From contig JAITMD010000010.1 of assembly GCA_031277535.1 (NCBI GenBank), forward strand, positions 1-64,000: DNA of 64,000 nucleotides, written 5' to 3'. Position 1 is the first letter of the stretch. Each line of letters opens with the position of its first letter. The position numbers and the translations under genes were made by a program. Below, piece by piece: positions 1-64,000 of the stretch. The notes beneath the pieces were generated by a model, which was not told the origin of the DNA, ran no database searches, and saw nothing but the letters and a program-made list of their open reading frames with translations. This stretch comes from Flavobacteriaceae bacterium. GTDB taxonomy: Bacteria > Bacteroidota > Bacteroidia > Flavobacteriales > Flavobacteriaceae.

Positions 1-28
1 TTTTGAAAAGTTATCTTTTATAAATCAG

Positions 29-113
29 CGGAGAAAGAGGGATTCGAACCCCCGGACCTGTTACAGTCAACAGTTTTCAAGACTGCCGCAATCGACCACT
101 CTGCCATTTCTCC
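29..113 (-). tRNA. tRNA-Ser (anticodon UGA), class II with long variable arm, no encoded CCA
   Basis: Reverse complement GGAGAAATGGCAGAGTGG...GGCAGTCTTGAAAACTGTTGACTGTAACAGGTCC...GGGTTCGAATCCCTCTTTCTCC shows an acceptor stem, TGA anticodon in CTTGAAA, a variable arm and a TPsiC loop. Confidence 0.95.
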
Positions 114-177
114 AGTGGTCTGCTTTACTTCCGTATTGCGAGTGCAAATATAGCACTATTCTACACTTATACAAAAT

Positions 178-214
178 AAAAAGGCGTAAAAAATAAAGTT
201 TTTTCACGCCTTTT
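178..214 (-). terminator. Rho-independent terminator downstream of ribBA
   Basis: AAGGCGTAAAAAATAAAGTTTTTTCACGCCTT hairpin with flanking A/T runs. Confidence 0.6.
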
Positions 215-251
215 CTTTAATTATTTAAAATACAATATTTTATATAATGTA

Positions 252-1385
252 TTAATATTTTACATATGCTGTAATTTCTAAACCATAGCCTGTCATTCCT
301 ACTCTTTTTGCTTGTTCAGAGTTTGTCATCAATTTCATTTTAGCTACATTTAAATCATGTAATATCTGTGCTCCAATTCCAAAATCCTTTTCATCTCCTG
401 ACAATTTAGGAGTATCCATATCTAATATTCCTTCTTGTTCTTTAATTACTCGTAAGCGTTTTAACAAACTTTCACTTTGATTTTCCTGATTTAAAAATAA
501 TATAACACCTCTTCCCTCTTCATTAATCTTCTCGAAAGCTGACTCTATTCTCTTATCTAACTTACCACTCAAAGCATCCAATAAATCATTATTACCAATC
601 ATTGAATTAATACGCGTCAATACACTTTCTTCTGCCGTCCAAGTACCTTTTGTCAATGCCAAATGCACTTGTCCATTTGTATTTTGTTGATAAGCTTTCA
701 AATTAAATACTCCAAAACGTGTTTGAATAGCAAACTCTTCTTTTTTCTCTATCAAACTATCATGCTTCATACGATAAGCTACTAAAGCTTCAATAGAAAT
801 AATCTTCAAATTCCATTTCTTCGCTACTTCAATCAATTGAGGTAAACGAGCCATAGAACCATCCTCATTTAAAATTTCCACTAAAATACCTGCGGGTTTA
901 AATCCTGCTAAGCGTGCTAAATCTACAGCTGCTTCAGTATGTCCTGTACGTCTTAATACTCCTCCTTCTTTTGCTATTAAAGGAAAAATATGTCCTGGAC
1001 GACCAAAGTCTTCTGGTTTAGCGTCATCATTTACTAAAAATTCAATTGTTTTCGCACGATCATAAACAGAAATTCCTGTTGTACATCCATGTCCCTTTAA
1101 ATCAATTGACACTGTAAATGCTGTTTGATGCAATACTGTATTATTTGTTACCATTGGATGTAAATCCAATTCTTTACAACGCTCTTGTGCTAACGGTGCA
1201 CAAATTAATCCTCGACCATGAGTAGCCATAAAATTAATCATCTCTGTTGATACCATTTCAGCTGCGGCAATAAAGTCGCCTTCGTTTTCACGATCTTCAT
1301 CATCTACTACTATAATCACTTTACCAGCGCGAATATCCTCAATGGCTTCTTCTATAGTGTTTAATCGAATATCATTATGTGACAT
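252..1385 (-). CDS. ribBA: 3,4-dihydroxy-2-butanone 4-phosphate synthase fused to a GTP-cyclohydrolase-II-like domain (RibBA type)
   Basis: N-terminal RibB motifs (DDEDRENEGDF, GRPGHIFPL, RTGHTEA). C-terminal half is RibA-like but divergent. Confidence 0.93.
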   Translation of the reverse strand: MSHNDIRLNTIEEAIEDIRAGKVIIVVDDEDRENEGDFIAAAEMVSTEMINFMATHGRGLICAPLAQERCKELDLHPMVTNNTVLHQTAFTVSIDLKGHGCTTGISVYDRAKTIEFLVNDDAKPEDFGRPGHIFPLIAKEGGVLRRTGHTEAAVDLARLAGFKPAGILVEILNEDGSMARLPQLIEVAKKWNLKIISIEALVAYRMKHDSLIEKKEEFAIQTRFGVFNLKAYQQNTNGQVHLALTKGTWTAEESVLTRINSMIGNNDLLDALSGKLDKRIESAFEKINEEGRGVILFLNQENQSESLLKRLRVIKEQEGILDMDTPKLSGDEKDFGIGAQILHDLNVAKMKLMTNSEQAKRVGMTGYGLEITAYVKY

Positions 1386-1402
1386 TATAGTTGTTTTTGT
1401 TG

Positions 1403-2824
1403 TTATTTTTTCTTTTTAAATAATTTTGTAATTGGTTCGAATATGGTCTCAAAATTAATCACACCACTATCATTTGTAGCTTTAATTGTAAGAAAAACTG
1501 CTAAAGGAAGTAGTGTAAGTATACCAATCCAACCACCTAATAAAGGAGGAATACCATCTTCTTGTGCTAACTTTCTACCAAACGTATTAACGAAATGGTA
1601 AATAATAAAAATCAATACTGCAAATACAATTGGCAATCCTAAACCTCCCTTTCTAATAATTGCTCCTAAAGGAGCTCCTATGAAATACATTAAAAAACAT
1701 GAACAAGCAATTACAAACTTCTCATACAAAGCTAAATAATGCTCATTAACACGTTTTACTTGACTAAAAATAGAATAATCATTACTTTCTGTATTAAATA
1801 CCAAATTATTAGTATAATCTATCGCAGATTGCAGAATACGTTGTTTTGAATCATTTGGGTATTTTGCAAGTAAATCTTTCCCTGCTTTTGAATCTTTCAA
1901 ACTATCAACTACTTTATGTGTAAAGATATTATCCGTTCGAATTAGTAGGTTATCTGTATTAGATTTCTTTTCTGTCACAATACTCTTTTGTAATGAATCG
2001 ATTGTATAATTCAATTCACTAATATTAAGCATTCCATAAGTATTCGTTATTTCTTCATTGTCTCTACCTTCATTTTGAAAGCTAACAATATCAATATTCA
2101 TTGTATACTGTTCAAAAGCAGTTTTTACAAATGGTTTTTTATTTTGATCACTTGATGATTTTGCAACAACATCTTCATAGTAATTGCCATCAAACAAATG
2201 TAACTTTAATAAATTACTATTTTCATTTGTCTCTAACTCCCCATTTGTAGAACGAATAACAGCTTTATTTTCATAACCTGATGCTGATTTAATATGCATT
2301 GTAACGTTATCTAAATACTGTCCCTTTTCTCCCGATTTTTTATCTACCTTAATGTTTACAGTTCCTAAATCATTAAACTGTCCTGCTCCAATAGCCATTG
2401 CTGGCTTAGTCTGTACAATTTCTTTTCTTAAATTAATAAACTTATATTCTGCCATTGGAATCACATTATTTGCAAACCAAAATGACACAAAAGCCAAAAT
2501 ACTAATAAAGATAGACAATGGTTGCATAGCTCGCTTCAAAGATATTCCTGAAGCTTTCATTGCTGCAAATTCATAATTCTCTGCGAAACTACCAAAGGTC
2601 ATAATAGAAGCCAAAAGCACTGAAAGTGGTAACACAAGTGGAACCATTTTAGGAGAATAGAACAATAAAAACTGTATGATAATAAATACATCTAAATCCT
2701 TACCTGCCAATTCTGAAATAAAAAGCCAGATTCCTTGAAGAATAAAAATAAAATAAAGTATAATAAATACAGTAAACAAAGTAGCTATAAAGCTCTTTAA
2801 AATATAACGATCAAGTATTTTCAC
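1403..2824 (-). CDS. LptF/LptG family LPS export permease
   Basis: MKILDRYILKSFIATL N-terminus, multiple TM segments, GSFAENYEFAAMKASGIS motif. Located next to lolA and ftsK. Confidence 0.88.
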   Translation of the reverse strand: MKILDRYILKSFIATLFTVFIILYFIFILQGIWLFISELAGKDLDVFIIIQFLLFYSPKMVPLVLPLSVLLASIMTFGSFAENYEFAAMKASGISLKRAMQPLSIFISILAFVSFWFANNVIPMAEYKFINLRKEIVQTKPAMAIGAGQFNDLGTVNIKVDKKSGEKGQYLDNVTMHIKSASGYENKAVIRSTNGELETNENSNLLKLHLFDGNYYEDVVAKSSSDQNKKPFVKTAFEQYTMNIDIVSFQNEGRDNEEITNTYGMLNISELNYTIDSLQKSIVTEKKSNTDNLLIRTDNIFTHKVVDSLKDSKAGKDLLAKYPNDSKQRILQSAIDYTNNLVFNTESNDYSIFSQVKRVNEHYLALYEKFVIACSCFLMYFIGAPLGAIIRKGGLGLPIVFAVLIFIIYHFVNTFGRKLAQEDGIPPLLGGWIGILTLLPLAVFLTIKATNDSGVINFETIFEPITKLFKKKK

Positions 2825-2831
2825 AAGAAAA

Positions 2832-3485
2832 CTAATCTATGTTGTTAATATAATAATCTGAGTAATTACTCGCAGTAAAGGTAAAGTGATTTTTTGACAA
2901 TGTTTGATTCGTTTTAAAAGAATTAACCGTTAATGTTGATTTCGAACCATCTTTATTCACTTGTATCTTATTATAAATCGCTTTTGTCTTATTGTCTATT
3001 CCTAATAAAATTTCTTTTATCCCTGACTTTTTATCTGTTGGCACCAATTTGATATACTGAATCTGCTTTCCTTTGTTGTTTTGCAAAATGTCCCAACTTA
3101 AATTATACCCTGTACTGAAAAAGGTTAATAATTGACTTGGCAAAATATTATCTTTACTATTAGCATTATATGTTGACACAGTTACCTCTTTATCTTCAGA
3201 AGAAATAGTATACACTTTTTTTCCATCAAAAATACGTTTCACTCCCATAAAATCTAAATAGTATAGATCTTTCTGTATATCAACTGTACCATTTAACTCC
3301 TTAGTACTATTTCCAGTACTCTTATCAACTTGTACATAAGAAAATCCAAGTGATACATTCTTATATCCATTAATTGTCTTTGTTACTTCATTTAAGTAGT
3401 TCTTTGCTTTCTGGCTATTTTGTGCTTGTACACCTAATGAAGCCATAACAAATAGGCTAATGCATAAAACTCTTTTCATCATCAT
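2832..3485 (-). CDS. lolA: LolA-like outer membrane lipoprotein carrier
   Basis: Signal peptide, LolA-like sequence (DFMGVKRIFDGKKVYTIS...), conserved position between ftsK and lptG. Confidence 0.8.
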   Translation of the reverse strand: MMMKRVLCISLFVMASLGVQAQNSQKAKNYLNEVTKTINGYKNVSLGFSYVQVDKSTGNSTKELNGTVDIQKDLYYLDFMGVKRIFDGKKVYTISSEDKEVTVSTYNANSKDNILPSQLLTFFSTGYNLSWDILQNNKGKQIQYIKLVPTDKKSGIKEILLGIDNKTKAIYNKIQVNKDGSKSTLTVNSFKTNQTLSKNHFTFTASNYSDYYINNID

Positions 3486-3491
3486 AAATAT

Positions 3492-5978
3492 TTAGAAATT
3501 ATCTTCTTCGTTATCAAAAAACTGATCCAAAGCCACAAGATCTGGAATCAGTACACTTCTTGCTTTACTTCCTTCAAAAGGCCCAACAATACCCGCAGCC
3601 TCTAATTGATCAATCAAACGACCTGCTCTATTATATCCTAATTTTAGTTTACGCTGTAATAGAGATGCTGATCCCTGTTGAGCTGTTACAATTATTTCTG
3701 CAGCATCTCTAAACAATGAATCTCTATCACTAATATCTATGTCTAAACTTCCTTGTGATCCCTCCTCACCTACATATTCTGGTAACAAATATGCTGTTGC
3801 GTAAGCCTTTTGAGAACCTATATATTCAGTCAACTTTTCAACTTCAGGAGTATCTACAAAAGCACATTGTACACGAATCATGTCATTTCCTTGTGTATAC
3901 AACAAATCTCCACGCCCTATCAATTGATCAGCTCCTCCTCCATCTAAAATAGTACGAGAGTCAATTTTAGAAGTCACTCTAAAAGCTACCCTCGCTGGAA
4001 AGTTTGCTTTAATAATACCTGTAATTACATTCACTGATGGACGTTGTGTCGCAATAATTAAGTGAATACCTATTGCACGTGCCAACTGTGCCAATCGAGC
4101 TATAGGTGTTTCCACTTCTTTTCCTGCTGTCATAATCAAATCAGCAAACTCATCTACAACTAAAACAATATAAGGTAAAAATTTATGTCCATTCTCTGGA
4201 TTTAACTTGCGTTGCTTAAATTTCTCATTATACTCTTTAATATTACGCACCATTGCATCCTTCAATAAACTATAACGATTATCCATTTCTATACAAAGAG
4301 AATTCAATGTATTAATTACTTTCGTATTATCTGTAATAATAGCATCTGAAGCATCTGGTAATTTTGCCAAATAATGTCTTTCTATCTTATTAAATAAAGT
4401 TAACTCAACTTTCTTAGGGTCAACCAAAACAAACTTTACTTCTGCTGGATGTTTTTTATAAAGCAAGGAAGTCAATAATGCATTTAATCCGACAGATTTT
4501 CCTTGTCCTGTTGCACCAGCCATCAGTAAGTGTGGCATTTTTGCCAAGTCAACTACAAAAGTCTCATTAGAAATAGTTTTACCTAAAGCAACAGGTAATT
4601 CCATTTCTGCTGTTTGAAATTTTGGAGAAGCAATTACACTACGCATAGATACAATTGTAGGTTTATTATTAGGCACCTCAATACCAATAGTTCCCTTCCC
4701 TGGTATTGGCGCTATAATACGAATCCCCAAAGCTGATAAAGACAATGCAATATCATCTTCCAAATTCTTAATTTTAGAAATACGTATCCCTGCCTCTGGT
4801 ACAATTTCATATAGAGTAACAGTAGGTCCTACTGTTGCTTTAATTTGAGCAATATCAATTTTATAATTGCGAAGTGTATCTACAATTCTATTTTTATTTT
4901 CTTCTAACTCTTCCTGATCAATTGTTATACCTCCTGAACCATAATCTTTTAACAACTCTATAGATGGAAATTGATAATTAGACAACTCTAAAGTTGGATC
5001 AAACTCACCAAAATCATGTACCAATTGTGCTGCTAAATTCTCCTCATATGTATCTTCATCCTGAACTGCTTCTACTACAAAATCATTTGTAGAACTATTC
5101 AGTATCATTGTCTCAAAAGATGAATCCTTCATTTCTTTCACCGAATTTGTTTTCAACTCAATACTTGAACTATGTTCAATTGTTGGTTTGATACTCTTTT
5201 GATCAAATAAAACTGAATTCTCCTTATTATCTTTACCACCAATAGGTTCTATTGTTTTCCCTACTTCTACAAATGGCTGTTCTATTGCATCAACTATGGT
5301 TTCACTTACGTTAGTTACATTAGTTGTTTGTTCTTCTGTATTAATAGAATCAAAATTTGGATCATTCTTTATTGATGGTAGATTAACAGGAACCTGTTTT
5401 AAAGAATCGCGAATATTAGTTGGTGATAATTTAAAGCGAAACAAAGCAAATACAATTCCTAAGAATACTAATAGTAAAATAGTACCTGTTGTTCCTGTAT
5501 AATCTGCTAAATAACTATTAATATTATATCCAATACTACCTCCCAACAAAGGGTTGTAATTCCAAAAGAATCCTAAAAAAACAGAAAGTAAAATCATAGA
5601 AATTAAATCCCAAAAAATCACACGCTTAATTCTTTGACCTGCAATACCAAAAAAACCATATATCCCGCAAAAAATCAACATTTTAGAGAAGAAAAAGGCT
5701 CCTACTCCGAAACCATCATAAACAAAGAAATGAGCTACAGAAGCTCCATACTTACCCAACCAATTTGTAATTTCTACTGTACGATCATCCAATAAATTGA
5801 TATTACTTTGATCTTCAACTCCTGTCAACAAATAAGAGATAAAGCTCAGAGTAAGTGCAATTCCTGTAATAATCAATAAAATAGTAAATATAAAAGATCG
5901 ATTTTTGAATACTGTAGTATCAAATTTCTGATTGTCCTTTGCGTTTTTTGTATTTGTGTTTTTCTTTTCTGTTTTCAT
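3492..5978 (-). CDS. ftsK: DNA translocase FtsK/SpoIIIE
   Basis: N-terminal TM segments, Walker A (AGATGQGKSVG), Walker B (VLVVDEFADL), C-terminal gamma winged helix (SASLLQRKLKLGYNRAGRLIDQLEAAGIVGP). Confidence 0.96.
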   Translation of the reverse strand: MKTEKKNTNTKNAKDNQKFDTTVFKNRSFIFTILLIITGIALTLSFISYLLTGVEDQSNINLLDDRTVEITNWLGKYGASVAHFFVYDGFGVGAFFFSKMLIFCGIYGFFGIAGQRIKRVIFWDLISMILLSVFLGFFWNYNPLLGGSIGYNINSYLADYTGTTGTILLLVFLGIVFALFRFKLSPTNIRDSLKQVPVNLPSIKNDPNFDSINTEEQTTNVTNVSETIVDAIEQPFVEVGKTIEPIGGKDNKENSVLFDQKSIKPTIEHSSSIELKTNSVKEMKDSSFETMILNSSTNDFVVEAVQDEDTYEENLAAQLVHDFGEFDPTLELSNYQFPSIELLKDYGSGGITIDQEELEENKNRIVDTLRNYKIDIAQIKATVGPTVTLYEIVPEAGIRISKIKNLEDDIALSLSALGIRIIAPIPGKGTIGIEVPNNKPTIVSMRSVIASPKFQTAEMELPVALGKTISNETFVVDLAKMPHLLMAGATGQGKSVGLNALLTSLLYKKHPAEVKFVLVDPKKVELTLFNKIERHYLAKLPDASDAIITDNTKVINTLNSLCIEMDNRYSLLKDAMVRNIKEYNEKFKQRKLNPENGHKFLPYIVLVVDEFADLIMTAGKEVETPIARLAQLARAIGIHLIIATQRPSVNVITGIIKANFPARVAFRVTSKIDSRTILDGGGADQLIGRGDLLYTQGNDMIRVQCAFVDTPEVEKLTEYIGSQKAYATAYLLPEYVGEEGSQGSLDIDISDRDSLFRDAAEIIVTAQQGSASLLQRKLKLGYNRAGRLIDQLEAAGIVGPFEGSKARSVLIPDLVALDQFFDNEEDNF

Positions 5979-6090
5979 TTTTTATTCTCAATAGTACAAT
6001 ACGAGCCCCAACATAGTATAAAATAGTAAACTGCTATCAACTATTTCTTTAAATATAGAACAAATTAGTCAATAGCAGCTTTCTATTCTT

Positions 6091-6591
6091 TTATTTTAAT
6101 ACTTCTAACGCAGCAGCATAATTTGGTTCTTCACTTGTTTCTGCTACTTGCTCTGTGTAAATCACCTTACCTTCTTCATTTACAACAACAACCGCACGAG
6201 ATAACAATCCTTCTAATGGACCGTCTGCAAACAATACACCATACCCTTTACCAAACTGAGCGGTTCTAAAATCAGACAACATTTCTACATTTGCAATTCC
6301 TTCTGCTCCACAAAAACGACCTTGTGCAAATGGTAAATCGCGAGAAATACACAATACAACTGTGTTGTCAAAATTTGCTACTTGTTGATTAAATTGTCTA
6401 ACTGATGTAGCACAAGTTGGTGTATCAACACTTGGAAAAATATTTAACACTACTTTTTTACCTGCGTAATCTTGAAGTTTTTTAACTCCTAAGTCTCCTC
6501 CTACTAATTCAAATTCAGGAGCTATTGTCCCTACTTTAGGTAAATCTCCAATCGTATGAAATGGATTACTTTTTAATGTTACTGTAGCCAT
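6091..6591 (-). CDS. tpx: thiol peroxidase
   Basis: FPSVDTPTCATSVRQFN peroxidatic-Cys motif, 166 aa, Tpx-like throughout. Confidence 0.95.
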   Translation of the reverse strand: MATVTLKSNPFHTIGDLPKVGTIAPEFELVGGDLGVKKLQDYAGKKVVLNIFPSVDTPTCATSVRQFNQQVANFDNTVVLCISRDLPFAQGRFCGAEGIANVEMLSDFRTAQFGKGYGVLFADGPLEGLLSRAVVVVNEEGKVIYTEQVAETSEEPNYAAALEVLK

Positions 6592-6706
6592 ATTATTTTT
6601 TATTTAGACTTACAAAAATAACGATTTTTAGCTAAGAATAATAGATAATCCCTACTAAAAAAAGAGTTGTTTTCACTGATAAATTCTGACATTACACTAA
6701 ACAAAA

Positions 6707-6732
6707 AAACAGTTATTTTTCAATAACTGTTT
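6707..6732. terminator. Hairpin terminator
   Basis: AAACAGTTATT-tttc-AATAACTGTTT just beyond the response regulator stop. Confidence 0.65.
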
Positions 6733-6750
6733 TATATATTTTAAACCTAA

Positions 6751-8151
6751 TTACAACTCTATATTATAGAGTTTCATTTTGTTATATAATGTTTTTCTAT
6801 CTATCCCTAATACTTGAGCTGCTTTTGTTTTATTAAACTTTACTTTCTCTAAAGCTGTACGTATAGCTTGTTCTTCATTGCGAGAAGAAAATAATTTCAA
6901 ATCCTCATCATCTACCATAGTAACAATAGGAACTACTTTTTCTGCTCTTTCTTCAAACATTTCTATTGGTAATACAGTCTTATCAACCACCTCATCACGT
7001 GTCAATAAAACAGATCGCTTAATAATGTTTTTCATCTCACGTAAATTTCCTGGCCAATCATAAGTAAGAAACACTCGTTCTACTTCAGGAGAAAAAGTTT
7101 TCACTGTTTTCTCTAATTCCGCATTTGATTCTTTTAAAAAGTGCTTAGCAAACATTAAAATATCTTCCCCTCTATCTGCTAATTTTGGAGCTACAATACC
7201 AAATTCATTCAAACGATGGTACAAATCTTCTCTAAATTCCCCTTCTCTAACAGCCTTAGGTAAATCTTCATTTGTAGCAGCAATCACGCGAATATCAACA
7301 TCTATTTCATTGCTACTTCCTACTGGTTTTACTTTTCTTTCTTGTAAAGCACGTAATAACTGCACTTGTACTTCATAAGATAAATTACCTACCTCATCCA
7401 AAAAAATAGTCCCTCCATTAGCTGCTTCAAAATGTCCAACTTTGTCACTTACAGCTCCTGTAAACGAACCTTTAATATGTCCAAAAAATTCACTCGATGC
7501 CAAATCTTTAGGTATAGCTCCACAATCGACAGCAATATAAGGTTTATCCTTTCGCTTACTTTTCAAATGAATTGAATGTGCAATATTCTCTTTTCCTGTA
7601 CCACTATCACCTATGATTAAAACAGACATATTAGTTGGAGCTACTAAGTCAATATACTCGTGTAATTGTTTTGAAACAATACTTCCTCCTTTCACATAAT
7701 CTGGAATATCATCAAGATCACTATCTGCAGAAACTTCCGATTTTATTTTCTTTTCTTTTATTGTATTAGCGTCCACTGTCACAGCACTTTTCTTTTCTAA
7801 AGCCTGCTTAATGGTCAACGAAATTTCATCGGGATTAATTGGTTTAGCAACATAATCAAATGCCCCAAGTTTCATTGCATTAACTGCTGTTTTTATTTCT
7901 GTATACCCTGTCATTAAAATTACGTGGGCAGCTGGACAGTGCTTCTTAATAAACTTCAACAACTCGATACCATCACTATCTGGCAATCGAACATCTGTCA
8001 ATACAATATCAAAACACTCTTTTACTATAATTTGCTCAGCTTCAATCGCTTTAAAGGCATTTGATACCACATATCCTTTCTTAGTTAGGAAAGCTTTCAA
8101 CATTTCACAAAACGGAACATCATCATCTATTACAAGAATCTTGTGACTCAT
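6751..8151 (-). CDS. sigma54-dependent response regulator (NtrC family: receiver, AAA+, Fis-type HTH)
   Basis: Receiver domain (KILVIDDDVPFCEM), GESGTGKE-like GDSGTGKENIA, GSFTGA-type GHIKGSFTGAVSD, C-terminal HTH (NKTKAAQVLGIDRKTLYNKM). Start taken at MSHKILV. Confidence 0.94.
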   Translation of the reverse strand: MSHKILVIDDDVPFCEMLKAFLTKKGYVVSNAFKAIEAEQIIVKECFDIVLTDVRLPDSDGIELLKFIKKHCPAAHVILMTGYTEIKTAVNAMKLGAFDYVAKPINPDEISLTIKQALEKKSAVTVDANTIKEKKIKSEVSADSDLDDIPDYVKGGSIVSKQLHEYIDLVAPTNMSVLIIGDSGTGKENIAHSIHLKSKRKDKPYIAVDCGAIPKDLASSEFFGHIKGSFTGAVSDKVGHFEAANGGTIFLDEVGNLSYEVQVQLLRALQERKVKPVGSSNEIDVDIRVIAATNEDLPKAVREGEFREDLYHRLNEFGIVAPKLADRGEDILMFAKHFLKESNAELEKTVKTFSPEVERVFLTYDWPGNLREMKNIIKRSVLLTRDEVVDKTVLPIEMFEERAEKVVPIVTMVDDEDLKLFSSRNEEQAIRTALEKVKFNKTKAAQVLGIDRKTLYNKMKLYNIEL

Positions 8152-8339
8152 ATACTTCAAAATTTATCTGATAGATGCCAAATTTAATGTTTTATAATTC
8201 AGAATCCTACTCGACTTTCATAAAATATAATTCACAATCAAAACTTAAGAAAAAATTAATGAAACTCACCTTACTGTTTTATTATTATTCAGCTCTACAA
8301 TCAAATCGTTTCACTCTAATTCCCTAAACTTACAAAACA

Positions 8340-8516
8340 ACAAAAGGGAGCTTAAGCTCCCTATATGTCTGAAGATTTCTCTTCTTCACCTTACTAACGA
8401 TCTTTGTATTACCTCTCGGCAATCTTTTCTTTTAAAACAAACACTTAATTTTCTTTTTCAATAACTTTTTTAAGTTTTGTTGCTTAAGCACTAAGCTTAC
8501 TTTTTTTATAACACCT
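8340..8516 (-). ncRNA. Predicted unannotated small RNA (candidate)
   Basis: Minus strand: TTTG (8546-8549), 17 nt, TATAAT (8523-8528), then AACTT-aaaa-AAGTT (8464-8477), ATTGCC-GAGA-GGTAAT (8408-8423), GAAGA-GAAA-TCTTC (8371-8384) and AGGGAGC-TTAA-GCTCCCT plus T-rich tail (8345-8362). No ORF. Confidence 0.45.
8345..8362 (-). terminator. Rho-independent terminator
   Basis: Perfect 18-bp palindrome AGGGAGCTTAAGCTCCCT followed on the minus strand by TTTTGTTGTTTTG. Confidence 0.7.
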
Positions 8517-8675
8517 TACGTTATTATAGAATGTAAAAATCATGCCAAACCAGTCCTACCATACCTTTGTTACAAAAAACAATGAAAATCAAACATTTAC
8601 ATATTTATTCAAAAAACAAGTTCTAATTTCACTCTTATAATTCCTCACACAAATTGAGGAAAGTTTACTCAAAAA

Positions 8676-10991
8676 TTAGAATGGATACCCAATTGCAAAG
8701 TTAAACATCAGGTTATCTTTACGCCAACGAGGGTCTCCAAATTGAATATCTTTTACAACCCAACCATTTCCATTAGTTCCATAAGGTACACGCAAAGGAA
8801 ACGCAAAATCAAAACGCAAAACCAAAAATGTAATATCAAAACGCAATCCTGCTCCTGCTCCAACCGCAATTTCATTATAAAACTCATTTGAAAATTTTCC
8901 ACCTATACGGTCTGGTACCTCACTTAGGTTCCAAATATTACCTGCATCTACAAATAAAGCTCCATGAACAATGCTAAAGAGTTTTTTTCTATACTCCAAG
9001 TTCATTTCCAAAACCATATCACCTGATTGATCCGCAATAAACTTTGATTCTATAGTATGAGGATCAAAAGTACCAGGTCCTATTGTTCTTGCTCTAAAAG
9101 CTCTCAAGCTATTTGAACCACCTACATAAAACTGTTTTGTATAGGGCATATTCTTTGAATTTCCATAAGCTACTCCTATTCCTCCATGAAAACGAGAAAT
9201 AAGTTGAGACGTCTTACTCAAACGCATATAGTGTCTAAAATCATGTTCTGTTTTCACATACTGACTAAATGGGATTCCTAAAATGCGTTTCTCATCTCCT
9301 TTATCTGTATTTGCCCCCATAATCAATCCAGTAATATTTCCTGAAAAATCTACTCCTCCTCTATAATAAAAGGTATGTCGCTTGTACTGTTTCATAGTAT
9401 TTGTATATGTAAACGTATAAGAAGGTCCAAATGTCATTTGCTTTTCCACAACTCTCTCCAAAGAAGGATTCCCAGCTGCTTGTTCTCTATACAAATCAGT
9501 TACTCTTTCTGGACTTACATAATTCCCATCAAATATATTCAACAAGTGTTCTTTAGTAGCACTTTCCTTCCATAAATACCCCCAAGATGCTTTAAGTGAT
9601 TTCAATGTATATAATTGCCTACGTTCCAGATACTCCCCTCCTACTGTTAGTCGTGTTTTAGGAACATATGAACTTGACGAACTAAAATCCCAAGGTGAAA
9701 TAATTCGTGGCCAAGTAATACTTGATTCCAAACCTACTTTATATACATCATAACCATTCCCATTAGATCCTAACTGAAAATCTCCTCCTCCATAAGCAGA
9801 AACAGACAGTACTTCTGCTCCTTTAAAAATATTCTTATGACTCCAATTCAAATTAAGCTCTGCTCCACTATAGCTGGCAGAATTTGTTTTACCTAAAAGC
9901 TCTAAACGCAAAGCTTTAGGTTTATCTGGTGTCAAAAAATAATAAACATCTAATTTGTGATTTATACTATCCGTCAGTACAAAAGAGTTTCTAACAAATT
10001 TAAACACACCTAAGTTCACCAACCTATTCAATGATAAATTATGGTTATCTCTATTATAGACATCCCCTTCTTTCAAATAAATAGAGCGATCAAAAATTGA
10101 GGGCTTAAATTTTTTGACAGAATCCAAAATATGAAAATCTTTATAAGTATAAATCTTACTATCGTTTTTATCAAAATGCTCTCCTCCTAATTTATAATCT
10201 GTATTAATATACACGTCTCCTATTGTATACTGTTGTAAAGCCAGCTCAGGTGTTTCCTTTTTTACTTTCACAAACAAATCCACCTGGTGATTACCAACAG
10301 TACTATCTACCTGAATCAATAAATTATCTGCACTAAAATAATAGTACCCTTTATTTTTTAAATGATTATCAAAGCGAACACGTTCATCTTTAATTGCATC
10401 AAGACTATAAGCTTGTCCTGCTTTTAACTTAGAAAACTTCTTTCCTCTACCTAAATATTGTAACAATGGAATAGAATCGTTAGGGTATATTACACTTCTA
10501 ATAGTATACTGTTTTCCTGGTTTAATAGTATATACAATTCCCTTCTTCTTTTTACCTGAAGAAATTGTATCATGAGCCACCATTACATTAAAAAAACCTT
10601 CATTTTCTAAGCGATTAGACAAAATAGAACTTGTGTAATCTGCATCTACCTGACTAAAATACACAGGTGGTTCCCCCATTTTAGTGCGAAGCCAAGTACG
10701 TATCATACCTTGTTTTTCTGGATTACCTCCTAAATTATAAAAATACAATTTAGGATGCATTCCTAAAAAGCTACTATTAGGAATTGGCCGAGTCAAAGCT
10801 TTCAATCCTTCTGTTGCTTCAAATTTCTTTGTTTTACTCCAAGCTACATCTTCCAACTTTATTTCACTTCCTGTAAACAAAGCTTCATCTTCTGGAATAT
10901 ATTTAGTTACACTACAAGAAACCAATAATAAAGACAAAGTTCCTATCAAAGCGTTCTTTACAATCTTACTACTGCTCTTTCTTAGTTTCAT
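8676..10991 (-). CDS. BamA/TamA-family outer membrane assembly protein (lipoprotein signal)
   Basis: Lipobox (LLLVSCSVTKYIP), POTRA-like region, C-terminal beta-barrel motif (GGSNSLRAFRARTIGPG) and terminal aromatic FNFAIGYPF. Overlaps tamB. Confidence 0.9.
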   Translation of the reverse strand: MKLRKSSSKIVKNALIGTLSLLLVSCSVTKYIPEDEALFTGSEIKLEDVAWSKTKKFEATEGLKALTRPIPNSSFLGMHPKLYFYNLGGNPEKQGMIRTWLRTKMGEPPVYFSQVDADYTSSILSNRLENEGFFNVMVAHDTISSGKKKKGIVYTIKPGKQYTIRSVIYPNDSIPLLQYLGRGKKFSKLKAGQAYSLDAIKDERVRFDNHLKNKGYYYFSADNLLIQVDSTVGNHQVDLFVKVKKETPELALQQYTIGDVYINTDYKLGGEHFDKNDSKIYTYKDFHILDSVKKFKPSIFDRSIYLKEGDVYNRDNHNLSLNRLVNLGVFKFVRNSFVLTDSINHKLDVYYFLTPDKPKALRLELLGKTNSASYSGAELNLNWSHKNIFKGAEVLSVSAYGGGDFQLGSNGNGYDVYKVGLESSITWPRIISPWDFSSSSSYVPKTRLTVGGEYLERRQLYTLKSLKASWGYLWKESATKEHLLNIFDGNYVSPERVTDLYREQAAGNPSLERVVEKQMTFGPSYTFTYTNTMKQYKRHTFYYRGGVDFSGNITGLIMGANTDKGDEKRILGIPFSQYVKTEHDFRHYMRLSKTSQLISRFHGGIGVAYGNSKNMPYTKQFYVGGSNSLRAFRARTIGPGTFDPHTIESKFIADQSGDMVLEMNLEYRKKLFSIVHGALFVDAGNIWNLSEVPDRIGGKFSNEFYNEIAVGAGAGLRFDITFLVLRFDFAFPLRVPYGTNGNGWVVKDIQFGDPRWRKDNLMFNFAIGYPF

Positions 10992-13900
10992 CTTTTAATT
11001 GTTTTTTCAATTGTTTCTTATCTCTCGAACGCTCAAATAACTCTTTAAAGTTTTCATAACTCATAGTTATAATAAAACCTACTCCCGTTTCTACAATTTG
11101 TCCCTGAAGAGCCACTTCGTATCTGTTTTTTCTATAAACGCGTAGCAAATAACGGCCATCTTTAGACAAAGCATATTCCAACTCAATATCTCCAGCAATA
11201 TTGGTTGCTTGTTCATTTTGACGTTGCTCACCTTCTACCTCAAAATTACTTCCTACTGTAACTTTTAAACGATCTGCAAATAAACGTTTAGATACAGCTA
11301 CATTCAAATCTGTACGATTGCTACGAGAACCACTTGAAAAATCTTCAGAGGAATCTAAATCAAAACTCAATTCTACTCCTGCAATTAGATTACCCGCCAA
11401 ATTATTCAATTGATCAGATAATAAACGACTCACACTTTGTCGAGCCATTGCATTTGCACTCATGCCGCCAGCGCTACTTTCAAATGGATTTTCTCCAATA
11501 AAACGATTTAGTAACAAAAGAGAGAATACTTGTTTATTCAACTCTGTTTCATTAGTACGTATTTGATCCAAACGATTTTTAGTATTTGAAATCACATCTC
11601 CTGCCACACTCGTTGTTCCATCTTTTAATCGAATATCAAATGATATTTCTGGTTTCAACAGCTCACCTTTCATCATCAATAATGCTTGAAAAGGGATCTT
11701 CTGTTTGTACATATTTTGTTGCGTAGGTGACATTTCACTTAGTTGCCCCTCAAGCAAGTCACTTGGGGCTGTTTTTGTTTCATAAATAGCAGTCAAATTC
11801 AGCATTGCAGCAGTTGGTTCTCCCATCCATACAATCGAACTACCTGGCTCAACCACGAATCTACGTTTCATAAAATTCAATGACAAATCATAAGCTCCTT
11901 CTGTAAATTCATAACGTCCAGTCAAGGTAATTTTACCTGAAGCATCAATACCTCCTACTAAATCCCCATTTCCTTTAATAACAACCTTATCTCCACTTTG
12001 TTTATCCATAATCATGGAAAACGTAGCTTCTTTATCTACCTTGATAGACAAAGTAACATCCAATCCACTTAATGCTGTTTTATTTAAATCTTCTTCTAAT
12101 CGTTTTAATTCAGCCAAACGCAAGCTTTCCTGATCAACAAACTCTACAATTCCTTCTCTATCTGCTATAGATGGATCCTCTTGAGGCATCACAACTGTAA
12201 AAGAAGTTTTTTTACCTATTTCAATTCCTCCTGTAACAACAGGTTTATTCAAATCTCCTCTAATTTTAATATTCGTATCAAAAATCAATGTACCATAATA
12301 CATATCATTATCTTTTGCTGTAGAACTAATTGCTTTAAAATCTACTGCCTTAATATCTAAGTTAAAAGCAAAATCTTTATATGTCTTAGTTAACACTTGA
12401 CCATCCACAATCAACAAATTTCCATCACTATCTGTGATACTAAACTTATCAAACTCAATTCCTCTATTAGTAAATGATATTTTCTCATTAATATTTTTAA
12501 AATCAGCACTAATAGGATTTACGTGAAAACCAATCTGATTAAAATCTATACTTCCTACTATTTTTGGATCATCAAATTTCCCTTCCACATTTATGTTTCC
12601 AGACAAATACCCTTTTGATTCTGACAAATTATCCTTAGAAAAACCTTCTAACGCTTTCATCTGTAATTTATCCAATAAAATATTCAAATCCATTGTCTGT
12701 TTATCAGCATCTATTTCTCCTTTCATTTCCACTTTATTCTCTCCACCCTGTAAAACCATTTCAGCTAAAAATTGACTCTGAGACTTATTCTTTACAGCAA
12801 AATGCAAATTTCCTAAAGGCATTTCCATCACCTCCAAATTAGCAATATCTAAATCAGTAATAAACCTAAAATCAGCTGATAAATCTTTTAAATAAATCTC
12901 TCCATCCAACGATCCAGCAGCCAATACTTTATCCTTTTGAACCATCTTTGTCAAAGTCTCAATATTAAAATCATTGAACTGTATTTTCAATGGACTATTA
13001 GCTATTTCTTTTTCAGAATTGACCTTCATAAAGCTTTTCCCTAAATTCAACTCGAAATCTTTAATGTAAAAGCCTTTGCTATTCAACACAATCTGATTAT
13101 CTGGATTAACATCCCACAACTGATGATCCAATTTAAAACCGTTAGGATCTAAACTTATCACTAAAGTTTCTTTTTGCGCTTCTGCTTTTCCTGCAATCAC
13201 ATAAGTTTCTACCTCTTCTTTATCTTTGATATTAAGGTTATAGGTAATTGTATTATCATAAATATCTCCTTTCAAATTCAAACGACTTAAAGCGATATTT
13301 GCATTTGAAACCTTTTCTAATCCTAATGAATAGATTAATTTATCATCTAATGGCTGTAATCCAATATAAATATTAGATAATTCATAATCTCCATATTGCA
13401 ATATTGGAATATCCCCCACCAAACTAAAAAACTTGCGTTCTTCATCAAACCTTCCCATAAAAGACATGGTGGAAATTGTTTTTAAATCCGGTAAAAACTT
13501 CTGAATTACAGTATTATCCTTAATCTTCAAATCATAAATAAAACCTTGTCCTTGCTTTTGAGAAACAGCCACTTTAGCTTCTTTATTTGTATTTTCTCGT
13601 TTAAAATAAGTAGACAAACTCTTATTCATTACATCTCCTAATGTACTTAACTGATAATTTCCATCCATTGAAAAATCAAGTAACTCAGAAGCTATACTTA
13701 ATCTTCTATGATCTTTTTCTGCTGTAGCTTCTATTTCAATAGGCTTTAAGCTAAATGAATTACCATCTAAATTAAACTCCATATTGCGCAAAATCACTTT
13801 CCCAACCAAACTATCAGGCATTACATTATTCATTTGTACATCTAATACCCCCTTAATAACATTAGGTTTTTTATCTAAGTGTAATTGTTGTAAATCAATA

Positions 13901-15999
13901 TGTGACAAATCCGCCAACATGTTTAAACTCAAGTCTTTTTTAGTCCATTGCCCATCAGCTGATATCTTAAACTGTAAATTAGGATCATTATTCACAGACT
14001 TTACTTCATATTGCCCTTGATTCATAAGAGCTTCCACTATCAAATTATTATACTTATACCCATTAAATACAGCTTTGTCTATTTTGAATTGAGCAACCGC
14101 ATTCGCTTTTTCAGGAATCAAACTTGTTCCTTTCACATTCAATTGCATAGTTATTTTACCAATTGAATCATTTTGAATAATACGTCCTACATCTAAATCT
14201 GTTGCTGTTGCATGAAGAGTATATGCTTCTCTTCCTTTTACTCTTTGATCAAATTTTGCATCAAAGAGCAAACTACCTGCACTTGTTTTCACATGCATCT
14301 TAGAAGCAATATTTTTTGCATTCCCTTTTACATTTCCTTTTGCTTTAATTAAAGCAGGTATAGTAATATTGGTAGGTAACACTCCTTTTGGAGCAAGAGC
14401 TTTTATATCATTTGCTGTTGTTTGAAAATTATTTAGATTAAGATCTATAATCGCTTTATCTGCATCAGGCAATCCCTTTATTAATCCATTAAGTTCTATA
14501 AATGTTGATTTTAAACCACGCAACACAAAGTGGTCTATCCACAAATTATCAACTGTTCCTTTCGCTTTTGCTTCCAGTCGAATTTCTTCCTTTTTAAAAT
14601 TAGAGATACTGGGTGCTTCAAATATACTTGGCATCAAGATATAAGCATCTTTTAACCCTATATAAGAATCCTTTAAATTAATATCTAAAGAAGCGTCTCC
14701 CAACTGCTCTTTTAACTTTTTAACGTCTTGATAATTCAAGACCATCTCAGACTTTAATTTTGTATGAGGGGTTTCTAAGTAAAAATCTTTAATAAATGTC
14801 GTTTGCTCACCATACAAGAAATAAGTGCGAAACTCATTCAACACAAAACCACTTTTCTCAGCAAACTTAAATTGTTCTAAATTCCCTGTAATACTTGTCG
14901 GTGAAAACTGAAAATTCTTTAATTCTACATTTAATTTACTTATTCCAATATGATTAGGATCAATTCCAGCAACTTGACGTTTTACATTCTCATCATCATA
15001 GGTAAAATCGATTCCTTCTAAAGCTAAATTTCGGATTCCAAACCTCCAAGGAATACTTGTATCTCCTGTAGGGGCATCTACTTTTTCTTTAAGAACAATT
15101 ATATCTTTTTTCTTTGGAAGAAAAGTCACCTTAGCTCCTGTATCTGCCAATTTTAATTCTTTTATATCTATCTGCTGATTTTCTAAATCGAGTAATTCAA
15201 ATGAGGTAAGAAACTCTTTCAGTGATATATTAGCTGCCAATGCCATATCCTCATCCCTATAGTCTACGTGAATGTTCTGAAACAGGACTTCTCCTAAATC
15301 TAATTTTGGCAATGAACTTTCTTCTTTTGAATCTATCTGTTTTTCTTCTATAACACGACTTCCAAATGCCTTTTGTTTGTGATAGGCAACATTTACATCT
15401 TTAACAATTACCTTAGGAATAGCAAATTTCATTTGGTCTAAATCGAAATCTTTGAAACGAGTAACAAAATCATCTAACTTAAATTGCAAATGATGTCCAT
15501 CATAAGCATCATCAAAAGTAATATTGATTTTTTTCAAATTAATTTGACCAACCTGAATAACCATAGATGAAGGAGTATCATCTTTCTCTTCAGAAGCAAA
15601 TGCATCAACGATATAATCAAAATTAAAACGTTGTAGTGTATCGCGTTTTATATTTGCATTTAAACCTTCTAAGCTTATATCATTTACCTCAACAGTACTA
15701 ACTAATAACTTAAATAAATTAATATCTACTCCTACATACTCTGCTGCAACTAATGTATCTTGTTGTTGCGATTCCATGTATAAGTTCTTAACCACAATTG
15801 TATTAGGAAAAGATATTTCTATATGGTCTAATTGTACTGGAGTTCCAATTTTATCCTCAACAAAGGTAATGGCATAATCCTTAACCTTATTTTGAACATA
15901 AGGTATTTGGATAGCTACAATTAATAATAGTAACAATATAAATAAAGTTAATATTATCCATGCGACAACCTTTGTTACTTTTATAAGTACTTTCTTCAA
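10969..15999 (-). CDS. tamB: TamB-like translocation/assembly module inner-membrane protein
   Basis: 1676 aa, N-terminal TM anchor, AsmA/TamB repetitive beta structure, C-terminal DUF490-like region, paired with the TamA-like gene. Confidence 0.9.
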   Translation of the reverse strand: MKKVLIKVTKVVAWIILTLFILLLLLIVAIQIPYVQNKVKDYAITFVEDKIGTPVQLDHIEISFPNTIVVKNLYMESQQQDTLVAAEYVGVDINLFKLLVSTVEVNDISLEGLNANIKRDTLQRFNFDYIVDAFASEEKDDTPSSMVIQVGQINLKKINITFDDAYDGHHLQFKLDDFVTRFKDFDLDQMKFAIPKVIVKDVNVAYHKQKAFGSRVIEEKQIDSKEESSLPKLDLGEVLFQNIHVDYRDEDMALAANISLKEFLTSFELLDLENQQIDIKELKLADTGAKVTFLPKKKDIIVLKEKVDAPTGDTSIPWRFGIRNLALEGIDFTYDDENVKRQVAGIDPNHIGISKLNVELKNFQFSPTSITGNLEQFKFAEKSGFVLNEFRTYFLYGEQTTFIKDFYLETPHTKLKSEMVLNYQDVKKLKEQLGDASLDINLKDSYIGLKDAYILMPSIFEAPSISNFKKEEIRLEAKAKGTVDNLWIDHFVLRGLKSTFIELNGLIKGLPDADKAIIDLNLNNFQTTANDIKALAPKGVLPTNITIPALIKAKGNVKGNAKNIASKMHVKTSAGSLLFDAKFDQRVKGREAYTLHATATDLDVGRIIQNDSIGKITMQLNVKGTSLIPEKANAVAQFKIDKAVFNGYKYNNLIVEALMNQGQYEVKSVNNDPNLQFKISADGQWTKKDLSLNMLADLSHIDLQQLHLDKKPNVIKGVLDVQMNNVMPDSLVGKVILRNMEFNLDGNSFSLKPIEIEATAEKDHRRLSIASELLDFSMDGNYQLSTLGDVMNKSLSTYFKRENTNKEAKVAVSQKQGQGFIYDLKIKDNTVIQKFLPDLKTISTMSFMGRFDEERKFFSLVGDIPILQYGDYELSNIYIGLQPLDDKLIYSLGLEKVSNANIALSRLNLKGDIYDNTITYNLNIKDKEEVETYVIAGKAEAQKETLVISLDPNGFKLDHQLWDVNPDNQIVLNSKGFYIKDFELNLGKSFMKVNSEKEIANSPLKIQFNDFNIETLTKMVQKDKVLAAGSLDGEIYLKDLSADFRFITDLDIANLEVMEMPLGNLHFAVKNKSQSQFLAEMVLQGGENKVEMKGEIDADKQTMDLNILLDKLQMKALEGFSKDNLSESKGYLSGNINVEGKFDDPKIVGSIDFNQIGFHVNPISADFKNINEKISFTNRGIEFDKFSITDSDGNLLIVDGQVLTKTYKDFAFNLDIKAVDFKAISSTAKDNDMYYGTLIFDTNIKIRGDLNKPVVTGGIEIGKKTSFTVVMPQEDPSIADREGIVEFVDQESLRLAELKRLEEDLNKTALSGLDVTLSIKVDKEATFSMIMDKQSGDKVVIKGNGDLVGGIDASGKITLTGRYEFTEGAYDLSLNFMKRRFVVEPGSSIVWMGEPTAAMLNLTAIYETKTAPSDLLEGQLSEMSPTQQNMYKQKIPFQALLMMKGELLKPEISFDIRLKDGTTSVAGDVISNTKNRLDQIRTNETELNKQVFSLLLLNRFIGENPFESSAGGMSANAMARQSVSRLLSDQLNNLAGNLIAGVELSFDLDSSEDFSSGSRSNRTDLNVAVSKRLFADRLKVTVGSNFEVEGEQRQNEQATNIAGDIELEYALSKDGRYLLRVYRKNRYEVALQGQIVETGVGFIITMSYENFKELFERSRDKKQLKKQLKDETKKEQ

Positions 16000-16126
16000 A
16001 ACAAGCTATTTTTACTTCAAAAATAACAAAATTCACATCAATAAGAAAAGGTTTTAAAGGATATATACGAAGTTTATATAAACAAAAAATCCCCGAAAAG
16101 GAGACTCTAAAGTATTTTAAAAAAAA

Positions 16127-16222
16127 TGGCAAGCTACCTACATCGCACCGCTACAACCTCATACCTTTGCTGCGTTCCCACCCTGGAGGATTAAGAGGGA
16201 GCTGGTCGTGTAGGACTTGCCG
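16127..16222 (-). ncRNA. ffs: Signal recognition particle RNA, bacterial small type
   Basis: Reverse complement GGCAAGTCCTACACGACCAGCTCCCTCTTAATCCTCCAGGGTGGGAACGCAGCAAAGGTATGAGGTTGTAGCGGTGCGATGTAGGTAGCTTGCC carries the GGAACGCAGCAAAGG core and closing stem. Confidence 0.93.
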
Positions 16223-16310
16223 GTGCAAATATACAACCATTTTATATTTTTGCAAGCTTTTTCTACAATTCAATTTAGATTTGTATATTGTATTAAAATT
16301 ATAAAGTGTC

Positions 16311-17405
16311 ATGAAAAAATATAACACACTATCTCTCTTAACCTTAGCAATCGCTTTTACTGCTTGCAGTGAACAAAAAAATTTAGAAAAAAATGTTTTA
16401 TCGATTAACACAAGTAGCTTAAAACAGCTATATCACTCGAATGAAGCTCTAAAATTGTCATTAAATTTGGCAGAAAATACACAACTTGATTCTGTAGCTT
16501 ACTTTTTAAACAATACAAGAATTGGATCTGTCAAAGGAAATGAAGCTTTGGATTATAGTTTAAACAATCAACCCTTAGGAAAAACAACAATCAAAGGAGT
16601 AGCTTATGCAAGTGGTAGCTCTGCCGAAGTAACCAATACAATTGAAATAGCATCTGCCATTACCCCAAAACTACTGAACTATAAAATAGTTAATACTTAC
16701 CCTCATGACAAAACGGCTTACACACAAGGCTTAGAATTCTATAATGGTATATTATATGAAAGCACAGGAAATGGTGAAGGAGGAGCATTAGCTGGAACGC
16801 AAGGAGTAAATAAAGGAATTTCAAGTGTACGTCAAGTAGATTATAAAACAGGTAAAGTAATTAAAATTCATAAATTCCCAGCAGACATCTTTGGGGAAGG
16901 ATGTACTATACTAAACAATAAATTATATCAATTAACTTATAAAAATAACAAAGGACATATCTTTGATCCTGAAACGCTAACCTTAGAAGGTACTTTTAAC
17001 TACTTTCAAAACATGGAAGGTTGGGGTCTTACTAATGATGGAACTTATTTATATATGACCGATGGTTCTGAAAAGATCTATAAACTTGATGCTAAAACCT
17101 TCCAAAAAGTCAGTGAAATAAGTGTGTATACAGATAACGGACCAGTTCCTTATGTAAATGAATTAGAATGGGTAAATGGTAAAATATATGCTAATTTCTA
17201 TGGAATACAAGCTGTTATCGCTGTTATAGATCCTAAAACAGGTGCTGTAGAAGGTGTAATTGATTTTAGTAAATTGGTAGATTTATTAGAAAAGCATCCT
17301 GACTTAGATGTGTTCAATGGTATCGCCTATAATCCTCAAACTAAAACATTTTTTGTAACAGGTAAAAACTGGGATAAAATGTTTGAAGTACAAATTACAG
17401 AATAA
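16311..17405 (+). CDS. glutaminyl-peptide cyclotransferase (glutamine cyclotransferase family), lipoprotein
   Basis: Lipobox AFTACSEQ. YPHDKTAYTQGLEFYNGILYESTG and ELEWVNGKIYANFYG motifs. Confidence 0.9.
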   Translation: MKKYNTLSLLTLAIAFTACSEQKNLEKNVLSINTSSLKQLYHSNEALKLSLNLAENTQLDSVAYFLNNTRIGSVKGNEALDYSLNNQPLGKTTIKGVAYASGSSAEVTNTIEIASAITPKLLNYKIVNTYPHDKTAYTQGLEFYNGILYESTGNGEGGALAGTQGVNKGISSVRQVDYKTGKVIKIHKFPADIFGEGCTILNNKLYQLTYKNNKGHIFDPETLTLEGTFNYFQNMEGWGLTNDGTYLYMTDGSEKIYKLDAKTFQKVSEISVYTDNGPVPYVNELEWVNGKIYANFYGIQAVIAVIDPKTGAVEGVIDFSKLVDLLEKHPDLDVFNGIAYNPQTKTFFVTGKNWDKMFEVQITE

Positions 17406-17422
17406 CATTTTTATAAATTATA

Positions 17423-17457
17423 ACAAAGAATGCTGACCAATGGTCAGCATTCTTTGT
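17423..17457. terminator. Bidirectional terminator
   Basis: ACAAAGAATGCTGACCA-A-TGGTCAGCATTCTTTGT, perfect 17-bp arms between convergent genes. Confidence 0.8.
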
Positions 17458-17509
17458 TTTACAAACTATACGTTATCCGTTATAAGTTTATTATTATATA
17501 ACTACCTTT

Positions 17510-18208
17510 TTATTCATACAAACTCACCCCATTCACATCTGTAGTCAGTACATCTGACATATAATCAAATAAGGGTCTCATTGCCATAAAAGTCTTGATT
17601 ACTTCCTCTTTAAAGTTAGGAGCTAATACTTCTTTATCCGTAAAAGAGCGCATCACTAAGTATTGCTTCTTGCGCAATAAGTCGATAGCAGGATGCTCTT
17701 TATCAAAGCCTTTAGGAGCAGTCTTTAACTCCTCTCCTTGTAGCGTTCCAAAATATCTTTGGAATTGTTCATCACTTATAATATCCCTTAGTTCACTATC
17801 ATCCATCGCTATCTCTTTGCGAATACGCAATAAATCTTCCTTATTAGGTTCCCAAAAACCTCCACCTACAAAGCTTCGTCCTGGCTCTATATTCAAATAA
17901 TATCCACCTCTAAGCATTGGCTTAGTACGTCCTAAATGCAAACCAAAATAAGTCTTATACGGTGTCTTATCCTTTGAGAATCTTACATCTCTATAAATGC
18001 GGTGTACATGTAGCAGATCAATACTATCATGATGTAACATCTCATCGTGTACATCCTTAAAAAATTCCTTAACCTCAGCAAATACCTTATCAAACTCTGA
18101 CTTATGATCTGCAAACCAAGGTTTGTTGTTATTCTTTTCTAAAGTGACTAAAAAGTCTATATGTTCTTTTTTTAACTGCTTCATAATTTTGCTTTTAATT
18201 CTTGCCAA
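17510..18208 (-). CDS. DUF2461/TIGR02453 family protein
   Basis: NNNKPWFADHKSEFD, VHRIYRDVRFSKDKTPYKTYFG and GGYYLNIEPGRSFVGGGFW motifs. Confidence 0.85.
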   Translation of the reverse strand: MARIKSKIMKQLKKEHIDFLVTLEKNNNKPWFADHKSEFDKVFAEVKEFFKDVHDEMLHHDSIDLLHVHRIYRDVRFSKDKTPYKTYFGLHLGRTKPMLRGGYYLNIEPGRSFVGGGFWEPNKEDLLRIRKEIAMDDSELRDIISDEQFQRYFGTLQGEELKTAPKGFDKEHPAIDLLRKKQYLVMRSFTDKEVLAPNFKEEVIKTFMAMRPLFDYMSDVLTTDVNGVSLYE

Positions 18209-18678
18209 TGAACTACTTTCTCCTGAAAGCTCATCCTTGCGTTTGCACCACTTGGCGATGGTAAAGTTAGTAAAGATACTCCTATAATGTCACCTATGTA
18301 TTTGTCGAAGTATTGTCTTGCTTTCTGACTAGAGAACACGATAGTCTTAATAGTTGAGTACTGACCTAAAAGTCCCTTTATATCATTAGCCTGCTCAGCT
18401 ACAATATCACTATCTAAACTACTCTTGCGTTCACAAGACTGTAATACATCCCATAGCCCAATTCCTTGCCTCTTAATCATCGCAATCTTATCAGCATAAC
18501 AGTCAGTATAAGCCTCTCCAAAAATAGTGAACAATATCTTCCAAAACACATTCTGTTTATTCCCATAATACTCTTGATGTTCTAATGACTTGATACTTGG
18601 CATCGTTCCCAATACCAGTACTTTAGTACTCTCATCTACCACAGGTTTAAAAGACTGAATTCGTTTATTATCTGTCAT
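18181..18678 (-). CDS. DNA-deoxyinosine / uracil-DNA glycosylase family protein
   Basis: LVLGTMPSIKSLEHQEYYGNKQNVFWKIL and TLPSPSGANARMSFQEKVVHW motifs. Overlaps the downstream gene. Confidence 0.8.
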   Translation of the reverse strand: MTDNKRIQSFKPVVDESTKVLVLGTMPSIKSLEHQEYYGNKQNVFWKILFTIFGEAYTDCYADKIAMIKRQGIGLWDVLQSCERKSSLDSDIVAEQANDIKGLLGQYSTIKTIVFSSQKARQYFDKYIGDIIGVSLLTLPSPSGANARMSFQEKVVHWQELKAKL

Positions 18679-18973
18679 ATCTCAAAGATATTATTATTTA
18701 TCCTAAAACCATAACTACCAACCTCATGCCATTCATTTTGCTATAATTTAGCACAACATTTCTCCTAATACGATTCTTTTAAAGCAAGTCAATCACTTTA
18801 TTACTCATCTCCATTCCTACCACATTATAAAAAGGCATTCATGCGACTCTGCTCAAAAAAACACTCCTGTTTTTTTTGAATTTACCACCAAATAGACCTT
18901 AATTAAGCAAACTAAACTTAAAATTATAGATACTTTTTTTCTAAAAACAACCTATTTACTCACTTTTTAGACA

Positions 18974-19010
18974 CTATATTAAAAAAAAAATTTCATTTTT
19001 TTTAATATAG
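18974..19010. repeat. AT-rich inverted repeat
   Basis: CTATATTAAAAAAAA ... TTTTTTTTAATATAG, perfect 15-bp arms, 7-nt spacer. Confidence 0.7.
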
Positions 19011-19303
19011 AAACGATTAAAAAAAGACATAGATAACTAATTTACAGCAACTTAATTAAAAACAACTATTACTATGCTTAAAGACGCATACTGCTTCAAT
19101 CCTACTATATATAGGCATTGAAGCAAGATTGTTGGACAATTCAAGGACAATACCTCGAGATTAGTGGGCAAAAGAAGGCTTTTGTCGAACAATTGTCCTC
19201 TTATACTCCTTTTATTATCCTATCATCTCCATTCTGATTACTAGTTAAACTATTCTAAGCTCATATCTACATTGCTCTGTTATGACATCATAGACCACAA
19301 AAA

Positions 19304-19329
19304 AAGCCTTTGAGTCAACTCAAAGGCTT
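19304..19329 (-). terminator. Terminator of AraC gene
   Basis: AAGCCTTTGAGT-ca-ACTCAAAGGCTT. T-run on the minus strand. Confidence 0.8.
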
Positions 19330-19360
19330 ATATATACTTAGTCTGATATTTAGTCTAATT

Positions 19361-20176
19361 TTATAAATGTGCTTGTCGATAAGCTAAAGGTGACTGACCA
19401 ACCTGCTTCTTAAAATAACGACAAAAACTGGTGCTATCTAAGAACTTCAATTCTTCTGCAATGAGATAAATCGGTTTATCAGTAGCAATGAGATAAGATT
19501 GAGCTTGTGTAATCAGCAATTCGTTGATAATAACAGAAACAGTTTTTCCTGTTTGTTTTCTTACTAATGTTGTCAGGTACTTAGGAGTCAGCTTCAGTTG
19601 ATCTGCATAGAATGCCACGCTGTGCTCCACCAAATAGTTCTGATGGATAAGATTATACAGTCTGAAGATAGTAGTTTCTTTTTTTGAACTGGGTTTTAAA
19701 TTCACCTCATCTTGTTCATAAAATCGATTGATATGAGCAATTAATGAATACAACAAATACTTCATTGCGTCTGTGTGAAATACAGACGCTTCATAGTTTT
19801 TATTCTCATGGAGCAATGTATAATAGTCTATAAACACCTTCTGATTATAGTCACTTAACTGAATGATTGGTCTTCTGACAAGTTCATTTAAAAATTGATA
19901 GTTGGTAGGTAATATCAAATCTTTAATCACATCTAAGTCAAATATAACACATAAGTATTCGCCTTCTTGCTCTGTAGTAGGAATAGAGAAAATGCGCTGA
20001 GGAAAGACAGTTAATAAAGAACCTTTAGTCAATACCTCTTCTGTATTATTAACTTTGACTATAGTGCTTCCCTCTAAACAAAAAGACAACAGTATTCCTT
20101 TATTTATAAACTCATTGGTTTGAAACAAAGAAGGTATAATTGTATTTGACTTGAGAATATGAATAGAATTCATCAC
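19361..20176 (-). CDS. AraC family transcriptional regulator
   Basis: C-terminal double HTH (YADQLKLTPKYLTTLVRKQTGKTVSVIINE...LDSTSFCRYFKKQVGQSPLAYRQAHL). Confidence 0.92.
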   Translation of the reverse strand: MMNSIHILKSNTIIPSLFQTNEFINKGILLSFCLEGSTIVKVNNTEEVLTKGSLLTVFPQRIFSIPTTEQEGEYLCVIFDLDVIKDLILPTNYQFLNELVRRPIIQLSDYNQKVFIDYYTLLHENKNYEASVFHTDAMKYLLYSLIAHINRFYEQDEVNLKPSSKKETTIFRLYNLIHQNYLVEHSVAFYADQLKLTPKYLTTLVRKQTGKTVSVIINELLITQAQSYLIATDKPIYLIAEELKFLDSTSFCRYFKKQVGQSPLAYRQAHL

Positions 20177-20302
20177 TTATAAATAACTAATTAAGTTGTT
20201 CAAATTTAGCAATAAAAACAACCTTCTGCATATATATTAAACAAAACAGTCATCTGACAATTAGTTTACCCAACAGACCTTTGCACTAAATAATATACAC
20301 CT

Positions 20303-21226
20303 ATGACAAGTAAGAATATAAACATACAAAATGAAGAGTACACCCTACATATAAATTATCAAAAGAATGATGTACTGCGACATGAATTTAATAGACTATG
20401 TAGAGAAGTGTGGGAGTTTGACTTCGAAGGATATTATCAATCTGGATATTGGGGAGAGGATTGTATTCTTTACTCTCTATTTAAAGGAGATCAAATAGTC
20501 TCTCATACCACACTAAGCATCTTTGACCTGACTAAAGATGGACAAACTATCAAAGTCGGCCAATTAGGTACAGTAATGACAGAGCCTACTTATCAAGACA
20601 AGGGCTTATCTCGTTTCTTATTAGAATATATTAAAGCAGAATACGCTACTATATTAAAAGGGTACTTTCTCTTTGCGAATGATACGGTGTTAGAGTACTA
20701 CCCTAAATTTGGTTATACTGCTATAGAAGAATATCAAGCGAGTATCTCTGTAGATTCTACTCAAAAGTCACATCATTCATTTGAGAAATTAGACTTAAAT
20801 CAGCCAGAGTCTCTTGCTCTATTTAAACAATATGTCGAAGATGGATATACCTATAACCGACTAGATACTAAAAATGTAGGGTTGGCTTTCTTTTACTGCT
20901 ATGCTACGTATGACTTTAGCTTTAGAGAATCTGTGTATTACAGCAAGAGTTTAGATGCTATCGCTATCTTCGAACAAGAAGAGGAAGAAATAACAATCTA
21001 TGCTATCTATCAGAAAGATCACACCCAACAACAACTTAGCGATATTGTCAATGCTTGTGCTCAAAATGAGGCAAAAACCATCCTTTTTGCCTTTGCTCCA
21101 ACATTAGAAGGAGCTACTTACAAGCTCTATAAAGAAGACGATGACATTACACTAATGGTGACGGATGAATTAATCTCGTTACTTGATGATAAACAAACCA
21201 TGGTAACTTCTCTATCACATACTTAA
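20303..21226 (+). CDS. GNAT family N-acetyltransferase
   Basis: VGQLGTVMTEPTYQDKGLSRFLLEYI acetyl-CoA-binding motif. Divergent from AraC. Confidence 0.85.
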   Translation: MTSKNINIQNEEYTLHINYQKNDVLRHEFNRLCREVWEFDFEGYYQSGYWGEDCILYSLFKGDQIVSHTTLSIFDLTKDGQTIKVGQLGTVMTEPTYQDKGLSRFLLEYIKAEYATILKGYFLFANDTVLEYYPKFGYTAIEEYQASISVDSTQKSHHSFEKLDLNQPESLALFKQYVEDGYTYNRLDTKNVGLAFFYCYATYDFSFRESVYYSKSLDAIAIFEQEEEEITIYAIYQKDHTQQQLSDIVNACAQNEAKTILFAFAPTLEGATYKLYKEDDDITLMVTDELISLLDDKQTMVTSLSHT

Positions 21227-21300
21227 AAAGTAAAGCTATCTTCTTGATAAAAAGAGATTATCTATCTACCTAATAAAAAGTATAAAAATGTAAAATAGAA

Positions 21301-21325
21301 AAGGCTGTCCAGTAAGACAGCCTTT
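21301..21325. terminator. Bidirectional terminator
   Basis: AAGGCTGTC-cagtaa-GACAGCCTT with flanking A/T runs between convergent genes. Confidence 0.75.
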
Positions 21326-21328
21326 TTC

Positions 21329-21859
21329 TTATTCCATAAACTCTTTCGGATATTCTACTACACCACTCACTCCAGCTAATGTATTAGGCTTAAACTCGAT
21401 AACCATACTATTTTGCTCTGGTACATCAAAAGGCAAACGAATATCATATCTACTTGCTAATTGATATCCAAACTTAGGGTAATATGTTTCGTATCCTAAG
21501 ACAACTATCGATGAATACCCTAACTCTTGTACCTTTCTGTGCCCTTCTGTGATTAGCAATTTACCTATACCTTGCTTCTGATAACTCGGCAATACAGAGA
21601 CAGGTGCTAGAGCCAAAGATTCGATTACACTCGTAGATGATACAATCTTAATCTCCGTAAACAAGATATGTCCCACGATCTCCCCTTCTACTTCACACAC
21701 TAATGATAAAGCAGGAACAAAATCTTTAGACTGACGTAAACGCTGTACTAATAGATGCTCTCTATGATCGCTCATTTCTTCTGATTCAAAGGCTAGTCTG
21801 ATTACTTCTTCTACCGTTTTATAATCCTGCTTTTGTTCTATTCTTATGACTTTATTCAT
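21329..21859 (-). CDS. GNAT family N-acetyltransferase (YhbS-like)
   Basis: LAPVSVLPSYQKQGIGKLLITEG and VVLGYETYYPKFGY motifs. Confidence 0.88.
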   Translation of the reverse strand: MNKVIRIEQKQDYKTVEEVIRLAFESEEMSDHREHLLVQRLRQSKDFVPALSLVCEVEGEIVGHILFTEIKIVSSTSVIESLALAPVSVLPSYQKQGIGKLLITEGHRKVQELGYSSIVVLGYETYYPKFGYQLASRYDIRLPFDVPEQNSMVIEFKPNTLAGVSGVVEYPKEFME

Positions 21860-21871
21860 TGTTTCTTCATT

Positions 21872-23761
21872 TTATTCATGACTATACACTAGTTCTTCTA
21901 AAGCAAAGGTAAACTTCATGCTTTCAATCAGTACAGTGGCTTTCTTCCCTCTTATCTCCAGTATAGTCCCCGTCTTTCCTTTCCCTTCTCTCTTCACATA
22001 GTCTCCTACCTTTAACTCCATAGGAGTAACTAACTCAAGTACACTTTTTTCAACTATAGGTTCTATAACTTTCTGAGCCCTCTCTACAGGTTCTTCTATA
22101 GTTACTATTAACTCTTTTTTCTGTTTGAGCTCTGCTACTTTGGCAGCTACTACTTCTTGTAATTCTTGTTCAATCAACAGATAATCCGCATCTATCTTTT
22201 GAGAAGCATTGATTAATATCTCTTCTGACACCCCAATTCTTCTAGCTACATCTAAAGCATACGAACTTCCCGGATGTCCTTGTGACAACTGATACAAAGG
22301 TTTCATATCTTTAAAGTCATAAAGCATCGCTCCATTCTGCAGTCCTTTAGTGCGCTGAGCAAACCCTTTTAGATTATAAAAATGTGTAGTAATAATACCA
22401 AAACATCCTCTGTTATTTAACTGTTCTAAAATACTCTCTGCGATAGCTCCTCCTAACTCTGGCTCTGTACCTCCACCAAACTCATCAATCAAGATTAATG
22501 TCTGTGCATGGGTATGTTCTAAGAACAGTTTCATATGATTTAAATGAGCTGTATAGGTACTTAGATTATTCTCTATGCTCTGTCCATCTCCGATGTCCAT
22601 AAAGATATGCTCAAAGATACCTGCCTTAGAATCTTCTGACACTGGAATCAATAATCCACACTGTAGCATATACTGTAATAGAGCCACTGTCTTTAAAGTA
22701 ACAGACTTACCCCCTGAGTTAGCACCTGATACCACTAAGATACGATTATCCCACTCTAAAGTTATCTGTAGTGGGTTAAGCGCTTTATCTTGCGTCTTTA
22801 GACTAATCTGTAAAATAGGATGGTAGGCATTTTTCCATGAGATTTGTTGTTTACATTCTACTACAGGCTTCACTGCTCCTATTTTTTGAGCCAATAGTGC
22901 CTTTGCTCTTAATAAATCTACTGTACCTATAAAGTCGTAGATCTTGTTTAATGCTATATAATGCTCTCGAATAGAAGTCGTCATTTCCATTAACACACGT
23001 ACTACTTCTCTTCGTTCGTCTTGCTCTAAAACGAACAATCTCGTATTCTCTTGGACTAACTCTTCTGGTTCGATAAACACCGTTTTTCCTGAGCGTGACT
23101 CATCGTGTATCACTCCTTTAAACCTACGCTTAAACGAAGCTGTAACAGGGATAACCATACGTCCATCTCTCACACTTGCTGCCATCTCATTGTCTGTCAG
23201 TCCTGCTGCCTGTGCCTTGCGCCATATAGTATCGAACTTCTTCTGTATCGTATTAGCTACTTGTACTTTTTCTTTTCGAATAGCAGCTAACACCTTAGAA
23301 GCACTGTCACGTACTTGTCCGTTTTTATCTATTACCTGATCTATTCGCTCTAGTAAATCACTTAATAACACTACCCCCTGTCCTACTAATGCCACGGTAG
23401 GATAAGAGTATACTTGATGGACTTGTGATGTGATAATATGGTATAGCTTCTCTGCATTGAGCAAAGTATGTTTAATCGCTATAAACTCTTCTGTAATACA
23501 CCACAGCCCATGGTCCGTCATCACTTGACTTACAATAGTTCGTGTGTCTGTATAATTATCCAACGGAAAGCTGCGTTCTGCATTCAATAGCTGAACAAAT
23601 TCTCTTACTTGGTTTAGTTGATTATTAATGACTTGATAGTCATACTGAACAGTTAATCGATTTACTCTTTCAACACCAAAAGGGCTTAAACATCTGTCTA
23701 TAAGCATTTCGCGAATTACATTAAAACCGCATTTTTCTTCGTAATTATTTGGGAATATCAT
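21872..23761 (-). CDS. MutS2-family ATPase
   Basis: Walker A (VVSGANSGGKSVTLKTVALLQYM), Walker B (TLILIDEFGGGTEP). Start likely MIFPNNYEEK. Confidence 0.88.
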   Translation of the reverse strand: MIFPNNYEEKCGFNVIREMLIDRCLSPFGVERVNRLTVQYDYQVINNQLNQVREFVQLLNAERSFPLDNYTDTRTIVSQVMTDHGLWCITEEFIAIKHTLLNAEKLYHIITSQVHQVYSYPTVALVGQGVVLLSDLLERIDQVIDKNGQVRDSASKVLAAIRKEKVQVANTIQKKFDTIWRKAQAAGLTDNEMAASVRDGRMVIPVTASFKRRFKGVIHDESRSGKTVFIEPEELVQENTRLFVLEQDERREVVRVLMEMTTSIREHYIALNKIYDFIGTVDLLRAKALLAQKIGAVKPVVECKQQISWKNAYHPILQISLKTQDKALNPLQITLEWDNRILVVSGANSGGKSVTLKTVALLQYMLQCGLLIPVSEDSKAGIFEHIFMDIGDGQSIENNLSTYTAHLNHMKLFLEHTHAQTLILIDEFGGGTEPELGGAIAESILEQLNNRGCFGIITTHFYNLKGFAQRTKGLQNGAMLYDFKDMKPLYQLSQGHPGSSYALDVARRIGVSEEILINASQKIDADYLLIEQELQEVVAAKVAELKQKKELIVTIEEPVERAQKVIEPIVEKSVLELVTPMELKVGDYVKREGKGKTGTILEIRGKKATVLIESMKFTFALEELVYSHE

Positions 23762-23892
23762 ATTGATTCGATACCTCGTTAAATGTCCATTCATCTAGAA
23801 TGAAGTATTATAAATAAGACTCTATATTTTCGAAACTTATACTACATAATCATATTATCTCATAGCTATGCATACAACTATGAAAACAATCA

Positions 23893-23938
23893 ACTTATAC
23901 TAATTAGCTAAAATCTACCCGGTGATTTTAGTATAAGT
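23893..23938. repeat. Imperfect inverted repeat with internal 8-nt bulge
   Basis: ACTTATAC[TAATTAGC]TAAAATC-tacccggt-GATTTTAGTATAAGT. Confidence 0.6.
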
Positions 23939-24110
23939 AAGCATTAAAGAATGGCTTTTACTCGAAAATAGGCTATAATACGGACATCAAACAGTTTTAG
24001 GTATGAATACTCTTTTAAGAATACTACGACTACATTATAGGTAGTTATTCTGTGTACAAAGGTATACATATATAAGTCTAAATGAACACCGTTTGTATAA
24101 TATACAAAAA

Positions 24111-24128
24111 AAGCAGGTATCCCCTGCT
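24111..24128 (-). terminator. Short terminator hairpin downstream of pdxY
   Basis: AAGCAGG-tatc-CCCTGCTT with A-run on + (T-run on -). Confidence 0.6.
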
Positions 24129-24133
24129 TCCTG

Positions 24134-24991
24134 TTATTCATATAATACTTCCAAAATGTCTTGTGCTTGTAAAATAGCCATGGCATTCATTTCTTTTAAC
24201 TGATGGATGTGTACATACCTCAACACCTGCGATAAGAAGTTCATACTGATCTGTACTGCTTCCGCTATAGAACGTCCCATGGTCAACTGTGCAGATAGTG
24301 TACCAGTAAATAAATCACCCGTACCGACTACCTCTACTGGAATGTTCTCTGCATAGAAATGTGTTAACACTCCCTCGCTAATTAGAATTACTTCTACCTG
24401 ATGATCTGTGTTCTCCTCCATCTCAGCAGTCGTCAAGATAATCTGTTTAGTAGATAATACATCATGTGCCCTTACTGCCTCTAATAATTGTTGCTCATTG
24501 GTGATATGCTGTCCTAAAAGATACTCCAGTTCAAAATGATTAGGAGTCAATATATCTGATAAAGGCAGTAATTGTTCTTTCGAATAATCAGCCTGCTCTT
24601 TTGGGATATAAAGTCCATCTGTACGCGTATCTCCAAAAACGGGGTCATAGATATAGGTAATGTTATTCTGTTCTTTTAACTGCTGGATCAACTGTGCGGT
24701 TGAGTCAATGATATCTTTGCTCTTTAAATATCCACTTACAACATATTGAGTATGCTGGGCTGTATCAATTTCTAGTACTCCTCGAGCTAACTTATCAAAC
24801 AAGTCTTTAGATACTGCTTCTCCATAATAAACAGGCTTGTCAGTATGACTTGACAGTAAAATAGTGGGTAGCGCCACACAATTAATTCCGTGGAGCTGTA
24901 TAGCAAAGCTTGCTGAATTATTCCCTACATATCCTGTAGAAACAGTGCTCTGTATAGAAATAACGTGAGGTTCTTTTATCGTATTTGTCAT
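24134..24991 (-). CDS. pdxY: pyridoxal kinase (PfkB/ThiD-type fold)
   Basis: VISIQSTVSTGYVGNNSASFAIQLHG, YDPVFGDTR, LTPNHFELEYLLG, VGTGDLFTGTLSAQL. Confidence 0.9.
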   Translation of the reverse strand: MTNTIKEPHVISIQSTVSTGYVGNNSASFAIQLHGINCVALPTILLSSHTDKPVYYGEAVSKDLFDKLARGVLEIDTAQHTQYVVSGYLKSKDIIDSTAQLIQQLKEQNNITYIYDPVFGDTRTDGLYIPKEQADYSKEQLLPLSDILTPNHFELEYLLGQHITNEQQLLEAVRAHDVLSTKQIILTTAEMEENTDHQVEVILISEGVLTHFYAENIPVEVVGTGDLFTGTLSAQLTMGRSIAEAVQISMNFLSQVLRYVHIHQLKEMNAMAILQAQDILEVLYE

Positions 24992-25155
24992 GATAACCTA
25001 ATGAGTAAACACTTATGTGGTCTTGTCATTCTAATTCTTCAAGACAGAGAAGGTTTACTACTGTGTTTCTTAAATTATTTTCTACAAAATTACAACTATA
25101 ATCAGCAAGAGAGATAGTCCAGTTTAAAGAAAATTGACAAGAATACGAAAGACAA

Positions 25156-25182
25156 AAAAGCAGACTTAGGTCTGCTTTTTTG
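25156..25182 (-). terminator. Terminator for the three-paralog cluster
   Basis: AAAAAAGCAGAC-ttag-GTCTGCTTTTTT. Confidence 0.8.
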
Positions 25183-25189
25183 TCTTTCT

Positions 25190-25963
25190 TTATTTTTTAG
25201 TAATTAAAATCATATATGGACTTAGTTCACTAAAAGTAGATAAAGATAAATCCTTTGTTAAATATGCTCCAAATGGCTGAGGAGGTGTACTATTATCAAT
25301 AGTACGCTTCATTACTGCTCTTATTAAATCACCTGCTTTGTTACTCACGACAATAGAAGGTAATCTCATTAAAACTCCATCACCTGCAGGATTTAAAATA
25401 AGCTGTCCATGATCTGCACCAGTCACAAATCTCCAAGTTTTACCATTATCACTACTTACCTCAATTTTTAAGGAAAAGTAAGGCCCCATAACAGAACTAC
25501 TCTCTGATTCATTATTATTAGTAGATAAATAAAGATTAAAATAACCACTATACATATAGTAACCATCATACTTTATCTTTAACATATTAACGCCTCCTTG
25601 CTCAATTCCTAAGTTATTGATTTTAGTATCTTGTATATTCAAAGGCATAAGTACATCATTAACTTTATTATAGGCAGTTACTCCATCTTTGATCAATGTA
25701 GTTGTCTCAAGTCTAGCAGAATACATTTGGACATCAATACTCTTTTCTGTTTTATAAGTGATAGATCCATCTGAATCGGTAGCATACGCCTTTCTAAACG
25801 AATTCCCTTCCAACTCATTGACATTTCTCATTCTTACCTTTCCACCAATATCAAGTTTCTCTGTTGGTAAAGTTACATCTACTCCTATATTCTGAGCATA
25901 CCCTATTACATTCAAAAGCAATAGTACTAGTGTTACAATTCTAATTTGTAAAAAATCTTTCAT
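25190..25963 (-). CDS. secreted protein, paralog 3 of tandem family
   Basis: Signal peptide plus IGVDVTLPTEKLDIGGKVRMRNV. C-terminal region homologous to the next two ORFs (KIKYDGYYMYSGYFNLYLS..SDNGKTWRFV..LPSIVVSNKAGDLIRAV). Confidence 0.75.
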   Translation of the reverse strand: MKDFLQIRIVTLVLLLLNVIGYAQNIGVDVTLPTEKLDIGGKVRMRNVNELEGNSFRKAYATDSDGSITYKTEKSIDVQMYSARLETTTLIKDGVTAYNKVNDVLMPLNIQDTKINNLGIEQGGVNMLKIKYDGYYMYSGYFNLYLSTNNNESESSSVMGPYFSLKIEVSSDNGKTWRFVTGADHGQLILNPAGDGVLMRLPSIVVSNKAGDLIRAVMKRTIDNSTPPQPFGAYLTKDLSLSTFSELSPYMILITKK

Positions 25964-25973
25964 CTTTTCTAAA

Positions 25974-26714
25974 TTATAATTTATTTATAATCAAGGCATA
26001 ATATGGTATATTACCTGTACCTGCTAAACTAAACTCTGTCAATGTAGGAGCTCCAAGTAAATTATTACTTGAATTTCTAATTCTTAAAATTCGCATACGT
26101 ATTAAATCCCCCTGTTTATGTTTTGTAATAGCATTGGGTAAATTAGCAACCATATTTCTTGAAGAATAATTAACTAATGGTTTTAGATAACGCAGTGCTG
26201 TAATAATCTCCCAAGTGTTTCCATTATCATGACTTACTTCTATCTGAATCATAACATCTAAAGTTAAAGGAGTTGCACTATTAGGTGTTCCAATATAAAA
26301 ATGCAAAAAAGAACTATATTCATAAAATCCTTCCTCTATAATCTTAAAATTATTTGTACCTGTTGGTTGTGTAACACCTAAATTATTATTTACAATATAT
26401 TTTTCACTCAATGGTACAATCATGTCTCGTCCCGCATTATAGTCATTCAAAAAAAGACCTGAAATATAGGTTGCGCCTTTTAACACTGAAAAAACTTGAG
26501 TTACAAGAACCGCCTCATCTCTTTTACCTATCACACCATCTTGATTAATAAAAAGAGGACGTATATCATTATCTTTTTCCTTTACATCTCTAAGTCTGAT
26601 CCTTCCATTAACATCTAACGTCTCTGTCGGAATATCAATACCTATTCCAATTTTTTGTGCATATCCATATTGTAGAAACAATATCAAAACAACTAAAACT
26701 ATTCTATATCTCAT
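25974..26714 (-). CDS. secreted protein, paralog 2 of tandem family
   Basis: Signal peptide, IGIGIDIPTETLDVNGRIRLRDV, KIIEEGFYEYSSFLHFYIG..VSHDNGNTWEII..LPNAITKHKQGDLIRMRI. Confidence 0.75.
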   Translation of the reverse strand: MRYRIVLVVLILFLQYGYAQKIGIGIDIPTETLDVNGRIRLRDVKEKDNDIRPLFINQDGVIGKRDEAVLVTQVFSVLKGATYISGLFLNDYNAGRDMIVPLSEKYIVNNNLGVTQPTGTNNFKIIEEGFYEYSSFLHFYIGTPNSATPLTLDVMIQIEVSHDNGNTWEIITALRYLKPLVNYSSRNMVANLPNAITKHKQGDLIRMRILRIRNSSNNLLGAPTLTEFSLAGTGNIPYYALIINKL

Positions 26715-26732
26715 TACAGTACATTCTTAAAT

Positions 26733-27482
26733 TTACAACTTATTTACTATTAGGTTATATCCCTTTAACCCAAGCTCGTTGGTTAATTCAAATCTAGTAA
26801 CCTCACTACCTAAATACACTGGAGGATTACTTCCACTAGCTACGGCTCTAATAAAACTTAACCTCACTAAATCATTTGCTTTATGTTCAACTATCGCATT
26901 AGGAATTATTAGATTATTCACTTCTCCTACATAATCACTCCCTGTACTTGAAGTAATTTTTCCAATTCTAAAAAGAATAATTGATAATTTCTTCCAAGTA
27001 GCCCCATTGTCACTGCTATAATGTAGTAGTGCATATACTTGTATTGGATCAGAGGGATTAACTAATTTACTAAGTAAGTTAAGAGATACATTATAACTAT
27101 AAAAACCGTCCTTAGCTATTTTTAAATAATCTCCACTTTCCGTGAAGCCAAGATTATTAACTATAGCATCATTAAGTTTAATCGGAACAACAACGCGTTT
27201 CCCTGTATTAAAATCATTTACAGCAGTTGCAGGTGCGAATTTATCGTTACCTACTCCTGCATAAATCTGTGCAGGAGTATCAACCTTATGCGGACCTAAA
27301 ACACCTTTCTCATTAAAGTACAATTGTTTTATATTTTCATCTTTCAAATAATTTACACCACGCATTCTTATGGTTCCATTGACATCTAACATTTCTGTAG
27401 GTACATCTATACCTATTCCCATTTGGGCATAGATAAAATTACCTAAGAGAATGAATACGAATAACAGCAATTTTCTTTTCAT
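26733..27482 (-). CDS. secreted protein, paralog 1 of tandem family
   Basis: Signal peptide, MGIGIDVPTEMLDVNGTIRMRGV, KIAKDGFYSYNVSLNLLS..SSDNGATWKKL..IPNAIVEHKANDLVRLSF. Confidence 0.75.
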   Translation of the reverse strand: MKRKLLLFVFILLGNFIYAQMGIGIDVPTEMLDVNGTIRMRGVNYLKDENIKQLYFNEKGVLGPHKVDTPAQIYAGVGNDKFAPATAVNDFNTGKRVVVPIKLNDAIVNNLGFTESGDYLKIAKDGFYSYNVSLNLLSKLVNPSDPIQVYALLHYSSDNGATWKKLSIILFRIGKITSSTGSDYVGEVNNLIIPNAIVEHKANDLVRLSFIRAVASGSNPPVYLGSEVTRFELTNELGLKGYNLIVNKL

Positions 27483-27674
27483 AGCAATTTATTTATAAAC
27501 ACAAAATTAACATAAATAACAACATATAAAAATAAAAATACATATAACAAAATAAAAATAAACACACCAATACCTTAAAAAATCAAAAAAAACACACAAA
27601 CAAAATATAAAAAATATTAAAACATATATTCAAAAATATTATTCACAATAAACATTCACTTTACACTCCAAAAA

Positions 27675-27697
27675 AAAAGCAGACCAAAGTCTGCTTA
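27675..27697 (-). terminator. Terminator of the reductase gene
   Basis: AAAAGCAGAC-caaa-GTCTGCTT with A-run on +. Confidence 0.7.
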
Positions 27698-27705
27698 TCT
27701 ATTCA

Positions 27706-28773
27706 TTATGGTATAAGACGCTCTGCTCTTAACTGTTCAAATAGCTCTATGAAGGAATCTTTCGTTGTTTTATAAGCTGTAAAACCAAGCTTTCTACTCT
27801 TAGACATATCCGTCACAACTTCTATCGGTCTGCCTAAATCAGCATCTGTATGCCAAGCAGAGACTAACTGCTTTAATGCTATAGGTTGTAAACCGTTCTT
27901 TGCTACAATAGTCTGCCATACATCACTCTTTTGTGCCAAGATAGGTTCTAAAGGTCTAATCTGGTCTTTATATCCTTCAAAAGGTATCTGGAAGTAATTC
28001 GCTAACTCTTCCCATAGTTGTTTCCATCTAAAGACATCTCCATTTGTCACATTAAATGCTTGATTAAAAGCTGATTCTGTAGTAGCTGCCCATACCAGTT
28101 GTTTGGCTAATATTCTTGCATCTGTTACATCTGATAAACCATTCCACTGCGCTTCAGAACCGGGCCATACAAGAGGTAATCCTTCTTCTTTACAAATACT
28201 TGCAAGTACAGCAAGGGTAATCCCCATATTCATCAGATTGCCTACTGCGTGACCTATTAGCGTATGTGGGCGGTGTACACTCCATGTAAAGCCATCGCGA
28301 TTAGCTGCGACATATACCTCGTCCTCTTGGGCATAATAAAAGTTTTCTAATGCTAAACGTGGATGTTCTTCTCTAACGGGAGTTATAGGTAAAACACCTG
28401 ATTTAACATAAGACTCAAAAGGCCCTAAATAATGCTTTAATCCCGTTACTAAAGCAACGTGTTTAACTGTCTTTTTGGGAGATAGTACATCTAACAGATT
28501 TCTAACTAATGTCGCATTGACAATGATATTCTCTGCTTCTGTCTCTTTTCTCATCCATGTAGTAAAGAATACGTGTGTTAGTTCTATATCTTGAAGTACT
28601 ATAGTTAAGCCTTCTTTATCTAATAAATCCGCAGCAACAGGGGTAACTCCTTCTATAGCTACTTTTGGATTTCTTGCTAATCCATATACTCCCCATCCTT
28701 GGGTGATAAGTTCTTTGACTAAATTGCTTCCTGCAATACCACTAACACCAACTACTAATGCATTGTTCTTCAT
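27706..28773 (-). CDS. NAD(P)-dependent SDR, PRISE-like (progesterone 5-beta-reductase/iridoid synthase-like) epimerase
   Basis: N-terminal ALVVGVSGIAGSNLVKEL, ALVTGLKHYLGPFE and FYYAQEDEVYVAANRDGFTWSVHRPHTLIG motifs. Start likely MKNNALVVG. Confidence 0.82.
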   Translation of the reverse strand: MKNNALVVGVSGIAGSNLVKELITQGWGVYGLARNPKVAIEGVTPVAADLLDKEGLTIVLQDIELTHVFFTTWMRKETEAENIIVNATLVRNLLDVLSPKKTVKHVALVTGLKHYLGPFESYVKSGVLPITPVREEHPRLALENFYYAQEDEVYVAANRDGFTWSVHRPHTLIGHAVGNLMNMGITLAVLASICKEEGLPLVWPGSEAQWNGLSDVTDARILAKQLVWAATTESAFNQAFNVTNGDVFRWKQLWEELANYFQIPFEGYKDQIRPLEPILAQKSDVWQTIVAKNGLQPIALKQLVSAWHTDADLGRPIEVVTDMSKSRKLGFTAYKTTKDSFIELFEQLRAERLIP

Positions 28774-28791
28774 AATTAAATTATTTGAGAA

Positions 28792-28799
28792 CAAAGCTA
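28792..28799 (-). promoter_or_regulatory. Predicted -7 element TAGCTTTG for the reductase gene
   Basis: Matches the Bacteroidota TAnnTTTG -7 consensus, ~19 bp upstream of the ATG at 28773. Confidence 0.4.
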
Positions 28800-28842
28800 T
28801 ATTAACCTACATCGTTATACATTGATTTAGAATAAGGCTTTC

Positions 28843-28860
28843 TCTTGATCTAGATCAAGA
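28843..28860. promoter_or_regulatory. 18-bp perfect palindrome matching the FNR consensus TTGAT-N4-ATCAA
   Basis: TCTTGATCTAGATCAAGA, between a Crp/Fnr gene and the reductase gene. Confidence 0.55.
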
Positions 28861-28863
28861 AGA

Positions 28864-29436
28864 TTACTTCATTTTTTTCTTAATACGACTCACTGTTTCT
28901 GGTGTTAATCCTAAGTATGAGGCTAAAAGGTTTTGTGGAATACGATTAACTAATTCTGGATAACAAGTAATAATCTGAGCATACTTCTCCTCTGCGTTAA
29001 AGGCAATATTACTCAAGATACGCCTATCTTTATTTACCAGGCTTCTTTCGTATAAGATTCTGAAGTAACTATTCATCACAGGCATATCTATTACCAATTG
29101 ATCATACTTCTCCTTAGAAATCAAAAATAATTCTACTTCTTCTAAAGCATCTATATTTAGTATTGCTTTCTCTCCAGTAAAGAAACTATAGGAATCTGAC
29201 ATCCACCAACCTTCCCAACCAATGAAGTTTATGTTCTCAACTCCTTTCTCATCTAATGCAAAAGACTTCAACACTCCCTTAGTCACAAAAGCCATATACT
29301 TGCACATCTCTCCTTCTTGTAGAAGGTATTGGTGTTTCTTTAATTTCTTAGGGATAAAATAACTTTCTAATTGTACCAGCTCTTCTGCTGTCAATTCTAC
29401 TTTTTCTTGGATGTGATAAAATAAGGTTTCGAACAT
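28864..29436 (-). CDS. Crp/Fnr family transcriptional regulator
   Basis: cNMP-binding-like N-terminus, C-terminal HTH (YPELVNRIPQNLLASYLGLTPETVSRIKKKMK). Confidence 0.88.
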   Translation of the reverse strand: MFETLFYHIQEKVELTAEELVQLESYFIPKKLKKHQYLLQEGEMCKYMAFVTKGVLKSFALDEKGVENINFIGWEGWWMSDSYSFFTGEKAILNIDALEEVELFLISKEKYDQLVIDMPVMNSYFRILYERSLVNKDRRILSNIAFNAEEKYAQIITCYPELVNRIPQNLLASYLGLTPETVSRIKKKMK

Positions 29437-29516
29437 AATAAGTTAAATACATTGTTAAGACAAAAATAAGTATTTAAAACAGGTTTTTAGTACCTTTAGC
29501 TATTCATTAGTACACT

Positions 29517-29891
29517 ATGACTATCATCTCTCAACAAGACTTACTTATTCCTTATCCAAAGAAAGTAGAGCTATCTATACAGTTTGACTATGCCATAGTG
29601 GATATCCACAATAGTTTTGACTACTTAGAGGAGTTATGGGAAGAGATTGTCTCTACTATGGCTAATGCTATTACAGATAGAGGAATTACCATACTACAAG
29701 GTACTACAGCTATTAATGAGGACTATACCCTTATTATGTATAATATAGTCATCTTAGCTGTCCCTCCTTTTATTAATTTCTCTTTTGTGTATAATGAGTT
29801 AACACAGAAAGATCTACCTCACCAATTCGTTATTATTACTCCAAATTACTATAACAGTGAGGAGAAAGACATATTATTAAAAACGAAATAA
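29517..29891 (+). CDS. hypothetical protein
   Basis: 124 aa ORF in a three-gene + strand cluster. No family recognised. Confidence 0.6.
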   Translation: MTIISQQDLLIPYPKKVELSIQFDYAIVDIHNSFDYLEELWEEIVSTMANAITDRGITILQGTTAINEDYTLIMYNIVILAVPPFINFSFVYNELTQKDLPHQFVIITPNYYNSEEKDILLKTK

Positions 29892-29905
29892 TCAGCAATA
29901 CTATT

Positions 29906-30562
29906 ATGAAATTAAGCACTACAAATAGAACTAATCTTCCAAATCACAAAGTACTCAAAGAACTCTGTAAATCACTTGCTACATTAGATGCTATACTCTG
30001 CCAAGATTGGGAATACAGATACTACTTATACAATCACAAATGGTCTGAACAGGAAGAATTCTTTCAGATGAGGGATGGTGAGGGAAATGATATGGTTATC
30101 TTTTTTAGAGAAGAAGGAGCGGTAATCAATGGATTTGAACATGAACTTTATGATTATGAAGAACAACTTCCTAATAAAGATGATTTGACTATTAATCTCC
30201 CTGATCCATACATCGGATTTATCTTTAGTGAATATGTCACCAGCATTGGTACTACGTATTGCATCTGGAGTAATGAAGATCAACAGTGGACTGTAGGCAA
30301 TGTCACAGATAAAGAAGACGGTTCAGAACAACAGTTATACATTTTTGACAACAATCCAGAGACCTACATCAACTGGGCTACTACTTATTATTTCGAAGAT
30401 GAGGAAGAGGTTATGACTATTGAGAAAAAAGAGATTATCAAACAAATTTATCAAGGTAATACACTAACAAGAGATATGGTATTAGTACTTAATCCCGAAT
30501 TAGAAGATTGGGACTTACTAAAAGAAGATATTATTGAAGCTAATTATCCACACTCTTTATAA
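29906..30562 (+). CDS. hypothetical acidic protein
   Basis: 218 aa ORF, acidic, no recognised domain. Confidence 0.65.
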   Translation: MKLSTTNRTNLPNHKVLKELCKSLATLDAILCQDWEYRYYLYNHKWSEQEEFFQMRDGEGNDMVIFFREEGAVINGFEHELYDYEEQLPNKDDLTINLPDPYIGFIFSEYVTSIGTTYCIWSNEDQQWTVGNVTDKEDGSEQQLYIFDNNPETYINWATTYYFEDEEEVMTIEKKEIIKQIYQGNTLTRDMVLVLNPELEDWDLLKEDIIEANYPHSL

Positions 30563-30568
30563 TCAGCA

Positions 30569-31057
30569 ATGATCAAACTAGTTGATAACACAGACTTATC
30601 TCAAGTTTTAGAAGTACTAGAAGAAGTAAAAAAACATATGCTCAGCCAAGACATCGACCAATGGGATGAAGCATATCCCAATAAAAACATTATCACTAAT
30701 GATATTACAAAGCAACAAGCTTATGTTTATACAGATAAAGAGGAAATATTAGCTTACATGGTCTTAAACGAGGAATACGATATAGAATATAATGACCTCA
30801 ACTGGAGCACTTCTACTCCATTTACAGTAATACATCGTTTGTTCGTCAAACCCGCTGCACAAGGAAAAGGCATATCAAGTCGAATGATACAATATGCAGA
30901 AGAATATGCAAAGACAAACAAGTACGCCTCTATTCGCTTTGATGCTTATTCTCTAAACGATACAGCTAATACTGTATATCTAAAGAAGGGATATCGATTA
31001 GTAGGTCAAGTACAGTTTAGAAAAGGAGTGTTTAACTGTTATGATAATGCTATATAA
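30569..31057 (+). CDS. GNAT family N-acetyltransferase
   Basis: HRLFVKPAAQGKGISSRMIQYAEEYAK ... RFDAYSLNDTANTVYLKKGYRLVG. Confidence 0.9.
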   Translation: MIKLVDNTDLSQVLEVLEEVKKHMLSQDIDQWDEAYPNKNIITNDITKQQAYVYTDKEEILAYMVLNEEYDIEYNDLNWSTSTPFTVIHRLFVKPAAQGKGISSRMIQYAEEYAKTNKYASIRFDAYSLNDTANTVYLKKGYRLVGQVQFRKGVFNCYDNAI

Positions 31058-31059
31058 AA

Positions 31060-31083
31060 AAGCTTACTCGATTGAGTAAGCTT
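31060..31083. terminator. Bidirectional terminator
   Basis: AAGCTTACTC-gatt-GAGTAAGCTT between convergent genes. Confidence 0.75.
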
Positions 31084-31091
31084 CTTTACTT

Positions 31092-31844
31092 TTATCTATC
31101 TAGTTGTATATCCCCATTTGCAAAAATAGTTTGCCCTGTGATCCACCAACCATCAGTTACTAAAAATTCAACTAACGGAGCTATATCTTCAATCTTTGTC
31201 AATCCTCCTAAAGCAGATGCCGATTTATGATATGCTACTGCATCTTCAGATTCCTGACCATAAAAGAATGGTGTATCCATAGGTCCTGGAGCAACACTAG
31301 TAACAGAAATACCTCTATATCCAAACTCTTTAGAAGCCATACGAGTGAAATGTTCAACAGGAGCTTTAGCACCTGCATAAGTAGAGTACAATCCTGTATA
31401 TGCAGCTAATAAAGATGTTACTATTGTACATATCTTTCCGTTATCATTTAAAACACAACCTGCTTCTTGAATAAAGAAATATGCTATCTTAGAGTTTACT
31501 TCAAACATGGTATCATACTCCTGTTCTGTCGTTTCTAAAAAAGGCTTTTTAAGCACCATACCAACAGTATTAATAGCAATATCTATTTTGCCTAATTGAC
31601 GTTCAGTCTCAGAAAACAAGTGTTTAATACTGTCAACTTTTCTAAGATCAGCTTGTAAAATAATAGCTTTACCACCTGCTTCTGTTATTTCTTTTAAAGT
31701 ATTTTCAGCTTCAGCTTTAGTACTGTCACTATTATAGTGGATAGCGATCTTAGCTCCTTTAGCACTAAAACCTTTACTTAATAATCCTCCTAAATTTTTA
31801 GCTCCACCTGCGATAAGAACTACTTTGTCTTTTAAATTTTTCAT
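31092..31844 (-). CDS. SDR family oxidoreductase
   Basis: VVLIAGGAKNLGG (Rossmann), DIAINTVG, SLLAAYTGLYSTYAGAKAPVEHF, start MKNLKDKVV. Confidence 0.9.
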   Translation of the reverse strand: MKNLKDKVVLIAGGAKNLGGLLSKGFSAKGAKIAIHYNSDSTKAEAENTLKEITEAGGKAIILQADLRKVDSIKHLFSETERQLGKIDIAINTVGMVLKKPFLETTEQEYDTMFEVNSKIAYFFIQEAGCVLNDNGKICTIVTSLLAAYTGLYSTYAGAKAPVEHFTRMASKEFGYRGISVTSVAPGPMDTPFFYGQESEDAVAYHKSASALGGLTKIEDIAPLVEFLVTDGWWITGQTIFANGDIQLDR

Positions 31845-31925
31845 TGTCATTTTTTTATTAATAATGACAAAGGTGCTATTAAAGAATAGCATAAATATGG
31901 TGAACTTTTCGGAATCTTTACATGC

Positions 31926-32300
31926 TTAATCCCGTACTTTGATATGTAATTTTCTAAATTGTCCAGGTGTTTGCCCTGTCATTTTCTTAAAAAACTTACT
32001 AAAGTTAGAAGGATCATAGGTAAGTCTTTTAGCAATCTCTACTATAGAATCAGGAGTTACTAATAACATCTGCTTTGCTTCTTCAATAATCCGTTGATCA
32101 TAAAAATAACAAGGGTGATGTCCTGTTGCTTGTTGTATAACATCAGTCAAATGTTTGTGCGAAACACACAATTCACTTGCTATTTCATTAATCTCTAAAA
32201 ACTTCTGCACCTTCCCTATAACAACATCACTAACGTGCTTAGACATATACTCAAAGTACTTAGATACTAAAACATGTTTATTTACTATTTCTTCCTTCAT
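31926..32300 (-). CDS. short AraC-type HTH protein (DNA-binding domain mostly alone)
   Basis: INEIASELCVSHKHLTDVIQQATGHHPCYF...YDPSNFSKFFKKMTGQTPGQFRKLH. Only 124 aa. Confidence 0.8.
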   Translation of the reverse strand: MKEEIVNKHVLVSKYFEYMSKHVSDVVIGKVQKFLEINEIASELCVSHKHLTDVIQQATGHHPCYFYDQRIIEEAKQMLLVTPDSIVEIAKRLTYDPSNFSKFFKKMTGQTPGQFRKLHIKVRD

Positions 32301-32357
32301 AACTATATATTTTATTGCAATACATTGTAGTAATTAAAACAGAAGTTAAACTACATT

Positions 32358-33131
32358 CTACTTCTTCACTTCTTTAATGATCTCAAGTACATTATAACCA
32401 AAAATCAAAACACCTGGAAATCCTAACAGAAGTGCACTAATACTAACTTTATAATCTACTTGTACTATAAATGTAAATACACCAACACCCGAAAAAACTA
32501 AACTAAATAAAAACAAAAGTACATTTTCAATAAACTCTTTCCATCTCACACGTCTTTCATACTTAGCTCTCCGATTAAAGTATTCTTTATTTTTCGCAGT
32601 AGCATCTTCTTTCCATTGTTTATATAACTCTGAATACTTAAGAAAAGTATCACAATACCCAATCATATAAATTTTATACTCTGATTGTATTACTTTCTGA
32701 TAATAGGTCTCATCCATATGAAAGGATAACAAGCAATCGTAATACGTATCACATAGATCATATATTTCACTAATATCAATCTGGATACCATCACCTCTTA
32801 CACTTACTTCCTCTTCTAAAAAGCTGTAGAAGTCTTTTCTAAGTTGGGTTCTATCAGCACACTCCTCCTCATTGTTTTGGTTAATATGTTTTCTAAGATT
32901 ATCCAAAGCAATGTTTTTCGGTATTTTAATATAGATATCGCGTTCGTCTTCTATCCCTTCGTTATGATCTTCTGCTCGAAGGAGAAGTTCGCGTTCTATA
33001 CGTTCTCTCTGTTGTAATAGTAGTTCTATAGAACACAGTTCTTGCCACAAGCTGGGAACATTAGATATGTTCTCTATTGCCTCCCATTCACTACTTTTAT
33101 TTATAAAAAACAAATACGCTCTATTTGCCAT
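32358..33131 (-). CDS. hypothetical protein with two C-terminal TM segments
   Basis: 257 aa. Hydrophobic segments FIENVLLFLFSLVFSGVGVFTFIV and ISALLLGFPGVLIFGYNVLEII. Confidence 0.6.
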   Translation of the reverse strand: MANRAYLFFINKSSEWEAIENISNVPSLWQELCSIELLLQQRERIERELLLRAEDHNEGIEDERDIYIKIPKNIALDNLRKHINQNNEEECADRTQLRKDFYSFLEEEVSVRGDGIQIDISEIYDLCDTYYDCLLSFHMDETYYQKVIQSEYKIYMIGYCDTFLKYSELYKQWKEDATAKNKEYFNRRAKYERRVRWKEFIENVLLFLFSLVFSGVGVFTFIVQVDYKVSISALLLGFPGVLIFGYNVLEIIKEVKK

Positions 33132-33182
33132 ACGTTACTGTTCAATTGGTCTTATAAAAATAACATATTATACCAACAAAAA

Positions 33183-33206
33183 AACCGAGTCCATACAGAC
33201 TCGGTT
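33183..33206 (-). terminator. Terminator of the toxin-antitoxin operon
   Basis: AACCGAGTC-catacA-GACTCGGTT with A-run on + strand. Confidence 0.8.
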
Positions 33207-33210
33207 CTTC

Positions 33211-33552
33211 TTATATATTTCTCTTTATAGCATATTCACTTGGTTCTTCATTCAAGTACATCTTATAAGGTGATTGTTTAGTATGAAAAACATCTAAGAT
33301 GATTATATCTTCTTGTACTATTTCATAAAGTATCTTATACTGATAAATAAGAATATAACGCATGTTGTGCTCTCTACCACTTTTAGAACAATATTCAATC
33401 TGTCCTAAATAAGGAAAACTCAGCAAATCGTCTATTCTCAAAACGATCAAATTACTAACCTCTTCAGCCTTTACTATACTAACATAATTGACATAATAAT
33501 CATATATTATTTTCAACCTACTTAAAGCATATTCAGACCATACTATTCTCAT
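33211..33552 (-). CDS. RelE/ParE superfamily toxin
   Basis: VWSEYALSRLKIIYDYYV...YLGQIEYCSKSGREHNMRYILIYQYKILYEIVQEDIIILDVFHTKQSP. Confidence 0.85.
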   Translation of the reverse strand: MRIVWSEYALSRLKIIYDYYVNYVSIVKAEEVSNLIVLRIDDLLSFPYLGQIEYCSKSGREHNMRYILIYQYKILYEIVQEDIIILDVFHTKQSPYKMYLNEEPSEYAIKRNI

Positions 33553-33556
33553 AGCA

Positions 33557-33790
33557 TTACCACTTAGTAATCATTTCTTTTACTTGCTCCTGTGTATAAT
33601 ATCTCCCTTCTTCATAATCTTTACGAGAAATAGCCAAGCGCTCTTCCAACTCTTCTTCTGTCATAGGAACAAACATTGCCTCTTCCTCTACTAAAGAAGT
33701 TACATAACTACTAATCTTATCTAATAGCCTCTCATCTTGAATACTTTTTAAGTAATCGACCAACAGCTCTTTCTTTGCTTCTATACTCAT
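33557..33790 (-). CDS. cognate antitoxin-like small acidic protein
   Basis: 77 aa, acidic, ends 5 bp before the ParE-like start. FVPMTEEELEERLAISRKDYEEGRYYTQEQVKEMI resembles addiction-module antitoxins. Confidence 0.75.
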   Translation of the reverse strand: MSIEAKKELLVDYLKSIQDERLLDKISSYVTSLVEEEAMFVPMTEEELEERLAISRKDYEEGRYYTQEQVKEMITKW

Positions 33791-33811
33791 AACCTATTCA
33801 TTTATAAAGCA

Positions 33812-33840
33812 CAAAGATAATCATTACTCAATTGCACAAA
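33812..33840 (-). promoter_or_regulatory. Predicted promoter of the TA operon
   Basis: Minus strand TTTG (33837-33840), 17-nt spacer, TATCTTTG (33812-33819), matching TTTG/TAnnTTTG. Confidence 0.5.
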
Positions 33841-33870
33841 GCTCTATCAATCAAATATTAACAACAAAAA

Positions 33871-33894
33871 AACCGAGCCTATACAGACTCGGTT
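33871..33894 (-). terminator. dnaK terminator
   Basis: AACCGAG-cctatacaga-CTCGGTT with A8 on + strand. Confidence 0.75.
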
Positions 33895-33921
33895 TCTCTC
33901 TTTATAACTATATAAGTGGGT

Positions 33922-35817
33922 TTACTTCACTTCTTCGTACTCTACATCTTGTGTACCATCCGCTTCACCACCTTGGTTTGGCTGTCCTTGTTGAGGACCT
34001 GCTTGACCACCTTCAGCTTGAGCTTTGTACATTTCTTCAGATGCTGCTTTCCAAGCTTCGTTGATTTTATCTAAAGCTGGTTGGATAGTATCTAAGTTCT
34101 TAGTTTCGAAAGCTGTTTTTAATTCAGCTAAAGCACCTTCGATGTTAGATTTATTACCATCAGATAATTTATCTCCGAACTCTTTTAATTGTTTCTCTGT
34201 TTGGAAAATCATAGCATCTGCCTCATTGATTTTCTCTACACTTTCTTTTGCTTTTTTATCAGCATCAGCATTTGCTTCTGCTTCTTTTTTCATTCTTTGG
34301 ATTTCTTCTTCAGTTAATCCAGATGAAGCTTCGATACGAATATCGTGAGATTTACCAGTTCCTTTATCTGTAGCAGATACTTTAATAATACCATTAGCAT
34401 CGATGTCGAAAGTTACTTCGATTTGAGGCACTCCTCTTTGTGCTGGTGGTAAACCATCTAAGTGGAAACGACCAATTGTTTTGTTATCATTAGCCATTGG
34501 TCTCTCTCCTTGTAATACGTGGATTTCAACTGATGGTTGGTTATCCGCAGCAGTAGAGAATACTTGAGATTTCTTAGTTGGAATAGTTGTATTTGACTCA
34601 ATTAATTTAGTGAATACACCTCCCATAGTCTCGATACCTAATGAAAGTGGAGTTACGTCTAATAATAATACGTCTTTTACATCTCCTGTTAATACACCAC
34701 CTTGGATAGCAGCACCAATAGCTACAACCTCATCAGGGTTAACTCCTTTGTGTGGTTTTTTACCGAAGAATTTCTCAACTTCTTCTTGGATTCTTGGGAT
34801 ACGAGTAGAACCTCCTACTAAGATTACTTCATCGATATCTGATTTAGATAAACCAGCATCTTTTAAAGCTTTCTCACATGGCAACATAGAACGACGTACT
34901 AAATCATCTGATAATTGCTCAAACTTAGCTCTTGTTAATGTTTGTACTAAGTGTTTTGGTCCTGAAGCTGTAGCTGTAACATAAGGTAAGTTAATCTCTG
35001 TTTGTGTAGCAGATGATAACTCAACTTTAGCTTTTTCAGCAGCTTCTTTTAAACGTTGTAATGCCATAGCATCTTGACGTAAATCTACTCCTTCAGCAGC
35101 TTTAAACTCTTCTGCTAACCAGTTGATGATTACGTTATCAAAGTCATCTCCTCCTAAGTGAGTATCCCCATTAGTAGATAATACTTCAAATACACCGTCT
35201 CCTAACTCAAGGATAGAGATATCAAATGTACCACCACCTAAGTCATATACTACTACTTTTTGATCTTTTCCTGTTTTATCTAATCCGTATGCTAACGCAG
35301 CAGCTGTAGGCTCGTTAATAATACGTCTTACTTTTAATCCTGCGATTTCTCCTGCTTCTTTTGTCGCTTGACGTTGTGCGTCATTAAAGTAAGCTGGTAC
35401 AGTGATTACAGCTTCTGATACTTCTTGTCCTAAGAAATCTTCAGCTGTTTTTTTCATTTTTTGTAGAGTCATTGCAGAAATCTCTTGTGGTGTATATAAA
35501 CGACCATCGATATCTACACGAGGAGTATCATTATCTCCCTTAACTACTTTGTAAGGTACTGCAGTTACTTCTTTCGCAGCCTCACTATATTTCTCTCCCA
35601 TAAAACGTTTGATAGATGCAACCGTTTTAGTTGGGTTAGTTACAGCCTGACGTTTTGCAGGATCACCAACTTTAATCTCTCCACCTTCAACGAAAGCTAC
35701 GATAGATGGTGTAGTTCTTTTTCCTTCAGCGTTTGAAATTACTACTGGCTCATTTCCTTCCATTACAGAAACACATGAGTTTGTAGTCCCTAAGTCAATA
35801 CCAATTATTTTACTCAT
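33922..35817 (-). CDS. dnaK: molecular chaperone DnaK (Hsp70)
   Basis: [21 protein letters not shown] ... [38 protein letters not shown]. Full length. Confidence 0.98.
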
Positions 35818-35919
35818 AATATTTTTATAGTTTACTTTTATACTTATTTAAATTGTTCTGAGCGTTGAGCTCGGTTACTCTTAAACAATCTTTATGCCAA
35901 CAGAAAAAAAAGAATATTC

Positions 35920-36022
35920 TGTCTGTTTTTAGTCAGACAATTGCTAAAAACAATGTCATATTGTCATTTTTAAAACAATCTACACCTATTTTTATTACAC
36001 ATTTCGTCAGTATTGTACTGAC
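35920..36022 (-). promoter_or_regulatory. Repeated TGTCA/GTCAG dyads upstream of dnaK (candidate heat-shock regulatory region)
   Basis: TGTCTG-N8-CAGACA (35920-35939), TGTCA-TAT-TGTCA (35954-35966), GTCAGTA-TTG-TACTGAC (36006-36022). Confidence 0.45.
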
Positions 36023-36161
36023 ATAAAAAATAAATTGATTATTAACTTGATTCTATACCTATTATTAAAATCAAAAACAGCCACTAACTTTTGTTAATGA
36101 CTGTTCTCTTTTACAAACTGGCTATATAAATCTATTTCTTAATCAAATAACACCTATAAAA

Positions 36162-36578
36162 CTAATACTGAGCTATTAAATAATTAATTAAATCTGTTGT
36201 AGTAACAATTCCTGCTAATTTCCCTTCTTTATCATGTACAGGTAAAGAATGAAAGCGTTGTTTCGAAAACATCTCTGCTACTTCTTTTATGGATGTATCA
36301 TCACTTACAGATACAGGGCTTTTAGTCATAATATCTTCTAACTTATAAGCATCATAAATATCATTTAATGCTTCGGTATCTATTTCTGAATTACTATACC
36401 CTATTTTTAGCACATCATTAATACTAATAATTCCGACTAATTTGTCTGCTTCTACCACAGGAATATGACGTATATTATAATCTTTAAACAACTGATTTAC
36501 TTCACTTATTTTTTTTGTGTTAGGTACAGCAATTAAAACTTTCGCCATAATTTGAGCAACTGGAACTCTTTGTTTCAT
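36162..36578 (-). CDS. CBS domain protein
   Basis: Two CBS repeats (FKDYNIRHIPVVEADKLVGIISINDVLK; SKQRFHSLPVHDKEGKLAGIVTTTDLINYL). Confidence 0.9.
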   Translation of the reverse strand: MKQRVPVAQIMAKVLIAVPNTKKISEVNQLFKDYNIRHIPVVEADKLVGIISINDVLKIGYSNSEIDTEALNDIYDAYKLEDIMTKSPVSVSDDTSIKEVAEMFSKQRFHSLPVHDKEGKLAGIVTTTDLINYLIAQY

Positions 36579-36661
36579 ACAATTTCGTTTTATAAGTTAT
36601 TATTTTTCTTACATCAAATTTCTGTCTTAATTCTACTTAAAAACATGACAAACAACAGTTC

Positions 36662-36815
36662 CTATTCTTTATTTTTTTCGTACCTTTTATACTTCATTTG
36701 CTCACTTATTTTTTCTAATAAAACTTCTTTTGATTTATTTAGTAAATCAAAATCAATATACTCTTTAGCATACTTATTTCCTATTTACTTCAAATATTCA
36801 AAATACCTTTAACCA
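36662..36815 (-). pseudogene. Remnant of a decayed small protein gene (C-terminal part)
   Basis: Minus-strand frame reads ...RYFEYLK*IGNKYAKEYIDFDLLNKSKEVLLEKISEQMKYKRYEKNKE*. Protein-like composition interrupted by a stop. Confidence 0.35.
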
Positions 36816-36972
36816 AGGGTGTTGGTAAAGTCTTGAATATCTTAAATAAAAAACTCAGTACAACTAAAACACATTTCTACTAATTTTTACAATCCACGTT
36901 AAATAAATAGATTGGACTTGTGTCTGAATAGAATTTAATTATCTTCGTATTATATAAATTGTATAGGATTTT

Positions 36973-38397
36973 ATGGAATGTATTTCTGTATTTGATATGC
37001 TCAAAATCGGTGTTGGACCATCGAGCTCACATACTTTAGGTCCATGGAGAGCCGCTGAGCTTTTTTTAAAAGAATTGCAAGATCGCAATATCTTCTCTCA
37101 AGTTTCTTCTTTAAAGATAGACTTATTTGGTTCACTTTCTCTTACAGGAGTTGGACATGCTACTGACTTAGCTGTTATGTTAGGATTGAGTGGTGCTGAT
37201 CCAGAATACGTTCCTGTTGAAGATATAGGTGGCATTATTGCAAAAATAAACGATACAAAAACGCTTGTTTTAGGAGACAAATTACCTATTACTTTTAATC
37301 CTAAAGAACAGATTGTATTCAATAAAAACTTTCTTCCTTTTCATGCCAACGGAATGACTTTTACAGTACAATACGGTGCACATGAAATTTATGAATCAAC
37401 CTTTTACTCTATTGGTGGAGGATTTGTGGTAAAAGAAGAAAATGCTGAAAATGTAGAAAACGACGAAATAAAAGCAACCTTCCCTTTTCCTATTGACAAA
37501 GCAACAGAACTATTGGCATACTGTAAAGAACAGAATATGTCAATCTCTGAAATAGTATACGAAAACGAAAAGTCTATTCGTACAGAAGATGAGATACACC
37601 ATGAGCTTATGCGTGTGTGGAATACTATGTTGGAGTGTATGTATATTGGTTGTCATACAGAAGGGATACTACCTGGAGGACTTAATGTACGTAGACGTGC
37701 TTATGACACACATGAAAAATTAAAAGGTGATTTGCCTTATAATACACCTCAGGAATGGTTGCAAACTATACGTAAAACAAAAGTATACTTCAGACAAATA
37801 CTGAAATGGGTAAGTTGTTTTGCTTTAGCAGTAAATGAGGTAAATGCTTCTTTAGGTCGTGTTGTTACAGCACCTACAAATGGTAGCGCTGGTGTAATAC
37901 CTGCTGTATTGATGTACTATATGGTAATAGAAAATCACAAAGCAGGCGAAAAAGAAATTAAACAGTTCTTAATGGTAGCTGGCGAAATAGGCAGTATCTT
38001 CAAAAAAGGAGCTACTATATCTGCTGCTATGGGTGGATGCCAGGCAGAGATTGGCGTATCGAGTGCTATGGCAGCTGGAGCATTATGTGAACTTATGGGG
38101 GGAACACCTGAACAAGTAACTGTTGCTGCAGAAATAGCTATGGAACATCACTTAGGATTAACATGTGATCCTATTGGAGGTTTAGTACAAGTACCGTGTA
38201 TTGAAAGAAATACAATGGGAGCTATTAAGGCAATCAATGCTGCAGAATTAGCTTTAGATACTGATCCTAAAAATGCAAAAGTACCTTTGGATAAAGTAGT
38301 AAATACAATGTGGGAAACTGCAAAAGACATGAATAATAAATACAAAGAGACTTCTGAAGGTGGACTTGCTATAGCTGTAAACTTAGCTGATTGTTAG
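36973..38397 (+). CDS. sdaA: L-serine ammonia-lyase, iron-sulfur dependent
   Basis: [73 protein letters not shown]. Confidence 0.96.
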
Positions 38398-38402
38398 AAT
38401 TA

Positions 38403-39578
38403 ATGAAAAGATTATTTGGAATCCTTTGCTGTTTAATCAGCTTAAGTAGTTTGGGGCAAACTACAAAATATATAGCTACACCTACTAAGGCATATGAAGA
38501 TGCAAAAGCTACAAAAGAAGTAGGCTTTTTTACAAGAGGAGCTCATTTGTCGAACCTTATCAAGGTCAATAAGACCCTTTTGAAAGCGGAAGTTGATTAT
38601 AGTACTCCTCTGTATATTATAGATGTACAGAATGTAAAAAACAATTTGAATAGTGCAGATGAGGTAGAAGAATCTCCTGCACCTGTTATTGATGCTGACG
38701 ATTACTATGGTAGTCCTCATTTATTTACTACTGTAGCTGGTTTAAAAATGAGAGAGTATCCTAATAGTACATCCAATGTTATTACAGTATTATTGAATGG
38801 GACAGCAGTACCTATAGACTATTATCCTTATGATTCTGAAGCTTGGGTAGCTGTAACTTATAATGATTTGAAAGGATATATTCCGGTAAAATATACAGGC
38901 AAAAGACCAATTATGAATCAGTTGATTACTGCATATAAAAAAGCTACAACTGTTGAAGATCAAAAGAAATATGCAGAACGCATTTTGGAATTGGGATGGA
39001 ATGGTACAGATCAAGAAGCAATACAAGGATTAACAACCTACGTTGATTATGCTCAGAAAAACAATCTTACTGAAATTTTAAGTCTTACTAAATTACAAAT
39101 AGATGTTTTAAAAGCAGTACCTATTGATCAATTTGATAAAATAGCAAAGATGAAAAACAAAAAACTATTTGGTTTTACGCTTAACAGCGAAGTAGAACCT
39201 CGTAATGGTTTTAGTTTAGCTACTTTGGAGAAAAACTTAGGAAAAGTAAAAGATTCGTACGCTAACTTAGACGACTGCGGTTTGGGGGACTATGAAAGTA
39301 ATGTTATCTTCTATACTGCAGAATGCATTGGTCATGATGTAGCAAGAACATATATGTTGCGCAAATTAGACATTATCAATGGAGCAGGATTTAAGATAAA
39401 CAATACCATTGTATCAGATCAAACAACAGAAAAAGAATTTTTGCAAATAGGAAAAGGTTATATAACTTCGATACTAAACAATCAATATGCTTATATGATT
39501 GCTGTTGGAGATGATGCCTACAAGTTTACTTTTGTAAATGGTAAGCTATCTCACGTAGAACTAATTTATTTCTGCTAA
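38403..39578 (+). CDS. secreted SH3-like domain protein
   Basis: Signal peptide [20 protein letters not shown]. Bacterial SH3-like [23 protein letters not shown]...[17 protein letters not shown]. Start set at the ATG, not the TTG at 38391. Confidence 0.7.
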
Positions 39579-39634
39579 TTCTTGGCTATAAATTCTTTTT
39601 ACCTAATTTTACAACAAATAATAAAACAAGAAAA

Positions 39635-40453
39635 ATGTCTGTAGCGAAAAAAGATTATAAGAAAGTGACTACAAAATCACTTATCGATATGAAGGCCAAC
39701 GGAGAAAAAATATCAATGCTAACTTGTTATGACTTCTCTATGGCAAAGGTATTAGAGGCAGGAGGTATTGACGTTATGCTTGTAGGAGACTCTGCAAGTA
39801 ATGTAATGGCAGGACACGAGACTACTTTACCTATCACTTTAGATCAGATGATTTACCACGCACAATCGGTAGTACGTGGAGCTGACAGAGCGCTAATTGT
39901 TGTGGATTTACCATTTGGTTCTTACCAATCGGATCCTAAAGAGGCTTTGCGTTCTGCTATTCGTATTATGAAAGAAAGTGGTGCACACGCTGTAAAAATG
40001 GAAGGTGGAGAAGAAATAAAAGACGGTATTAAACGCATCTTGGATGCTGGTATTCCAGTAATGGGACACTTAGGTCTTACTCCTCAATCAATTTACAAAT
40101 TTGGTACTTACACTGTAAGAGCAAAAGAAGAGCAAGAAGCAGAACAATTGATGAAAGACGCTAAGATGCTTGAAGAGATTGGATGTTTTGCAGTTGTATT
40201 GGAAAAAATACCTGCTGCATTAGCTAAAAAAGTAGCTGAAAGCATTTCTATCCCTGTTATTGGTATTGGTGCTGGTAGCGGTGTAGATGGACAAGTATTG
40301 GTAACTCATGACATGATTGGTCTTACTCACGAATTTAGTCCTAAATTCTTACGTCGTTATATGAATATCTATGAAGATATGAAAAACGCAGTAGCTCAAT
40401 ATGTTGATGATGTAAAATCTGTTGATTTCCCTAACGAGAACGAACAGTACTAA
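39635..40453 (+). CDS. panB: 3-methyl-2-oxobutanoate hydroxymethyltransferase
   Basis: [65 protein letters not shown]. Confidence 0.97.
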
Positions 40454-40479
40454 AAGAAAACTACTTATTAAAAATACTG

Positions 40480-40512
40480 AAAATATCCTTTTTGAAATAA
40501 AAAGGATATTTT
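40480..40512 (+). terminator. panB terminator
   Basis: AAATATCCTTTTT-gaaat-AAAAAGGATATTTTTGTTT. Confidence 0.75.
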
Positions 40513-40530
40513 TGTTTCAAATTACTACAA

Positions 40531-41229
40531 ATGAAGATTGTTTCTACACCCGAAAACCTACAAGTACTACATGAAGATAATCATATTATCGTGATTAATA
40601 AACGCGTAGGTGATATTGTACAAGGGGATCAGACAGGAGATATGCCACTGAGCGAAATCGTTAAGCTGTATTTAAAAAAGAAGTACAACAAGCCAGGTGA
40701 GGTATATTTAGGTGTGGTACACAGATTAGACCGTCCTACGTCAGGATTAGTAGTATTCGCCAAAACGTCTAAAGCATTAACTCGTTTAAACGAATCGTTT
40801 AAGAATAGAGAAACACAAAAAACCTATTGGGCGGTAGTAAAAGATGCTCCACCACAAGTAGAAGATACGTTAGAACACTTTTTAGTTAGAAACCCTAAAA
40901 ACAATACTTCTAAAGCTCATAAAAAAGAAGTACCTAATAGTAAGAAGGCAAAGTTGACATACAAGATGTTTCACCAGTTAAAAACATACTCTGCATTGGA
41001 GATAGATTTATACACTGGACGTCATCACCAGATACGTTGTCAATTGGCAGCTGTTGGATGTCCTATTAAAGGAGATTTGAAGTATGGAGCTGACAGAAGT
41101 AATCCGGATGGCGGAATTCACTTACACGCTCGTAAACTAACGTTTATTCATCCAGTAACTAAAGAAACATTAACCATTGTTGCCCCTACTCCTGATGAAG
41201 TAATATGGAACAATGTAGATCCTAAATAA
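40531..41229 (+). CDS. RluA-family 23S rRNA/tRNA pseudouridine synthase
   Basis: GVVHRLDRPTSGLVVFAKTSKAL and TGRHHQIRCQLAAVGCPIKGDLKYG motifs. Confidence 0.93.
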   Translation: MKIVSTPENLQVLHEDNHIIVINKRVGDIVQGDQTGDMPLSEIVKLYLKKKYNKPGEVYLGVVHRLDRPTSGLVVFAKTSKALTRLNESFKNRETQKTYWAVVKDAPPQVEDTLEHFLVRNPKNNTSKAHKKEVPNSKKAKLTYKMFHQLKTYSALEIDLYTGRHHQIRCQLAAVGCPIKGDLKYGADRSNPDGGIHLHARKLTFIHPVTKETLTIVAPTPDEVIWNNVDPK

Positions 41230-41232
41230 ATG

Positions 41233-41260
41233 AAAGACTATTCTCCTATGAATAGTCTTT
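41233..41260 (+). terminator. Terminator after the pseudouridine synthase gene
   Basis: AAAGACTATTC-tcctat-GAATAGTCTTTTTTTG. Confidence 0.8.
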
Positions 41261-41319
41261 TTTTGTTATCTCTATTTCGATATAAAACTATTAATTTTAC
41301 TTTATCAAAAATGCTATAC

Positions 41320-42399
41320 ATGAAAATAGAAAAGCGATATACTAAAACCTTTGATTTTACAGATACTATTTTGTCTGCTACCCTGTCCCAAAAAGATGAG
41401 GTAATAATGGTTTTAAGCAATGGTGATGTAGTTAGACACAATACCGACACAAACGAAACAGACATCATCAGTACACTGAAAGACAGCATAGGATATACTG
41501 ATGGTGGATTTGATTTCACAAGTCCTATCTCCATTTATACCTTAGATGAAATAATTGTTGTGGTTAATGATTATAAAAGGCATGGTTATGTTTTTAACCT
41601 AAAACACAACTATAGGTTAAACTTATTTAGAGGAGAATATTATATTGAAATAACGCAATACCCTATTGCACTATACAAAGATGAACAACAAGTTCCTCAT
41701 TTAATCTATGCAGCGGATTGGAACCATGTACAAATACTTAACCTTGATACCCGTCAAATATTAACAGCTGCCAAATCGTTGATAGAACAAGGTGCTGAGG
41801 AAGACCATATTGAATTTTATAAAACACACGAAGAACACAACAAACTAACTTGGCCAAGTACTTATGATTATTTTTATGGTAAATTAAGTGTATCACCTGA
41901 TAATAAGTATTTCACAAGTGCAGGTTGGGTATGGGGTTCTGCAGACTACTGTAATACTTATACTATTGCTGATTTTATTGAGAACAATAGAATCTTAGAT
42001 ATAAATATTGCTGCTGGTGAACATCTAAATAGACAAGTATGTTGGGTAAACAAAAACACTATTGCTGTAGAATATGATCCTTATGAAGAAGGAGAGGAAG
42101 AAACTACAAAAGATACCTTAAAAGAAATACACCTATACCAAATAGTTGATAATACTTCTGCACTGATTAAAAAAATACAGATACAACAAAAGAACATTAA
42201 ATATAAACAGATGTACTTTGACACAACACTTAACTCTTTTGTATTATTAAATGAGTCAAGAGAAATCACAGTGATCACTAAGTCAGGAGAGATAGTATTA
42301 CAGCAAGATGACATAAAGGTCAATGCATACGATACTACCACTCATCAGTTTTTAGAATACAGTGATAAAACTATTACTATATATACCTTATCAGAATAA
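41320..42399 (+). CDS. hypothetical protein (beta-rich, WD40/beta-propeller-like character)
   Basis: ORF track starts at 41230, but a terminator occupies 41233-41260, so MKIEKRYTKTFDFTD at 41320 is the likelier start. Repetitive beta-strand patterns. Confidence 0.6.
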   Translation: MKIEKRYTKTFDFTDTILSATLSQKDEVIMVLSNGDVVRHNTDTNETDIISTLKDSIGYTDGGFDFTSPISIYTLDEIIVVVNDYKRHGYVFNLKHNYRLNLFRGEYYIEITQYPIALYKDEQQVPHLIYAADWNHVQILNLDTRQILTAAKSLIEQGAEEDHIEFYKTHEEHNKLTWPSTYDYFYGKLSVSPDNKYFTSAGWVWGSADYCNTYTIADFIENNRILDINIAAGEHLNRQVCWVNKNTIAVEYDPYEEGEEETTKDTLKEIHLYQIVDNTSALIKKIQIQQKNIKYKQMYFDTTLNSFVLLNESREITVITKSGEIVLQQDDIKVNAYDTTTHQFLEYSDKTITIYTLSE

Positions 42400-42437
42400 A
42401 CGACAAAGGCTATTTTAATCTACATAATCTTTACATT

Positions 42438-43280
42438 TTATTCTCCTATAGCAATTGATTTATTATTTCTTGACCATTCACTCCATGAGCCTACATATAG
42501 TTTAGGTGTTGGTAGACCAGCAGCAGTAATAGCTAATAATGTATGACAAGCCGTAACTCCCGAACCACAATGAACAACTATTCGATCTACAGCATATGAT
42601 TTGAAAATAATTTCATACTTACTTCTTAGTACTTCATCATTTAAAAATAAACCTTGTGCATCCAAATTGAGTGTAAAAGGTATATTAATTGCTCCTGGTA
42701 TATGTCCTGCTATTATATCAATTGGTTCTGATTTCCCTCCATATCTTTGAGTTTCTCGTACGTCAATAACCAAATAATCTTCTTCTTGTACATTGCGTTC
42801 TACTTCACTAATCATTGCTAAAGGTAATTGCCACTCAATAACAGGATACAAAGGTACTTTTGTAGGTACTACTTTATTATCATCTATAGGAAAACCTGCT
42901 TGTATAGCTGCTTGTAATCCCCCGTTTAAAACTTGAACTTTTGAATGTCCTATTGCTACTAACATCCACCAAAAACGAGCCGCTGCATTTGCACCATTTA
43001 CTTTATCATAAATAATTACATGACTTTCTGGAGTAATTCCAAGTGCTTGCAATGTTTTTGTAAAATTTAGTGGACTTGGTAAAGGATGTCTCCCTCCATT
43101 AACTGCTGATTCTCCTATACAAGACAAATCTATATTCATATCTACAAACAATGCCCCTACCAAATGTTCTTTCTTATAATCTTCTTTTGCTGTTAAATTA
43201 TTGGTTGCATCTATTAATATGATTTCCTCCTTTGCCTGATAAAGAAAAAATAACTCTTGTGCATCTATAATTGGTTTCAT
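42438..43280 (-). CDS. sseA: sulfurtransferase, thiosulfate/3-mercaptopyruvate type (two rhodanese domains)
   Basis: LIDVR-like VIDVRETQRYGGKSEPIDIIAGHIPGAINIPF, catalytic loop CGSGVTACH. Confidence 0.92.
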   Translation of the reverse strand: MKPIIDAQELFFLYQAKEEIILIDATNNLTAKEDYKKEHLVGALFVDMNIDLSCIGESAVNGGRHPLPSPLNFTKTLQALGITPESHVIIYDKVNGANAAARFWWMLVAIGHSKVQVLNGGLQAAIQAGFPIDDNKVVPTKVPLYPVIEWQLPLAMISEVERNVQEEDYLVIDVRETQRYGGKSEPIDIIAGHIPGAINIPFTLNLDAQGLFLNDEVLRSKYEIIFKSYAVDRIVVHCGSGVTACHTLLAITAAGLPTPKLYVGSWSEWSRNNKSIAIGE

Positions 43281-43445
43281 CTACTTTATATTACTTTAAT
43301 TGTACAGTTACTTCTATTTGTTAAATTACAAATAAATCAAACACAATAAAACTCTTCATTTCAAATAATATTTTGAACATTCTTATTATTGATTCATTTA
43401 TTGTAAATTGCTATACGATTATCCTATATCTTAGATAACTTTTAT

Positions 43446-44021
43446 ATGTACAAATCTCTGCTTCAATTATATCAAAAAGACCTTACAATAAGTCAGAAAG
43501 ACGAATTACTTTGTTTGAAATATTTTGAAGCAATAAAAATATCTAAAAACACTATTTTAGAAGATGAGAATACAATTCCAAAATACTTATACTTTGTAGT
43601 GGATGGTTTTGTTCGTTTATATCACACTAATTCAAAAGGAGAAGAAGTAACAACTCATATTAACTGCCCTCCAGGTTTTATTACCTCTTACTTCCACTTT
43701 ATCAATAGAACTAAATCAAATGACACACTTGCATGTATTACTGATTGTCAATTATTGCGTATTTCAAAAACAAACTTAGATACTCTAAATCAAGAAAGTC
43801 AGTCTTTCAAAGACTTTAGTATCCAAGTATTTCAACAATCTCTTGCATATAATGAAAAACGCTCTCAAGAATTAGCTACATTAACTGCTGAAGAACGTTA
43901 TATAAAATTGATTGAAAAACAGCCTGAAGTATTGCAGTTTGTTCCTATTCAATATATTGCTTCATTCTTAGGTATGAATCCTAAGAGTCTTAGTCGTATT
44001 CGAAAACAGTTGTCAAAATAA
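43446..44021 (+). CDS. Crp/Fnr family transcriptional regulator
   Basis: cNMP-binding-like N-terminus. C-terminal HTH (VPIQYIASFLGMNPKSLSRIRKQLSK). Confidence 0.88.
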   Translation: MYKSLLQLYQKDLTISQKDELLCLKYFEAIKISKNTILEDENTIPKYLYFVVDGFVRLYHTNSKGEEVTTHINCPPGFITSYFHFINRTKSNDTLACITDCQLLRISKTNLDTLNQESQSFKDFSIQVFQQSLAYNEKRSQELATLTAEERYIKLIEKQPEVLQFVPIQYIASFLGMNPKSLSRIRKQLSK

Positions 44022-44400
44022 CTATTTCTTTTCTGTATACTTCACTCCACGTCTTTCTAATGCCTCCATAGATTCATTCTGAAGCGCCTCTATTTTCTAA
44101 ACATCTTCGGTTACTACCTTCAAAAAACCTGCTATACTGTTTACTAAATCAAGTTGAAAATTAGCCTTCTTCTTTCCTCCCTATTTCCAATATACACAAT
44201 ATATTGTCCTTTCATATTCTTAGTCTTGTAGCGAGGATATGCATCATTTTCTTTTCCATTTTCTCTATCAGCTCTTAGTTCTCTATTAAATAGGAAGTAG
44301 TATTATTCTTACCTGCTATACTAACTTTACAACTTGTAGATTAAAATTCATATGTAGTAACTCTTGTGTATACAACTGTAGAGAGGCAAATGCATAACCA
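44022..44400 (-). pseudogene. Decayed protein-coding gene with frameshifts and internal stops
   Basis: Minus-strand segments GYAFASLQLYTQELLHMNFNLQVVKLV*, NRELRADRENGKENDAYPRYKTKNMKGQYIVYIGNREERR and QLDLVNSIAGFLKVVTEDV*KIEALQNESMEALERRGVKYTEKK* lie in order but in different or interrupted frames. Confidence 0.6.
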
Positions 44401-44408
44401 TTTAAAAA

Positions 44409-45251
44409 TTATTTTTTCTTAGACACTATTTTGTGATAGTTTTCAATAGCAGTATTAATGATAATATTTCCATCTATTCCATGCTTTATTAAAACATTGA
44501 CTGTTCCTTCTATAGACTCTATATATTTTTGTTCAATATTATAAATCATTTCAATTAGCCCTTTACTATTTAATTCAGCATATTTTTTAGCTGTACTTAC
44601 AGAAGTTATAATACTTGTTTTAGTTAAATAAGCTTTACCATTCTCTATTTTTACTAACTTGAACTCTTCTTTTGTAGTTAAATCAACCTTACTGTCTTTC
44701 GAAAACTCCATTTCCCTGCTATCTTCAGAAATAGTTGCATCATTAACTTTAGTCAACTTTACATTCTTAGCATCTTCTCTAAATAGATTGATTAGCATCT
44801 TTTCCACTTCTGAACTGAAAGGTTTAAAATTTTGATTAATAATTCTATTAATCTTCAATCCTGTACGTTCATCTAAAACTCCAAATGCGACATCTATCGA
44901 AGCTTTTTCACTATTAGTACTCAATAGCTTCTTATCTTTTAATTTTTTCTCTTCGTTTTTTACTAAATCTAAACTGAAGTTTAAATTTTTATTTATTCCT
45001 TCTTTCCAGTTAATAGTATATTGTTCTTTAAGTTCTTCGATTTCTGTAGATGGAAATTGAGCTCCTTCTTTTTTAGCCTGATTAATCATTTTCTCATCAC
45101 CTGTTAAATTAATAACAGTAGTCTCTTTACTTGTTTTAGAAATATCAAAACTCATTCCTGGTTTCAGATCATAACTTATACGAACTGATTTTTGTGCTTG
45201 CACTTGTATAGAAATAAAAACACACAATGCAAAAAATATTACTTTTTTCAT
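44409..45251 (-). CDS. secreted hypothetical protein (DUF6263-like)
   Basis: Signal peptide MKKVIFFALCVFISIQVQA, YDLKPGMSFDISKTSKETTVINLTGDE. Confidence 0.65.
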   Translation of the reverse strand: MKKVIFFALCVFISIQVQAQKSVRISYDLKPGMSFDISKTSKETTVINLTGDEKMINQAKKEGAQFPSTEIEELKEQYTINWKEGINKNLNFSLDLVKNEEKKLKDKKLLSTNSEKASIDVAFGVLDERTGLKINRIINQNFKPFSSEVEKMLINLFREDAKNVKLTKVNDATISEDSREMEFSKDSKVDLTTKEEFKLVKIENGKAYLTKTSIITSVSTAKKYAELNSKGLIEMIYNIEQKYIESIEGTVNVLIKHGIDGNIIINTAIENYHKIVSKKK

Positions 45252-45554
45252 ATTTTCAAATTTATAATAACAAATTTATCAATTTTAACACAATTAAACT
45301 ATTTTAATTGCAAAACAATAGATTGATTTTCAAACAATACAAACAAAATAATTCATTTTACACAGTATCCTATTTATCATTTTTAATCCTCCTTCCTCTA
45401 ACTACCCTTGATAATTTAAATCTTAATTGTGTTATTAAGAAATTAATTCTAACAATTACAAATTTTCGTACTACTAAATTCTATTAAGTAACATTTGTGA
45501 AGTGGATTGATTCATTCGTTATAGACATTTGTCTTACAAAACAATTAATTAAAT

Positions 45555-46568
45555 ATGGAGACAACAAACTTAGCTCTTGTATCAGGAGCCAATGGACATC
45601 TTGGGAATAACTTGGTAAGACTGTTACTTAAAGAGGGAATACCTGTTAGAGCAACAGTACGTAACATAAACAACACAGAGCCTTTTAAAGGTTTAGACTG
45701 TGAAGTGGTACAAGCTGATATTATAGATAAAAGTTCTTTTGTAAAAGCATTACAAGGTGTTCATACTTTCTATGCTGTAGGTGCTTCTTTTAAATTATGG
45801 GCAAAAGATCCTAAAAAAGAAATCTATGACGTGAATATGCAAGGAACCAAAAACACAATAGAAGCAGCTGCTGAGGCTGGTGTAAAACGCATTGTATATG
45901 TTAGTTCTATTGCAGCGTTAGATTACACCCATATCCCTACCCGAGAGAGCAATGGCTATAATCCTGACCGCAGAGATATGTACTATAACTCTAAAAATGA
46001 TGGAGAACAACTTGCGTTTGAATTAGCAAATAAACTTGGTATAGAGCTTGTTTCTGTTATGCCTGGAGCAATGATAGGTAGTGAATCTTTTCTTTCTTTA
46101 AACGTATCTTATGGGGTTCTTAAGCTTATCATTAATAAGCAAATTCCAATTGATACAATGATTACACTAAATTGGGTAGATGTAAAAGATGTAGCCATGG
46201 GATGTTATCAAGCCGCTCTAAAAGGCAGAAATGGACAGCGCTATATCTTAGCAAATGAAAAGTGTATGACCATAACGGATACGACTAAACTAACTCAACA
46301 ACTCTATCCTGAACTAAAACTTAAAGTACCTAATGCTGTTCCTAAATGTATGCTTTATACAATAGCAGGGTTAATGGAATTTATGGCTAAAGTAAGTGGC
46401 AAACCTCCTGTATTAACTACAAAAGACATCGCTATGTTTTCTGGTTTACAACAAGACTTTGATATTTCTAAATCAAGAAGAGAATTAGATTTCAATCCTA
46501 AACCAACTGAACAAGCGGTTGCAGATGCCTTAGCTTATTTAATGAAACACAAAGAATTATTAAAGTAA
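45555..46568 (+). CDS. NAD-dependent epimerase/dehydratase (dihydroflavonol-4-reductase-like)
   Basis: LALVSGANGHLGNNLVRLLLKEG, VYVSSIAALDY, NSKNDGEQLAFELA. Confidence 0.88.
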   Translation: METTNLALVSGANGHLGNNLVRLLLKEGIPVRATVRNINNTEPFKGLDCEVVQADIIDKSSFVKALQGVHTFYAVGASFKLWAKDPKKEIYDVNMQGTKNTIEAAAEAGVKRIVYVSSIAALDYTHIPTRESNGYNPDRRDMYYNSKNDGEQLAFELANKLGIELVSVMPGAMIGSESFLSLNVSYGVLKLIINKQIPIDTMITLNWVDVKDVAMGCYQAALKGRNGQRYILANEKCMTITDTTKLTQQLYPELKLKVPNAVPKCMLYTIAGLMEFMAKVSGKPPVLTTKDIAMFSGLQQDFDISKSRRELDFNPKPTEQAVADALAYLMKHKELLK

Positions 46569-46579
46569 TTTACAAAAAA

Positions 46580-46614
46580 AACTCTCTTTAATATTACTTT
46601 ATTAAAGGGAGCTT
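46580..46614. terminator. Bidirectional terminator-like hairpin
   Basis: AACTCTCTTTAAT...ATTAAAGGGAGCTT between convergent genes (one mismatch). Confidence 0.5.
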
Positions 46615-46617
46615 TAT

Positions 46618-47160
46618 CTATTGTTCCTTATACTTTTTACTTTGCTCAATCAAAAGTTTAATCAATTGATTTTTACTAATTTTTAATCCATTTGCAGAAA
46701 TACTAATAGGAGTACCATACTGCTTAAAATTTGCTTCTATTGCCTTTCGTTTAAAAGAGTTTGTTACTTTATTTAAATACTCTTCTGGATTACTTACTAC
46801 AACAAGGATAAACTTTTGAGAATAAGCTTCTACCTCTTCTATGCTAAGGATATCTTTCCAAGGTATTAACCCTGCAGAAACAGCAGTTGCATTATCCCAT
46901 ATTCCTTGATTATTAATGATTAATCCTGGTTTTGGATCAAACATTTTTTTAATATACAAGATAGCAAAGAATGTAAAGAGTATGATACTTGCTATACCTA
47001 TAACAAATAAAATATAAGGGTTATTATAAATAGCATGATTTCCTTGAGGAGGAGCAAATACAAAACAAACACCTAATGCGACAAATACAAAACAAGCAAA
47101 CATTAACAATGCCATCTTTGCTTTACTTAATGGTATAATAATTTCTTTTTCTTGATTCAT
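46618..47160 (-). CDS. small membrane protein (STM3941-like)
   Basis: Two TM segments followed by LIINNQGIWDNATAVSAGLIPWKDILSIEE. Confidence 0.6.
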   Translation of the reverse strand: MNQEKEIIIPLSKAKMALLMFACFVFVALGVCFVFAPPQGNHAIYNNPYILFVIGIASIILFTFFAILYIKKMFDPKPGLIINNQGIWDNATAVSAGLIPWKDILSIEEVEAYSQKFILVVVSNPEEYLNKVTNSFKRKAIEANFKQYGTPISISANGLKISKNQLIKLLIEQSKKYKEQ

Positions 47161-47192
47161 TTCTTTCTTTTAACAAAAGTAAAAGAATTTAC

Positions 47193-48566
47193 TTATTTAA
47201 AAAATCTCCTCAACCATCCCTCTTTCTGTTTAGTGTAAGGAGGATATTTTATACTCGATTCGAACCAAAAAGGTTTGTACAATATACTCTTGTAATGAGA
47301 GAATGTCTCAAAACCATACTTACCATGATAGTTTCCTATACCACTTGCTCCTACTCCACCAAAAGGTAGCGTATTAGTGCTTAAATGCATCAAACTATCA
47401 TTGACTGCACCACCTCCAAAAGAAACCTCTCGAAGTATTTTATCAATTATCATCTTATCCTTTCCATAGATATAACAGGCTAAAGGTTTAGGCCGTCTCT
47501 TAATCTGTACAATAACCTCATCTAAAGACTCAAAACTAAGTACAGGCAATAATGGCCCAAATATTTCTTCTTGCATAATCTCATCTTCCCAAATAATCTC
47601 ATCTAATATAGTTGGGCTAATAAAGTGTTTATCTCTATCTGTATTACCTCCATAGCATACCTTAGCTATATCAATTAAGTTCACTAATCGATCAAAGTTC
47701 TTAGTATTTATAATTTGCAAATAGTGTGAGGGTAAGTTATCTGTTTGTTGTGGATAATCATCCATCTCAATCTTTAGGTACTTTATCAACTCCTCTTTTA
47801 TAGAAGCATCAACTAAGACGTAATCAGGAGCAACGCAAGTTTGACCTGCATTTAATAGTTTAGCCCATACGAGACGTTTGGCAGTCATCGGAATATCACA
47901 ACCTTTCAGAATAATCGCAGGGCTCTTTCCTCCTAACTCTAAGGTAACAGGTACTAAGTTTTTAGCAGCCGCCTCATAAACAATCTTCCCTATAGTGGTA
48001 CTCCCCGTAAAGAATATCTTATCAAAAGGTAATGACAACAATTCAGTAGTTTCTTCTATTCCACCTTCTACTACATAAAGATATTCCTTGTCAAAGTTTT
48101 CATTTATTAATTCGGCTAATACTTGAGAAGTACGCATAGGTAGCTCACTTGGTTTTATAATCACTGTATTGCCTGCTGCCATTGCGGTTAAGGCAGGTAA
48201 TAAAGAAAGCTGATACGGATAATTCCAAGCACCTATTATTAAAGTAACGCCTAATGGTTCCGGCATAATATATCCCTTAGCAGGGAAGTTAGCTAAGCCT
48301 ACAGAAACGCGTTTTCGCTTACTTAATTTCTTTATACTCTTGATATAATAGTTAATTTCTGTGTACACAATAGACAACTCTGTAAGATAAGTTTCAAAAG
48401 CAGATTTACCAAAGTCGTGGTATATTGCCTCTTCTAATAGCTGCTCATTTGCTTGCAACACTTGTTTAAGCTTCTTTAACTGCTCTATACGAAAAGAAAT
48501 ATCTTTGGTAGCATTACTATCAAAATAAGACTTTTGTGTGCTAAATACAGAGGTTATTGTGTTCAT
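47193..48566 (-). CDS. aldehyde dehydrogenase family protein
   Basis: IIGAWNYPYQLSL, ITFTGS-like IFFTGSTTIGKIV, TLELGGKSPAIIL, NAGQTCVAPDYVLV. Confidence 0.93.
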   Translation of the reverse strand: MNTITSVFSTQKSYFDSNATKDISFRIEQLKKLKQVLQANEQLLEEAIYHDFGKSAFETYLTELSIVYTEINYYIKSIKKLSKRKRVSVGLANFPAKGYIMPEPLGVTLIIGAWNYPYQLSLLPALTAMAAGNTVIIKPSELPMRTSQVLAELINENFDKEYLYVVEGGIEETTELLSLPFDKIFFTGSTTIGKIVYEAAAKNLVPVTLELGGKSPAIILKGCDIPMTAKRLVWAKLLNAGQTCVAPDYVLVDASIKEELIKYLKIEMDDYPQQTDNLPSHYLQIINTKNFDRLVNLIDIAKVCYGGNTDRDKHFISPTILDEIIWEDEIMQEEIFGPLLPVLSFESLDEVIVQIKRRPKPLACYIYGKDKMIIDKILREVSFGGGAVNDSLMHLSTNTLPFGGVGASGIGNYHGKYGFETFSHYKSILYKPFWFESSIKYPPYTKQKEGWLRRFFK

Positions 48567-48611
48567 AGGCTATATATAACTAATCAAAGATAACTTATAA
48601 AACAGATATCT

Positions 48612-49499
48612 TTATACCGTTTCTAAGAAATGGATTATTTCTTTGCTCACTACTTCTGGTTTTTCAGCTAACAGGAAGTGTCCACATTCTTTTACTTCTT
48701 TCAATGTTAGATTACTTGTAGTATGAGGTAAAGACATCTTTAGTATTTCATAACCACTGCCTCCTATCCCTAATACAGGTATTGTAAGCTTACCATAACT
48801 TTTACTATCTTCTATGTCTTGAGGAAAAGCTTGATACCACGCATTAGAAACACGAATAGCTTCTTTGCTATTGTAAGCAGTAGCATATACTTGTTTATCA
48901 AAATCAGTAATACTCTCCTTATTGTAAACTAAATGATCGAACAACCAATTAATAACTAAGTCCATACGCCCCTCCAGTAATTGCTCTGGCAAATCTTTAA
49001 CCTGATTAAAAGCAAGCCACCAAGGATAAGTATATTTCCCTCCTAAGATAGGAAGCATAGGCAATTGATACATTCCTGCATCAGGATGAGGGGTATCTAA
49101 CATAATCAGCTTAGTAGTCACTTCTGGATAGTTACTTGCAAAACTAAAAGCTACATGTGCTCCTATATCGTGTCCTCCAATAGAAACCGTGTCAAAACCT
49201 AACTTCTGAACCAACTCATAAACATCCTTTGCCATATTCCTTTTCTCATAACCAGATGTAGGCTTGGCAGAATTACCCATTCCTCGCATTTCTACAACTA
49301 TCACACAGTACTTTTCTGCTAAAGCAGGTATTACTTTGTGATAAGCCCACCAAGTTTCTGGATATCCTGGTATTAATACTAAAGGTTCTCCTTGGCCTCC
49401 CATTACATAATGTATTTGCGTTTCATTTACCTCTATATACTGACTTCTAAACCCTGGTAATAAACCTATTAATTCGTTATTTAATGATACTGTACTCAT
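48612..49499 (-). CDS. alpha/beta hydrolase (epoxide hydrolase-like)
   Basis: VLIPGYPETWWAYHKVIP (HGxP-type), VSIGGHDIGAHVAF nucleophile elbow, ECGHFLLAEKP. Confidence 0.9.
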   Translation of the reverse strand: MSTVSLNNELIGLLPGFRSQYIEVNETQIHYVMGGQGEPLVLIPGYPETWWAYHKVIPALAEKYCVIVVEMRGMGNSAKPTSGYEKRNMAKDVYELVQKLGFDTVSIGGHDIGAHVAFSFASNYPEVTTKLIMLDTPHPDAGMYQLPMLPILGGKYTYPWWLAFNQVKDLPEQLLEGRMDLVINWLFDHLVYNKESITDFDKQVYATAYNSKEAIRVSNAWYQAFPQDIEDSKSYGKLTIPVLGIGGSGYEILKMSLPHTTSNLTLKEVKECGHFLLAEKPEVVSKEIIHFLETV

Positions 49500-49564
49500 C
49501 TTATTAAGATATTAAATATTACTTATTTTCATTTGATAGATGTAAAACTAAATAGTATTTTTAC

Positions 49565-49587
49565 ACTATACAACTATGAAGTATAGT
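49565..49587. promoter_or_regulatory. Dyad ACTATAC-N9-GTATAGT, candidate MerR-family operator
   Basis: Perfect 7-bp arms in the divergent intergenic region between the hydrolase and merR-like genes. Confidence 0.5.
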
Positions 49588-49620
49588 TCACACTTTGCTT
49601 TTTAAATATACTTTAACACA

Positions 49621-49986
49621 ATGAAGCTAATCAGTCAACTTTCTAAAGAAACAGGAGTACCTATACCTACCATTCGATTCTACGAGAAGACAGGTTTATT
49701 TAGAAGTACTACCAAAGAAGAAGTAACCACTAATAACTATGCTTATTACGGAGATGACGTAGTAGATAAGCTTCGTTTTATACAAATGGCTAAAGCTGTA
49801 GGGTTTACTTTATCTGAAATTAAGGAAGTAATAGACGCTTGGTATGAAAAGCAATTTACCAAAAAAGCAAAGCTTGAAGTATTAAATCTAAAACTAAAGC
49901 AAATAGATGAAAAAATGAAGGAACTTAAAGCAATGAAAAAACAAATTGCTTTATGTAAGTATAATATTGAAAATGATGTTGTTTAA
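49621..49986 (+). CDS. MerR family transcriptional regulator
   Basis: LISQLSKETGVPIPTIRFYEKTGLF...LRFIQMAKAVGFTLSEIKEVI. Confidence 0.93.
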   Translation: MKLISQLSKETGVPIPTIRFYEKTGLFRSTTKEEVTTNNYAYYGDDVVDKLRFIQMAKAVGFTLSEIKEVIDAWYEKQFTKKAKLEVLNLKLKQIDEKMKELKAMKKQIALCKYNIENDVV

Positions 49987-50000
49987 TCATCAAGTTACAA

Positions 50001-50648
50001 ATGAAAAAAGTATATATTCTTAGTGGTTTAGGAGTTGATAAACGTGTTTTTAATAACTTTAAGTTTGATGGACTTGACGTGGAATATATTGATTGGATAC
50101 CTTCAACTAAAGAAGAAAGTCTATCTGCCTATGCAAAACGTTTGGCTAATAATATACAACACAAAGAGTCAATACTAATAGGTCTATCATTTGGAGGAAT
50201 GGTAGCTATGGAAATAGCTAAGATTATTGAAACTAAGAAAGTAATCTTAATTGCTTCTGCAAAAAATCAATATGAACTTCCTTTATACTTTAGGATTATA
50301 GGAAAAATAGGATTAAACAAGATTGTTCCTGGCAAATTATTAAAAGCCAATAATTACATAACTAATTGGTTTTTTGGAGTACAAACACAACAAGAAAAAT
50401 TATTATTAAAAAGTATTCTACATGACACAAACCCTGTATTCTTGAAATGGGCTATCAATGAAATTATTAACTGGAACAATACTGTTGAACCTATCAATAC
50501 TATTCATATTCATGGTAACTCAGATAGAATACTTCCTATCAGCTATACAAAAGCAGATTACTGTATTAATAAAGGAGGTCATTTTATGACTATAAACAAA
50601 TCAAGAGAAATTGAAGAGATTATACAGCATATAATAATCAATCTATAA
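50001..50648 (+). CDS. alpha/beta hydrolase-like protein
   Basis: KVYILSGLGVDKRVF, ILIGLSFGGMVAMEIA nucleophile elbow, IHGNSDRILPI, GGHFM. Confidence 0.85.
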   Translation: MKKVYILSGLGVDKRVFNNFKFDGLDVEYIDWIPSTKEESLSAYAKRLANNIQHKESILIGLSFGGMVAMEIAKIIETKKVILIASAKNQYELPLYFRIIGKIGLNKIVPGKLLKANNYITNWFFGVQTQQEKLLLKSILHDTNPVFLKWAINEIINWNNTVEPINTIHIHGNSDRILPISYTKADYCINKGGHFMTINKSREIEEIIQHIIINL

Positions 50649-50657
50649 AACATTATT

Positions 50658-51248
50658 ATGAAAGAGAAATGGACAATGTTTAGTACCCCAAAAGAAGAAT
50701 TAAAGCAACTACTTGTTTCTTTAGGTACATGTTTTATAGGAGAAGGCTTTATTCAAGTAAAAGATTATCCTTTTGAGCCCTCTATTGCTTATAACCAAAC
50801 ATTAATTAAAAAAGAGGACATTGTAGACTTTGATTACGATGCTCGACCGATGACTATTAGAATTAAAAATGAACTAATCTTTATCTCAATAAAACATAAA
50901 GAAGCTTTAATTCATTTTGCCTCTAAAAACAAAATAAAGATTGTCCTACGACCAGCAATATGGGATTTAATATTAGAGCCCTTTTTAGATACTGAATTTA
51001 CAGAAGAGGGTAATAAAAGGGTAACTCGATTATTAGTAAAATATGGTTTAACACCAAAACAGATAAACCAATTAAGAGATGAAGTTGAAATACAGATGCT
51101 AAAGTATAACTTTGATACAACACTTTGGGAATGGTGTAGTCTTGACGCCTCTGATGTATTAAAAGCTATGCGCCTTAAATATAATCACACAGATTTTAGA
51201 ATCTTCTATAAAAAAGTAATAGACATAGCTCTACTATCGCATCCATAA
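50658..51248 (+). CDS. hypothetical protein
   Basis: 196 aa ORF, no recognised domain. Confidence 0.6.
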   Translation: MKEKWTMFSTPKEELKQLLVSLGTCFIGEGFIQVKDYPFEPSIAYNQTLIKKEDIVDFDYDARPMTIRIKNELIFISIKHKEALIHFASKNKIKIVLRPAIWDLILEPFLDTEFTEEGNKRVTRLLVKYGLTPKQINQLRDEVEIQMLKYNFDTTLWEWCSLDASDVLKAMRLKYNHTDFRIFYKKVIDIALLSHP

Positions 51249-51265
51249 TAGGATATATCCAATAG

Positions 51266-51490
51266 TTAGTTATTAACTCTGTAAACAACTCCAATATCGT
51301 TTAATCTTGAGACGAACTGTTCCTATAAAATAGAGTCTTCTATTTCTATAATAACTTCTACATCATCTAAAATTGCATCTGTATTAGACTTTGCTTGTTA
51401 CAAAGACATTCCTAATACTTCTACTTGCCACTTTGTAAAAGACACTTTTTTAAAGCCTTCTACCCAACTATATATAACGACACTTTTCAT
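51266..51490 (-). pseudogene. Pseudogene of a ~74 aa protein with two in-frame stops (ribosomal L7/L12-C-terminal-like pattern)
   Basis: Single continuous frame: MKSVVIYSWVEGFKKVSFTKWQVEVLGMSL*QAKSNTDAILDDVEVIIEIEDSIL*EQFVSRLNDIGVVYRVNN*. 225 nt with no frameshift needed. Confidence 0.65.
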
Positions 51491-51498
51491 ACAAATAC

Positions 51499-52047
51499 TT
51501 ATTCTAAATTAACTGGTGTGATATTATATCTACTTGATAGATTATCCACTAAATGCTTAAACAGTACCAAAACTTCTTTAAGATATTCATAATCAAACCT
51601 TACTCCTTTAGTGTAAATTATCAATTCATAATTATTATCAAATAGTACCTCCTCGCTTGATCCTGCTTTATCTGTACTTATAAAAAGTCCTGCTATATCC
51701 AGATCTATATACATTCTTCTAACTAAGAAATTTAGGATGCTTGTTATACCTGGATTAGGAGAATGTACTAAATACTGTTTATCAAAACGTTTATCATTTG
51801 TCTTCTGTCTACTAATAAATAGGTTAATAAGTTTATTGATAAAACTTTTCTTATCTATTCTCAATGCTATTTTCTCACCATAAGAAAATCTACAATATAC
51901 CTTTTTAGATTCTCCAAATCCATCAAAAGCTATATAAAAACCATTGTAGTTAATAACTGTTTTTGCTGAATACCAATAGGCTGCTTCATGAAATTCTCCT
52001 CCAATGAAGTTACTAAAGTCTTTCCAATACTGATTATTCTGTTCCAA
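51499..52047 (-). CDS. hypothetical protein
   Basis: 182 aa ORF, no recognised domain. Confidence 0.6.
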   Translation of the reverse strand: MEQNNQYWKDFSNFIGGEFHEAAYWYSAKTVINYNGFYIAFDGFGESKKVYCRFSYGEKIALRIDKKSFINKLINLFISRQKTNDKRFDKQYLVHSPNPGITSILNFLVRRMYIDLDIAGLFISTDKAGSSEEVLFDNNYELIIYTKGVRFDYEYLKEVLVLFKHLVDNLSSRYNITPVNLE

Positions 52048-52157
52048 AACTATGTTTTACTATCAATTGTTATAACTATATATTTATCAAGCTTAAAGGT
52101 ATTTAATATAATTTAATTTTATCAATGAATCTGTTATGCATTTTAGGTTAAAACAAT

Positions 52158-52184
52158 AAAAGCCATCTTCTCAGATAGCTTTTA
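52158..52184 (-). terminator. Terminator of the siderophore transport operon
   Basis: AAAAGCCATCT-tctc-AGATAGCTTTT. Confidence 0.65.
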
Positions 52185-52205
52185 CTATGAAATAAAAATT
52201 TTAGA

Positions 52206-53141
52206 TTATTCAGCAATTGCTTGCTCTACTTCGTCTAACATCATTTTGATAGACTTCAGTCCTCCTCCTGATAAGTACCATACTTCTGGGTTTAAGAAGA
52301 TGATTTTATCATTTTTATAAGCATTAGTTTGTTTCACTAATGCATTAGCAAATTCTTCTTTACCCATGCTTGCTCTCTTAATAGCAGCACCTCTATCGAT
52401 AACAAAGATATAATCTGGGTTTAACTCTTTAATAAACTCATTAGAGATAGCCTGTCCATGTGTAGAAACTTCTATGTTCTTATCTGCTGGTTTTACTCCA
52501 AAAACATCGTGAATAATACCAAAGCGAGAACCTTTGCCATAAGCACTTAAGCGACCTTCATTAGCCAGAACAACCAAGCCTGTTTTCTCTGATTTAGAAG
52601 TTTTATCGTTAATTCTAGCTAAGCGACCGTCTATATCTTTTAGCTCTTTCTCTACTAATTCCTCTTTACCGAATAACTTACCAATAGTACGTTGATTCGC
52701 TTTAAAAGAATTCATATAGTCTTTAGTATCGATATCTAAGTTAATTGTAGGAGCTATTTTACTAAACTCGTCATACATAGATGCAGTACGAGCAGAGATA
52801 ATGATAAGTTCTGGTTCTATAGCATTAACCTTTTCCATATTAGGTTCTTTGATACCACCTACATCAGTGATATTAGCATCATCTGCATATTTTGATAAAT
52901 AAGCTGGAATATTTCCTTTAGGAGCTCCTTTAAACTCTATACCTAAATCATCAAAAGAATCCATAATACCATAAGTAAGTACTACTGTATTTTTTGGGTT
53001 TACATTTACTTCAGTAGATCCTGATAAATGCTCTACTGATACCTTAGCTACATTCTCATCTGTAGTTTCTGTCTTTGTCTCTTTACAAGAGGTTAAAATT
53101 AAAGCTGAAGCTGCGATACAGCTTATTAAAAATTTACTCAT
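52206..53141 (-). CDS. iron-siderophore ABC transporter substrate-binding lipoprotein (FatB/YclQ-like)
   Basis: Lipobox ALILTSCKET, NPKNTVVLTYGIMDSFDDLGIEFKGAPKGNIPAYL, EPELIIISARTASMYDEFSKIAPTINLDID. Confidence 0.9.
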   Translation of the reverse strand: MSKFLISCIAASALILTSCKETKTETTDENVAKVSVEHLSGSTEVNVNPKNTVVLTYGIMDSFDDLGIEFKGAPKGNIPAYLSKYADDANITDVGGIKEPNMEKVNAIEPELIIISARTASMYDEFSKIAPTINLDIDTKDYMNSFKANQRTIGKLFGKEELVEKELKDIDGRLARINDKTSKSEKTGLVVLANEGRLSAYGKGSRFGIIHDVFGVKPADKNIEVSTHGQAISNEFIKELNPDYIFVIDRGAAIKRASMGKEEFANALVKQTNAYKNDKIIFLNPEVWYLSGGGLKSIKMMLDEVEQAIAE

Positions 53142-53161
53142 AACAACTCGATTAGTTAAAA

Positions 53162-53920
53162 TTATTTAAAGTATATGCACACTTTATTATTGCAGTTATC
53201 TACGATCATCATATCTATATCAAAGACTTCCTTCATGATATCTTCTCTAATAATATCATCAGTCAGTCCGAAATGGATTATCTTATGATCCTTAACTGCG
53301 GCAATGTAATCTGCATACGAAGAAGCATAATTAATGTCGTGCACTACAATAATTATGGTCTTTCCATAGTCATCTGCCAAGACGCGAAGTATCTTCATTA
53401 TCTCAACAGAGTGTTTCATATCTAAATTATTTAGAGGCTCATCTAATAAGATATACTCTGTATCCTGAGCTAATACCATAGCCAAAAAAGTACGTTGACG
53501 TTGTCCTCCACTTAATTCATCTATATATTGATCTTGTATATCTGCAAGCCCCATAAAAGCAATACTCTCTAATACTTTCTCTTTATCTAGAGCGTTCATT
53601 CTCCCTTGTGAATGAGGAAAACGTCCAAACTCCACCAGCTCTTTTACTGTCAGTCGCACATTAGGATGATTAGCCTGCTTTAGTATAGACAATCGTTTAG
53701 CAAAATCTCTATTCTTAAAGTTTACTATGTCTTTATCTAAAAGATTAATAAGTCCAGAATCTTTAGTCACTAAACGGCTAATGATTGACAACAATGTACT
53801 CTTACCCGTACCATTACCTCCCACTAGACAAGTTATTTTACCTTTAGGAAAAGAAACTGACACATCATTTAAGATCATCTTCTCCCCATACATCTTCGAT
53901 ACGTTCTTTACCTCTATCAT
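53162..53920 (-). CDS. iron-siderophore ABC transporter ATP-binding protein
   Basis: Walker A GGNGTGKST, signature LSGGQRQRTFLAM, Walker B YILLDEPLNNLD. Confidence 0.93.
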   Translation of the reverse strand: MIEVKNVSKMYGEKMILNDVSVSFPKGKITCLVGGNGTGKSTLLSIISRLVTKDSGLINLLDKDIVNFKNRDFAKRLSILKQANHPNVRLTVKELVEFGRFPHSQGRMNALDKEKVLESIAFMGLADIQDQYIDELSGGQRQRTFLAMVLAQDTEYILLDEPLNNLDMKHSVEIMKILRVLADDYGKTIIIVVHDINYASSYADYIAAVKDHKIIHFGLTDDIIREDIMKEVFDIDMMIVDNCNNKVCIYFK

Positions 53921-54873
53921 CCTTTGTTGCTTTTTAATAATAAATAAATAAAATACACCCCTCCTACGAAGTTTATAATAATGCTAATAGTAGTACTCAT
54001 GTTAAACAAGTGTTCTACTAAATACTGCCCACCTATCACTGTTACAGATGTCAACAAACAACAAGCTAATACCATATAACTATGCTTACTACTCTTTACT
54101 AACTCATACGTCAAGTTAGCCACTAATATTCCTAAGAAAGTTATAGGCCCTACTAATGCTGTAGAAATAGCCACCATAACAGATATGATAAGTAAGTTAG
54201 CCTTAATCACCTTGTGATAATCTACACCTAAACTTATGGCATTCTCCCTCCCAAGGCTTAGAACATCTAACTGTCTAAAATATCTTGCACCAGCTATCAT
54301 CGATACGATAAGTAACACTGCTGATATACCTAATAAGTTTAGATTAATCTTATCAAATGACGCAAACATAGCTGACTGTATCATCAAGAATTCGTTAGGG
54401 TCTATCAACATACTGATAAATGAAGAGAAGCTTCTAAATAAAGTTCCCATCAACAACCCTACTAATAACAGCAAGTACATACTCTTACTCTCTCGCTTAA
54501 ACACAGCGTAATACATCACTAACGAGAAGCCTAACATCAGCACAACAGAGATAGCAAAGTTCTTCTCTGATGTCAGTATTTGAAAGGTTTTATCCCCATA
54601 AGCAAATACCAATAAAGACTGTAATAACAAATAGAATGAGTCAAATCCCATAATAGAAGGTGTCAATATTCTATTGGCAGAAATAGTCTGAAATATGATA
54701 GATGAATACCCTATAGCAAAAGAAATTAGGATCATCGCTGCTACTTTATATCCTCGTCTTGGCAGTACATAATCCAACTTTGTTCCTGTAAAAGTGAACA
54801 TATAAATAGCAATAAATAATATCAATATAACTGCTAAAACTGTAATCGCTTTATTCTTATACATTTTTGGCAC
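53917..54873 (-). CDS. iron-siderophore ABC permease (FecCD family)
   Basis: Polytopic, SLGRENAISLGVDYHKV, TALVGPITFLGILVANLTYELV. Confidence 0.92.
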   Translation of the reverse strand: MPKMYKNKAITVLAVILILFIAIYMFTFTGTKLDYVLPRRGYKVAAMILISFAIGYSSIIFQTISANRILTPSIMGFDSFYLLLQSLLVFAYGDKTFQILTSEKNFAISVVLMLGFSLVMYYAVFKRESKSMYLLLLVGLLMGTLFRSFSSFISMLIDPNEFLMIQSAMFASFDKINLNLLGISAVLLIVSMIAGARYFRQLDVLSLGRENAISLGVDYHKVIKANLLIISVMVAISTALVGPITFLGILVANLTYELVKSSKHSYMVLACCLLTSVTVIGGQYLVEHLFNMSTTISIIINFVGGVYFIYLLLKSNKG

Positions 54874-55807
54874 GTTTAAATATTAATATTAAGAATATCA
54901 TTCCTCCAATTATACTAACCGTTAACCCTATAGGTATCTCATAAGGAGCAATTAATAATCTACTGATAATATCGCAGATCATCAAGAATATAGCTCCAAT
55001 CAGAGCAGTATAACTGATTGTCTTCTTAAGATTATCCCCAAACATCAAACTAACTATATTGGGAATAATAAGCCCTAAGAAAGTAATAACACCTGCCGTA
55101 AGTACCACTACCGTAGATGTAATAGATACGAATACAAGTCCTAAATAGGTTATTCTCTTATGGTTTAACCCTAAACTGCTGGCTGTATCCTCTCCTAGAC
55201 CCACTATAGTAAATTTATTAGCATATAGATAACTAAGTATTACAATAGGCACTCCTAAGTATAGGATCTCATAGTTCCCTTTAATAATAGATGAAAAGTC
55301 ACCAATAAGCCATCCTTCCATATTCTGTACAAGATTTGACTTATAGGCAAAGAAAGTAGATATCGCATTTAGAATATTACCAAACACTATCCCCACTAAT
55401 GGGATAAAAATAATATTGCGCATTTTAATCTTACTCGAAATCTTTAAAAAGATAACACTCGCAAGTAAAGCAATACCAAACGATATGATCATCTTATACA
55501 TCATTCCTCCTCCTGGAAATAATATCATGCTAAACAATATCCCCATCTTACAAGCGTCAAGCGTTCCCATCGTAGTAGGTGAAACGAATTTATTCATTGA
55601 AATCTGTTGTACAATCAATCCACAAATACTCATTCCAATACCAGCAATCAACACAGAAATCATTCGAGGTAACCTACTTACTAATATAACTAACATTTCA
55701 TCCTGAGTTAGGCGATGTATATCGAATATAGAGATATCCTTAACACCAACAAAAACAGAAATAAAAGAAACTATAATCAGTATAAGAATTAATACTATTC
55801 TTATCAT
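54857..55807 (-). CDS. iron-siderophore ABC permease (FecCD family)
   Basis: LVSRLPRMISVLIAGIGMSICGLIVQQI, GVITFLGLIIPNIVSLMFG. Confidence 0.93.
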   Translation of the reverse strand: MIRIVLILILIIVSFISVFVGVKDISIFDIHRLTQDEMLVILVSRLPRMISVLIAGIGMSICGLIVQQISMNKFVSPTTMGTLDACKMGILFSMILFPGGGMMYKMIISFGIALLASVIFLKISSKIKMRNIIFIPLVGIVFGNILNAISTFFAYKSNLVQNMEGWLIGDFSSIIKGNYEILYLGVPIVILSYLYANKFTIVGLGEDTASSLGLNHKRITYLGLVFVSITSTVVVLTAGVITFLGLIIPNIVSLMFGDNLKKTISYTALIGAIFLMICDIISRLLIAPYEIPIGLTVSIIGGMIFLILIFKRAKNV

Positions 55808-55847
55808 TTACTCTTTTGTTTTTATTTAGAATCAAATTAAACAATAG

Positions 55848-55877
55848 CAAATATAAAAAAGTAAACTTGCTGACAAA
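55848..55877 (-). promoter_or_regulatory. Predicted promoter of the siderophore importer operon
   Basis: Minus strand TTTG (55874-55877), 18-nt spacer, TATATTTG (55848-55855), matching TTTG/TAnnTTTG. Confidence 0.55.
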
Positions 55878-55891
55878 AAAACAAAACATAG

Positions 55892-55908
55892 TATAACAAT
55901 TAGTTATA
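55892..55908. promoter_or_regulatory. Dyad TATAAC-N5-GTTATA upstream of the importer promoter
   Basis: TATAACAATTAGTTATA, perfect 6-bp arms. Confidence 0.4.
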
Positions 55909-56054
55909 ATATCATAAACATATAAAACAAACTTACATGCCTAAGAATACATAATAATACATGGCTACTATTTATATTCATTAAAAATAATAAAACTATT
56001 ATTACACTAACTTTAATTCACACAAAAGGTTTATTTTATCTTATTCTTAACAAA

Positions 56055-56086
56055 AAAGCAGTAATAACTGATGTCATTACTGCTTT
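56055..56086 (-). terminator. Terminator of the giant T9SS protein gene
   Basis: AAAGCAGTAAT-aactgatgtc-ATTACTGCTTT. Confidence 0.75.
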
Positions 56087-56110
56087 CTTAAGTTCTATCT
56101 ACTACTAATT

Positions 56111-59100
56111 TTATTTACTAATTTCTACCCACCCAGTCCTTGCTTTATCAAATGATTGAATAACATAATAATATGTACCTGATGGAAGAGCTTTTCCTTT
56201 TTTATCTTTACCATCCCATTGATTGGTATAATTTCCAACAAAAGAATATACTTCTGTTCCTAAACGATTAAATACTTTAATACTTGTCACTCCATGTAGA
56301 GTTAAATCAAAAACATCATTCATTCCATCTCCATTTGGAGAAATTCCTTTAGGTATTGGACAATCTTCATATTTAACTACAAAACTTGTTTCATCTATAC
56401 AAGCACCATTAGGTGAAATTGCTACAACATAAACTTTCGTGTTATTCTTAATAATAGAAGTACCTGTTACAATTTCTTCTCTTTTTCCATTTTTCTCTAT
56501 ATAAAACTTATTATGAGGCCAAGCAACTGGAATAGTATACAATTCACAACTTAAAACTATATCTTCTATAATTTGCAATTCAGGCGTTTTACCTACTTCA
56601 ATTTTAAACATTATTTCTTCATAGCAATTATTACCATTATCTTGCAATACATACATATCATATTTTCCAATGCCCAATACATCTCCTTCTTTATACCTTA
56701 CTCCTTTACCTCCAGATTCAGTAAAGTATGCTTGATTAGCTTCTATTTTAGGTAGAATATAACTATTACAAACATTTACTGTTTCTCTTGCTTTTGGTTT
56801 TTCTCCTTCAACAAAAGAAAGATTAAACTCAAACCTTTCTATACATGAAGTATTTGGATCTTTAAATAAAAGATAAATCTTTTTATTCTCTCTTTGATCC
56901 GTTATATAATTTTTAGGGTCTTTTATTTGCTTTGTCCCATTTGCATCTTCATAATAAGTAATGATATAATCATAATCAGTTAATCCCGTATTTTCAAACA
57001 TAACATTTACAGCTGGTGTTAAATCTATGCCTGTTGGCTGTATCGTGTTTTTACAAGCAGATATCTCTTTTGGTTGTTTTACTATGCTACTTATTAAAGG
57101 ATATACTTCTACCTTCAATTCCCCTTTAGATTCACAATCATACTCCAAAAATTTAGCAACTATTTTATATACACCTGCTTCTTTTACTATCAGATTAGGT
57201 TCATGCTCTCCTATCAACTCTTCATCATCTTTATACCATTTTATATCGACTTTAGTCTTATCATCAGTTAAGTGAGATTCTATAGTATGTGTTTCATTTG
57301 CACACAAAGCAGTATTCGTTTCAATAAGCAAATCATCACCTAAACTAAAACTTGTTATATCCAAACTTCCTTTATTAAAAAATACTGCTGAATGACCACC
57401 TATTCCATAATTTCCAATAGCTAATTTTAAATGATACTTTCTACCAGGAACAACTGTTGATTTTGCACGCATTGATTTCATAACTCCTCTATAATTCACA
57501 CTATTCCATTCTTTTGGTAAAAAGGATCTAAAACTTTTATCATATATAGAACCATTTTTTTCCAATGTGGGTATTTTCTCTTTATCTACAAAAAAATTAT
57601 CAAAATATTTTCTAAATTCCTTAGGTCCTCCTCTTCTGTTACCATAAAAATACTGTTCTGGCGTAATTGTACCAGAAAATATTGGAACAGATGTTCCAGG
57701 CACAACAGCTATATTTTTTGTATCTTCTGTTTTCTTATCAGTTAGAAAAAAACCAATTACATCATATTCCCCCCAAAAACTACCACCATCACCTCCAAAA
57801 CTGTAATAATCATTGGAAGTCATAAGAAAATCAAACGATATAGAATTAGATAAAGGAATAAAATCAAACTCTATTATTGAAGAATTATTAATTGTATGAT
57901 AACCCGCATTCGAATTATCATCCACATCATAATAATAATACTTCTTGAATAGAGCTTTTAAATCCTCATCGCCAGGCCAAACAATTTGCCATGATCCTTG
58001 TTCTTGCTCAGAAGGACCTTTTGCATACTGTATTCCATTTGTAGCCAACATTACACCTTCTTTAAAAGAAAAATAAGGAGAATTAACAGAGAAATGTCCA
58101 ATACCATTATCAGAACCATAATCAGTACCTGTTTTACTTGTTACATTGGATACTAACCCGCAGTTTTTATTCAATAAAATCTCTTTTACCAAATTTTCTA
58201 CTGTTCGGTTATTTGTTGCATACAAATATTTTGGTATAGTTAAACACAAGCTAAAAAACACATCTTTTTCTTCCTTTTCAGAACCGACTCTCAAGTAATA
58301 CTTTTTATTTGGTATCAAATCTTTTAATCTATGTATTGTATTTATTTTACTCAGTGAAAAGCATTCTACAGCATCAAAAGTAATATTATTACAAGGTTGA
58401 TCATATAAAGCAAACTCTAACTCTAAAGCATCTGGCACTTTACTTTCGAAATCAAGAAGATTTAATAACAATTCTGCACTTGTTGCTGTAAACTCAAACC
58501 ATATATCATTTTTAAAAAATCTATTACAACTTGGTAAAGGTGGTTTAGTTGTTAAAGTAGTACCTACCAAAGTTCCTTCTACTTTTTTATAACAATCATA
58601 GCCAGCTCCATTATTTATAGGAATATTAACAGCATTGAAGCATTCGTCATTTAGTTGATTAATAGTACTTATTGTAAACGGAGAAGACCAATTACTTTTA
58701 GAAGTACCATCCGTACATTTTGTTCGTATATATATTGTATAGGCTTTATTTGATATCAGTCCTGTAATGGTTGTTACAGGAGCTCCTGAAACATTTATAG
58801 TATTTATAGGAGTTGATGTAACACTCTTTCCTCTTTCAAAAACAGATACTTCCCAAGAAGTAGCATTATCAATCTGATCCCAAGCTATTGTTACACTATT
58901 AGTTGACAAATTTGTTATTCTAATATTATAAGGTTCAGCACAGTTCTCCACCTTTTCAATTCGAATATCGTCAATTATTAAATTCGAATAATCAGTATGT
59001 AAAACATTAGAAACCCATGCCATATTTATATCACTATCTTTGGCGATATCAAAAAAACGAACAACTTCCTTAAAATTACTTGTTTTTTCCTTGATTGGAG

Positions 59101-62100
59101 CTACAATAATAGTTTGAAAATCAGTCTTACTTATTCCAGAACTTGACAGAGCTACTCTATGTTCATTTTCTTCATATTTTTTATCAACGTTTCGATATTG
59201 ATATTTTAAAATGTACTTTCCTGCTCTTAACTTAATTTTTGGAGAAATAAGATAAAATTCTCGATTATTCTCTTCTTCTTCTGTATTAACTGTATTTACA
59301 AAACGAATAGCTTGATCTCCTTCATAAACATCGTAATCAGTAAACCTCCACGGAAAAGATATGCTCGTTTCGTTTCCTTTGAAATCAAGTATTGACCAAC
59401 ATAAGTACTGCAAACTACCTTTATTGAACCCCTCAAAAAAGGGTGCTGTGTATACATTACATGCCGTTACAAAAGATGTAGATTCTGACCATATACTATA
59501 CTCTCCATTTAAACATTTAGTACGTACATAGACGTTATAAGTTGTGTTAGATTTTAATTTATTACCTAAATAATCTGTTGTAACAACATTTACTTTAGAT
59601 TTTGTCGAAATTCCTTTTATCACCTTTGAATTATCACCAGCTTCTTGTAAATAATACTCCCACCCGGTAGAATCATAATCATCTTTCCAAGAAATTGTAA
59701 CTTGCTCTTTTTCCAAGCTATCTATCTTTATATCATAAGGTTCAGGACAGTTCACAACCTCTTCTACAAATACATTATCCAATAGAAAATATGTATAAGT
59801 ATTTCCTGTAATTTCGTTTGTAATATGCCAGCCAATATTTACTTCTCCAACTAAATTTGATATAAATGCCTTTTTAAATTGATATTCCATTTCTTCATAG
59901 CGATCATAGACATAACTTGAATTAAAATAATCTAATTGAGAAGCAGTATAAAGTTGTTTTTTTATAACCTCTTTCGTAAATGCAGTAGGTAATATTCCAT
60001 TATTTGAGGCTTTAACACTTAATTCTAATGTCGTATAATCTTTATTAGGATTATAATAATTACTATTGAAAGAATAGTGAAATTTTAATCGGTATACTTT
60101 CCCTTTCTCAAAATTAAACGTTGGAGAAAATAACCAATTATCAGTTTCTCCTATACTTCTATTTTTACTAACAATATAACTTAAGAAACCTGTTCCCTCA
60201 TGACTAAAAATCCATTCCGAACTTGTACTTATAAACATATTCATATTTATACTTTTCCAAAAAGATTGATAATTATCAACTAAGTCTGTATCCACTCTAT
60301 TACTATAAATTTTCCAACAAGTCAAAGTTGGCGAATCTTCTTCATTAAATCCTTCCCAAAAAGGAATCTGCAAAACATTACAAGCTGTACGAATATTATA
60401 AGGACCAATCCAATTACCATAATTCTTTCCTCCACAATTACTACGCACATATAATTCATATTCTGTAAATGGTGTAATTAAATTTCCTTTATCATCCTTG
60501 GTAATCCTATTTATTTTTAAATTTGTCACTAATCCATTTTTTTGTGGTATACCTCCACCTTTAGCCTGGACAATATACTCCCACTTCGTTGCAATCTCAT
60601 CTTTCCAACCAAATGAAAATGAATCATGCTTCATATTTTCTACAAAAAGATCAAAAGGTTCAGCACATGGTAATTCTTCCAAAAAAACATTATCAAATGC
60701 CAAAGAAATTTTCTCATCTTCTATAAACCACCCTATATTAGCCTTTCCTTCAATACCTGTAAAAACGATTACTTCTGGTTTCCATTCTGCTGATATTGCT
60801 TTACTATTTAATTGTAAAACTTTAGTAAAGTTAGATTCTTTTATTCCTTGATTAGAAATCCTAACACTATATCTTCCATAAGGAAGATTACCAAGAAACC
60901 GATTTACACTAGCGGGGTAAACACGTGTGTTTTTATAATGATACTTCAATCGATAGATTTTTTTAGAATCTAAATAAAAAGAAGGTGATATAAAATTTGT
61001 ATTTTGTGAATAAGTATATAATTCCAAACCATGTGTCCCTTCATACTTATGAATAGTAGATAAATCTATTAATTTAGGATCTCCTATTACATCTTCACTA
61101 TATTTCCAACAATCTAATGTTGGAGAATCTGTATTAAATCCTTCCCAAAAAGGCAGTGGTACTGCATCGCAATACGTTTTAAATCTTACAGGTCCATTCC
61201 ACGCTCCTAATGCTCCATTACTACATTTTGTACGCACATAAAAATCATACATTGTATTAGGCAGCAAATTATTTCCTGTACTGTTTTCTGTACTTATAAC
61301 AACATTCTTTGTATTAGTAGATATTCCTATAGTTGTTTGAAGCATCTTACCTCCTGCCATCTGCACATAATATTCCCAACTTTGATTATTCAAATCTTTC
61401 CATTCAACATCTACAGATGATGATGTCAAAGTTTTAACTTTTATATCATCAATAGAAATTCCTATACAATCAATCTTTTCAATCTTTACATCATCAATAC
61501 TGATATCTTGAAAGATTGTATTATCAACCTTCCAAGCAAAATTTACCAATCCACTGACCTTCTTTAAAAAGTAAGTTTCTTTTTTATATTCTTTGTCTTG
61601 CTTCTCTTTAGTTGCCCCCACAACCTCTACATATTCAATTCCATCAGTTGACATATACAATTTATAAGGGTTTTCTTGTTTTGATTTAAAATAAAAAGAC
61701 AACTCATAAATACTATTAGAATCTGTGCCAAAATCAAATACAGGAGAAACTAAAGGTCTAAAATTCTCTCGATTACTAAATTGAAAAGCAGCAGCAGAAG
61801 TATTACCTATTCCAACATGATCATTAAGTACCCAACCACCTTCTCTTGAATTCAAAGAAGAATCTAACTGCCAACAAGAAACTGACAATGATGACTTATC
61901 AAATGATTCTAAAAAAGGAAAAGATGAGATAGGAGAACATTGTGTTCTAAAGACAATAGGTCCGTTCCAAGCTCCATTCTTACCATTTACACAGTTTCCT
62001 CTGATATATAATTCATACTCTGTATCACTTTTAAATAAGTCACCCTTTACATCTGTATGTAAGACATTAGATAAAGTATTTGTTGTTGCTTGCTTTATTG

Positions 62101-62869
62101 TAGGTTGATTCCCTCCTTTTTCCTGAATTACATAGTCCCAAGAAGAACTAATATTATCCTCTATGTTAAGTAAAACCTGATTTTGATGAATTCCCTTAAC
62201 AGAAGCATTTACAGTTTCAGTACAATCTACTTCCCTAACTATTACATAATCAAAATAAGCTCCAAAATTTTTCCCCTTATTAGTGTGTAAACCAAAATAA
62301 AATGCCCCACTTGGAACGAAAAAAGAATATTGCTTAATATATCTATCTTTCTCTAAAAATATTTTGTAATTATTTGGAACTGATTTAAAGTCTTGAGGCT
62401 GATTTCCTGTTGTAGATAAATAAATCTGAAAATTGCTTTGTTCCTCAGCTTGTATTGATTTACTTGATTTCAATTCTACAATAACATACTTACCTGTACT
62501 CATTAAGGGTGGAGAAACCAACCAATCATCTTCATTCTTACTAATAGTATTGATGCCAATATTAGCTTGATCATAATTTATAAACCACGTTCCTCTTGTT
62601 GCTGTTCCATTTTTGTTTAAATCATAAATTGTCCAACAATTTGTAGTCGTATAGGGTGGTGAAACATTTTCGTTAAATGGTAAACTAAAAGGAGTACATG
62701 TAGAACTACTTGCCTTTATTTTATTTCCTCCTTTATTTTTGTCTTTTTGTACAGCAGTCTCTTTTACTACAAACATCTGACCTATTTCTACAGTTCCACC
62801 CCTATTAATAGCAAATAGTATAAAACTACACGAAATAACAAAAAATACAACAAGTAATATCTTTTTCAT
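56111..62869 (-). CDS. giant secreted adhesin-like protein: tandem jelly-roll + fibronectin III modules, choice-of-anchor L domain, gliding-motility/T9SS type B C-terminal domain
   Basis: Signal peptide. Five repeats of C..(x)PF.EgFn...CW followed by FN3 (SWEYYVQ..TxYxLYVRTKC). GISPNGDGMNDVFDLTLHGVTSIKVFNRLGTEVY...WDGKDKKGKALPSGTYYYVI C-terminus. Confidence 0.93.
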   Translation of the reverse strand: MKKILLVVFFVISCSFILFAINRGGTVEIGQMFVVKETAVQKDKNKGGNKIKASSSTCTPFSLPFNENVSPPYTTTNCWTIYDLNKNGTATRGTWFINYDQANIGINTISKNEDDWLVSPPLMSTGKYVIVELKSSKSIQAEEQSNFQIYLSTTGNQPQDFKSVPNNYKIFLEKDRYIKQYSFFVPSGAFYFGLHTNKGKNFGAYFDYVIVREVDCTETVNASVKGIHQNQVLLNIEDNISSSWDYVIQEKGGNQPTIKQATTNTLSNVLHTDVKGDLFKSDTEYELYIRGNCVNGKNGAWNGPIVFRTQCSPISSFPFLESFDKSSLSVSCWQLDSSLNSREGGWVLNDHVGIGNTSAAAFQFSNRENFRPLVSPVFDFGTDSNSIYELSFYFKSKQENPYKLYMSTDGIEYVEVVGATKEKQDKEYKKETYFLKKVSGLVNFAWKVDNTIFQDISIDDVKIEKIDCIGISIDDIKVKTLTSSSVDVEWKDLNNQSWEYYVQMAGGKMLQTTIGISTNTKNVVISTENSTGNNLLPNTMYDFYVRTKCSNGALGAWNGPVRFKTYCDAVPLPFWEGFNTDSPTLDCWKYSEDVIGDPKLIDLSTIHKYEGTHGLELYTYSQNTNFISPSFYLDSKKIYRLKYHYKNTRVYPASVNRFLGNLPYGRYSVRISNQGIKESNFTKVLQLNSKAISAEWKPEVIVFTGIEGKANIGWFIEDEKISLAFDNVFLEELPCAEPFDLFVENMKHDSFSFGWKDEIATKWEYIVQAKGGGIPQKNGLVTNLKINRITKDDKGNLITPFTEYELYVRSNCGGKNYGNWIGPYNIRTACNVLQIPFWEGFNEEDSPTLTCWKIYSNRVDTDLVDNYQSFWKSINMNMFISTSSEWIFSHEGTGFLSYIVSKNRSIGETDNWLFSPTFNFEKGKVYRLKFHYSFNSNYYNPNKDYTTLELSVKASNNGILPTAFTKEVIKKQLYTASQLDYFNSSYVYDRYEEMEYQFKKAFISNLVGEVNIGWHITNEITGNTYTYFLLDNVFVEEVVNCPEPYDIKIDSLEKEQVTISWKDDYDSTGWEYYLQEAGDNSKVIKGISTKSKVNVVTTDYLGNKLKSNTTYNVYVRTKCLNGEYSIWSESTSFVTACNVYTAPFFEGFNKGSLQYLCWSILDFKGNETSISFPWRFTDYDVYEGDQAIRFVNTVNTEEEENNREFYLISPKIKLRAGKYILKYQYRNVDKKYEENEHRVALSSSGISKTDFQTIIVAPIKEKTSNFKEVVRFFDIAKDSDINMAWVSNVLHTDYSNLIIDDIRIEKVENCAEPYNIRITNLSTNSVTIAWDQIDNATSWEVSVFERGKSVTSTPINTINVSGAPVTTITGLISNKAYTIYIRTKCTDGTSKSNWSSPFTISTINQLNDECFNAVNIPINNGAGYDCYKKVEGTLVGTTLTTKPPLPSCNRFFKNDIWFEFTATSAELLLNLLDFESKVPDALELEFALYDQPCNNITFDAVECFSLSKINTIHRLKDLIPNKKYYLRVGSEKEEKDVFFSLCLTIPKYLYATNNRTVENLVKEILLNKNCGLVSNVTSKTGTDYGSDNGIGHFSVNSPYFSFKEGVMLATNGIQYAKGPSEQEQGSWQIVWPGDEDLKALFKKYYYYDVDDNSNAGYHTINNSSIIEFDFIPLSNSISFDFLMTSNDYYSFGGDGGSFWGEYDVIGFFLTDKKTEDTKNIAVVPGTSVPIFSGTITPEQYFYGNRRGGPKEFRKYFDNFFVDKEKIPTLEKNGSIYDKSFRSFLPKEWNSVNYRGVMKSMRAKSTVVPGRKYHLKLAIGNYGIGGHSAVFFNKGSLDITSFSLGDDLLIETNTALCANETHTIESHLTDDKTKVDIKWYKDDEELIGEHEPNLIVKEAGVYKIVAKFLEYDCESKGELKVEVYPLISSIVKQPKEISACKNTIQPTGIDLTPAVNVMFENTGLTDYDYIITYYEDANGTKQIKDPKNYITDQRENKKIYLLFKDPNTSCIERFEFNLSFVEGEKPKARETVNVCNSYILPKIEANQAYFTESGGKGVRYKEGDVLGIGKYDMYVLQDNGNNCYEEIMFKIEVGKTPELQIIEDIVLSCELYTIPVAWPHNKFYIEKNGKREEIVTGTSIIKNNTKVYVVAISPNGACIDETSFVVKYEDCPIPKGISPNGDGMNDVFDLTLHGVTSIKVFNRLGTEVYSFVGNYTNQWDGKDKKGKALPSGTYYYVIQSFDKARTGWVEISK

Positions 62870-63130
62870 ATACTTAAAATTAACATAACATTAATACCAA
62901 ATATACATAATTTACAAATCAAAAAACACCATAAACAGTAAAAAACAAACAAAACAAAACTATATTCAATAAAAACTATACATTCATTATTAAAAAATCA
63001 ACCTCTTACTTCATAAGAAAACCTATATGCATATTTTATAAACAAATTAAATTCTTAGTTTCAATTGTATATTTTAAACATCAAACTACTCTGCTTAGGT
63101 TCTAATTCAATACAATGTACTATACAAAGA

Positions 63131-63173
63131 AAAAGGAGTAAATTAGGTTTTATAACACACCTAATACTCCTTT
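63131..63173. terminator. Terminator hairpin downstream of the DUF1826-like gene
   Basis: AAAGGAGT-a-AATTAGGT-tttataacac-ACCTAATACTCCTTT. Confidence 0.65.
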
Positions 63174-63255
63174 ATAATATATTTAAACAAACACACTTAT
63201 TCTATATACAGATAAACTAAAGAATAATCTGCATTATATATCAACCACCTAAATA

Positions 63256-63951
63256 CTAACAAATCAGCATTAATCTGTATTCTCCTTTATTTTCTTTTGG
63301 AGCACGGTGTACACATGGCAATACAGTCTGCTGTGGTGCATCAACTGCTAATCGCCAAAGATGTCCATTTCCTAAATTGACTGGATAAGCATTATCTTTC
63401 AATTGATAATGTAAGTCGAAAAAATTATCCTTTAAAAAATCCTCAAATTGGTCTTCTGGACCATCAAAAACACAAAGAAGCTGTTCTCTAATTTCAGGAA
63501 TTAAGATCTTTTGTTCTACTTCGTCGTTCGCTACAATATCACTTGCAGCACCATAATAAGTACACAAAAAAGTATCCGAGCATATTGGAGCTCTATCTAC
63601 ATGAAAAGAATAAACATCTGTAGAAATGAAGCTATATTCATCATCGCGCTCATACTCCTTAAGCAAATTTAGGCTTGGTATCGCTCCAGCATCAGTTAGC
63701 AAAGTCAAATCCTCAATAATTATACTCCTTGCCTCTTCTCCACTTTCAGATAAGTCTAAGGCCAGAAGATCATCTATTGTTACCTCTGTAATGTTCTCTT
63801 TTAACGTTAGTTTTTGCACAATCTCCTTAAAATCACCACCAAGTGTACGCTGCCAACATAACGCATTATTATCTCCTTTAAAAAGAGTATTAATAAGATC
63901 TGTAAAGTTCGAAACTACTTTTATATGTTTGGTAGAGGGAATTACATTCAT
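63256..63951 (-). CDS. DUF1826-like protein
   Basis: TLLTDAGAIPSLNLLKEYE...DRAPICSDTFLCTYYGAASDIVANDE...NGHLWRLAVDAPQQTVLPCVHRAP pattern. Family recalled, not searched. Confidence 0.55.
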   Translation of the reverse strand: MNVIPSTKHIKVVSNFTDLINTLFKGDNNALCWQRTLGGDFKEIVQKLTLKENITEVTIDDLLALDLSESGEEARSIIIEDLTLLTDAGAIPSLNLLKEYERDDEYSFISTDVYSFHVDRAPICSDTFLCTYYGAASDIVANDEVEQKILIPEIREQLLCVFDGPEDQFEDFLKDNFFDLHYQLKDNAYPVNLGNGHLWRLAVDAPQQTVLPCVHRAPKENKGEYRLMLIC

Positions 63952-64000
63952 AAAAATAATATATGAACAAAAATATTGTAAAATAACTGAATCATATAAC

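Follow-up and report, generated by a model that had tools for sequence, protein, structure and literature searches.

In the Pseudomonadaceae, CrcZ and CrcY are terminated small RNAs (sRNAs) driven by sigma-54 and CbrB, and their genes lie next to a response regulator (RR) gene. In Flavobacterium psychrophilum, sigma-54 genes are induced on blood agar and at high osmolarity. For the Bacteroidota, we know of no sRNA that has been linked to a specific activator on the basis of sequence, and the literature searched yielded no such case. In the Enterobacteriaceae, glmY is located upstream of qseEGF, the system QseE/QseF (GlrK/GlrR) being associated with a sigma-54 promoter, a UAS of the form TGT-N12-ACA and IHF (PMC6075780, PMC8745638). 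Among flavobacteria, Rfp36 is a sigma-54 (SM4) sRNA of F. psychrophilum with a -24/-12 promoter, dnaK and groES belong to the sigma-54 (SM4) regulon of that species, Rfp18 is a conserved Flavobacterium sRNA affecting metalloproteases, and the housekeeping box reads TAnnTTTG (PMC9723704).

We analysed a window of 64,000 nt, i.e. the whole stretch from the start of contig JAITMD010000010.1 of a Flavobacteriaceae bacterium (assembly GCA_031277535.1). Between a TamA-like gene (8676-10991), encoding an Omp85 protein, and the start of an RR gene at 8151, the window holds a gap which, judging from the features described below, encodes a real minus-strand RNA of about 175-190 nt that is terminated, structured, non-coding and conserved with covariation; both flanking genes are located on the minus strand as well. 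The RR (6751-8151, minus strand) is of the NtrC type, with the Pfam domains Response_reg and Sigma54_activat, a Fis-type HTH and the motif GSFTGA, and is the proposed activator. The RNA is a real and uncatalogued regulatory RNA, specific to its lineage, whose controller can be identified. Probably, it has a gene of its own in the Myroides clade, acts in trans and is controlled by the adjacent NtrC-type RR. A redoxin/AhpC-type thiol peroxidase gene (6091-6591, minus strand) is found downstream of the RR; together, the Omp85 and peroxidase neighbours raise the question of whether the RR circuit answers envelope or oxidative stress.

By sequence, the window belongs to the Myroides clade: RR orthologues in nine loci (L013-L021), eight of which are named Myroides, are 75-83 % identical to the window RR, and the order TamA-like gene, gap, RR was found in all nine. 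Alignment of these nine gaps with the window revealed a very highly conserved segment within gap DNA that has otherwise diverged. A search with its core, ATCGTTAGTAAGGTGARGAAGAGAAATCTTC, allowing up to three mismatches, yielded exactly one copy each in 19 of 400 same-genus genomes, while the reversed control yielded none; combined with the earlier loci, this gave 21 distinct Myroides-clade sequences, which form the comparison set (alignment A1). Mean pairwise identity in this set was 99 % in the core, 81 % between the core and the terminator, 69 % in the 5' part of the RNA and 55-57 % in the flanking intergenic DNA. The invariant core, ATCGTTAGTAAGGTGAAGAAGAGAAATCTTC (8371-8401, minus strand), comprises 31 nt, i.e. 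the unpaired CGTTAGTAAGGTG and a hairpin, P3.

The strand folds at -38.8 kcal/mol versus a mean of -27.7 kcal/mol for shuffled sequences (z -3.27), better than all 200 dinucleotide shuffles, into a chain of short hairpins. The first of these, P1 (8485-8499, minus strand), is very variable in sequence among species, with a local hairpin predicted in each, and is thus unalignable and inaccessible to pair counting. It is followed by P2, ATTGCC-GAGA-GGTAAT (8408-8423), with compensatory changes at four of seven pairs and 90.5 % of cells paired, and by P3, GAAGA-GAAA-TCTTC (8371-8384), which as part of the core never varies, so that covariation gives no test of it. The terminator AGGGAGC-TTAA-GCTCCCT (8345-8362) is the sole one in 8000-8900 (0.3 expected from shuffles) and is enclosed by an outer helix (whole element 8339-8369) that covaries, one pair being UA in 12, CG in 8 and UG in 1 of the sequences and the next GC in 13, GU in 5 and AU in 3. 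Since the base pairs of this outer helix span the first T-run, the conserved TGTTT that comes next is the probable 3' end of the RNA. In P2 and the extended terminator of the 21 aligned sequences, eight pairs show changes on both sides, with 33 compensatory cells versus 11.6 after shuffling, and 95.4 % of cells are paired versus 46-59 % with slid partners; kinship among the sequences inflates the shuffle-based statistics, an effect that weighs less on the slide controls and on the comparison between genera.

An earlier note on this DNA had proposed a novel minus-strand sRNA of about 175 nt, and this proposal is borne out by the fold, the sole terminator, and the conservation and covariation among the relatives. 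All of the elements that it named are present, i.e. TTTG at 8546-8549, TATAAT at 8523-8528, AACTT-aaaa-AAGTT at 8464-8477, P2, P3 and the terminator with its T-rich tail. The novelty of the RNA likewise held, as Rfam searches at E values up to 10 and at gathering scores, covering the window and 14 loci of relatives, returned no match for the sRNA. Elsewhere in the window, a small SRP RNA was recognised at 16123-16229 on the minus strand (RF04183, 106 bits). The hint of 6S RNA that the note took from the length found no support, given that no Rfam 6S or 6S-Flavo model matched and that no long hairpin with a central bubble is present.

A covariance model (R1), which was built with the window sequence included, scores the window RNA at 155 bits. 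Against 400 Flavobacteriaceae genomes it recovered the own genome only, with nothing in the 399 others, and on the RR loci of relatives its scores stayed at chance level. BLAST with the whole RNA in 60 relatives gave strong matches in two besides the own genome, the weak ones being short and AT-rich. As judged by these searches, the RNA is therefore confined by sequence to the Myroides clade as sampled.

The RNA is presumed to act via the invariant unpaired stretch CGUUAGUAAGGUGAA, held between P2 and P3, with CGUUAGUAAGGUG as the candidate contact for partner mRNAs or proteins. Both the UAAGGUG repeat described next and the invariant hairpin fit pairing as well as protein binding, and we favour pairing through a short seed: short base pairing with target mRNAs would be the most likely mode, and protein binding a less likely one. 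Searching the genome for the complement of the core gave four matches, one being the locus itself, versus nine for the reversed control; considering this absence of enrichment, long perfect target pairing is not indicated. The most extended complement, CCCCTTACTAACG at C15:53644 (L160:1480-1520, minus strand), shows further matches outside the core. It is situated in intergenic DNA, at a long distance from a start codon and separated from the next gene by a terminator-like hairpin, and is not convincing as a target; it may be due to chance.

That the RNA mainly binds or titrates a protein via repeated UAAGGUG and GNRA-capped hairpins, rather than pairing with mRNAs, seems unlikely to us, yet it is the best placed of the rival explanations. 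GlmY acts on RapZ, and CrcZ on Hfq/Crc, by protein binding or titration. UAAGGUG occurs unpaired and twice in 17 of the 21 RNAs, one copy lying close to the 5' end and the other within the core; the core is invariant in its single-stranded part and in its hairpin alike, and the missing enrichment of core complements points in the same direction. Against this, seeds of 6-8 nt would escape the complement search made, the 5' copy of UAAGGUG is altered to UAAAAGUG in L021, L105 and L107 and lost in L110, and no partner protein is known.

Conservation upstream of the RNA is centred on a conserved box, TTGGCAYG...TTAC, that in the relatives reads TTGGCAY-N5-TTNC and that corresponds to a predicted sigma-54 promoter, TTGGCATGATTTTTAC (8533-8548, minus strand), with TGGCA at -24, AC at -12 and GG-N10-AC spacing. 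TGGYAY is kept in 21 of 21 sequences at a near-constant distance to the RNA start, and the sigma-54 spacing GG-N10-NC is found in the window and most of the clade. Seven of the 21 (the clade of L016, L017, L019, L099 and L103, plus L105 and L107) are without GG-N10-NC and carry TTTTGT or TTTTGA one base closer instead, while nearly all sequences are without the G that the sigma-54 consensus has at -13. The promoter is probably of the sigma-54 -24/-12 type. With a start predicted at about 8521, i.e. 12 nt past the -12 C, and an end predicted in the T-rich tail, the RNA would span 8335-8521 and measure about 187 nt.

The genome contains one copy of rpoN and five genes with a full sigma-54 activator domain. 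As positive controls from the same genome, TTGGCAT-N8-GT precedes at short distance the start codons of dnaK (window position 35900, minus strand) and groES. The box before dnaK, TTGGCATAAAGATTGT (35885-35900, minus strand), agrees with chaperone genes being under sigma-54 in F. psychrophilum (PMC9723704). No clear sigma-54 box was seen upstream of the ClpB gene. Genome-wide, TTGGCAYNNNWTTTNNW gave 14 sites versus 4 for the reversed pattern, and none of the other sites was clearly a promoter just before a gene.

The earlier note had instead read TTTG-N17-TATAAT as a sigma-70 promoter with a start near 8516, which would make the sRNA sigma-70/sigma-A-driven and independent of the RR. Both boxes are indeed there, and nevertheless we hold this explanation to be very improbable: a search for such promoters gave 5 sites versus 4.2 expected, i.e. 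chance level, with the named pair not among them, and TATAAT is not kept in the relatives. Furthermore, the housekeeping box TAnnTTTG (PMC9723704) is absent here and present before the RR gene, and what is conserved is TGGCAYR and an upstream dyad, so that the predicted start moves to about 8521.

Two further sites upstream of the sigma-54-type promoter are predicted. An IHF-like site, TAAATGTTTGATT (8587-8599, minus strand), matches YAANNNNTTGATW at nine of nine positions; at least eight of nine matches were found in 17 of 21 sequences, versus a mean of 4.2 and a maximum of 9 in shuffles, and the best match lies at -52/-53 in 18 of 21. Further upstream, 124 nt from the -24 box, a 17-bp dyad, TGAGTAAACTTTCCTCA (8655-8671, minus strand), is the predicted RR site. 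Its clade form is TGTGGAA-N3-TNCACA, and such a dyad is present at -113 to -136 in 21 of 21 Myroides sequences, the copy of the window being weak and the most degenerate of the set. A possible second half-site, TGAGGAA (8641-8647, minus strand), has its counterpart in the relatives in a second TGTGGAA at about the same place. In L020, where the intergenic region is some 380 nt longer, the dyad has stayed at a constant distance from the promoter and not from the TamA-like gene.

The RR gene has its own predicted housekeeping promoter, whose -7 box, TAAATTTG (8179-8186, minus strand), fits the flavobacterial sigma-A consensus (PMC9723704). TANNTTTG was found in 14 of 14 readable loci, 33-38 nt ahead of the RR start, being exactly TAAATTTG in 13 of them. 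The RNA is thus a separate unit and probably an output of the RR, not its leader. The explanation as a leader or attenuator of the RR mRNA, or as a remnant 3' UTR of the TamA-like gene, could appeal to the position of the RNA between both genes on the same strand. It is even less probable than the sigma-70 reading, since the terminator is followed by about 190 nt with that separate promoter near the RR start, the unit keeps its promoter spacing in L020 despite the longer intergenic region, and in several relatives a hairpin and a T-run come just after the TamA-like gene. Translation of the conserved core as a short ORF can be dismissed almost entirely, given that the one frame open through it in the window (30 aa, 8330-8422) is interrupted in most relatives by TAG directly before ATCGTT, that the longest ORFs differ among species in frame, start and sequence, with no ORF conserved across the 21 sequences, and that the few core changes follow no synonymous pattern while the helices covary.

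Our preferred reading, a stand-alone RNA gene under the adjacent RR, can be drawn as a simple circuit. The phosphorylated RR would bind the dyad near 8655-8671, an IHF/HU-type protein may bend the DNA at 8587-8599, and the RR would then activate the sigma-54 RNA polymerase at the -24/-12 promoter, giving rise to the RNA from about 8521 to the terminator. With a candidate for each of promoter, activator site and activator, this regulator-sRNA circuit becomes directly testable in a phylum whose sRNA control is poorly mapped.

The earlier note missed the link to the adjacent sigma-54 RR and likewise that relatives have a small-protein gene at this position. Outside Myroides, RR orthologues share 52-66 % identity with the window RR, while the four other activators of the genome reach at most 48 %. 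In 57 loci read from other Flavobacteriaceae, the orthologous RR is preceded by a gene for a secreted protein of 98-119 aa, distantly PepSY-like in some loci (E 0.002, below the curated cut-off). TGGNAYN5TTNC stands before the small-protein gene in 50 of these 57 units (0.2 in shuffles) and the half-site TGTRGAA/TTCYACA upstream of the unit in 44 (3.4 in shuffles), counts that are not independent, as many of the loci come from one genus, Aquimarina. There, the half-site appears as a dyad, GTGTA-N7-TACAC. The promoter type also occurs in Flavobacterium, Muricauda/Allomuricauda and several other genera. In Paenimyroides (L022), whose RR is 65 % identical, no recognisable unit was found at that place, and searches of 19 Myroides genomes for the small protein found it in none. 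Regulation is likely to be common to the Myroides RNA and the unit of the relatives, and the 17-bp dyad together with the half-site TGTRGAA offers a starting point for mapping which genes this conserved RR controls.

The 3' ends of the small-protein units deserve attention in their own right. Among 38 distinct sequences from Aquimarina and related genomes (L025-L070), the 65 nt past the stop codon are 94 % identical, versus 76 % for both the small-protein coding sequence and the start of the RR gene. Being more conserved than coding sequence, this UTR is probably a functional RNA and, as far as sequence can tell, probably another unrecognised one; Rfam returned no match for the 3' UTRs of L036 and L041. 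A hairpin ATATCGT...ACGATAT and AAAGTTGTTTAGTGC were seen ahead of the terminator. In Muricauda/Allomuricauda (L072-L077), the 3' UTR carries a conserved G/U-rich stretch, GTGTTAGGTTAGTT...TTTGGTT, just before the terminator, which resembles the GUUAG of the Myroides core.

Two units precede the RR in F. macacae (L024), at 3093-3545 and 3560-3945, which look like a tandem duplicate with a shared 3' end. The first contains the small-protein gene (approximately 3159-3458), while the second has a promoter, TTTGGCACACTTTTTTC, at about 3700 and no long ORF, and its 3' end (approximately 3858-3940) closely resembles the 3' UTR of the unit with the gene. G378, which is probably the same species, likewise has two copies, at a distance of 399 nt. 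The ORF-less unit is similar to that of Myroides in its place before the orthologous RR, its promoter TTGGCAC-N5-TTTTC and its terminator, which has the same architecture and ends in TTGTTT, but the invariant core is absent. When four Myroides RNAs were compared with the 3' UTR of L023, 0, 1, 3 and 6 of 200 shuffles scored as well, which is suggestive; the similarity to L024 is weaker, at the edge of significance, and shared descent is thus treated as possible only.

Considering these units together, it is tempting to speculate that the Myroides sRNA is the remnant of a sigma-54-controlled mRNA whose protein gene was lost while the promoter, the activator sites and the 3' RNA were kept, a view that we put forward tentatively and with somewhat more doubt than belief. 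The ancestral unit would have consisted of a small secreted protein and a functional 3' UTR RNA, as in other Flavobacteriaceae, and in F. macacae the unit would have been duplicated, followed by loss of the ORF from one copy. If so, the 3' UTRs that this unit has throughout the family would form a lineage of unrecognised regulatory RNAs. If the comparison among relatives holds, the way in which an sRNA arises from the 3' end of an mRNA would be laid out in natural stages, i.e. a gene with its 3' UTR, a gene with an ORF-less copy, and the sRNA alone.

Among the known systems, CrcZ is longer than the Myroides RNA and has repeated CA-rich motifs, which the much shorter Myroides RNA is without. 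Moreover, CrcZ lies downstream of cbrB and the Myroides RNA upstream of the RR gene, and the CrcZ Rfam model reached 10.3 bits versus a threshold of 95, i.e. chance level. By description alone, the RNA resembles Rfp36 as a flavobacterial sRNA from a -24/-12 promoter, and Rfp18 as a conserved and structured RNA with several stem-loops, although no sigma-54 link is reported in the text for the latter (PMC9723704). The GlmY and GlmZ Rfam models gave no match at E values up to 10, so that the resemblance to GlmY is one of analogy and not of membership; the phylum differs, and no sensor kinase gene adjoins the RR in the window. By analogy, GlmY beside qseEGF nevertheless appears to be the closest counterpart, given that the Myroides sRNA gene likewise lies directly upstream of its presumed activator, with sigma-54-type boxes, an IHF-like site and a dyad whose half-sites are similarly spaced (in many sequences TGT-N11-ACA). 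As far as its predicted features go, the locus has what is found in sigma-54- and RR-dependent sRNAs as a kind, i.e. a non-coding, terminated and structured RNA, -24/-12 spacing in the window and most of the clade, upstream and IHF-type sites, and a genome with rpoN and an enhancer-binding protein.
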